DNA of 36,755 nucleotides, taken from contig JAAYAJ010000048.1 of the NCBI GenBank assembly GCA_012719455.1, positions 1 through 36,755 on the forward strand. Direction: 5' to 3'. Every line of letters begins with the position of its first letter. Within the stretch, counting starts at the first letter, position 1. Source of the stretch: Acidobacteriota bacterium. Lineage in GTDB: Bacteria; Acidobacteriota; UBA6911. A program made the translations under genes and the position numbers. The notes beneath the pieces were generated by a model that did no database searches, had not been told where the DNA came from, and saw only the letters and a program-made list of their open reading frames with translations. Shown in pieces: positions 1 to 36,755 of this stretch.

Positions 1-2
1 AG

Positions 3-2924
3 CTCGCCTTCATCGCCGTGCTACAATCCAGTCCTCGCAAAGGGCTGAAATGCCTGGACCGGGCAGTCGAGGCATGTCCGGAAGAAAACGCCACCACCCT
101 GAGGGGGCGAATTCAGAATTTGTACGCATGGTTATATAGAGTTGCGGGCGATTTTCGGAATGCAATTAAGGCGGGAAGGACAGCTGTGAACATTCTCAGC
201 CAGTCGGAAGGGTCACACCTTGCATGCTCGGCTTATTCCACACTTGGGTTTATTCAAATGGGCTTAGGGAGACTTCCGCTTTCGCTTGAAAACCATGTTC
301 AGGCAGTTTCATGGGCTGAGAAGAGTCGGTCCGTGGATCTCAGAGCACAGGCTCTCGCAAACCTGACGGAGTGTCTTTGTCGAATGGGAAGAATTAAAGA
401 TTCGCTCAAAGAATCCTTGCTGGCTTCGGACCTGATTGAATATTCTAAGATTCCCACTATCAAAAATCCTTTCAATGCCATTCTAGCCGAGCTTTATTTC
501 GTTTCAGGACACTATCGCGAGGCTGGTGATTTGGTTTTGAATATCTGTGGGGAAGGGAGGGATAATGCTTCCAGCTTTACAATTGGACATGTGTACTACG
601 TCGCAGCGGAACTGAACTGTTATCTGGGCCGGTTGCCGGAAGCCTTGCGACATATCGAAGAACTGTCCAGATACGGCACCGCCGAGGCTCCTCTCTATGA
701 GCATGAACTGGCGGAGGCGCTCCGGGCGCGCATCATGGCCGAGCAGGGGCTGGGGGAGGAAGCGCTACGGAAGCTGGCGGCGCTCGATCGCGCGGTGACC
801 CGGAAACACTGGCCCTACCAGATGTGCATCGTCCGGCTGCATATTGGCGAGGTCCTGCTTCAGCAGGGGAGGGCGGGGGAGGCTGAAAAATATGGCAGAA
901 ACGCCCTCCGGCTGGCCCGGGGCATGGGTGCCGAGCCGCTGAAGCAGCGGGCTCACCTCCTTCTTGGTACAATCTATTCCCCCTGCCGCGGCCGGTCGGG
1001 GGAAACGGTCAAGGATAGGGCGAAGGCGGTCGAGCAGCTTGACCGTTGCCTTTGCAACGACCAGCAATTTGTACACCAGGAATCCCTTTGGCGTGCCCAT
1101 GCGGAACTGAGCTTACTGTATGGTGAAGAGGGGGACTTGAGGCGAAGTTTCGAGTCCGCCGAAAAAGCCTACGCCCATCTCTGCAGGATGGAACGCCAGC
1201 TTCCGCCGGAGGCGCTGGTCTCCTTCTACTCAGTCTTTGACCGGAGCCGGTTGAAGCTGGAACTCCTCGGCGCCATTGAAAAGGGTCGGGTGCAGCGGCT
1301 CATTCCGGCGGAAGTTGAGGGGCCGCTCGACGACCGGAATGCCCGTACTCTGCAGCGCCTGAGCGCCGCAATCACGTCCGCAGAGGACCTGGACGATCTG
1401 CTGGAAGCGCTCCTGGATCAACTGTTGCCAGTGCTTGGGATGACCCGTGCTTTCGTTTATCTATGTGAAGAACCAGGTGGGAAGTTGCGGCCTGTCAAAT
1501 CGAGGGGGCTGGGCGGGGTCAATCTGGAGGAGCGCGGTTCGGTCTATCGGGAAGTTGTAGAGAAGGTTTTCCGCGAGGAGACCCCGCTCATTAGCGCCGA
1601 TTGCCGCCGGGACCCCCGGATCGTGAACTCCCTCACTCGCAGCGGAGGGAGGGGGAGCCTGATGTGTGCTCCCCTGAAGGCTCCCGGCAGGGTGATCGGG
1701 GTCCTGTGTGCCGAGCATGGCACCCCTGTAGACAGTATCGCCGAGCCGGTGATCGGTCTGTTTGCCACCGCCTGTTCCCTGGCAGCCCTGGGGATCGCCC
1801 ACATGCTCGTACGGCCGCATCCGCCCGCAATTCATTTTGCTGCCGCCGGTGCGCGGTTTGACGACAACGATCCTTATCCGGAGATTGTGGGGGAAAGCCC
1901 TGCTATCCGGGCGTTGAAAGAGCGGATCGAGCTGGTTGCGAACTCGGGTCAGGATGTATTGATTACCGGAGAGAGCGGAACGGGAAAAGAGCTGGTGGCA
2001 CGCGCCATCCATCGATCAAGTCCGGGAAAGAAGGGGCCGCTGATATCGGTGGACTGCGGCGCTCTGTCAGAATCACTGGTGGAATCGGAATTGTTCGGCT
2101 ACCGTCGGGGAGCCTTCACGGGGGCATTGGAGGACAGGCCCGGGTGTTTTGAAGCCGCTGACGGGGGAGTTCTTTTTCTTGATGAAGTCGGCAATCTGCC
2201 TCTAACGGTGCAGGTAAAATTACTTCGGGTGACGCAGGAACGGGAGGTGCGCCGGATCGGGGAAATGCACACCCGCAAATTCAAAATCCGGATCATTACC
2301 GCTGCCAACCGCAATCTCCTGGATGAGGTGCGCGCGGGCCGCTTTCGCGAGGACCTTTACTACCGGATCAGAATCCTGGAAATCCATCTTCCTCCTTTGC
2401 GCGAGCGCAGGGAGGACATCCCGTTGCTCATCGACTGGTTTCTCAAATCGTGCGCCAGGGAAAAGGGGTTTTACAAGCAGGTGCGCCCCAAAGCCATGGA
2501 TCTGCTCCTGCGCTATTCCTATCCGGGGAACGTACGCGAGTTGGGGAGCATGATTCGGGGGATCTATTACAACGTAAAAGGCACTAGTATCGACGTTGGG
2601 GACCTGCCCCCGGAGGTTTGCTGCGGGCGGTTTTCCGGACTCCTGGTCGACCAGGATCCAGCCGAAAGGATCTATCACGCCATTGTCGAGGGACAGGGTG
2701 ATTTCGATGAAATGGTCAAAATCCCCTTTCTCGATCACCAGATCAATGTCGAGATCGTGCGCGGGGTTATTGTGAAAGCGCTGCGGGAAACGTTCGGCAA
2801 CTATACCCGGGCGTTTGGCATCCTCCGGGTACCCGAGCGGCGTTACTCTTCCACACTTCAGTTTTTGAAGCGGCACAGGTGTTACGTGGACTATCGTTCT
2901 TTCAGGCGTCGTGGGGGAGGGTGA
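3..2924 (+). CDS. Sigma-54-dependent transcriptional activator with TPR and GAF domains (5' partial)
   Basis: The protein is an enhancer-binding activator that would use ATP hydrolysis to open sigma-54 promoters. The frame is open to the left edge, and the first possible start in the window is a GTG at 18, so the N-terminus probably lies outside. Counting from that GTG, residues 1-400 are helical TPR-like repeats. About 437-600 form a GAF-type sensor domain. The AAA+ domain runs from about 625 to 865, with Walker A GESGTGKE (about 651), the sigma-54 contact motif GAFTGA (about 698), Walker B LFLDE (about 720) and an arginine-rich REDLYYR segment. The C-terminal 60 residues hold a Fis-like helix-turn-helix (GNYTRAFGILRV) that diverges from the usual form and is followed by a basic tail. 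TPR-GAF-AAA+ proteins in this lineage may also carry an N-terminal Ser/Thr kinase, but none can be seen here. Its target genes are unknown. It is convergent with the HD-GYP gene, 31 bp away. Confidence 0.93.
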   Translation, partial: LAFIAVLQSSPRKGLKCLDRAVEACPEENATTLRGRIQNLYAWLYRVAGDFRNAIKAGRTAVNILSQSEGSHLACSAYSTLGFIQMGLGRLPLSLENHVQAVSWAEKSRSVDLRAQALANLTECLCRMGRIKDSLKESLLASDLIEYSKIPTIKNPFNAILAELYFVSGHYREAGDLVLNICGEGRDNASSFTIGHVYYVAAELNCYLGRLPEALRHIEELSRYGTAEAPLYEHELAEALRARIMAEQGLGEEALRKLAALDRAVTRKHWPYQMCIVRLHIGEVLLQQGRAGEAEKYGRNALRLARGMGAEPLKQRAHLLLGTIYSPCRGRSGETVKDRAKAVEQLDRCLCNDQQFVHQESLWRAHAELSLLYGEEGDLRRSFESAEKAYAHLCRMERQLPPEALVSFYSVFDRSRLKLELLGAIEKGRVQRLIPAEVEGPLDDRNARTLQRLSAAITSAEDLDDLLEALLDQLLPVLGMTRAFVYLCEEPGGKLRPVKSRGLGGVNLEERGSVYREVVEKVFREETPLISADCRRDPRIVNSLTRSGGRGSLMCAPLKAPGRVIGVLCAEHGTPVDSIAEPVIGLFATACSLAALGIAHMLVRPHPPAIHFAAAGARFDDNDPYPEIVGESPAIRALKERIELVANSGQDVLITGESGTGKELVARAIHRSSPGKKGPLISVDCGALSESLVESELFGYRRGAFTGALEDRPGCFEAADGGVLFLDEVGNLPLTVQVKLLRVTQEREVRRIGEMHTRKFKIRIITAANRNLLDEVRAGRFREDLYYRIRILEIHLPPLRERREDIPLLIDWFLKSCAREKGFYKQVRPKAMDLLLRYSYPGNVRELGSMIRGIYYNVKGTSIDVGDLPPEVCCGRFSGLLVDQDPAERIYHAIVEGQGDFDEMVKIPFLDHQINVEIVRGVIVKALRETFGNYTRAFGILRVPERRYSSTLQFLKRHRCYVDYRSFRRRGGG

Positions 2925-2955
2925 GGCGAGGCTTGACACGCATCCGGGAGAGGGG

Positions 2956-5358
2956 TTAGTGGCGGAAATCGATGATGTTATCTCCCTGGGGTATTTCTAC
3001 AGACGCCGATTTGATCGATTCCAGGGCGGCCTGAAGAAGGGCCGTGACAGTGGCGCCGTCCTTAGGATGAACGGCGATGCCGGCCTTGAAATCGACGGTA
3101 ATCCCCTGGACCGCGTTGGTGACTTCCCGTCTGATCTGCTGCCTCAACCGGTCGGCGCAGTGGATCGCCTGCTGTTCCCTCATCCCGGGGAGGAGTGCCA
3201 CGAACCCCTGGTTCCCGTAACGCACCAGGGTATCGGTGCCCCGGAGTTCAGGCTTGATGCAATTGGCGATTCTGCGGAGCAGGGAGTTCCCCTGGTGGCC
3301 TCCGTAGAGGCGGGTGATCTGGCTCAGATTCTTGATTTCCAGGTAGATAAGGGCCAGTGGAGCCTTGCTGGCGGCTGCCGTGGCAAGGAGGCGGGGGGCA
3401 ATGGCTGCAAGGTAGGAGATCCGGTGGATCTGGGTGGCGGGATCAAGCAGGTCCTGGTCTTCCGAGCCCTTGCGCTTTTTGGCGTCGACAAGCAGGGGGG
3501 CGATAAGGTCGGCCAACATCTGCAGGTGGTCCTGGTGCTCCTGGGTATAGAAGCCCTTTTCCTGCGCATAGAGGGAGAGGGCGCCGAGGGGCTCGCCCTC
3601 GTAGACTACGGGGACGGAGAGCGCATCGGTGAGGGAGCTGAAATCGCCTGCCAGACCGATGAAGTCGAGTTCGGGACCCGTGTTGCGTATGGGGCGGTTG
3701 TAGGCGGCCACCCAGCCGCTGATTCCCTGCCCCTTGTTCATTCCGTGCCCCCGGAGAAGCGGGGCATGGCGGCCGGACACGGAGACGGCCTCGAGGCGGC
3801 CTTGTTCGTTGACGAGATAAAGTACGCAGGTGCTGTAGGGTAGAAAGGGCTCCAGCTGGTTGAGTACCACCGGGAAAACGTCCTTGAGCTCGAAGTAGCC
3901 GGACATGGTATTGCAGAACTCGGCGACGCGGACGAATTCCGTCGGTAGGTCGGTTGCCGGGACCGCAAGCATCGGGGCAACGCCTCCCGGGTGGTCGGGC
4001 TGGAAATACTTGCGGAAGGAGAGTTCCGGGGCGTTTTCCGATTCCCGGACGGCCTGCTCCTCCAATTCGTGGATGTGCTCCACCAGCAACTCCACCAGTT
4101 TGGGATCGAAGTAGCTCCCCGATTCGGAGCGCAGCACCTCGAGGGCTTCCTCGGTCGTCATGGCGAGTTTATACGGCCTGGAGAAGCGGATGGCGTCGAA
4201 GGCATCGACGACCGAGAGAATCCGGCCTCCCAAGGGGATCTCTTCTCCCTTCAGCCCGTCCGGATAGCCGTTCCCGTCCCAGCGCTCGTGATGGCAGCGC
4301 ACGTACTTGGCCACGGGGAAAGGGAACCGGACCTGCTGCAGGATTTCGTCCCCGGCGGGCGCGTGTAATTTGATCTTTTCGAATTCCTCGCTGGTGAGTT
4401 TCCCGGGCTTGTTCAGGATGAAGTCGTCCACGGCCAGCTTGCCGATGTCGTGCAGGAGCGCGCCTGTTTCAATCGCCTTTAATTCATCGGGATCCTGGAT
4501 GCCGCAGAGCCGGGCCAGCCCCATCGCGTAGACCCGGACCCTGCGAATATGGCCGTAGGTGGTCTGATCCTTTGCGTCCACCGCCAGGGCGAGCGATTCC
4601 ACCGTCCTTAAATATAAATCCTCTTGTTCTTTAAGGTGCTTCTCCGCTTCCATGATGCGGGCGTTGTTGGCGATGATGCGGGACCGGTTCTGCTGGTGGT
4701 ATCCCCAGACGAGGCCCAGGAGCGGAGCCAGGACAATGGGCAGGAACTCCTGCCATCGGTGCAGGATCACGAAGGTAGTGGCGATCCCCGCCGATGCGGA
4801 AAATTCAATGACCAGCGGCATCATGGTTTTGGCCCAAATCTTCGTAGCACTTTCGTTTATCGACCAGGATATGGCAATCGCCACCAGGCTGGAATTGGCT
4901 GCGAAGTAGGTAATGGTCAATATGGCGGAGCCCACGACAAGATCAAGGATCTGGTCGTGGCCCCCAACCATCTTGTGATAGACGAAGCTGTAGAGCCAGG
5001 CCACGCAGACGGTGCTGGAAACATTGAATACGATTTGATGGGTCGGAATTTTAGGGCGTTTGGCGAAAACCGAGATCAGAAAGGTGTGGCAGAAGGTGGC
5101 GACCACGCAGGGTGCTATGCCGTATATCATCCCGATGGCCATGACAAATGCATCGCCAATGGTAATTGTTGTTTTTTCTGAGTCGATGGAGACTTTGAGT
5201 GAAACGGAGATGATGACTAAGACGAGAAATAGGAGCCAGCCCGGGCTATATGAGTCAGTGAGGATCTTTTTAGAAGTCCAGACAACTATAGGTATAGCTA
5301 TGATGGACAGGAGTATTATATATGCTTGTAGCTTTCGTGGAAGACTATTCCATTTCAT
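2956..5358 (-). CDS. Membrane HD-GYP phosphodiesterase with GAF and degenerate GGDEF domains
   Basis: This is a predicted inner-membrane c-di-GMP signalling protein of 800 residues. The first 220 residues hold six to seven hydrophobic segments (a membrane sensor region), then a short coiled coil. The HD-GYP domain follows at about 250-440, with the metal-binding HD in HDIGKL (about 303) and the HHE...GYP signature (about 356-366) intact, so phosphodiesterase activity is plausible. A GAF domain lies at about 465-625. The C-terminal GGDEF-like domain (about 635-790) has RYGNQGF where active cyclases have RYGGDEF, so it is probably catalytically dead and regulatory. I chose the ATG at 5358 because AGGA precedes it and because upstream in-frame codons run back into a terminator and probable promoter. 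Starts at 5388 or 5439 would add 10 or 27 residues. Confidence 0.92.
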   Translation of the reverse strand: MKWNSLPRKLQAYIILLSIIAIPIVVWTSKKILTDSYSPGWLLFLVLVIISVSLKVSIDSEKTTITIGDAFVMAIGMIYGIAPCVVATFCHTFLISVFAKRPKIPTHQIVFNVSSTVCVAWLYSFVYHKMVGGHDQILDLVVGSAILTITYFAANSSLVAIAISWSINESATKIWAKTMMPLVIEFSASAGIATTFVILHRWQEFLPIVLAPLLGLVWGYHQQNRSRIIANNARIMEAEKHLKEQEDLYLRTVESLALAVDAKDQTTYGHIRRVRVYAMGLARLCGIQDPDELKAIETGALLHDIGKLAVDDFILNKPGKLTSEEFEKIKLHAPAGDEILQQVRFPFPVAKYVRCHHERWDGNGYPDGLKGEEIPLGGRILSVVDAFDAIRFSRPYKLAMTTEEALEVLRSESGSYFDPKLVELLVEHIHELEEQAVRESENAPELSFRKYFQPDHPGGVAPMLAVPATDLPTEFVRVAEFCNTMSGYFELKDVFPVVLNQLEPFLPYSTCVLYLVNEQGRLEAVSVSGRHAPLLRGHGMNKGQGISGWVAAYNRPIRNTGPELDFIGLAGDFSSLTDALSVPVVYEGEPLGALSLYAQEKGFYTQEHQDHLQMLADLIAPLLVDAKKRKGSEDQDLLDPATQIHRISYLAAIAPRLLATAAASKAPLALIYLEIKNLSQITRLYGGHQGNSLLRRIANCIKPELRGTDTLVRYGNQGFVALLPGMREQQAIHCADRLRQQIRREVTNAVQGITVDFKAGIAVHPKDGATVTALLQAALESIKSASVEIPQGDNIIDFRH

Positions 5359-5410
5359 GGATTCCTGCCGAATATCATAATTGACCATATCGACAGCGGA
5401 ACCCATAAAA

Positions 5411-5439
5411 GTTATAAAATCCTCTTGGATGGGAGCCAA
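5411..5439 (-). promoter_or_regulatory. Possible sigma-70 promoter for the HD-GYP gene
   Basis: Read on the minus strand, TTGGCT (5439-5434) and TATAAC (5416-5411) are separated by exactly 17 nt. This lies between the upstream terminator (5444-5475) and the chosen start at 5358, so an independent promoter is expected here. The match is by eye only; the -35 has four of six consensus bases. Confidence 0.4.
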
Positions 5440-5475
5440 AAAAGAAGGCAGGCCGAGGTCACTCGGCCTGCCTTC
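5438..5475 (-). terminator. Rho-independent terminator (orphan)
   Basis: A perfect 14-bp inverted repeat (5444-5457 and 5462-5475) with a 4-nt loop is followed on the minus strand by a run of six T within 5443-5438. It ends a transcript coming from the right, where the only large gene on this strand is the PqqD-M50-HlyD gene 745 bp upstream. This implies that either that gene has a long 3' region or something small is transcribed in between. Confidence 0.85.
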
Positions 5476-5491
5476 CGTTCATCCAACGCCC

Positions 5492-5563
5492 CTAGGGCTG
5501 ACCAATTGTCCAAAGCACTCCAGGCGTTTCACGGCTTTCGAGAATTTCAATTTCAGTCTGCAT
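5492..5563 (-). CDS. Candidate 23-residue peptide, unassigned
   Basis: A short ATG frame encodes a 23-residue peptide beginning MQTEIEILESRE and ending in GQP. GGAG sits seven bases before the ATG, and the frame stops just before the orphan terminator. The start codon directly follows the TAA of the longer small frame upstream (TAAATG), an arrangement compatible with translational coupling. It resembles no family I can name. A chance frame of this size is common, so the case rests on the ribosome site, the junction and the terminator. If real, its position downstream of a PqqD-M50-HlyD gene would suggest a substrate peptide. Confidence 0.22.
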   Translation of the reverse strand: MQTEIEILESRETPGVLWTIGQP

Positions 5564-5785
5564 TTAGAGTCTCCACTTGGTTTTGGGTGAGCCTAATGAT
5601 CCTTGTTGACCACCGGCTACAGCCAAAGAATCGCACTTGCCATAGCTACCCTCCTTTTCAAGCGTGGGAGTGGCAATTGACAATCCCTGATTAAAAGCAC
5701 AAACACACCCTCCCCGGCCCTTTGGGGCCAAAGGGTTTGCATTTGCAACACTATGAGGTTGACCACAGGATGGTTCAGCGCCCAT
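5564..5785 (-). CDS. Candidate 73-residue small protein, unassigned
   Basis: This minus-strand frame runs from an ATG at 5785 to a TAA at 5566-5564. It could extend further upstream with a TTG start at 5872. The product is rich in Gly, Ala, Ser and Pro and has four cysteines, including a GGCVCA segment, but shows no motif I recognise. No good ribosome site precedes the ATG; a TAGGAG lies about 18 nt before it. An AAAGGAGG inside the frame (5658-5648 region) precedes an out-of-frame ATG that encodes only eight residues. Coding status is therefore doubtful, and the DNA could instead specify a structured RNA. Confidence 0.18.
   Translation of the reverse strand: MGAEPSCGQPHSVANANPLAPKGRGGCVCAFNQGLSIATPTLEKEGSYGKCDSLAVAGGQQGSLGSPKTKWRL
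5718..5735. repeat. Short hairpin CCCTTTGG/CCAAAGGG
   Basis: An 8-bp perfect inverted repeat separated by two bases. It lies inside the candidate 73-residue frame. It is not followed by a T-run on either strand, so it is not an ordinary terminator. Confidence 0.6.
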
Positions 5786-5823
5786 GCCGCCGACCGGAAA
5801 AACTCCTAATGGATCCGTCCGCC

Positions 5824-5856
5824 TTGCCGATAAATGCGAACAGGATTTATCGGCAA
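5824..5856. repeat. 12-bp perfect inverted repeat
   Basis: TTGCCGATAAAT (5824-5835) and its exact reverse complement (5845-5856) flank a 9-nt loop. A-rich sequence follows on the plus strand, with no downstream T-run on either strand, so it is not a standard terminator. It could be an RNA stem, a protein-binding palindrome or the end of a decayed element. Confidence 0.75.
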
Positions 5857-6220
5857 AAACCACAACCTGCAAGGCAGAGCCTTTATCAACCCCAGGTTAG
5901 CGCTCTTACTCAGATTGGTAGTAGCACTTGGTTCCGCTTGAGCTTTCGCCAAATGACCCAAGCACTCTTCAAGATGAGAGAGCTATTCGAGAAACCTACT
6001 GTTGCCCTCGGATCCGCAAAACCGGAAACCATTTGCGTTCGTGCCATAACTTCCGGCAGCGTCTCCGCTTGCGACAAATCTACTAACTGTGACAATTTAG
6101 CAGCAGGTTTACAGGTCTGTCAACCATATTCAATACTGTAGCGTTAGTATTACGTTGAGGGCTGCCGACCGGAAATTTTTGTTGTCAAAGGCTTTTCAGG
6201 ATTTTCCTGTGCGTGCGCGG

Positions 6221-8596
6221 TCAGGGGAGATATTCCCAGAATTCGGTTCGAATCCACCGTACAGCCCGGCGGAAGGCGATGGCGAAGACGGTGCGCTTGC
6301 CGCAAAGGATCTTCCCGACCCCCGTCATTCCCGATTTCAGGCTGCCGTCCTGGTTGGTCAGCTCTCCGTGGACGAGGACGGTGCGATCCGTACCGGTGGC
6401 GGCGGCGACCGGCGCAATGCTTTTGACGTGGGCCTCGTACCATCGGTTGGGATATCCCCGCACCTTGAGGCTGATCGGCATCCCCACGCTCACTTCGCCG
6501 ATCTCTTTTTCGGGGACCGGCATCTCGATCAGCATGGTCCCTTCGCTGACGATGTCGCAGAGGGGATTCCCCATGTCCAGGTACTCCCCAATTCGGTTTT
6601 TGAGGTGCGCCGTGGCCACGATCCCCGCTATGGGGCTGCGGATCTTCAGCTGTTCCTTCTGCTTTTCGAGAATGTTGAGCTTTTCCTCCAGTTTCGATAC
6701 CTGGGAGGCGCTGGCGCGCAGCGATTCCTTGCGCGCTCCCGCCAGCAGGATGTTCAGTTGGCTTTCCGCTTGGGCGAGCTCCTTACGCTTGATGTCCCGG
6801 TTCCGGTCGGTCTGCTCTTCCAGGATGCTCAGCTGCCCCTTGGCTTCGGCCAGTTCCTTCTGGTGAACCTCGAAGGCGGTCCGGTCACGGTCGGCCTCGA
6901 TCCGGGCGATCAAGCCCGAATTGAGAAGGCTCAAGGTCCTTTCGTAATTCAGCTGCGCGTTTTTCAGCTCCGACTCCCGCTTGGAGATGGTTTCCCGCAG
7001 CAGGGCCCGTTCCTGCTCGACCCGGGTGGCGTTATACAGCTCGGCCCGTTTGGTTTCCACCTGCCGGCGCGCGGTTTCGATTTCCTCCGGGCGGCTCCCT
7101 GCCTTGAGCAGATCCAGGGATGCCTGCTGCGACGCCAGTTCCCCCCGGGTTTCCTCGTAACTGTTGGACAGTTCCAGGTTTTCGATTTCCGCCAGCAGTT
7201 GCCCCACCTGCACGCGGTCCCCCTGGTCCACGTGGATGCGCTTCAGGTTTCCGACGACCTGGGGGGTCACCGAAACCTTCTGAGCCGCCGTGATGACGAA
7301 TTCGCCCGAAATCTTAAGCTGCCAGGGGAGAAAGCCCACCAGGAGCGCAAGGAGGAGCAAACCCATGTAAATCAGTGGTTTTTTCCGGATTCGGATGATC
7401 ATGCCCGATAACAGCCGACGCGAGGTCTCGACGTTTTCTTTGCGGGTGATCGGGACGGCGGCCAAAAAGAGGGCCGAGGTGGCCAGAATGCCCCAGAACC
7501 GGTACTCCCGGATGATCCACCCCCCGATACGGTGCAGCATGACGGCGACGAGGGCCACGGTGAACAGGGAGGAGGCCAGGCCGTACCAGGCCAGGATCCG
7601 CCGTTCGCGCCGGTTCACCTCTCCTTCCGGCGCGGGCGTTCCGGTGATGAATCCCACCACCCGGTCTTTGAGGTAGGCGAGCGCCTTTGGTCTCAGGTTG
7701 GGGATCTGGACGTAGTCGCTCAGCATGTAGTAACCGTCCAGCTTGATCAGCGGGTTGAAGTTGAAAAGGGTCTGAATCCCCGAAAAGGCGATGACGATGA
7801 GGCATACCTGGCTGGCCAGGGTCTCGGGCGCCAGGATCCTCCAGGCGATGGTGGCCAAGGCCCACAGGAAGATTTGGATGTAGCCTCCGGCTACCGAGAC
7901 CAGCAGCCGCTGGCGCCTTCCCATCATCCAGGCGTCGCTGACGTTGCAGTAGAACGCCGGGATGAAGTACAGGAGCATCACGCCCATCTCCTCAACCCGG
8001 CCCCCGTAATGCTTGAGCGTGAGTCCGTGCGCGAATTCGTGCACGGTGACAACGGCAAAGATCACCAGGAGGATCAGGGGTATGGAGTAGAGTGAAAAGA
8101 GCGCGCCCATGGAGAAGAAAAGCGACCGGGCGTGCACGACGGAGATGATCCCGGCGATGATGACGGCGGCCCAGAAGAGGGGCGCAAAGGCAGGGCTGAA
8201 GAAGAAACGGAGCCTTTTTTCCAGCAGGGTCAGCGTCCGGTCCGGGTTGAAGGCGTGGATCCTGATCGAGAGCAGGTTTTTAAAGCTTCTCTTCGAGCCC
8301 CGGGCCGCGGATTCGAGCCGCATCCAGCAGTAGGGGTGGTCCAGCAGCAGCAGTTGGCGCAATTTCCCGACGAAGTCCTCCAGTTGGTGCTCCAGGACCT
8401 CGGTCCGGTGTTTCGCGGAGGCGATGGCGGCGATGGCGGCCAAGTCACGGCTGCCGTCCAGAAGCTCGAGCACGGATGCCTGTACCGGAGTGAAGCGGTA
8501 GAAGCGGCGGGTGACGGGGTCTTTGACGATGATGCCGGAAGTACCCTCGGAGGAGATCTCGAGATCCCTTCGCAATTTCTCCGGCGCTGGTGTCAT
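6221..8596 (-). CDS. PqqD-like / M50 metalloprotease / HlyD fusion (peptide processing and export)
   Basis: This 791-residue protein joins three modules. Residues about 10-85 match the PqqD-like winged helix used as a peptide-recognition element in RiPP systems (DPVTRRFYRFTP followed by LELLDGSRDL). Residues about 140-420 form a polytopic membrane M50 (site-2-like) protease with HEFAHG (about 186) and the second zinc motif NPLIKLDGYY (about 281-290). After further transmembrane segments, about 430-791 form an HlyD-type adaptor with a long coiled-coil hairpin between two lipoyl-like halves. Proteins of this kind are annotated as putative peptide zinc metalloproteases and sit beside exported peptides or bacteriocins. 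No ABC transporter, radical-SAM enzyme or precursor is obvious nearby. I chose the ATG at 8596 (GAGG six bases before it); an ATG at 8623 adds nine residues but lacks a ribosome site. The substrate is unknown. Confidence 0.88.
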   Translation of the reverse strand: MTPAPEKLRRDLEISSEGTSGIIVKDPVTRRFYRFTPVQASVLELLDGSRDLAAIAAIASAKHRTEVLEHQLEDFVGKLRQLLLLDHPYCWMRLESAARGSKRSFKNLLSIRIHAFNPDRTLTLLEKRLRFFFSPAFAPLFWAAVIIAGIISVVHARSLFFSMGALFSLYSIPLILLVIFAVVTVHEFAHGLTLKHYGGRVEEMGVMLLYFIPAFYCNVSDAWMMGRRQRLLVSVAGGYIQIFLWALATIAWRILAPETLASQVCLIVIAFSGIQTLFNFNPLIKLDGYYMLSDYVQIPNLRPKALAYLKDRVVGFITGTPAPEGEVNRRERRILAWYGLASSLFTVALVAVMLHRIGGWIIREYRFWGILATSALFLAAVPITRKENVETSRRLLSGMIIRIRKKPLIYMGLLLLALLVGFLPWQLKISGEFVITAAQKVSVTPQVVGNLKRIHVDQGDRVQVGQLLAEIENLELSNSYEETRGELASQQASLDLLKAGSRPEEIETARRQVETKRAELYNATRVEQERALLRETISKRESELKNAQLNYERTLSLLNSGLIARIEADRDRTAFEVHQKELAEAKGQLSILEEQTDRNRDIKRKELAQAESQLNILLAGARKESLRASASQVSKLEEKLNILEKQKEQLKIRSPIAGIVATAHLKNRIGEYLDMGNPLCDIVSEGTMLIEMPVPEKEIGEVSVGMPISLKVRGYPNRWYEAHVKSIAPVAAATGTDRTVLVHGELTNQDGSLKSGMTGVGKILCGKRTVFAIAFRRAVRWIRTEFWEYLP

Positions 8597-8676
8597 CTTG
8601 GGCCTCGGCGAGCGGTTGGACATCGCGGTGACATTGCCCCGCCTGGCTGCGAATCTTAGTCAATAGGCTGCTGCCA

Positions 8677-8707
8677 TTGCAATAGTTATGTAACCTTTTA
8701 GTATAAT
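8677..8707 (+). promoter_or_regulatory. Probable promoter of the SUMF1-type lipoprotein gene
   Basis: A consensus TATAAT (8702-8707) is preceded by TTGCAA (8677-8682) with a 19-nt spacer, about 70 bp before the lipoprotein start. A TATACT on the opposite strand (8705-8700) overlaps it and could serve the divergent PqqD-M50-HlyD gene, so the two transcripts may compete for this site. Confidence 0.5.
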
Positions 8708-8775
8708 TGACTGGCGAATGGAGGTATTGTATAAATCGCGGATCACTTGGTAACAGCGTAATCATGGAGGAATGG

Positions 8776-9609
8776 ATGATGGGGAAGAAAGTTCTGATGG
8801 TTCTTGCCGCACTGATTCTGATGTATGGCCTGATCGCCTGCGGGAAAAAGGAGGCGGAGCCGCAGGAAGAGGCGGTCGCGGAGCAGGAGGCGCCTGCAAT
8901 CGTGCCTGGCGAGATGGTGCTCATCCCGGAAGGAGAGTTCATCCTGGGGACGAACGACAAGGAATCGAACGCGTATCCCGAGCAGAAGATCAAGCTGCCC
9001 GCGTACTGGATCGACAAATACGAGGTCACCAACACGGAGTTCCTGGAGTTCTCGATCAAGAACAGCTATGCGGGGGAGGGGGCCAAGGAGGGGCACGACT
9101 GGAGGCTCTTCTTCACATCCGAAAAAGGGATGTTCCCGGTGGTTTATATCACTTGGAACGACGCGGACGCCTATTGCAAGGCCCAGGGAAAGCGGCTGCC
9201 AACCGAGGAAGAGTGGGAAAAGGCCGCCCGGGGCACGGAGGGGTTCATCTACCCCTGGGGGAACGAGTGGCAGGACGGCATGAGCAACACGTATGAGTCT
9301 GGGCCGGGCAAAGCGGTGGCCATAGGGGAATTCAACGATGTCAGCCCCTTCGGCGTGCACGACATGCTGGGTAACGTGCAGGAATGGACCGCCTCGTGGT
9401 ATTCCTCCTACAAGGGGAACCCGAAGCGGGATCCGAAGTCGGGCCAGACCCTGCGCGTGGTCCGCGGGCTCGCGTCCCGCTACCGCGGGAAGATGGGGCA
9501 TCTTTACGATCGTTCGGCGCAGCAGCCGAACGCGCTGTACGATTTCGGTTGCCGGTGTGCCAAGGACGCCACTCCCGAAGATGTCGCCCAGGCCGCCCAG
9601 GCCAGGTAG
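8776..9609 (+). CDS. SUMF1/FGE-fold lipoprotein
   Basis: A 277-residue exported lipoprotein. Its N-terminus is a short signal peptide ending in the lipobox LIAC (Cys about 22), followed by a charged linker. Residues from about 50 to the end have the formylglycine-generating-enzyme fold: GEMVLIPEGEF, EVTNTEFLEF, WNDADAYC, RLPTEEEWEKAARG, YPWGNEW, FGVHDMLGNVQEWT and a final FGCRCA. True FGE enzymes use a copper-binding cysteine pair in the segment between VRGL and the C-terminus. Only the terminal CRC cysteines are visible here, so a binding or structural role is likelier than sulfatase activation. I chose the ATG at 8776 because GGAGG lies five bases before it; an immediately adjacent ATG at 8779 is equally usable. 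It is transcribed divergently from the M50 gene. Confidence 0.88.
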   Translation: MMGKKVLMVLAALILMYGLIACGKKEAEPQEEAVAEQEAPAIVPGEMVLIPEGEFILGTNDKESNAYPEQKIKLPAYWIDKYEVTNTEFLEFSIKNSYAGEGAKEGHDWRLFFTSEKGMFPVVYITWNDADAYCKAQGKRLPTEEEWEKAARGTEGFIYPWGNEWQDGMSNTYESGPGKAVAIGEFNDVSPFGVHDMLGNVQEWTASWYSSYKGNPKRDPKSGQTLRVVRGLASRYRGKMGHLYDRSAQQPNALYDFGCRCAKDATPEDVAQAAQAR

Positions 9610-9620
9610 GATCGATTCTG

Positions 9621-9653
9621 GTCAGGCGCCGGGAGGGAATCCCGGCGCCTGAC
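9621..9653. terminator. Hairpin between convergent genes
   Basis: A perfect 14-bp GC-rich inverted repeat (9621-9634 and 9640-9653) with a 5-nt loop occupies the gap between the SUMF1 lipoprotein and rlmI. No clear T-run follows on either strand, so it may act as a bidirectional or Rho-assisted 3' end. Confidence 0.55.
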
Positions 9654-9667
9654 GCGGCGGCGCCGCG

Positions 9668-10837
9668 CTACAGGGCCCGCAGGATAAAACACTTCAGGTA
9701 ATACGTTTCTGGCATTCCCGCCAGCATTGGGTGATCGCTTGCCTGTCCCCGTTTTTCGATGAGCTGAAGCGGGCGCCGACAATCGCGCGCCGCCTCCGCG
9801 ATCAGGTCGAAGAAGTCGGCCTCCGACATGTGGTAGGAACAGCTCGAGGTGATGAGCACCCCCTCGGGCCGCAGAAGCTTCAGCGCGCGCAGGTTGATCT
9901 CCTTGTAGCCGCTGCGGGCCCCCGCGAGCGATTTGCGGTTTTTGGCGAAGGCGGGGGGGTCGAGGCAGATGGTGTCAAAAGCCTCCCCCGCGCGTTCGAG
10001 CTCGCGCAGAACATCGAAAACGTTCCCCACCCGGAACTCGGTGTTGTTGAACCCGTTCAGGGCGCTGTTGCGCGCGGCCAGGGCGACGGATTCCCCGGAG
10101 ATGTCCACCCCCTCCACGCTCCGGCAGCGTGCGGCGAAATGAAGCGCGAAGGCTCCGGTGTGGGTGAAGCAATCGAGAGCGCGTCCCGAGGCGTGCCTTT
10201 TCGCGGCCACCCGGTTGTCGCCCTGGTCCAGGAAAAAACCGGTCTTCTGCCCCCGGCGCAGGTTGACGAGGAAGCGGATCCCGTCCTCCGCGATTTCGAT
10301 CTCCTCGGGGATTTCTCCGCGGAGAACTCCCGAGGTTTCTTCGAGCCCCTCAAGCCTGCGCGCCTTGACGTCGTTGCGTTCCAGGATCCCCAGGGGGTGG
10401 AGCGTGGCTTCGAGAATATCGCAGATCAGCGGCTTGAGCGCCTCCGTTCCGCGGGACAGGGTCTGCAGCACGATCCGGTCGGCATAACGGTCCACGATGA
10501 TCCCCGGGAGGAGATCCCCCTCCCCGAAGACCAGGCGGCAGGCGGCACCGGTCCGGTTCCCTCTCCGCCCTATGGCGGCGGCGATCCGCGCGGCGAGCAA
10601 ATCGGGCGAGGGGACCTCGGGGCTGCGGGTGAACAGGCGCAGACGGATTTGTGACCGGGGGCTGTAGAAGGCGGAGCCGAGGTCGTTGTTCGCTCCGTCC
10701 ACCACCCGCACCAGCACCGGGGTTCCCTCCGGTTCGGAGAGCAGGTCTCCCGAGTAGATCCACAGGTGCCCCCTGCGGATCCTCCGCACTGCGGCGGCGT
10801 TTACCTGGACTGTTTGGGTGAGCGAAAATGGGTTCAA
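9668..10837 (-). CDS. rlmI: RlmI-like 23S rRNA cytosine-C5 methyltransferase
   Basis: This 389-residue protein matches the RlmI/YccW group, which methylates 23S rRNA at C1962 (E. coli numbering) with S-adenosylmethionine. An N-terminal PUA-like RNA-binding domain (about 8-75, with GHLWIYSGDL) is followed by an RNA-methyltransferase core. The SAM-binding segment is around ALDCFTHTGAFALHFA, and the conserved LDPPAFAKNR motif lies at about 295. The family has a Cys nucleophile near the C-terminal CSYHM segment, and SSCSYHMSEADF is present here. No ATG lies between the upstream stop and the domain; the TTG at 10837 has GAGG six bases before it and is chosen as start. It is the last gene of a probable lepB-to-rlmI operon, 27 bp after the nucleotidyltransferase. 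Confidence 0.92.
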   Translation of the reverse strand: MNPFSLTQTVQVNAAAVRRIRRGHLWIYSGDLLSEPEGTPVLVRVVDGANNDLGSAFYSPRSQIRLRLFTRSPEVPSPDLLAARIAAAIGRRGNRTGAACRLVFGEGDLLPGIIVDRYADRIVLQTLSRGTEALKPLICDILEATLHPLGILERNDVKARRLEGLEETSGVLRGEIPEEIEIAEDGIRFLVNLRRGQKTGFFLDQGDNRVAAKRHASGRALDCFTHTGAFALHFAARCRSVEGVDISGESVALAARNSALNGFNNTEFRVGNVFDVLRELERAGEAFDTICLDPPAFAKNRKSLAGARSGYKEINLRALKLLRPEGVLITSSCSYHMSEADFFDLIAEAARDCRRPLQLIEKRGQASDHPMLAGMPETYYLKCFILRAL

Positions 10838-10864
10838 TCGAAGCCTCGAGTCTGTGAATAGGAT

Positions 10865-12133
10865 TTAGGTTCGGCCGTGCCGCTCCCGCAGGTACCGGAG
10901 CGCCTCCTCCCGGGTGGGGAGGACGCCCTCGAGCTGGAGGTCGCGAACGGTTGCAAGAATCTCCCGGAACGCCGGTCCGGGCCGGAGGCCCAGCGCCACG
11001 AGGTCGGTCCCGTCTACAAAGGGGGGAGACGGGGGGGATTCCCGGTATTCCCTCAGGCGTCGGCGCCATTCGGTGTGGAGCGAAGAGTCCTCGGAGCCTG
11101 CCGCCAGGGCCGCTCCGAGCAGCCGCAGGTGGTCTTCGATGTCAGGCAGCGCCGCCAGTCGCATCCACCCACTCCGGCTCATTTCGCCAAGCTGGAAAAA
11201 CCTGGTGTGCGTCTCGACCAGGTCGACGATGGCCTGGATATCCTCGTTGGACATTTTCAGGCGCCGGCAGATCCGTTCGACCGTTCCCGTCCGGTTCCAG
11301 TCATCTCCCGCACCTCCGGCACCGGCGACGGTGCCGACATCCTTGAGCAGCGCGGCGAAGGCCAGGCGTGGGGAAGCCCCGCGGAGACGGGACAGGACGG
11401 CCGAGGCATGGGCCAGGAGGTTGCCGGTGCGGGGGTGGGGTGAAGGCGCCAAGGCTGCGACCTCCGGCAGGAGTTCGGTGAGAAGGCCGCTCCGGTGGAG
11501 CAGTTCGATCCCCCGTCCCGGGTCGGGGCCGGTGAGGATCGCCGCCAGTTCCTCCCGGATCCGTTCCCAGCTGACCTCGGTGATGCGGGGCGCAAGCGCA
11601 ACGATGGCGTCCCAGGTTTCGGGGACGATGTCGAAACCAAGGCCGCAGGCGAAACGCAAGGCACGCAACAGGCGGAGCTTGTCCTCCCGGAACCGCTCCC
11701 GCGGGCGTCCGATGGTACGGATGAGACGGTGTTCGATATCCGCCCGGCCGCCGACGTAATCGATGAGGCGTCCGTCGGCGGGGTCGTAGAACAAGCCGTT
11801 GATGGTGAAGTCCCGGCGCCGGGCGTCCTCCTCCGGGCCCGAGAACACCACCGAGGAGGGGCGGCGTCCGTCAAGGTAGTCGCGGTCGCTGCGGAAGGTG
11901 GTGACCTCGAACTGGCGTCCGTACATCGATACCTGTACTACGCCGAAACGCGCCCCGATCGCGCGCGACCGGGGGAAAAGGCGCCGCACCTCCCCGGGTG
12001 GGGCGCTGGTGGCGATGTCGATGTCCTTGGGTTTTCTCCGGAGCAGGAAGTCACGCACCCACCCGCCGGCGAAATAGGCCTCGTACCCGCCGAGGCGCAG
12101 TCTGTCGACGATCCGTCGCGCGGCTCTGATCAT
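10865..12133 (-). CDS. CCA-adding / poly(A) polymerase family nucleotidyltransferase
   Basis: A class II tRNA nucleotidyltransferase / poly(A) polymerase of about 422 residues. The catalytic head shows GGWVRD, the metal-binding DID (KPKDIDIAT) and RRDFTINGL with an RALRFA element, all in the usual order. The C-terminal half is helical (neck, body and tail), with an HD-like segment (THTRFFQLGE) where some bacterial CCA enzymes have a phosphohydrolase. Sequence alone does not separate CCA addition, A-addition and polyadenylation. The ATG at 12133 puts the N-terminus just before the conserved AARRIVDRL helix; an ATG at 12184 would add 17 residues but has no ribosome site. It lies between a TPR gene and rlmI on the same strand. 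The one tRNA gene in the window already encodes its CCA end. Confidence 0.93.
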   Translation of the reverse strand: MIRAARRIVDRLRLGGYEAYFAGGWVRDFLLRRKPKDIDIATSAPPGEVRRLFPRSRAIGARFGVVQVSMYGRQFEVTTFRSDRDYLDGRRPSSVVFSGPEEDARRRDFTINGLFYDPADGRLIDYVGGRADIEHRLIRTIGRPRERFREDKLRLLRALRFACGLGFDIVPETWDAIVALAPRITEVSWERIREELAAILTGPDPGRGIELLHRSGLLTELLPEVAALAPSPHPRTGNLLAHASAVLSRLRGASPRLAFAALLKDVGTVAGAGGAGDDWNRTGTVERICRRLKMSNEDIQAIVDLVETHTRFFQLGEMSRSGWMRLAALPDIEDHLRLLGAALAAGSEDSSLHTEWRRRLREYRESPPSPPFVDGTDLVALGLRPGPAFREILATVRDLQLEGVLPTREEALRYLRERHGRT

Positions 12134-12189
12134 TGTTCCTTCAGGAAGCCCGTGTCGGGGGAGGCGCTCTGCGCGTCCCCTCATCGGGA

Positions 12190-13308
12190 TTAAGAAAGTT
12201 TGTCGAGCTGCTTGTTCCAGTTGTCGTCCTTGAAGAGCTTCCGGAACAGCGACCGGTAACGGGCAAACTCCTTCCTGTTTCCCAGCTTGTGGCAGGCGAG
12301 GGCCATCCGGACGTAGAAGAGGTCGTCGTTGGGGAATCGCTTGGCCAGCTTTAGGGTGGCACGCCCCTCTTCCACCGCCTCCTGGTAGCGTCCCAGTTCG
12401 TAGTAATTGTTGGTCAGGAAGCTGCGCGCCTCCGCTTGTTCCAGAACGTCCTGGGGATTGCGGTGCAATGTTTCCAGCGCAATCAGGAGAGATTTCTCAA
12501 AGGAATTGGTGCGAAAATGGCATTCGGCCATTTTCAGGTAGATCCAATGGAGATCCTCGCTCCGGGACGTCAGCTGCTTCAGCTTGAGAATCTTTTCGTA
12601 GGTCTCGATCGCCATGGTGTAGTTGGCCAGCTTCCGGTAGCATTCCGCCACTTTCGCGTAGATCTCGTCGCGCCGCTCGAAACGCGGGTCCAGCTCCAGT
12701 ACCTTCGAGAAATGCTTGATCGCCTCCTGGTACTGCCCGAGCCCCAGGTAGTTGTTGGCCATGCTCTCGTAGAGGTAGGGGAGGCCGGGGTCGTTGTCGC
12801 TCAGGATCTGGATGGCCTTCTGGGAATAGCGGATCGCCTCTCCGTGGCGCCCCAGCGCCTCGCAGTTCCGACTGAGCCCCGCGTAGAGCATCCACTGCGT
12901 GTCCTTCTCCTGGCTGTCGATGTGCTCTTCGCACTTTTTGCGGGCTTCGAGCGATTTGGCCGTCTCCCCGTGGTATTCGTAGAGCGACCCGAGATGGAAG
13001 AAGATGAACCCGTACATGTCCTGCATGAATTCGGGCTTCCGGGGATCGAAAAGGCCGGCGGATTTCAGCAGGTATTCGAACGCCTTCTCGTCCTCTCCGT
13101 TGTTGAAGTGACAAATTCCGACCTGGCCGGCGAAATAGGCCTTGATGTTCGTTTGCTTGACGATCCCGAGCGCCTCGCCGTAAATCCGGGCGGCTTCCTG
13201 GTAATTCCCCTTGTTGAAGAGTTCTTCGGCGTAGGCGTCGTGGAGCGAGATCCGCTCGGCGTCGGACCCCGCCTTTTTCAGTTTGGCGTGGAACTGTTGT
13301 TTGTTCAC
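12190..13308 (-). CDS. Tetratricopeptide-repeat protein
   Basis: A 372-residue soluble protein made almost entirely of TPR helices. Repeats can be followed from about residue 25 to the end (for example GNYQEAARIYGEAL, GQYQEAIKHFSKVLELDP, ANYTMAIETYEKIL and GRYQEAVEEGRATLKLA). No signal peptide or catalytic domain is visible, so it is presumably a cytoplasmic scaffold; its partner is not indicated. The GTG at 13308 is preceded by AGGGGG at six bases and is favoured over a TTG 11 codons upstream. It lies in the middle of the lepB-rlmI gene run, with 83 bp before it and 56 bp after it. Confidence 0.9.
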   Translation of the reverse strand: MNKQQFHAKLKKAGSDAERISLHDAYAEELFNKGNYQEAARIYGEALGIVKQTNIKAYFAGQVGICHFNNGEDEKAFEYLLKSAGLFDPRKPEFMQDMYGFIFFHLGSLYEYHGETAKSLEARKKCEEHIDSQEKDTQWMLYAGLSRNCEALGRHGEAIRYSQKAIQILSDNDPGLPYLYESMANNYLGLGQYQEAIKHFSKVLELDPRFERRDEIYAKVAECYRKLANYTMAIETYEKILKLKQLTSRSEDLHWIYLKMAECHFRTNSFEKSLLIALETLHRNPQDVLEQAEARSFLTNNYYELGRYQEAVEEGRATLKLAKRFPNDDLFYVRMALACHKLGNRKEFARYRSLFRKLFKDDNWNKQLDKLS

Positions 13309-13391
13309 TTGATGCCCCCTGGAGATGATGTTTCCGGCCAAACCGTAATATACAATATTTCAGGGCGGGATGGAGATTTTCCCGAAACGGG

Positions 13392-14048
13392 TTACTGATG
13401 CACGACCAGTTCCCCCGGTCCGATCTCCACCCGTTCGATCCCGTAGGGGAGGCGCGAGGGTTTGGTGGGGTTGAAGGGAGGATTCTGGAGCATCCCGACG
13501 GCGGCAATAATCTCGTTGACCATGTTGTTCGGCAGGGTGCGGCCGTCGAAACGCGCCTCTTCGAGTTCGAACCGCCCCCGGCCGTTGCCGGTGAGGAGCT
13601 TTCCCTCCGCGTCCAGCGTGTGCGCGCCGGAGAACATGAAGGCGAGCAGGTTGCGGAAAACGCCCGCCGAGGAGTCCCGCAGGCGGTCGAAGTCGATCAG
13701 CGCGCGGGCGCGGAGCCGGTTCTTTTTTAGGGTGACCTCGAGGGTGCGGAGCGACGGGTGATAGCGGGGCTTCAGCACCAGCTGGAGATAGGAGTTGATT
13801 TCCTCCTCGGTAAACGGGGTCGACTGGCTCTTTCCGGCTTTCTTTTCGGGGAGGAACCGCTCCATCCTCCTGATTTTTTCGGCGCACCGCTCGGCGGCCG
13901 CTTTCGACGCGGCCGGGGGAGCGCTCCAGAGCGGGCAGAATCCGCCGGCGGCCAGGAGGATCAGGAACCCCCAGGCGCGGGCGCGGTCAGCGGATGACCT
14001 TGGCCGTCCGTTCCCACCGCGTCTTTTTGAAGAAGTTGAGGAAGACAT
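13392..14048 (-). CDS. Exported or membrane-anchored hypothetical protein
   Basis: A protein of about 218 residues with a basic N-terminus, one hydrophobic segment (GFLILLAAGGFCPL, about 29-42) typical of a signal sequence, and a soluble domain. The domain contains TPFTEEEINSYL, repeated beta-like stretches and LPNNMVNEIIAAVG. This pattern recalls LmeA/DUF2993-type periplasmic lipid-binding domains, but the similarity is by eye and weak. With the ATG at 14048 the gene overlaps the end of lepB by 62 bp; no standard start lies closer to the hydrophobic segment. The overlap and strand suggest co-transcription with lepB and the TPR gene. Function unknown. Confidence 0.75.
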   Translation of the reverse strand: MSSSTSSKRRGGNGRPRSSADRARAWGFLILLAAGGFCPLWSAPPAASKAAAERCAEKIRRMERFLPEKKAGKSQSTPFTEEEINSYLQLVLKPRYHPSLRTLEVTLKKNRLRARALIDFDRLRDSSAGVFRNLLAFMFSGAHTLDAEGKLLTGNGRGRFELEEARFDGRTLPNNMVNEIIAAVGMLQNPPFNPTKPSRLPYGIERVEIGPGELVVHQ

Positions 14049-14646
14049 CGCCAAACTGCTTCATCCTGTCCTTTGCGCTGGTTTGCAGGTACTCGTCCCT
14101 GGGGGTTTCAAAGGACCAGTAGATCACGAGCGCCTTGCCGAGCAGATAGTCTCGCGGCACGCTCCCCCAGAATCTGCTGTCCTGGCTGTTGTCCCGGTTG
14201 TCCCCCATGGCGAAATACTGCCCCTCGGGGACCTCGTACGGGCCGTAATGGCGGTAGACGCTGTCGGCATCGATGTGCTGGGTGTATTCCTCCTTGAGCG
14301 CCGTGTCGTTGATGAAGACCTGCCGTCCAACCATCTCGACCTTGTCTCCCGGCATCCCTATTAACCTTTTGACGTAGGCGACCTCGGGATTGTTCGGATA
14401 TTTGAACACGATAACGTCCCCCCGCTGGGGTGTCCTGTATGGGAGCACTTTGGAGAGGAAGCCCGGGGTGATGCCGTAGGCGAGCTTGTTGACGAGGAGG
14501 TGGTCGCCGATCAGAAGGTTGGACTCCATGGATCCGGTCGGGATTTTGAACGCCTGGACCACGAAGGTGGTGGCAAACAGTGCGATGATGGCGGTGATGA
14601 CGATCGATTCGAAGTATTCGCGTACGGTCGATTTATGGAATTCCAA
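13987..14646 (-). CDS. lepB: Signal peptidase I
   Basis: A type I leader peptidase of 219 residues that cleaves signal peptides on the outer face of the cytoplasmic membrane. One N-terminal transmembrane helix (about 13-31) precedes the catalytic serine in PTGSMESNLLIGD (about 37-49). The general-base lysine lies in AYVKRLIGMPGD. The GDNRDNSQDSRFWG box (about 152) is intact. The TTG at 14646 is preceded by GGAGG five bases upstream and gives the expected short cytoplasmic N-terminus. It is the first gene of a probable five-gene minus-strand operon that continues into the overlapping hypothetical gene. Confidence 0.97.
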   Translation of the reverse strand: MEFHKSTVREYFESIVITAIIALFATTFVVQAFKIPTGSMESNLLIGDHLLVNKLAYGITPGFLSKVLPYRTPQRGDVIVFKYPNNPEVAYVKRLIGMPGDKVEMVGRQVFINDTALKEEYTQHIDADSVYRHYGPYEVPEGQYFAMGDNRDNSQDSRFWGSVPRDYLLGKALVIYWSFETPRDEYLQTSAKDRMKQFGDVFLNFFKKTRWERTAKVIR

Positions 14647-14781
14647 AATCCCCTCCAGCCTGCCGTGAACCGGACAAAGGTTGAAAGTCTAACATAGGCC
14701 CGGCGGGCAGACAATCCGCCGGATGGCCGCCGATGCTTGCCCGGGGACCGGGACATATTCCGGACGGCGGGAATTTACAGG

Positions 14782-14810
14782 TTGGAATCACGGGTTAAGT
14801 CGAGTAATAT
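14782..14810 (+). promoter_or_regulatory. Promoter of the tRNA-Val gene
   Basis: TTGGAA (14782-14787) and TAATAT (14805-14810) are separated by 17 nt and end 11 bp before the mature tRNA 5' end, giving a very short leader. The spacing and position strongly suit a tRNA promoter. Confidence 0.6.
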
Positions 14811-14821
14811 CACCTCTCAAC

Positions 14822-14896
14822 GGGCGGTTAGCTCAGCGGCAGAGCATCGGTCTTACACACCGGGGGCCACTGGTTCAAATCCAGTACCGCCCACCA
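14822..14896 (+). tRNA. tRNA-Val (anticodon UAC)
   Basis: A complete 75-nt cloverleaf. The acceptor stem GGGCGGT pairs with ACCGCCC, the D arm is GCTC/GAGC, the anticodon stem TCGGT pairs with ACCGG (one T-G pair) around the loop CTTACAC (anticodon TAC), and the T arm ACTGG/CCAGT holds the loop TTCAAAT. Discriminator A and an encoded CCA follow. It reads GUA/GUN valine codons. It is convergent with the membrane-protein gene at 14957-15544, with no integrated element attached. Confidence 0.97.
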
Positions 14897-14930
14897 TTTG
14901 CCCCCAAGGATATCGTGGTATCGGGATCTT

Positions 14931-14946
14931 TCCCGCCCGGGCGGGA
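14931..14946. repeat. 16-bp perfect palindrome
   Basis: TCCCGCCCGGGCGGGA lies between the 3' end of the tRNA and the stop of the convergent membrane-protein gene. It may help end transcription, but it has no T-run and no loop of its own. Confidence 0.4.
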
Positions 14947-14956
14947 GACTGTCGGT

Positions 14957-15544
14957 TCAGTGGACCAGGGGTTCGTCGCCGCCGCTTTCCGGGTCGAGAT
15001 CGTGGTGCAGCGCGATGGTTTTCATCGCCTCCTGGTACTCCGTCTCGCTGATGACATTGCGCTCCCGGAGCCAGTCGAACTTGTCCATTTCGCTGTCGGG
15101 GTCGTTGTCGAGGTCGACTTCCGCGTACCACTGGCGCCACTGGGCCGTCCGGCGCCGGCTGAGTTCGTCCATCACCTCGTCATGCCGGCCGTCCCTGATG
15201 ACGAAAATGCGCCCCATTTCGGTAGCGATGACGGTGTACCTGGTTCTCAACCCCCGGTAGGCGAGGAGGGTGAGGAGGCCGATCGGGAGCCAGATCAGGG
15301 CGGCGGGCGGTTGCCCGAGCGCCAGCTGCACGCCGGTCAGGAGGAGTCCGAGGACGGTCAGGAAGATCCCCACGTCGCGCAGCCACGGGACCCGTTCCTC
15401 CAGTTCGCTTGCCTCGGTTGGGATATACCCGTATTCGACCGCAAAGGAGCGGCAGCCGCTTGCGTCCCTGATGGTATAGACCAGCTGCGCCTTGCCGAAC
15501 CTGAAGGTGGCCCGGTTTGATAAGTGTTTCTGAATGACTTGCAT
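14957..15544 (-). CDS. Two-helix membrane protein with SHOCT-like tail
   Basis: A protein of 195 residues I cannot assign to a named function. An N-terminal soluble stretch (about 1-55, with RFGKAQLVYTIRDASG) is followed by two adjacent transmembrane helices at about 57-93 (GIFLTVLGLLLTGVQLAL and AALIWLPIGLLTLLAY). A beta-rich segment (YTVIATEMGRIFVIRDG) comes next. The acidic C-terminus contains FDWLRERNVISETEYQEAM, which looks like the short SHOCT oligomerisation motif. The ATG at 15544 is the natural start, though a longer open frame continues upstream through the adjacent repeat element. The protein stands alone, convergent with the tRNA. Confidence 0.8.
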   Translation of the reverse strand: MQVIQKHLSNRATFRFGKAQLVYTIRDASGCRSFAVEYGYIPTEASELEERVPWLRDVGIFLTVLGLLLTGVQLALGQPPAALIWLPIGLLTLLAYRGLRTRYTVIATEMGRIFVIRDGRHDEVMDELSRRRTAQWRQWYAEVDLDNDPDSEMDKFDWLRERNVISETEYQEAMKTIALHHDLDPESGGDEPLVH

Positions 15545-15609
15545 GGTCCTCTTTCCCAAACCTGCAGCCCGACGGCCCGATGCCGGCGACCCCGATGATA
15601 TTACCACCA

Positions 15610-15788
15610 AAAAAACGGGGACGTCCCACTCGTTTCCCCTTTTTTGGAAAAGGGAGATGTCACATTCATTTCCTGCTTTTGCCAGGCGGACCATCCATGG
15701 AAAGGCCTGATGGTCGCCGTCAAATTTCACCCTCACCATCTTCCGCATGATAAGGAATTGGGAAACGAGTGGGACGTCCCCATTTTTT
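15610..15788. mobile_element. REP/MITE-like inverted-repeat element
   Basis: Two 29-nt arms (15610-15638 and 15760-15788) are inverted copies matching at 28 of 29 positions. Each contains GGGGACGTCCC followed by an ACTCGTTTCCC-type tail. The 120-bp interior holds a second hairpin (GGCGGACCATC near 15686 against GATGGTCGCC near 15710) and the phrase GATGTCACATTCATTTCC. No transposase is encoded. Elements with a GGGGACGTCCC core are, from memory, spread by REP-associated tyrosine (IS200-like) transposases; that link is unverified here. The copy occupies the gap between a minus-strand membrane-protein gene and folC. Confidence 0.75.
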
Positions 15789-15792
15789 ATAC

Positions 15793-15798
15793 TATAAT
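15793..15798 (+). promoter_or_regulatory. Candidate -10 of folC at the edge of the repeat element
   Basis: A perfect TATAAT starts five bases after the right arm of the inverted-repeat element and 119 bp before folC. The -35 region would fall inside the arm (TGGGAC at 17 nt, a poor match). If real, folC transcription depends partly on element sequence. Confidence 0.3.
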
Positions 15799-15916
15799 CT
15801 GCATCCGGAACGGTGGTGTGCCGTTTTCCATATTCCGTGGATCGGAGACTCATAACCGGCAGGCATTTCCGCGGCCCTCGGCTTGGCGGAAGCCGCCCGC
15901 TTCCCCCCCAATTCCC

Positions 15917-17242
15917 ATGAACCATCAAGAGACGCTGGATTACCTGGCCGCCAAGGGGAACGAGGTGTTGGTGATGCACCTCGGGCTGCACCGTACCCAG
16001 GCCATGGTGGAGCTGCTCGGCGATCCCCACGAAAAGTACCCGGTGATCCATATCGCCGGGACCAACGGCAAGGGGAGTGTCGCGGCCATGACCGAATCGA
16101 TCCTCAGGCATTCGGGACTGAGGACGGGACTCTACACTTCCCCCCACCTGGTGCGGGTCGAGGAGCGGATCCGCGTCGACGGTGAGCCGATCGCGGCGGC
16201 GGCTTTCGCCCGGTTGGCCGGCCGCATCAGGGAAGCGGAGGAGCGACTGCAGCGACACAACGTCATCGACCGTCCCCTGACCACCTTCGAATTTCTCACC
16301 TGCGCCGCCTTTCTGCACTTCGCCCGGTGCAAGGTGGAGGTCGCCGTCATGGAGGTGGGGCTGGGGGGACTGCTCGACGCCACCAACGTCGTGCGCCCCG
16401 TCGTCGGCGTGGTTACGGGAGTGGCGCTCGACCACCAGGATTATCTCGGCCGCACGATCGTGAAGATCGCGCGCGAAAAGGCCGGGATCATCAAGGAGGG
16501 GGTGCCCGCGGTTTCCGGATGCCTCGACCCCGTGGCGCAGAAGGTGGTGCGCGCCCGGGCGCGGGCGGTTGGCGCCCCGCTTTTGGAACTCGGGCGCGAT
16601 TTTTCTGTCCGGAACCTGAAGGAGAAGGGGGGGCGTGTCCGTTTCGACCTCGACACCCCGGACGGGGTGATCCCCGCGCTCGCCCCCGCCCTCCGCGGGG
16701 AGTACCAGGCGCGCAACGCGGCCCTGGCGGTCATGGCGCTGCGGAGCTGGAGGGCGTTTCCCGCAAGGGTTGGCGCGATCCGCAGGGGACTTGCCCGCGC
16801 CCGTTGGGAGGGGAGGCTCGACGAGTACCGGGCCGCGCGGCGCACCCTGCTCGACGGGGTCCACAACCCCGAGGCGGCGGGGCTGCTCCGGCAATACCTG
16901 GAGGGGAGGTCGGAAATCCACATGGTTTTCGGTGCGATGCGGGACAAGAACATCCGGGAAATAGGCCGGGTCCTTTTTCCCGCCGCCACGCGCCTCTACC
17001 TCACCCCGCTCGACAATTCCCGTTCGGCCGACCCGGCTGAAATCGCCGCTCTCCACCCCCGGCACCAGCCGCGCATGGAGCTCTGCTCCGACCCGCGCCG
17101 GGCGCTGGCGGCGGCCTGGGCCGCCTGTCCCCCTTCGGGACTGGTCGTCGTCACCGGCTCGCTCTACCTCGTCGGCGAGCTCCTGCCGGAGGTCGTGCGC
17201 TCGGCCCGAAGCCTGGCGGCTTCGAGCCGGACACGCACCTAG
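15917..17242 (+). CDS. folC: Folylpolyglutamate synthase / dihydrofolate synthase
   Basis: This 441-residue cytoplasmic ligase adds glutamate to folates and, in many bacteria, also makes dihydrofolate from dihydropteroate. The Mur-ligase-like ATP site is [18 protein letters not shown] (about 47-64). It is followed by the Y-TSPHL segment, a long central domain with [21 protein letters not shown] and the EKAGIIKEG loop, and a C-terminal domain with [10 protein letters not shown]. All family landmarks are present. The ATG at 15917 is chosen because the conserved N-terminal helix starts there; an upstream extension would run through the repeat element. Its TAG shares a CTAG with the stop of the convergent transaldolase gene, so the two genes overlap by four bases. 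Confidence 0.95.
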
Positions 17243-17895
17243 GCTTTTCCGGCCGAGGTCACCTTTTCCCAATCCTTCAGGAAACGCGCGAGCCCGATGT
17301 CGGTCAGGGGGTGTTTCAGCAGCTGTTCGAGCACACTGTAGGGCATGGTAGCCACGTGGGCGCCGAGCAGGGCCGCCTCGCGGATGTGCAGCGGGTTGCG
17401 GCAGCTGGCGACCAGGATCTGCGTCTCGAAGTCGTAGTTGGAGAAGATCTGCGCGATGTCGGCGACCAGCTCCATTCCCACCTGGCTGATGTCGTCGAAA
17501 CGTCCGACGAAGGGGGAGACGTAGGTGGCGCCCAGTTTGGCCGCCACGAGCGCCTGGTTGGAGCTGAAGACAAGGGTGACGTTGGTATGGATCCCGTCCG
17601 CCGTGAGCTGCTTGAGCGCCTTCATCCCCTCCTTGATCATCGGGATCTTGATCACGATGTTTTCGTGAATCTTCGCCAGGTCGTAAGCCTCGGCCAGCAT
17701 GCCCGCGGCGTCGGTGCTGACGACCTCGGCGCTGATGGGGCCGTCGACGATGCGGGCGATCTCCGTGATGATCTCCTTGAAGCTGCGCCCCTCCTTGCTG
17801 ACGAGCGAGGGGTTGGTCGTGACCCCGTCGATGAGGCCGTATTCGGCCGCCTCGCGGATCTCATCGATGTTGGCGGTATCCAGGAAAAATTTCAT
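17239..17895 (-). CDS. Transaldolase / fructose-6-phosphate aldolase (TalC/FSA type)
   Basis: A short 218-residue class I aldolase. It begins [16 protein letters not shown] and has TTNPSL near residue 27, the Schiff-base lysine in NIVIKIPM (about Lys83), [20 protein letters not shown] and the C-terminal [16 protein letters not shown]. This is the compact subfamily that includes transaldolase of Gram-positives and E. coli FsaA; motifs alone do not settle which reaction dominates. A GGAGGGG ribosome site precedes the ATG. It is the last gene of the dacB-hslVU run, 52 bp after the FN3 lipoprotein gene, and ends in the CTAG shared with folC. Confidence 0.95.
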
Positions 17896-17947
17896 GCGCT
17901 CCCCTCCTCCTCGGAAAAAATTCATAAGAACCGACCGCACCATGAGC

Positions 17948-19063
17948 CTACCAGATATCGTCCGCCGAGGGAACCTGCGGGGTGATGCCCACGGCCCGGG
18001 TTGCCGGGCTCGCATTGGAGTGGGCGTCGACGGCTTCGACCGCGTATTCGTAGCGTCCCCCAGCGGCCCCGGGGTCGCGGTAGGTCGGTACGCGGACCAG
18101 TTCCCCGATGACGGGGGCGAACGCTTCCTCCCCCGTGCGCCGCAGGACGCGGTAGCCGGCCACGTCGGGGGAAGGGGAGGGGGTCCAAAAAAGGACGATG
18201 TCATCCCCCTCGTGGATGGCGCTGAGATTCTCCGGGGGGAGGGGGGGGAAAAGGTCCCGGGTCGTAACCGTCGCCGCCGGCGAGGGGGCTCCCAGGGCCA
18301 CCGGCTCCCCGGGGCGCGCCAACGCGCGCACGACGTAATGGTAGGTCCTGTCGAATTCGAACTCCCGGTCCGCGAACAACGTCCCCTCCTGCGGTGCCGT
18401 GCCGAGAGGGACAGCGGGGAATCGCTCCGGATCCTCCGACCGGTAGACGAGATACCCGGCGATCCGGGGCGGGCGGGATCCATCCATGTTTTCGAGCGGA
18501 GGCTCCCACCGGAGCAGGATCGCGCTTTCGGTCACTTCCGCGCTCAACCCCGACGGCTGGACCGGGACCGGGACCGGCTCGATCCGAACCTGGTTGCTGA
18601 GCCCCGCGGCCCGTCCCCGGCCATCGACGAATGCGACGGCGTAGCGCAGGGGGGGATACCCGCCCGGGGCGGCCGCGATCGGGTCGCGGAGGACCAGGGG
18701 CTCCCCAGCCGCTACTTCGGCGAACTGTTTCCTGGGGAGGGAAAGAACCCGCCCGGCCTGGTCCAGGAAGTCCCTGCCGGGGAGGGGGTGCGGCAGCGGA
18801 CCGGTCTCGATGATCCGGAATACCTCCGCCCGCGCCGTGGTCACGGCACTCGATCCGTCGCTGTTTCTTTCCGGCGGGGTGATTTCGAGCACTACCTCCA
18901 TCCCCGCCTGGTGCGCCGACAGGTCGGTAGGGGGGGTGGGGAGGCGCAGCAGGGGCGGCTGCGGATCGGCGATCCGGGCGCACGCGATGAAGGCAAGCGC
19001 CAGGAGGGCGGCGGCCGCCGCTTTCCCCGTCCGGATGGATGGTCCGCTGCGTCGGGTCGTCAT
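17948..19063 (-). CDS. Lipoprotein with fibronectin type III repeats
   Basis: A 371-residue exported lipoprotein. The signal peptide has a basic start, an Ala/Leu-rich core and the lipobox FIAC (Cys about 28). The rest forms about three fibronectin type III modules (about 40-150, 155-260 and 270-365), each ending in the typical Y-Y/A-V pattern ([21 protein letters not shown] and YEYAVEAVD). No enzyme motif is present, so a cell-surface or periplasmic binding role is inferred. The ATG lies four bases after the hslU stop, so the two are almost certainly co-transcribed and perhaps translationally coupled. That pairing with a cytoplasmic protease is unexplained. Confidence 0.9.
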
Positions 19064-19067
19064 GGGG

Positions 19068-20468
19068 TCAGAGGATGTACCGGCTCAGGTTCTGGTCGTG
19101 GGCGATGTCTTCCAGCTTGCTGCGGACGTAGTCCGCCGTGATCCTGACCTCCTTCGGCTTGCGCTGCTTCCCCTCGAAGGAGAGGTCTTCGAGCAACGCT
19201 TCAAGGATGGTATGCAGGCGCCGCGCGCCGATGTTTTCCATGTTTTCGTTAACGGTGCAGGCCAGGCGCGCGATTTCGACGAGGGCGTCGTTGGCAAAGC
19301 TGAGCCTCAGCCCCTCGGTGCCGAGCAGGGCGATATACTGCTTGATCAGGGCGTTTCGAGGCTCCTTCAGGATGCGTACGAAATCGTCCTCCCCCAGGGC
19401 GCCAAGTTCCACGCGGATGGGGAAGCGGCCCTGGAGTTCGGGGATGAGGTCGGTCGGCTTGGAAATGTGAAAGGCGCCCGCCGCGATGAAGAGGATGTGG
19501 TCGGTGCGGACCATGCCGTAGCGCGTGCTCACGTTCGTTCCCTCGATCAGGGGAAGGAGGTCGCGCTGCACCCCTTCCCGGCTCACGTCGGGGCCGTGCC
19601 CCGATTCGCGGCCGGCGATCTTGTCGATCTCGTCGAGGAAGATGATCCCGCCCTGCTCCGCCCGGTCGAGCGCCTGCCGGGCGACCTGTTCCATGTCGAC
19701 CAGCTTCTGCTCCTCCTCCTGCATGATGTACTCGGCCGCTTCCTCCACCGGCATCCGCCGTTTCCTGGCCTTCAGTTCGGCCAGGCCCGAGAGGAGGTCC
19801 CTCATGTTGAACTGGAGTTCCTCCAGGCTGGAGCCCTCGAAGAACTGGAAGGCGACGGGGCTGACGGGGTGTTCGCGCACCTCAAGCTCGACGGTGCGCT
19901 GGTCCAGCTTTCCCGCCCGCAGCTGCCGGCGCAGCCTTTCGCGCGCCTTCTCGAGCCGGTCCAGGTCCTTGCCGTCGCCGAGGGCGCTTTTCTCCCCCGG
20001 GACGCTCGGCAGGGTTTCGAGCAGGAGATCGAGCAGGCGTTCCTCGGTGTTCTGTTCCGCCTTCTCCTCGATTTCGTCGATCTTCTCCCCCCGGACCATG
20101 TCGACGGCGATCTCCACCAGGTCGCGTACCATCGATTCCACGTCGCGCCCGACATACCCCAGTTCGGTGAATTTGGTCGCCTCCACCTTCAGGAAGGGAG
20201 CGTTGGCCAAGCGCGCGAGGCGGCGCGCGATCTCGGTCTTGCCCACGCCGGTCGGCCCGATCATGATGATGTTCTTGGGCATCACCTCCTCGGCCATCTC
20301 CTCGTCGAGCATTTGGCGGCGGATGCGGTTGCGCAGGGCGATGGCCACCGCCTTCTTGGCCGCCTGCTGGCCGACGACATAGCGGTCGAGTTCGCTCACG
20401 ATTTCCCTGGGCGACATTTCGTCCAGGCTGCGTGGGGGCCGCTTGCGGCCCGTGGACCTCTTCTTCAT
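19068..20468 (-). CDS. hslU: HslU ATPase subunit of the HslUV protease
   Basis: A 466-residue AAA+ unfoldase that feeds proteins to HslV. Near the N-terminus are LDRYVVGQ and Walker A GPTGVGKTE (about 74). An inserted I-domain spans about 120-250 and is rich in Glu/Arg helices. Walker B is GGIIFLDEIDKIA, followed by SREGVQRDLLPLIEG, the sensor region FIAAGAFH, an arginine finger in QGRFPIRVEL and the sensor-2 segment NIGARRLHT. The C-terminal SRYIL is the tail that docks into HslV. The ATG at 20468 gives the expected N-terminus with a short basic lead. It follows hslV by 80 bp on the same strand. Confidence 0.97.
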   Translation of the reverse strand: MKKRSTGRKRPPRSLDEMSPREIVSELDRYVVGQQAAKKAVAIALRNRIRRQMLDEEMAEEVMPKNIIMIGPTGVGKTEIARRLARLANAPFLKVEATKFTELGYVGRDVESMVRDLVEIAVDMVRGEKIDEIEEKAEQNTEERLLDLLLETLPSVPGEKSALGDGKDLDRLEKARERLRRQLRAGKLDQRTVELEVREHPVSPVAFQFFEGSSLEELQFNMRDLLSGLAELKARKRRMPVEEAAEYIMQEEEQKLVDMEQVARQALDRAEQGGIIFLDEIDKIAGRESGHGPDVSREGVQRDLLPLIEGTNVSTRYGMVRTDHILFIAAGAFHISKPTDLIPELQGRFPIRVELGALGEDDFVRILKEPRNALIKQYIALLGTEGLRLSFANDALVEIARLACTVNENMENIGARRLHTILEALLEDLSFEGKQRKPKEVRITADYVRSKLEDIAHDQNLSRYIL

Positions 20469-20548
20469 GGAATCCCGTTTCCCGAAAATGCCCGAACGTG
20501 GAGGGTGCACGCGTCCGGGGGAGCTGCGGAGCGCCCGCGCGCCGCCGG

Positions 20549-21094
20549 TTACAATTCCTCGACGATGATTTCGCTGTTGGTGAACACGCAGATCTCGCTG
20601 GCGATCCTGAGCGCTTCCTCGGCCACCCGAGCCACGGGCAGCTTGCTGTGGCGCAATAAGGCGCGCGCCGCAGCCAGGGCATAGACGCCGCCGGAACCGA
20701 CGGCGAGGATGCCGTCGTCCGGTTCGATGACGTCGCCCGTCCCCGAAATCAGGAAGACGGCCTTGCCGTCGGTGGCCAACAGGAAGGCTTCCAGGTGGCG
20801 CAGCGCCCGGTCGGTGCGCCATTCCTGGGCCAGTTCCACCGCCGCCCGGCTGAGGTTCCCCTGGAACTGCTCGAGCTTGGTCTCAAGCCGGGAAAAGAGG
20901 GCGAAGGCGTCGGCCGTGGCGCCCGCGAAACCGACCAGGACGCGGTCGTTGTACACGCGGCGGATCTTGCGCGCACTTTTCTTGATGACGGTGTCCCCGA
21001 GGGTGACCTGGCCGTCCCCCGCGATCACCGTGCGGTTCCCTTTTCGGATCAACAGGATGGTGGTTCCGTGAAATGTTCCGTTCCCCGGTGTCAT
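20549..21094 (-). CDS. hslV: HslV protease subunit
   Basis: A 181-residue threonine peptidase of the proteasome type that forms the proteolytic chamber of HslUV. The start [10 protein letters not shown] is a short lead before TTILLIRKG, so the catalytic threonine at about residue 11 would be exposed by processing. The [10 protein letters not shown] motif, the lysine in [11 protein letters not shown] (family Lys33 equivalent) and [13 protein letters not shown] are intact. The ATG at 21094 agrees with usual family length. It lies 47 bp downstream of an exported hypothetical gene and 80 bp upstream of hslU. Confidence 0.97.
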
Positions 21095-21141
21095 AACGGG
21101 GGAGTATAGCAGCCCGCACCGAAAGTACAAGCAGGGAGCGC

Positions 21142-21678
21142 TCATTTGCGCCTCGCCAGGCGCCGGCCCAGGGGCTCCAGCCCCAGCACGCGCCAGTCCT
21201 CGCGGAAATCGGGCGATCCCAGATTCAGCCGGTTCACCCGGAGTACCAGCATTTCGAACTCCTGGCGGGACAGGGGGGCCAGCCGGAAATCCTCGTTCCC
21301 GATCCGTATGGAGGCGCCATCCAGTTCCACTTCCTGCCCGAAATCCCCTTCCAGGCGCACCCCGAAGGAGGAGCGCGGGTGGATCGTCAGGGCGGGGACC
21401 ATCATGGGTTGCTGGAAGTCGCCCGCCTCCACCGCCAGCAGGCGGCAGGCCGCCCGGCGGTTTCCGATCTCGAGCCGCACGTTCCGGGCCAGCAGGCGTG
21501 CGTTCCCGTCAGTCATCGATACGAAGTTCAGCAGCGGGATCCCCGGCTTCACCATCTCCACGGTGAAGATATACTCCCGGTCGGCGAAGGCGAAAAAGGC
21601 GCTCCGCCCCCTCCCCCCGGACTCCTCCTGGGGGACCCCGGAGGCCAGAAGGCCCAGGAGCAGGAGCCATGGCATCAT
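21142..21678 (-). CDS. Exported hypothetical protein
   Basis: A 178-residue protein with a signal peptide ([14 protein letters not shown]) and a mostly beta-rich mature part of unknown family. It has no catalytic motif I recognise; two cysteine-poor halves end in an Arg-rich C-terminus. AAGGAGG precedes the ATG, which overlaps the dacB stop in an ATGA junction, so translation is probably coupled to dacB. Together they suggest a role in the cell envelope. Only its position supports that. Confidence 0.8.
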
Positions 21679-23192
21679 TGTTCCCTCCTTTGCCCGGAGG
21701 CCGCGGCGGCGGCCGGCCCGGCCCCCCGGCGGAAGCGGGCCAGCCGTACCAGCGCCCGGTCCTGGATCTCCTCGGCTGTTTTCGCGGGGGCCAGGAAATT
21801 GCCGGCGATCATGGAAAAGGCGAACAGTTCGCCGTCGGCGCTGCGCACATATCCGCTGAGGGCGGAAACGCGGGAGAGAGTGCCTGTCTTGGCCCGGACG
21901 TTGTTTTCCGCCGCGGTCCCCCGCATTCGGGTTTCGAGGGTGCCGTCGACGCCGGCGACCGCCAGGGCGTCGTACCAGGGCCGGAACTGCGGATGCCGGT
22001 GCATGTGCCCGAGGACCTGCACCAGGATACGGGGACTCGCCAGGTTCATCCGGGAGAGGCCGGAGCCGTCGGCGTACGCGTATCCTGTTTTCGGAATCCC
22101 CGCCGCCGCGAGCGTTTCCTCCACGACGGCGATCCCCCGGGCCGCGGATCCCTCCCCTCCAATCTCCATGCCGAGCGCGCGCAGGAGGGTCTCGCTCGGG
22201 AGGTTCAGGCTCCGTTTCATGATCGGGGGTAGGATGTCCGAAAGGGGAGGGGAATGGTGGGTCCAGAGGATGCGGGTTGGGGCGCCCCCGGAGCCCTCTT
22301 CCCCGACGTCGCATCGCGAGACATCGATCCCCTCGCTGTTGAGCGCGTGCCTGAGGGCCGCCAGGTAGTAGCGGGCCGGGCGCTTTACGGAGGCGGTGCG
22401 CTCAAGCGGCGGACCGCCCAGCGGCACCGTCCCACGGACGGTGATAGCGTCCTCGTTCCCGCCGTCGGCGATCTCCATCCGCGCGCGGGCCGAACGGGCC
22501 CCGGTGACCATTTCGCTGATGACGGCAGGGTAGCCGACATGGGGCTCCACGGCGAGCGAGGGGGGGGAGCCGACGGCGGGACCGGGGGATACCCGGATCC
22601 TCACCAGGTTTTCGTTGAACTGCAGCGCGCTCACCCCGGCCGCATACCCTTCCTTCAGGTCGTCCCAGGCCCAGCCGATGCCGTGGGCGGGCGCGGGGAG
22701 GGGGGCGCCCGGCACAAGTTTCCCCGCGATGGCCCGGATCCCCATCCCCCGGAGGCGCGTGGCCCAGAGGCGGAAGGGGTGAAAGGGGTCGCCGGGCGGA
22801 ATCCTTGAGGAACTGGAGGGGTCGCCGGACCCCGTGACGATCAGGTTCCCCTCGAGGCGGCCGTCGACGACGGGGCCGTCGGCGGCCAGGTGCGTCCGGA
22901 AGCGGTAGTCGGGGCCGAGCCGCAGCAGGGCGGCGGCGGCGGTCAGGAGTTTCATGTTGGAGGCGGGGACCTGGAGTTTGTGGGCGTTCTTTTCGTAGAC
23001 CGTTTCACCGCGGGCGAGCGCGACGACCTCGACCCCCCACTGCCCCTCCTGCAAACGGGGGTCGGAAAAAATGTCCTCCAGTTCGGCGCGCAGCTCCTCT
23101 ACCCCTGCCGCCGCGGCGGCGGGGAAGGAGAGAAGCGCCGCGGCCAGGAGGAGACAGGAACATGCGAAGGTCACCAGCGGTGGCCGTTTCAT
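21675..23192 (-). CDS. dacB: D-alanyl-D-alanine carboxypeptidase/endopeptidase (PBP4 type)
   Basis: A periplasmic peptidase S13 of 505 residues that trims peptidoglycan peptides. A cleavable signal peptide (about 1-29) is followed by the active-site SNMK (Ser78 to Lys81), the SGLSRMN element and the KTG triad in VRAKTGTLSRVSALSGY. The large insertion between the first two motifs, typical of the PBP4/DacB class, is present. The ATG at 23192 gives a proper signal sequence. It begins a probable six-gene operon ending with the transaldolase gene. Confidence 0.94.
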   Translation of the reverse strand: MKRPPLVTFACSCLLLAAALLSFPAAAAAGVEELRAELEDIFSDPRLQEGQWGVEVVALARGETVYEKNAHKLQVPASNMKLLTAAAALLRLGPDYRFRTHLAADGPVVDGRLEGNLIVTGSGDPSSSSRIPPGDPFHPFRLWATRLRGMGIRAIAGKLVPGAPLPAPAHGIGWAWDDLKEGYAAGVSALQFNENLVRIRVSPGPAVGSPPSLAVEPHVGYPAVISEMVTGARSARARMEIADGGNEDAITVRGTVPLGGPPLERTASVKRPARYYLAALRHALNSEGIDVSRCDVGEEGSGGAPTRILWTHHSPPLSDILPPIMKRSLNLPSETLLRALGMEIGGEGSAARGIAVVEETLAAAGIPKTGYAYADGSGLSRMNLASPRILVQVLGHMHRHPQFRPWYDALAVAGVDGTLETRMRGTAAENNVRAKTGTLSRVSALSGYVRSADGELFAFSMIAGNFLAPAKTAEEIQDRALVRLARFRRGAGPAAAAASGQRREQ

Positions 23193-23440
23193 ATCGGTGG
23201 CCGTTTTCCCTTACCTGTTTTACGTCGAACGGTATTTTGCGGCGCAATCCGTTTATCTGCGCCACCTAACCATGCCGGAATGATTGTAACATGGGGATAG
23301 GCCGCCCGTGTCCCCCTCCCGAAAGGAGCGCGTCTCCAATTAATCGCTTGCGTGCCGTCCGGAACCGGTGCCACACTTAGCCCACACGATGTCGCCCCCG
23401 GATATCGTCTTGCCGGGGGATATCAAGGGGAGGAGTCGGG

Positions 23441-25771
23441 ATGGCGGATACGGCGGGGGTCAACGGACAGAGAGAGAGCTTTCGGGTTGTCGGCAAACCC
23501 AACCTGCCCGGCAGGTTGTCATACGCGCTGGCCACGGGGATGGCCAAGTTCGGCGCCGACTACGTTTTCGACGGCATGCTGGAGGCCAAGTTTCTCCGCA
23601 GCCCCTACGCTAACGCCGTTGTGCGTAAAGTAGATGTCGCGGCGGCCCTGGCGATTCCGGGCGTCGTCGATGTGCTGACCTGGGAAGACGAGGACCTGAA
23701 GAACTTCGGCGCCCGCCCCGGTCCCGGGGGGACGGGGGCGGCTTACGTGGACAATGTCGCCGACATGGAGGATGACGAGGTGGCGGTGATCGTCGTCGCC
23801 GAAAGCGCCGAACTATGCGACGAGGCCCTCAAGGCGCTCGACCCCCAGTGGGAGGTGCTCCCGCACATCGTGGACATCCAGGAGGGGAGAAAGCCGGACG
23901 CACCCGTCATCCGATCCAATCCCAAGGGGAAGGGGAACGTGACGGTGGTCAGCGCCAGCCAGGGGGACGTCGAGGCGGGCTTTCGGGAGGCCGACCACGT
24001 CATTGAATACGATTTTTACATGCCCGCCTTCTGCGGCCACATGCCCAATCCCCCGGCGTCGGTCTCCACCTGGTTCAACGATCCCTACCACGACCCGGAG
24101 CGGCCGAGCCTGCATATCGAGGGCGCGGTCTGGACCGCCAGCGGGGGGAAGGATTCCGTCGGGCGCATGTACGGGCTGCCGCCCGAAAAGGTGAAGCAGG
24201 AGGGGCTGTTCCAGGGGGGGAGGTACTGTGACTGGGGCCTCCGGAAATCGCAGCAGATCACGCCGCTGCTCGCCCGGAGGGCGGGACGTCCGGTCCGGAT
24301 GACGCTCCTGCGCCGGGAGATGTACGACTTCAACATGAACGAGCGCTTCATGCATGTGAAGGTGGGATTCCAAAGCAACGGCCGGATCACGGCGATCGAC
24401 GATTTTTCCATATCCGACGCGGGGGTCCCGCCGGTGTCCACGCTCGGCACCTCGGGGGACCAGGGGTACGGCCCCTATTTCACGACCCGCTGCCAGAACA
24501 TCCGCCAGGTCATGGAAGTGGTCAACAGCAACCGCGGCCGGATGTACACCAGCGGCCAGCACTGCCCCTTCAATTGGGACGCGCTCACCGTGGCCTTCCA
24601 AATGATCGCCGAAAAGCTCGGGAAGGACCCGATCGATGTCGCGACCCTCAACCTGCACGGGCCCACGGGGCAGGACGACCCCGACCCCGTGCCCAGTTAC
24701 CAGGCGTGCGTCGAGGCGGGGAAGAAGATGATGGACTGGAAATGGCACCGCGCGGGGGAACGGACGCTTCCCGATGGGAGGCTGCACGGCGCCGGTTTTC
24801 GATATCAGATGTGTCCCCGGCACTCCTTTTCGGGATACAGCTCGAAACTGGAGCTGCGTGACGGCCGGGTGCATATGCCGACCCAGGGGCCCTGTACCGG
24901 CATCTACGCCGTCGAAGCAAACGCCATGGTCGTCGCCGAGGAACTCGGACTGCGGTACGAGGATGTCATCATCGATTTCGATCCCGGTGAGGTCTTCACC
25001 CCGGTGGGGGGCGGCAGCGACGGTACCACGGCCTCGGCCTGGGTCACGAAGGAGTGCGCCAATATCCTGAAGAAACGGATCCTGGAAGCCGCGGTCCGCA
25101 ACGCCGAAAATCCTCCCGCGCCGTCCGGTTTCGGGCCGGCGGCGAAAGAGGAGCCGAGCCCGCTCAAGGGGTGCACGCCAGAAGAGCTGGACCTGCAGGA
25201 CGGCTGCGTGTGCGTGAAGTCGGACCCGTCCCGCTCGGTGCCGCTTGCGCGGGCCACCCGGGGGGCGCACCTGTTTGCGACCTACTCCGGCCGGCCCCCG
25301 ACGGCGCTCTGGGCCGTCGGCATGGGCAAGCTGCTCGACACGATGAACGTTGCCATGTGCGAGGTTGCCGTCGATGTCGAGACCGGGGAGGTGGAGATCC
25401 TCCGGTTCGGGGTGGTGGCCGACACCGGCAAGGTGATCCGGTGGACCTCGCTCGAGAGCCAGATCGACCAGGTCATGGATTTCAGCGCGGGTTGCCAGCT
25501 CCAGGAGGATTTCTTTTACGACCGGGCGACGGGGGTCAAGCTCAACGCCAACATGCTCGACTACCGCAAGGTCGGCATGCTGGACATGCCGCGCGTGGAC
25601 AAGGAACTCATCGAGACGCGGGCGGGGAACGCGGCCTACGGCTCCAACGGCATCAGCCACAGCCTGGCTAACACCCACCTGGTGATCTGCGCCATCCAGA
25701 ACGCGATCGGCCGATGGGTCGACCCCCCGGCGACGCCCGACAAGGTTCTCAAGGCGCTGGGGAAGGCGTAG
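23441..25771 (+). CDS. Xanthine-dehydrogenase-family molybdenum subunit, atypical
   Basis: A 776-residue protein of the large-subunit family of molybdenum hydroxylases (xanthine dehydrogenase, aldehyde oxidase and CO dehydrogenase relatives). The family order is visible: the N-terminal a/b hammerhead-like part (about 10-130, with RSPYANAVVRKVD), ARRAGRPVRM, GPCTGIYAVEANAMVVAEELGLRYEDV and the C-terminal segment ending TPDKVLKALGKA. Two key places differ. The usual GGGFGGK loop is replaced by FQGGRYCDWGLRK, and the C-terminal segment that normally ends in the catalytic Glu (GxGE) reads YGSNGISHS with His740. No FeS or FAD subunit gene is adjacent. GGAGG precedes the ATG. Substrate and activity are unknown. 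Nine bases later begins a MobA-like gene that could supply its cofactor. Confidence 0.85.
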   Translation: MADTAGVNGQRESFRVVGKPNLPGRLSYALATGMAKFGADYVFDGMLEAKFLRSPYANAVVRKVDVAAALAIPGVVDVLTWEDEDLKNFGARPGPGGTGAAYVDNVADMEDDEVAVIVVAESAELCDEALKALDPQWEVLPHIVDIQEGRKPDAPVIRSNPKGKGNVTVVSASQGDVEAGFREADHVIEYDFYMPAFCGHMPNPPASVSTWFNDPYHDPERPSLHIEGAVWTASGGKDSVGRMYGLPPEKVKQEGLFQGGRYCDWGLRKSQQITPLLARRAGRPVRMTLLRREMYDFNMNERFMHVKVGFQSNGRITAIDDFSISDAGVPPVSTLGTSGDQGYGPYFTTRCQNIRQVMEVVNSNRGRMYTSGQHCPFNWDALTVAFQMIAEKLGKDPIDVATLNLHGPTGQDDPDPVPSYQACVEAGKKMMDWKWHRAGERTLPDGRLHGAGFRYQMCPRHSFSGYSSKLELRDGRVHMPTQGPCTGIYAVEANAMVVAEELGLRYEDVIIDFDPGEVFTPVGGGSDGTTASAWVTKECANILKKRILEAAVRNAENPPAPSGFGPAAKEEPSPLKGCTPEELDLQDGCVCVKSDPSRSVPLARATRGAHLFATYSGRPPTALWAVGMGKLLDTMNVAMCEVAVDVETGEVEILRFGVVADTGKVIRWTSLESQIDQVMDFSAGCQLQEDFFYDRATGVKLNANMLDYRKVGMLDMPRVDKELIETRAGNAAYGSNGISHSLANTHLVICAIQNAIGRWVDPPATPDKVLKALGKA

Positions 25772-25780
25772 GGTCGGGGG

Positions 25781-26422
25781 ATGGATCAGGTCCCGGTATC
25801 TTTCGAGTCGATCGTTCCCGTGGTCCTCGCCGCCGGGGATTCCACGCGCATGGGTTACCCCAAGGCCCTCCTCCCGCTGGGGGGGGAGACCTTCCTGACG
25901 CACATTCTGGGGGTATTGAGGCAGGTGGGGCTCGCGCGTCCCGTCGTCGTCATGGGGAACGCGGCCGCCGACATCGAGCCGGTCATCCGCGATTGGCCCG
26001 TGGAGACCCTCCGGAACCTGAACCCGGGGCGCGGCCAGCTCTCCTCGATCCAGCTGGCGCTGTCCCGCCTCGATCCCCGGTGTCTCGCCGCCATGGTCTG
26101 GCCGGTCGATCAGCCCGCCGTGTCGGCAAGCCTGGTGCGCCGCCTGGCCGAACGCTTCCTTGCCGACCGGGCCCCGATCACGTGCCCCCTCTACGGTGAG
26201 CGGAGGGGGCACCCGGCGATCTTCCACCGCGCGCTTTTCCCGGAGTTCATGGAGGCCCCCCTCGCGGAGGGGCCCAAAGGGATAGTTCTGCGTCACCTCC
26301 CGGCCGCGGCCCTGGTTCCGACCGCGGAACCCGGCGTTGTCGAGGATGTCGACACCCCGGCCGATTACCGGGCCCTGACCGGCATTGGCTTGGACGCCGC
26401 CGTCGGCGCGGCGCGCGCCTAG
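25781..26422 (+). CDS. MobA-like NTP transferase (probable Mo-cofactor cytidylyltransferase)
   Basis: A 213-residue nucleotidyltransferase with the GlmU/MobA Rossmann fold. VVLAAGDSTRMGYPKALLPL (about 12-31) is the nucleotide-binding signature. PGRGQLSSIQLAL and the acidic WPVDQP motif (about 105) are the substrate and metal sites. The closest named relatives are MocA-type enzymes that attach CMP to the molybdenum cofactor; the directly upstream molybdenum-hydroxylase-like gene, nine bases away, fits that. Motifs alone do not distinguish CTP from GTP or a sugar substrate. Its TAG shares a CTAG palindrome with the stop of the convergent glycosyltransferase gene. Confidence 0.85.
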   Translation: MDQVPVSFESIVPVVLAAGDSTRMGYPKALLPLGGETFLTHILGVLRQVGLARPVVVMGNAAADIEPVIRDWPVETLRNLNPGRGQLSSIQLALSRLDPRCLAAMVWPVDQPAVSASLVRRLAERFLADRAPITCPLYGERRGHPAIFHRALFPEFMEAPLAEGPKGIVLRHLPAAALVPTAEPGVVEDVDTPADYRALTGIGLDAAVGAARA

Positions 26423-28020
26423 TCCAGCCCCGTCATGCGGCTGAACCCAAGCGAGTCGGACAGCCGTTCGAACGCCTCCCCCAGGGCCGAGCGCTTGAGA
26501 CTCTGGACGATGGCCCACAATCCCATGTACAGGTAGCCGAACTGGAAGAGGAAGAGGAATGGGATGACGGCGTAGATGCCGGCGTTCCAGGCGTAGACGA
26601 CCACGAAGGTGAAATAGGCGCCGAAGAGGATCTCCACCAGGTTCAGCAGCCCGATGTCGCAGCGGTACTTCTTGCTCATCCACTCGCCCCCCCGGGCGTC
26701 CACGGAAAACTTGGGGGTGCGCACGAAGGGGGACTGGATTCCGAGCGCTCCCTCGAGCACCGCCTTCGTCCCCGGGATGGTCATGCCGATCCCCACCGCC
26801 ATCAGCCCGGGAAGGTAGAGGATGCGCTTCAACCAGTCCTTGTGCAGCGCCCGCTGCGAAACTATGTAGAAGGTGGTGACGCTGCTGAAGGCGAGAATGA
26901 AGAGGGGGAGGTCGATGATGAGCAGCTCGAACCACCCTTGGTTGTAGCGGATGATCATGGCGGGACAGAGCAGCAGCGCCAGGACCACCATCAGCGGGCA
27001 GGTGATGTTTCCGGTCAGGTGGTACCAGGCCTCCATCTTTTGCCCCCGCGAAAAATTCCCCAGCAGGACATGCGGGAGCACCTTCTTCCCGGTCTGCATG
27101 GCTCCCTTGGCCCAGCGGCACTGCTGGGTTATGAAGGAGTTGATCTCCACCGGCAGTTCGGCCGGGACCGTCAGGTCGGGGAGGAAAACGAAGCGCCACC
27201 CCTTCATCTGGGCGCGGTAGCTCAAATCGAGGTCTTCGGTCAGGGTGTCGTGCTCCCATCCCCCGGCGTCCTCGATCGTCTTGCGGCGCAGGATGCCGGC
27301 CGTGCCGTTGAAGTTGAAAAAGTGCCCGCTCAGGGAGCGCGTATTGCTTTCGAGCATGAAATGGGCGTCGAGAAGGATCGCCTGGACCCGGGTCAGGAAC
27401 GAGTGGTCTCGATTCAGGTGCTCCCAGCGTCCCTGCACCATCCCTACCTTGGGATCGGTGAAGTGGTGGATCGATTTCCGGAGGAAGTCGGGGTTGGGGA
27501 CGAAATCGGCGTCGAACACGGCCACGAATTCGCCCTTGGCCGTGCGGAGGCCGTTTTCGAGCGCCCCCGCCTTGAAGCCGGTTCGGTCGATCCTATGGAT
27601 GTAGTCGATGTCCAAGCCGCGCTCGCGCCAGCGCGCGACGGCGTCGCGGGCGATCTTCTGCGTCTCGTCGGTGGAATCGTCCAGCACCTGGATGTCCAGC
27701 TTTTCCCGGGGGTAGTCCAGGGCGCAGACCGCGTCGATGACCCGTTCAATGACGTACATTTCGTTGTAGGAGGGGATCTGCACGGTGACCCGGGGAAGTT
27801 CGGCGAACCGGGCGAGCGGTGCGGTGACTTTTTTGCGATGCTTGCGGTACTGGAACACCATCTTGTAGCGGTGCAGGCCGTAGAAGCTCAGGATCGCCAG
27901 GATGGTGAAGTAGGCGATGACGATGGTCAGGTCGAAGCTGTTCATTTCGTACAGATAGGAGATGTTTCCGGTCTGGACGAATTTTTCGTAATCGGTCAGT
28001 TGCGGGCCGAACAGGTTCAT
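26419..28020 (-). CDS. Membrane family 2 glycosyltransferase (cellulose-synthase-like)
   Basis: A processive-type GT2 enzyme of 533 residues in the cytoplasmic membrane. One N-terminal helix (about 28-50) leads to the catalytic domain with QIPSYNE, DDSTDET, DADF and TEDLD, and a QQCRW motif that marks processive synthases, all in the proper order. Several transmembrane helices follow (about 330-420 and 455-515). The acceptor and sugar are not predictable; family members make cellulose, hyaluronan-like or mannan chains. No partner subunit is nearby. The ATG at 28020 has GGAGAG six bases upstream; a longer start 19 codons earlier is unlikely. It is transcribed divergently from xseA. Confidence 0.9.
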   Translation of the reverse strand: MNLFGPQLTDYEKFVQTGNISYLYEMNSFDLTIVIAYFTILAILSFYGLHRYKMVFQYRKHRKKVTAPLARFAELPRVTVQIPSYNEMYVIERVIDAVCALDYPREKLDIQVLDDSTDETQKIARDAVARWRERGLDIDYIHRIDRTGFKAGALENGLRTAKGEFVAVFDADFVPNPDFLRKSIHHFTDPKVGMVQGRWEHLNRDHSFLTRVQAILLDAHFMLESNTRSLSGHFFNFNGTAGILRRKTIEDAGGWEHDTLTEDLDLSYRAQMKGWRFVFLPDLTVPAELPVEINSFITQQCRWAKGAMQTGKKVLPHVLLGNFSRGQKMEAWYHLTGNITCPLMVVLALLLCPAMIIRYNQGWFELLIIDLPLFILAFSSVTTFYIVSQRALHKDWLKRILYLPGLMAVGIGMTIPGTKAVLEGALGIQSPFVRTPKFSVDARGGEWMSKKYRCDIGLLNLVEILFGAYFTFVVVYAWNAGIYAVIPFLFLFQFGYLYMGLWAIVQSLKRSALGEAFERLSDSLGFSRMTGLD

Positions 28021-28090
28021 ACAGATCTCTCCAAATAAAAACGTCATCCTAAGCCGGACGCCCCGGGGGGTTGTCACCCAAATGTTTTTA

Positions 28091-28110
28091 ATTGTAATTC
28101 ATTGTAATTG
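28091..28110. repeat. Tandem 10-bp AT-rich repeat in a divergent promoter region
   Basis: Two near-identical copies of ATTGTAATT(C/G) stand side by side in the gap between the glycosyltransferase and xseA. In an otherwise GC-rich window this is the AT-richest spot. It could hold a -10 region or a regulator site, but I cannot define a promoter in it. Confidence 0.45.
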
Positions 28111-28197
28111 CCCGTGTTCCCCCGGGCTAAGGGGCGAAAACCGGGAGCGCCGAATCCCGCTGTTGTTTCATCCGCCGCTTCATGATAAACATGAGCC

Positions 28198-29538
28198 GTG
28201 GACCCGACGGCGCAGCGGAAAGTTTTCAGCGTTTACGAACTGACGGCAGAGATCAAGCGCTCCCTGGATGGATTCGGCATCCTCTGGATCCAGGGGGAGA
28301 TTTCGAATTTCAAGCGCCACTCCTCCGGCCACCTATATTTTTCCCTCAAGGACAGTCGCGCACAGATCAGGGCCGCCTGTTTCCGCAACCACAACATGTA
28401 CCTCAAATTCCGCCCCGAGGACGGGATGGAGGTGCTTGTGCGCGGCCGGCTCGGCGTGTACGAACCGCGCGGCGACTACCAGTTCATCGCCGAATACATG
28501 GAACCGGTGGGGCAGGGGTCGCTGCAGCTGGCTTACGAGCGGCTGAAGGAGAAGCTCCTCGCGGAGGGTGTGTTCGACGAGGCGCGCAAGAAGCCGCTCC
28601 CGCTCCTGCCGCGCAAGGTGGGGATCGTGACCTCCCCCACCGGGGCCGCGATCCGGGACATGCTGCGGACGCTCAAGCGGCGCAACGCCCCGCTCGACGT
28701 ACTGATCTACCCGGCCCGGGTCCAGGGGGCGGGGGCCGCCGAGGAGATCGCCGAGGGGATCCGCTGCCTCAACGCCCGTTCCGACGTCGACGTCCTGATT
28801 GTCGGGCGCGGCGGCGGCTCGATCGAGGATCTCTGGGCCTTCAACGAGGAGGTGCTCGCCCGCGCCATCCACCGGTCGCGCCTCCCGTTGATCTCGGCGG
28901 TGGGACACGAGACCGACTACACCATCGCCGATTTCGCCGCCGACCTGCGCGCCTCGACCCCCTCGGCCGCGGCCGAGCTGGTTTCGGCCGCGCACGGGGA
29001 ACTGGCCGGGAAGGTGGCGGCGCTGCGGGGCCGACTGGACCAGTCGACGCGTCGGGGGATCGACCTGCGCCGTCTCCTTGTCGAGCGCCTGGCGCGCAGC
29101 CGCGCCTTTGCGGTGGCGCCCCACCTGATCCGGGACCTCCAGCAGAGGTTCGACGAAGGGGATCTGCGCCTCATCCAGGCGATGCGGCGCTACGGGGCGG
29201 CGCTCAGGCAGGAGGAGCGGGTGCTCTCGGTGCGCCTCCATTCGGTGGACCTGTCCCGCTACATCCGGCATGAGCGGGAGGCCCTGGTCCAGGGCCGGTA
29301 CCGGCTGGTCGCGGGGGTGGAGGGCCTGTTGAAGGCGCGGCGGGCGCGGTTTGCGATCGCTGCGGGCCGGGTCCACTCCCTGAGCCCCCTCGCCATTCTC
29401 GGCCGAGGGTTCGCCCTGTGCCGCGATGGCGACGGGAACATCGTCAGCGACGCGTCGGCGGTGTCCGCGGGTGACCCGGTCCGGGTCACCCTGGCGCGGG
29501 GGGAACTCGATTGCCGGGTGGTCGCCGCCCTCCGGTGA
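28198..29538 (+). CDS. xseA: Exodeoxyribonuclease VII large subunit
   Basis: A 446-residue nuclease subunit that, with XseB, degrades single-stranded DNA. The N-terminal OB-fold (about 8-100, with WIQGEISNFKRHSSGHLYFSLKD) is followed by the catalytic domain with GIVTSPTGAAIRD, GRGGGSIEDLWAFNEE and GHETDYTIADFAADLRASTPSAAAE, then a coiled-coil tail. All family motifs are intact. The start is a GTG at 28198 with only a weak ribosome site. It begins a five-gene operon with xseB 47 bp downstream. Confidence 0.97.
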   Translation: MDPTAQRKVFSVYELTAEIKRSLDGFGILWIQGEISNFKRHSSGHLYFSLKDSRAQIRAACFRNHNMYLKFRPEDGMEVLVRGRLGVYEPRGDYQFIAEYMEPVGQGSLQLAYERLKEKLLAEGVFDEARKKPLPLLPRKVGIVTSPTGAAIRDMLRTLKRRNAPLDVLIYPARVQGAGAAEEIAEGIRCLNARSDVDVLIVGRGGGSIEDLWAFNEEVLARAIHRSRLPLISAVGHETDYTIADFAADLRASTPSAAAELVSAAHGELAGKVAALRGRLDQSTRRGIDLRRLLVERLARSRAFAVAPHLIRDLQQRFDEGDLRLIQAMRRYGAALRQEERVLSVRLHSVDLSRYIRHEREALVQGRYRLVAGVEGLLKARRARFAIAAGRVHSLSPLAILGRGFALCRDGDGNIVSDASAVSAGDPVRVTLARGELDCRVVAALR

Positions 29539-29585
29539 GGGGGCGCCCGGCATCCATCACAACCGTCAAGGAAAACAGGGGAGCC

Positions 29586-29825
29586 ATGGAACCGAAGGTC
29601 AAGGATTTCGAATCGGCCCTGCAGTCACTGGAGGATATCGTCGCCCGGCTCGAGGCCGGAGACCTCCCGCTTGACCGGGCCCTGGAACTGTTCGAGGAAG
29701 GGGTGAAATTGAGCCGCTACTGCAGCTCCAAGCTGGACGAGGCGGAGCGGAAGGTCGAGATTCTGGTGAAGGACACGGACGGCGGGATGACGCCGGCGCC
29801 GTTTGGGGAACCCCCCGAGGCCTAA
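29586..29825 (+). CDS. xseB: Exodeoxyribonuclease VII small subunit
   Basis: A 79-residue helical protein that binds the XseA tail. The conserved FESALQSLEDIVARLEAGDL, followed by PLDRALELFEEGVKL, is present, then LDEAERKVEIL. GGGGAG precedes the ATG at 29586. It lies between xseA and ispA, the usual order. Confidence 0.95.
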   Translation: MEPKVKDFESALQSLEDIVARLEAGDLPLDRALELFEEGVKLSRYCSSKLDEAERKVEILVKDTDGGMTPAPFGEPPEA

Positions 29826-29874
29826 CTTTTTGCGATTGCGGATGGGACGAAGTGGTCCCGCCGCCGAACGCCGG

Positions 29875-30768
29875 ATGGACACCATGGAGATCAAGGAATA
29901 TTTTACGGAAACACGCGAGCGGGTCGATGCGTGCCTGGACCGGCTGCTCCCGGCCGAAGGGGAGGCGCCGACGACCATCCACCGGGCCATGCGCCATTCG
30001 GTGTTCGCCGGGGGGAAGCGGGTGCGTCCCGTACTGGTGCTCGCTTCCGGAGAAAGCGTGGGTGGGGACCGCGACACCCTGATTCACCTGGGGGCGGCCA
30101 TCGAGATGATGCACACCTACTCCCTGATCCACGACGACCTGCCGGCGCTGGACAACGACGACCTGCGCCGGGGCCTTCCCACCTGCCACAAGGTGTTTGG
30201 GGAGGCGATCGCCATCCTGGCCGGCGATGCCCTCATGACGCGGTGCTATCAGGTCCTGGCCGAGTTGCCGGGGGTCTCTGACGGCGTCCGGGTCCGGATC
30301 GTGAGGGAGATCGCCTGCGCGACCGGGACCGTCGACGGGATGATCGGCGGGCAGGTGGCGGACCTGGAGTCGGAAGGGAAGCCGTTCGACGCGGCGACGC
30401 TCGAATATATCCATCATTCGAAGACGGGGGCGCTCCTGCGGGCGTGCGTCCGTTCGGGAGGCCTGGCCGCGGGGGCCGGGGAGGGGGAACTGGAAATACT
30501 GGACCGCTACGGCGCCCGGATCGGCCTGGTCTTCCAGATCGTCGACGATATCCTGGACGTCACGGCGACGAGCCAGGCGCTGGGCAAGACAGCCGGGAAG
30601 GACGTCAAGGCGGGGAAGGCGACCTACCCCGCGCTGTACGGCATCGACGCTTCCCGGCGCAAGGCGCAAGAACTGGTCGAAGCGGCCCTGGAGGAGATCC
30701 GCGGTTTCGGCGAGCGCGCACAGGCCCTGCGCGCGCTCGCCGGCTATTTCCTCCGGCGATCGGCCTGA
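29875..30768 (+). CDS. ispA: Geranyl/farnesyl diphosphate synthase (polyprenyl synthetase)
   Basis: A 297-residue short-chain prenyltransferase that condenses isopentenyl diphosphate with allylic diphosphates. The first aspartate-rich motif is HDDLPALDNDD (about 85-95) and the second is VDDILD (about 222). GGKRVRP and the FGE-flanking CHKVFGEAIAILAGDAL segment are typical of farnesyl diphosphate synthases. Chain length cannot be fixed from the motif alone. The ATG at 29875 is chosen; another ATG at 29884 is close. It lies between xseB and tlyA. Confidence 0.95.
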   Translation: MDTMEIKEYFTETRERVDACLDRLLPAEGEAPTTIHRAMRHSVFAGGKRVRPVLVLASGESVGGDRDTLIHLGAAIEMMHTYSLIHDDLPALDNDDLRRGLPTCHKVFGEAIAILAGDALMTRCYQVLAELPGVSDGVRVRIVREIACATGTVDGMIGGQVADLESEGKPFDAATLEYIHHSKTGALLRACVRSGGLAAGAGEGELEILDRYGARIGLVFQIVDDILDVTATSQALGKTAGKDVKAGKATYPALYGIDASRRKAQELVEAALEEIRGFGERAQALRALAGYFLRRSA

Positions 30769-30774
30769 CCGCCC

Positions 30775-31551
30775 GTGAAGCGCCGCATCGATCAGCTGCT
30801 GGTGGAGCGCGGGCTGGCTGAAAGCCGCCACCGGGCCCAGGCGCTCGTGCTGGCCGGCCAGGTGCTGGTGGACGAACGGAAGGTCGAGAAACCGGGACAG
30901 CAGGTGGATGCCGGCGCCGTGGTGCGCATCCTCGGCCTGCTCCCCTTCGTGAGCCGCGCGGGCGCCAAGCTCGAGGGGGCGCTGCGCCATTTCGGGATTG
31001 CGGTGGAAGGCCGTGTCGCGGCCGACCTGGGCGCTTCGACCGGGGGGTTTACCGATTGCCTGCTTCAAAACGGCGCCTTGAGGGTGTTTGCCTTCGACGT
31101 CGGCAGGGGGCAGATGGCCTGGAAGCTGCGGAGCGACCCGCGCGTGGTCGTGCGCGACCGGTTCAACGTGCGTAACCTGGGTCCGGGCGATCTCCCCGGG
31201 GACGTCGGCTTCGTCTGCATGGACCTGTCCTTCATCTCGGTCACCAAGATCCTTCCCGTGCTCGGCGCCGCCCTGGACTCCGCCGGGCCCCCATCGGAGC
31301 CGGAGGTGGACGCAGTCCGCGTGGTCGATGTCGTCGTGCTGGTCAAACCCCAGTTCGAAGCGGGCCGGGGGGAGGTGGGGAAGGGGGGCATCGTGAGGGA
31401 TCCCGCGGTGCGGGTCCGGGCCTTGGGCGCTGTAGTGGACTGTGCGGCCGCCGCCGGCTATGGCGTGATCGGAGACATGGTTTCCCCGCTGCCCGGGGCG
31501 GGGGGGAACGTGGAATTTTTATTGTATCTCCAGTGGACAAAAGGGCTATGA
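30775..31551 (+). CDS. tlyA: TlyA family rRNA methyltransferase
   Basis: A 258-residue protein with an N-terminal S4 RNA-binding domain (about 1-60, RRIDQLLVERGLAESR), then a FtsJ-like SAM-dependent methyltransferase domain (ADLGASTGGFTDCLLQ at about 83, DLSFIS and KPQFEAGR). TlyA methylates 2'-O of rRNA cytidines in mycobacteria; relatives are often called hemolysin A. The GTG at 30775 lies six bases after the ispA stop. Its TGA overlaps the ATG of nadK (ATGA), which points to translational coupling. Confidence 0.94.
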   Translation: MKRRIDQLLVERGLAESRHRAQALVLAGQVLVDERKVEKPGQQVDAGAVVRILGLLPFVSRAGAKLEGALRHFGIAVEGRVAADLGASTGGFTDCLLQNGALRVFAFDVGRGQMAWKLRSDPRVVVRDRFNVRNLGPGDLPGDVGFVCMDLSFISVTKILPVLGAALDSAGPPSEPEVDAVRVVDVVVLVKPQFEAGRGEVGKGGIVRDPAVRVRALGAVVDCAAAAGYGVIGDMVSPLPGAGGNVEFLLYLQWTKGL

Positions 31552-32423
31552 TCCCGATGATGATGAACCGGCGCATACGAAGTATGGGAATAGTACTGAA
31601 GAAGCAGGACGCGAGGGTGTGCGACGTGGTGCGCGAGATCCTCCCCTGGCTCGAGGCGCGGGGAGTGGATGTCCTGCTCGAGCAGGAATCCGCCAAGCAC
31701 GTCGTCGTGGACGCCGCGGCAGCCCCGTCGGATACCCTGGTCGGGAGGGTGGACGCGCTGATCGTGCTTGGTGGGGACGGGACCCTGCTGCACGCGGCGC
31801 GCCTCATCGGTTCGAGCGGGGTGCCCATCATCGGCATCAACCTGGGATCCCTGGGCTTCCTCACCGAAGTCAAGCTGGACGAGATGTACACGGCGATGGA
31901 GGGGTTGATCGCCGGGCGTTATGACATCGAGGAGCGGATGCTCCTCGATGTCGAGGTGATTCGGGACGAAAAGTCGATCGCTCTCTACCGGGCGCTGAAC
32001 GACGCCGTGATCAACAAGGGGGCGCTGGCCCGGATCATCGATCTCGAGGTGAGCGCGAACTCACAGCCGGTGCTCCTGACGCGGTCCGACGGGCTGATAA
32101 TCGCCACCCCCACGGGATCCACGGCCTATTCGCTGGCGGCCGGGGGCCCCATCCTCTACCCGACCCTGGAAGCCATCATCATCGAATCGATCTGCCCCCA
32201 TTCCCTCACCAACCGGCCGCTGGTCATTCCGGACCGCCATGAGCTGACGGTGTGCCTGTGTCGTGGGCAGGATGTCTATCTCACGGTGGACGGCCAGGTC
32301 GGGATGCCGCTCCGGCCCCGGGACTGCGTTCGGATCCGGCGCGCGGAAACGACCCTGAAGCTGATGCTCCCCTTCGGCAACAACTTCTTCAAGCTGTTGC
32401 GTGAGAAACTGGGCTGGGGGTAG
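31548..32423 (+). CDS. nadK: NAD kinase
   Basis: A 291-residue kinase that makes NADP from NAD, using ATP or polyphosphate. Visible are GIVLKKQD near the start, the phosphate-binding GGDGTLLHAAR (about 74), the ND motif (LNDAVI), IATPTGSTAYSLAAGGP and the C-terminal VDGQ. I chose the ATG at 31548 because it overlaps the tlyA stop in an ATGA junction; an ATG at 31584 sits nearer the first conserved strand but lacks a ribosome site. It ends the xseA operon, four bases from the convergent maf stop. Confidence 0.96.
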   Translation: MIPMMMNRRIRSMGIVLKKQDARVCDVVREILPWLEARGVDVLLEQESAKHVVVDAAAAPSDTLVGRVDALIVLGGDGTLLHAARLIGSSGVPIIGINLGSLGFLTEVKLDEMYTAMEGLIAGRYDIEERMLLDVEVIRDEKSIALYRALNDAVINKGALARIIDLEVSANSQPVLLTRSDGLIIATPTGSTAYSLAAGGPILYPTLEAIIIESICPHSLTNRPLVIPDRHELTVCLCRGQDVYLTVDGQVGMPLRPRDCVRIRRAETTLKLMLPFGNNFFKLLREKLGWG

Positions 32424-32427
32424 GTTC

Positions 32428-33066
32428 CTAATCAGGCCGCCCGGGCGCGAGATAGGGGAGTAGGCCGATCGCGGCTTCCCGGCAGAGGGTTTCGAAGGCC
32501 GCGACCGGGAATCCCACGATGTTGAAATAGCACCCCTCGATCCGGTCGATGAAGAGTGCGGCGTACCCCTGGATGCCGTAAGCCCCCGCCTTGTCCAGGT
32601 ACTCCCCTGTGTCGAGGTACCACTCCACGTCGTCCGGCGCCAGGGCGCGGAAATGAACGCGCGAGCGGCTGCAGGCCGAGTGCGCCGGGCCCCGGGCGGT
32701 GTCGAGCAGGCTGATCCCCGAAACGACTTCGTGCCAGCGTCCGCCGAGGCGCCCGAGCATGTCGCGGGCCCCGGCGCGCCCTTCAGGCTTTCCCAGGATG
32801 TCGTCGTCGAGGACCACGATGGTGTCGGCCGCCAGGACCAGGGCGTCGGGATGCCGCGCGCCCACTTCCTCGGCTTTCAGGCGGGCGACGCGCATGGCGT
32901 AACCGGCGGGGGACTCCTCCTCCGCCCGCGGGGGTTCCGGAAGGGCGCTGGGATCGATGGCAAACCGGAGCCCCAGGCGGGCGAGGATCTCGCGGCGGCG
33001 CGGGGAGGCGGAGGCCAGGATCCATTTCCGTTCACCCCCGCCCCCAGGCGCTGTCGCTCGAGTCAT
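32428..33066 (-). CDS. maf: Maf nucleotide pyrophosphatase
   Basis: A 212-residue Maf/Ham1-like hydrolase that removes non-canonical or excess pyrimidine nucleoside triphosphates. ILASASPRRREILARLG (about 17-33) is the phosphate loop, and AADTIVVLDDDILGKP with the central ISLLD, the catalytic GRWHEVVSG and the C-terminal GYAALFIDRIEGCYFNIVGFP complete the family signature. The ATG at 33066 is chosen; a TTG at 33078 is possible. It starts 18 bp after the TonB receptor stop on the same strand, so it may be co-transcribed, although the two functions are unrelated. Confidence 0.94.
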   Translation of the reverse strand: MTRATAPGGGGERKWILASASPRRREILARLGLRFAIDPSALPEPPRAEEESPAGYAMRVARLKAEEVGARHPDALVLAADTIVVLDDDILGKPEGRAGARDMLGRLGGRWHEVVSGISLLDTARGPAHSACSRSRVHFRALAPDDVEWYLDTGEYLDKAGAYGIQGYAALFIDRIEGCYFNIVGFPVAAFETLCREAAIGLLPYLAPGRPD

Positions 33067-33084
33067 CCCCCGCAACACCGCCGG

Positions 33085-36000
33085 CTAGAACTGGTAACGC
33101 AGCGCCACCTGCATCAGGCGCGGATTTCCCACCGTGGAGCCGAGCGATCCGAAGGTGGGGCTGGAGTAATTTGTGTCGGGCAGGGCGAACTGGGCGGTGT
33201 TAAACACGTTGTACGCCTCCATCCTGAACTGGAGCGAATGACGTTCGCCGAAAGTGAATTTCTTGTGCAGCACCACGTCCAGGTTGGAGTAGCCCGGACC
33301 GGCAAAATGGTTCCTGCCCGAATTGCCGGGCTGCCCCGCCTCCGGGTAGCTGAACAGGTGCGCCGCGCTCGGTGAAACCCAGTAGACCTGCCCCGCCTCC
33401 CTGGTGAGGCTGCCGACTTCGCGGCCGGTGCTGCGGTCGAAATCGACCAGGCTGTACACCCCGCTGTACTGGGTCTGCAGGCCGGAGTTGATGCTGAAAT
33501 GCGCGCCGCTGGTACGGGTCCAGAGGGCGCCGAAGTTCCATCCGGAGAACAGGGCGTTGACCCAGGAGGGGAAATCGTAATCGCTGTCGGGGTTGCGTCC
33601 GAACGGGAACGCGTAATCAAAGGCGAGGTGGAACACGTGCCTGCGGTGGTGATCGCTGTAGGCCTTTTCCGTTTGGGTCTGGAGACTGTCCGCGGTGAAG
33701 GAATAATAGGATCCGTCCGTGGGCGCGGTGTCGAGCGATTTGCTCCAGGTGTAGTGCGCCCGCAGGTTGTAGTTGTAGGTGCTCTTGCGCACCCCCAGCC
33801 TCAGGGCGTCATGCCACGACTCGGCGGAATTGGTTCCGTAGATAAAGCGGTCGAACTGCGGGTAACTCCTGAGGTAGAACTCGCTGACCCCTGCGCCCGC
33901 GTAACGGTCGTGGTAGCGGCGGTCCAGGTTGTCCGCCGCGATTCCCACCTGCCCGCTGTCGAAGTTGAATCCCTTGAGGGCGTCGAAGGCCGCGAGCGGG
34001 GTGCCGAAGATACGGACCAGGGTATTGGTCTCCGGGACCGGGACTCCCGAATTCCGGTAGGCCTGTAGTTCCTTGAACGCCTGCAGGAAATCCTCCTCGA
34101 TCCGGGGCTGGTTGAGGTTCAGGTACTGGAACAGCTTCCTGCCCCGCGTGCGGGTGTAGCCCGCTTCCCAGACGGCTCCCCACAACCGCTGCTCCAGGGT
34201 CAGGTGAAACTGGTGGACCCTCGGCGTGGCGAGATCGGGGTCGAGCACGGCGATGGAGGACGAGCGATCGGCCTCCGGCCGGAGATTGACCTCTCCGGGC
34301 TGTTGGGGCATGGGGAAGGAGTCCCCCAGGCGGTAGTCGGTGCTCGCGGAGTTGGGGTAAACGGTTGCCCTTTGAGAGAACCCGAAGCTGTTCTGATCAA
34401 TGAAGCGGATGACACCCCCGGTCAGGGGGCTGTAGAAAAGACCGTAGGCCCCCCGAAGCACGGTCGACCCGGTCTCGAAAACATCCCAGGCGAAACCCGC
34501 CCGCGGTGCGAAATTGCTCCGTTTCCCGCGGTACCAGTCATCCCCCGCCCTGAGGGAGAAATCGGCGATGCCGGCAGAGGCGGTGACCTCGGGCAGCCGA
34601 TCCAAAACGCCCTGGTAGCCGTTCAATTCCTTGGGCACAGTCTGCAGTTCGTAGCGGAGGCCCAGGTTCAGGGTCAGGTTCCTGCGGATCTTCCAGTCGT
34701 CCTGGATAAAGGCCGAGAAGTCAAGCAGGGCGAAGTCGCGCTTCCGGGCGCTTCCTCCCGGGAGGAAGCCTTCCAGGTCGGAATGGTAGGTCCGGCCGAT
34801 GCTTTCCACCCTGCCCAGCAGGTCGTTGTAAAGGTTCTCGAACGCCATCCGGTCGCCGGCGGAGATTTCCGACTGTTCGGAAGGACCGACCAGTTTCGAT
34901 ACCTGGTTCCCGTTGGCGCTGCCGAAGGTGATGTCGGGGTAGGCCCCGCCGTAATCGGTGCTGCCGAGACGCGTACGCCGCAATGCCGCCCCGAATTTGA
35001 AGGCGTGGAGGTTCCGGGAGCGGGAGACGTTGTCGAGGATCTCAAAAGCCGGGAAGCGCGAGGAGTGCGGGGATGAGAGGTTCAGCGGATTGGTCCAGGA
35101 GTTCGCCGAGAGCATGGGCTCCGAAGTCCTGCCGGGACGCTCGACATCGGCGGTTGCGCGGATGAAACTGACCCGCAGCTCGTTGACCATGGTGGGGTCG
35201 AATGCATAGTCCGAGCCCGCCATAATGGAGAAGTTGTTGGCGGAGAGCCTGCCGCCGGCAAGCCCGGGGAAAGCCTCTTCCGCATTGCCGAAGGTATCGG
35301 TGGCTTTGGAGCGATTCCAGTCGAAGCGGGCGAAAAGGCGGTGGCGGGCGTTGAGATCGTGGTCCACCCGGATATTGACCAGTTCCTGGTCGATGTGGGC
35401 GTCGGTGTGGAACTGGTAGCCCCCCGTGTTGAGCCCGTCGCCGATCATGAAGTTGTTCGGGGTGGGGGTCAGGGCCAGCAGCGCGGCGACATCGGGGGAG
35501 ATTCCCAGGCCGCGGGGGTCGTTCTCCACGATGTCGAAGCTCTGGACGGTGCTGGAATCCCGGGTCGTGTCATCGGGTCGGTACCACTGGAAGACACCCC
35601 CTCTCGCGGTGTTGGTGAGGACTTGGCGGTTGCGCAGCAGCTGCTCCCGGGTGCGGTTGATTTCGACGCTCCCGAAGAAAAAGGTGCGCTCTCCCAGCTT
35701 TCCCGAGAGCGTGCCGCCGAACATGTTCCGGGTGAACTCGGGGCGCCCGATGCCCCGGGCGTTGCGGAAGAATTCGTTGGCTTCCAGGTTGTCGTTGCGG
35801 AAATAATTGTAGGCGCTGCCGTGCCACTCCCGCGTCCCGCCCCGTGTGGCCATAACGAAGTGTGATCCCCCGCCGCCGCCGTATTCCGCCGTTGCGGTGG
35901 TGGTGAACGCCTGGACGCTCGCAAGGGAGTCGATGTTCCCGGGGATGATGCCCGATCCCAGCCGGGGATTTTCCGGCTCGGTGATCCAAGCGCCGTCCTT

Positions 36001-36564
36001 GCGCAGCGTGTGCATCGACAGGGGCACGCCGTTGATCGTGGAGAGGGGCTCGCGGCCTCCGTTGATCTGGGCCCCCGCCTGGTAGGGGAGGATTTCCAGC
36101 GGACTGCGGTTGAGCAGGGGCAGCGCTTCCAGGTCCCGCTGTGAGAGCGACTGGGCAAGGTCGGAGTCGAGCGTCCTGGCGCGCGACGTCGGCCCCACGT
36201 CCTTATCGATCGTGGCTACTTCAAAGCTGAAATTCTCCTGGGTGCTGCCGGGGGTGAACAGGTACAGGTTCCGGTGCACGACGTCGCGGAAGCCTTCGGT
36301 TTGGGCCGTGACCGTGTAGACGCCGGGCTGCAGGGCGAGGAACCGGTAATAGCCGTCGCTGTCGCTGACAGTTGCGTACTCCCGTCCGGAGCTGGTTTCC
36401 ATCGCCGTCATCCGGACGCCCGCGAGGGGATTGCCGGAGGGGTCCCAGACGATGCCTTCCAGGCGCAGCGAACCCGTCTGTGCCTCCACCGGACCGATGC
36501 CGACGGCCAGGGTCGCGATGACTAAAACCAGACCAATGATTAAATTGTAGGCAAACCGCGTCAC
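33085..36564 (-). CDS. Oar-like TonB-dependent outer-membrane receptor
   Basis: A 1,159-residue outer-membrane protein of the large Acidobacteriota TonB-receptor type. After a signal peptide (about 1-28) comes a carboxypeptidase-regulatory-like beta domain (about 32-110: LRLEGIVWDPSGNPLAGVRM, then DSDGYYRF). A plug-like part follows (about 125-240), and from about 245 onward a beta-barrel with many aromatic strands ends in RYQF, a C-terminal Phe as expected for BAM assembly. No clear TonB box is seen and the substrate is unknown. The GTG at 36564 has AGGAGG with six bases of spacing, an excellent ribosome site. Confidence 0.93.
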   Translation of the reverse strand: MTRFAYNLIIGLVLVIATLAVGIGPVEAQTGSLRLEGIVWDPSGNPLAGVRMTAMETSSGREYATVSDSDGYYRFLALQPGVYTVTAQTEGFRDVVHRNLYLFTPGSTQENFSFEVATIDKDVGPTSRARTLDSDLAQSLSQRDLEALPLLNRSPLEILPYQAGAQINGGREPLSTINGVPLSMHTLRKDGAWITEPENPRLGSGIIPGNIDSLASVQAFTTTATAEYGGGGGSHFVMATRGGTREWHGSAYNYFRNDNLEANEFFRNARGIGRPEFTRNMFGGTLSGKLGERTFFFGSVEINRTREQLLRNRQVLTNTARGGVFQWYRPDDTTRDSSTVQSFDIVENDPRGLGISPDVAALLALTPTPNNFMIGDGLNTGGYQFHTDAHIDQELVNIRVDHDLNARHRLFARFDWNRSKATDTFGNAEEAFPGLAGGRLSANNFSIMAGSDYAFDPTMVNELRVSFIRATADVERPGRTSEPMLSANSWTNPLNLSSPHSSRFPAFEILDNVSRSRNLHAFKFGAALRRTRLGSTDYGGAYPDITFGSANGNQVSKLVGPSEQSEISAGDRMAFENLYNDLLGRVESIGRTYHSDLEGFLPGGSARKRDFALLDFSAFIQDDWKIRRNLTLNLGLRYELQTVPKELNGYQGVLDRLPEVTASAGIADFSLRAGDDWYRGKRSNFAPRAGFAWDVFETGSTVLRGAYGLFYSPLTGGVIRFIDQNSFGFSQRATVYPNSASTDYRLGDSFPMPQQPGEVNLRPEADRSSSIAVLDPDLATPRVHQFHLTLEQRLWGAVWEAGYTRTRGRKLFQYLNLNQPRIEEDFLQAFKELQAYRNSGVPVPETNTLVRIFGTPLAAFDALKGFNFDSGQVGIAADNLDRRYHDRYAGAGVSEFYLRSYPQFDRFIYGTNSAESWHDALRLGVRKSTYNYNLRAHYTWSKSLDTAPTDGSYYSFTADSLQTQTEKAYSDHHRRHVFHLAFDYAFPFGRNPDSDYDFPSWVNALFSGWNFGALWTRTSGAHFSINSGLQTQYSGVYSLVDFDRSTGREVGSLTREAGQVYWVSPSAAHLFSYPEAGQPGNSGRNHFAGPGYSNLDVVLHKKFTFGERHSLQFRMEAYNVFNTAQFALPDTNYSSPTFGSLGSTVGNPRLMQVALRYQF

Positions 36565-36638
36565 CCCTCACCTCCTAGTGAAAAGTTCGCTGCGCGGATC
36601 CTCGACCTTGCTTCGGCCGTCCGTGCAGCCTTCCATTG

Positions 36639-36654
36639 TGGCACTAACCTCGCC
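36639..36654 (+). promoter_or_regulatory. Possible sigma-54 promoter pointing out of the window
   Basis: TGGCAC followed by a GC element at the exact GG-N10-GC spacing fits a -24/-12 promoter, with one mismatch in TTGC. It faces right, away from the TonB receptor gene, toward a gene beyond the window. Sigma-54 promoters tolerate few changes, so this is tentative. Confidence 0.25.
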
Positions 36655-36666
36655 CTTTGTCGACAG

Positions 36667-36682
36667 GTGCCAATAGTGGCAC
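36667..36682. promoter_or_regulatory. Inverted repeat GTGCCA/TGGCAC upstream of the TonB receptor
   Basis: GTGCCA and TGGCAC flank a 4-nt centre, and a third TGGCAC lies 28 bp away at 36639-36644. The site lies 103-118 bp upstream of the receptor start, the region where an operator would be expected. No matching regulator can be named. Confidence 0.4.
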
Positions 36683-36755
36683 AAAACCCGGGGGATGACA
36701 AACGGCTGTTCCGCCCCGGCCGGGAGTGTCTTCCCCGCGCGGGCGCGGACAAAAA

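Follow-up and report, generated by a model that had tools for sequence, protein, structure and literature searches.

Daptide leaders of the form ELExMEAP are cut after the proline by an RRE-S2P protein (PMC10036551). We analysed a locus on contig JAAYAJ010000048.1 of an Acidobacteriota bacterium, within a stretch of 36,755 nucleotides that was studied as a whole and is called the window below. The locus shares with daptide MpaP/DapP and MpaA an RRE fused to an intramembrane site-2 protease and short multi-copy precursors, here putative. Its leader motif, LExRExP or LExREAP, is similar to ELExMEAP, and its putative core is likewise rich in branched aliphatic residues. However, the window protein adds a HlyD adaptor, the putative core has 5–9 residues, the C-terminal Thr invariant in daptides is not kept, and the window proteins scanned include no oxidative decarboxylase, aminotransferase, methyltransferase or RRE-DUF gene product. 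The phyla differ too, being other than Actinomycetota and Bacillota. With none of the first three of these enzymes among the window proteins scanned, and the C-terminal Thr not kept, the locus was not classed as a daptide system.

Other systems resemble it in part. LEPR-XLL proteins (NF012209, LEPR-8K) have an N-terminal ExLExR-type motif, and their gene adjoins a relative of the RRE-M50-HlyD fusion gene. However, they comprise thousands of residues as compared to 23 in the type A peptide described below, and their motif runs on as LLSAD or FDAA instead of ExP or IAP. The type A peptide gave no match to NF012209 and was not assigned to this family. PqqA/PqqD of PQQ biosynthesis and the lasso-peptide B1 proteins have the same RRE fold and likewise a precursor 20-odd residues long, whereas here the RRE is fused to a protease and an adaptor, and no radical SAM, cyclase or PqqB-F gene was seen. 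An M50-type maturation protease is shared with the epipeptide system YydF/LiaK (NF058609; E=4e-13, far below the cut-off); epipeptide membership was rejected, no epimerase radical SAM gene being found among the window proteins scanned. Finally, type I secretion and tripartite pumps (HlyD, EmrA, MacA) use the same type of adaptor, and TolC genes neighbour relatives of the window gene. In contrast to these pumps, the adaptor here is fused to the RRE-protease, and no energising ABC, MFS or RND transporter was seen beside it.

The fusion gene (6221..8623, minus strand) encodes 800 residues, or 791 from an alternative ATG at 8596. Pfam matches and invariant M50 motifs agree with the original prediction that a PqqD-like domain, an M50 protease and a HlyD adaptor lie in one chain. 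The match to HlyD_D23 was over the cut-off (E=4e-22), those to M50 (E=0.0012) and PqqD (E=0.003) being below the Pfam cut-offs. The RRE/PqqD-like domain (residues 14–112; 8288..8584) was modelled by AF2 with a pLDDT of 93.5 as a winged helix of three strands and three helices resembling solved RREs. Its top Foldseek matches were PqqD (5sxy, the best), the TbiB1/TfuB1-leader complexes, SkfB and TruD, with E-values of 0.006–0.05 for this small domain; a PDB profile search retrieved TbiB1 (E=2.8e-4). Both the HExxH and the distal LDG motif of M50 site-2 proteases are present, as HEFAH (residues 195–199; 8027..8041) and LDGYY (residues 295–299; 7727..7741), and the H, E, H and DGYY residues are kept without exception across 63 relatives. 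The periplasmic adaptor part (about residues 434–778; 6290..7324), identified by Pfam, PDB profile search (EmrA 4tko, E=1e-30) and Foldseek (EmrA/MacA), has the barrel-sandwich hybrid and coiled-coil hairpin of HlyD/RND membrane-fusion adaptors. The protein is a genuine RRE of the PqqD/lasso-B1 fold, an M50 site-2 protease with intact motifs and a HlyD adaptor in one. Against the daptide RRE-protease model NF041824 it scored 224.7 bits (E=1.9e-66), the model cut-off being 300. Databases name the family 'PqqD family peptide modification chaperone' or 'HlyD adaptor'.

A tail of about 0.75–0.85 kb, which had been described as some 745 gene-poor bases closed by a strong terminator, separates the fusion gene from the following gene on its strand. 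The terminator was indeed found, as a strong rho-independent-like hairpin (5443..5476, minus strand) of 15 pairs, with a 14-bp perfect inverted repeat, a 4-nt loop and a T-run, at the putative end of the peptide transcript. The description as gene-poor did not hold: a second micro-ORF, a promoter and a structured RNA leader had been missed. The TAAATG junction with its GGAG ribosome site is real, and of the two small frames joined there the downstream one (5492-5563) is conserved and coding. The upstream 102-residue frame (5564-5872) was rejected as a gene or precursor, since its differences from relatives by codon position (11/15/7 and 12/14/7) and its indels mark it as non-coding.

The downstream frame is the type A micro-ORF, MQTEIEILESRETPGVLWTIGQP (minus strand), of 23 residues. 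It divides into a putative leader, MQTEIEILESRETP (5522..5563), with a predicted cut after the Pro, and a putative core, GVLWTIGQP (5495..5521), whose xPhiPhiW pattern is kept among copies. In general form, type A is a leader MQTEIEILExRExP followed by a core of 5–9 residues with x-Phi-Phi-W; the Trp is conserved in all complete cores and their C-terminal residue varies. The type B micro-ORF, MASAILWL (5617..5643, minus strand), has eight residues and the ribosome site AAGGAGGG. Its 12 copies in 10 genomes are of 8–10 residues, have no leader and keep a C-terminal AILWL or GILWL, so that judged from sequence type B appears to be, in effect, a core lacking its leader. Third-position changes dominate in both types (69/73/470 by codon position in the leaders of 14 full-leader type A copies; 35/20/122 in type B). 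Judged by these codon statistics, both micro-ORFs are translated, and the peptide genes are real and tied to the fusion gene. A DNA pattern for type A gave 15 matches in 100 related genomes, every one at the peptide locus, and the reversed control gave none in the same 100; without the MQT anchor the result was equally locus-restricted. The two types recur in the genus and the family, with up to four copies of A and two of B: one genome has four A and two B in the order B-A-A-A-B-A, another three A and a third two A. Such copy-number variation, like that of precursor arrays, was counted in favour of reading them as precursors.

Upstream of the micro-ORFs, the putative peptide transcript has its own promoter, TTGACA-N18-TAAATT with a TG ahead of the –10 element (6094..6123, minus strand); TTGACA and a TGnTA-like –10 are kept at this position in most family loci. 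A structured 5′ leader RNA follows (5890..6002, minus strand), composed of a conserved joining strand UCUCGAAUA, a stem P2 (GCUCUCUCA/UGAGUAAGAGC) and a covarying inner stem. Single-sequence folds and a permutation test back this fold, with modest support for P1 (740/20,000 permutations). RNAalifold returned zero pairs from the raw alignment, probably owing to a misaligned variable stem. The covariance model R1 found a single copy of the element in each of 10 family genomes, at the peptide locus only; further weak matches (in genome G035 and at window position 27547) look like chance. Having one convincing copy per genome, at this place, the element was rejected as a general riboswitch. An Rfam search of the tail gave no match at gathering score, its weak matches being terminator or chance, and the tail was ruled out as an element repeated in the genome.

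The original prediction of a nearby precursor peptide and/or regulatory RNA is thus borne out in that orthologous loci conserve two micro-ORFs along with an RNA element, and in that small ORFs next to relatives in many phyla share the leader motif. It was to be abandoned if no small frame or hairpin were conserved beside orthologues; the opposite was found. The type A motif IExLExRExP is of the same class as daptide ELExMEAP and as the [VIL]ExLExRIAP leaders of small ORFs adjoining fusion-gene relatives in several phyla. At 80 loci of such relatives, the strict motif [VILM]Ex[LIVM]ExRxxP gave 78 matches within 2 kb of the gene and none in the 2–8 kb flanks (about 600 kb; shuffles, 0.05). A slightly wider form was found within 2 kb at 52 of the 80 loci; the other 28 lack the motif even so, a contig end explaining some of them. 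Bridging peptides occur at locus L089 (MEENLVLEVEELEEKIAP-NVIWVS) and at locus L106 (an IEELENKVAP leader, ending in SVIWI). In a literature search, with most subscription papers outside its coverage, neither the LExRIAP motif strings nor the gene combination was found.

We consider it probable that the region forms a small locus for RiPP-like peptide export, in which the RRE, M50 and HlyD parts handle the type A leader and core. Ordinary intergenic DNA, with small frames and a terminator arising by chance, would agree with the non-coding 102-residue frame and with terminator scans and short repeats that by themselves are little above shuffles; conserved micro-ORFs with synonymous change, covarying RNA and locus-restricted pattern matches already contradict it, and we give it almost no weight. 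A modified natural product, such as an antimicrobial or a Trp-derived cofactor, with its modifying enzymes encoded elsewhere in the genome, is an unlikely but more serious rival. An RRE with a precursor-like leader, the Trp in all complete cores and the best Foldseek match to PqqD, the RRE of PQQ biosynthesis, all speak for it, as does a divergently transcribed FGE-like lipoprotein gene kept in the clade. However, the window proteins scanned include no radical SAM, YcaO, LanB/M or daptide enzyme, no immunity candidate was seen near the peptides, and no FGE-like gene was found next to relatives from outside the clade, which fits plain synteny.

Regulatory leader peptides, with ribosomes stalling on AILWL-stop or VLW so as to control the downstream mRNA and with no export, would account for very short micro-ORFs with hydrophobic C-termini below a conserved structured RNA. 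Type B is as short as known arrest peptides. Yet the transcript seems to stop at the strong terminator past type A, ahead of the next gene, the B-A-A-A-B-A array would leave its ORFs only each other to regulate, and type A has a cross-phylum leader motif present on longer small ORFs elsewhere; stalling is thus quite improbable. We hold it equally doubtful that the fusion protein serves in general to export large surface proteins headed by LEPR, the micro-peptides being reduced leftovers or regulators and not its cargo. Proteobacterial relatives do adjoin giant proteins that carry LEPR at the N terminus (two of the four scanned were above the NF012209 cut-off), together with extra HlyD adaptors and usually TolC. 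Against this, the window's own genome has no LExRIAP-type match and no further match of the tighter leader pattern, and constraint acts on the micro-ORFs, which several genomes have in multiple copies.

In the favoured peptide-export reading, a transcript with a structured leader RNA would be made from its own promoter and yield micro-peptides A and B. The RRE would bind the type A leader, the intramembrane M50 protease would cut after the conserved Pro, and the HlyD part, working with a TolC-type channel from elsewhere in the genome (where OEP channel genes are present), would export the short PhiPhiW core. Weighing against this reading are the leaderless type B, the 28 relative loci lacking the motif, the PqqD and M50 scores under the Pfam cut-offs and the absence of any energising transporter gene seen beside the adaptor. 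Next to the peptides lies a gene for a MASE9-like/HD-GYP/GAF/GGDEF cyclic-di-GMP protein (2956..5358, minus strand; start set by homology), whose position following the peptides is conserved within the family and also near two Terriglobia loci. A secreted signal is our first, tentative guess for the product, drawn from size, composition and neighbours: the peptides are tiny, hydrophobic and multi-copy, no modifying or immunity gene was seen nearby, and the conserved cyclic-di-GMP sensor gene adjoins them.

Overall, the sequence evidence points to a so far undescribed system for leader-guided export of peptides and proteins. Gene finders usually apply size limits that exclude genes of 8 and 23 residues, and such a system is therefore easily overlooked in annotation. 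If the reading is true, a widespread fusion protein would gain a function, and a large family of unannotated micro-peptides, in bacteria that are mostly uncultured, would come with a testable motif for finding precursors. There is perhaps an even chance that RRE-M50-HlyD(-TolC) is one secretion system in many phyla, in which N-terminal ExLExR (LEPR-XLL, LExRIAP, LExRExP) would be an export tag read by the RRE and removed by the fused site-2 protease, on cargo from 5-residue peptides to proteins of ~13,000 residues. RiPP leader recognition would then be tied to Gram-negative secretion of giant proteins, the LEPR-XLL signature would be explained, and RiPP-type recognition would serve bulk protein secretion.

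The fusion gene (6221-8623, minus strand) encodes 800 residues, or 791 from the ATG at 8596, and the PqqD-like, M50 and HlyD-like parts that the original prediction placed in one chain were all found in this open reading frame. The best PDB matches of the modelled N-terminal domain (pLDDT 93.5) were PqqD, TbiB1 and TfuB1 with leader peptides, followed by SkfB, SuiB and TruD. Independently of the structure comparison, a profile search with this domain retrieved TbiB1 (E=2.8e-4) and, lower, PqqD. The protein carries the fold of a RiPP recognition element (RRE). Neither the HExxH residues nor the distal DGYY of the M50 (site-2 protease, S2P) part vary among 63 relatives, and an EmrA/MacA/HlyD adaptor forms the C-terminal part. 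Among curated families, the daptide RRE-metalloprotease NF041824 fits best (E=1.9e-66), with 224.7 bits as compared to a cut-off of 300.

Genome searches yielded orthologues with 54-89% identity in nine of the ten genus members, including the window's genome, and in four of five other genomes of the family; those of the family's orthologues that bear a name come from Acidobacteria MAGs. More distant relatives elsewhere in the phylum show 33-39% identity. The gene order is mostly kept: pcnB, rlmI, a divergent FGE-like lipoprotein gene, the fusion gene, the tail downstream of it, an HD-GYP/GGDEF gene and a convergent sigma-54 activator. The FGE-sulfatase-like lipoprotein gene (8707-9609, plus strand) stays adjacent in the window's clade only, and the TPR-GAF-sigma54 activator (3-2924, plus strand) is kept in several relatives. 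The MASE-like HD-GYP/GGDEF gene holds its position in the family and also occurs near two Terriglobia loci. As originally noted, the tail lacks any large gene, and a terminator-like hairpin of 15 pairs closes it. It is 81-83% identical in the two nearest genomes across the alignable length; in more distant genomes nothing but short islands is left.

Translation of these islands revealed two peptide families, here types A (5492-5563, minus strand) and B (5617-5643, minus strand). Type A follows the consensus MQT[ED]IE[IV]LE[STPN]R[ED][TNA]P, then 5-9 residues with a Phi-Phi-W pattern, whereas type B has 8-10 residues and a C-terminal [AG]ILWL. A GGAG-type ribosome site precedes the starts of both in most copies. 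Counted between genomes by codon position, the differences are 69/73/470 for the leader of type A (14 copies) and 35/20/122 for the core of type B (12 copies); both types accordingly look translated and constrained. Copy number varies, with the array B-A-A-A-B-A in genome G008, one B and three A in G012, two B in G011, and two type A copies on either side of a contig break in G003. The type A leader DNA pattern gave 15 matches in 100 genomes, every one at this locus, and its reversed control gave none in these 100 genomes; a search of 15 genomes without the MQT start gave no additional site away from the locus. The micro-peptide genes are real, conserved and linked to the fusion gene. Two small frames had been proposed in the tail: the type A frame stood, conserved and with third-position changes, whereas the upstream 102-residue frame (5564-5872) was ruled non-coding.

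The expectation of a nearby precursor or regulatory RNA was likewise borne out by the micro-ORFs and by a structured RNA. A promoter, TTGACA...TGnTA, lies directly behind the fusion gene and is kept in most loci. About 100 nt beyond it is a structured 5′ leader RNA (5890-6002, minus strand), with a covarying inner stem and the invariant strand UCUCGAAUA; across eight aligned sequences, strand UCUCGAAUAGCUC is invariant. The element also has a stem GCUCUCUCA/UGAGUAAGAGC. The inner stem of the element varies in sequence among genomes while pairing persists: duplex energy is -13.2 kcal/mol with its own strand as compared to -8.8 kcal/mol with permuted partners, and 5 of 20,000 permutations were as good. 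The closing stem P1 has modest support. With a covariance model the element was recovered from 10 family genomes, as a single copy in each and at this locus every time; two of them (G003 and G012), absent from the model, score weakly. Rfam gave no match.

When species genomes were scanned with an alignment of 19 sequences, 80 fusion-gene loci were returned, from records named Rokubacteria, Acidobacteria, Verrucomicrobia, Planctomycetes, Gemmatimonadetes, Zixibacteria, Nitrospirae and others. Most are adjoined by one to five small ORFs, usually 200-1500 bp upstream, with an N-terminal [VIL]ExLExRIAP motif followed by Gly/Ser/Asn/Pro-rich tails. The strict motif matched 78 times within 2 kb of the fusion gene and never in the 2-8 kb flanks (about 600 kb; shuffles 0.05); a slightly wider motif is present in 52 of the 80 loci. 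By coordinate comparison, 17 of 22 LExRIAP DNA-pattern matches in 100 relatives lie within 2 kb of a fusion-gene relative. Peptides bridging the type A and RIAP kinds were seen as MEENLVLEVEELEEKIAPNVIWVS (locus L089) and, in L106, with an IEELENKVAP leader and an SVIWI ending; that of L100, MNETYGVIWV, is type-B-like. In genome G011 the two versions coexist at separate loci (contigs C5 and C12), one of the AILWL and the other of the RIAP type, and each locus has a fusion gene of its own. Immediately after the fusion gene, 18 of the 80 loci carry a family of about 330 residues (L070, L072, L073, L076, L086, L119, L134 and 11 more; for example L070:2525-3508), of which one member tested had no Pfam match. 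Five Planctomycete loci (L114, L115, L125, L128, L131) have just upstream, at the place of the LExRIAP ORFs of other loci, a family of 142-207 residues with the pattern ...ETFWYL...FDVDxAxxLVxDGREPVEL; the member tested had no Pfam match.

Plasmid-borne proteobacterial relatives (25-29% identity) share operons with a single giant gene, additional HlyD adaptors and usually TolC. The N-termini of six giants read VEPIEPRILLSAD, MEALEPRFLLSAD, LDPMEPRVLLSAD, FDTLEPRVLLNAD, LALEPRVVYDAS and LALEPRMMFDAA, and the largest gene spans 38.8 kb (about 12,900 residues). In an NCBIfam scan of four giants, two exceeded the LEPR-XLL cut-off and two matched under it. At loci L218, L219, L221, L226, L227 and L228, the RRE-M50-HlyD relative adjoins a giant LEPR-XLL/DUF4347/LamG gene; DUF3467, further HlyD adaptors and TolC are frequent companions. 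A seventh locus (Magnetospirillum) contains a gene with ELWxxDGT repeats that lacks the LEPR-type motif, and the Rhizobium and Indioceanicola loci have no giant gene within the stretch read. Outside the plasmid set, TolC-type OEP genes adjoin 6 of the 80 loci; in the genome of the window, several OEP proteins are encoded at other sites.

In daptides, an RRE-fused S2P takes off the leader ELExMEAP and the product begins after Pro (PMC10036551). LESREAP (G013) and LESRETP (window) align with the daptide LExMEAP. On the basis of this cut and this alignment, we propose a mechanism in which the leader would be recognised by the RRE and cleaved after its Pro by the M50 part, and the core would be moved out by HlyD/TolC. 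A daptide was rejected because the C-terminal machinery was not seen among the window proteins scanned and there is no constant Thr. Epipeptide, PQQ and lasso peptide were also rejected, and the type A peptide gave no scoring match to LEPR-XLL. No modification, immunity or ABC gene, the last already noted as not visible, occurs among the window proteins scanned, which include some of the small ORFs. The fusion-protein architecture is already annotated in databases; the literature searched, with most subscription papers and supplements outside it, held no published description of its cargo, the LExRIAP leaders, the micro-ORFs or the RNA.

As a first guess, the product may be a secreted signal. 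From its neighbourhood alone, the MASE-like/HD-GYP/GGDEF protein would suit a sensor, and the TPR regulator is conceivable as a peptide receptor; the FGE-sulfatase-like lipoprotein could act on an exported product or reflect plain synteny. Overall, we rate the locus with RRE-guided S2P peptide maturation, and with reasonable probability it belongs to a wider secretion system of a categorically new kind.
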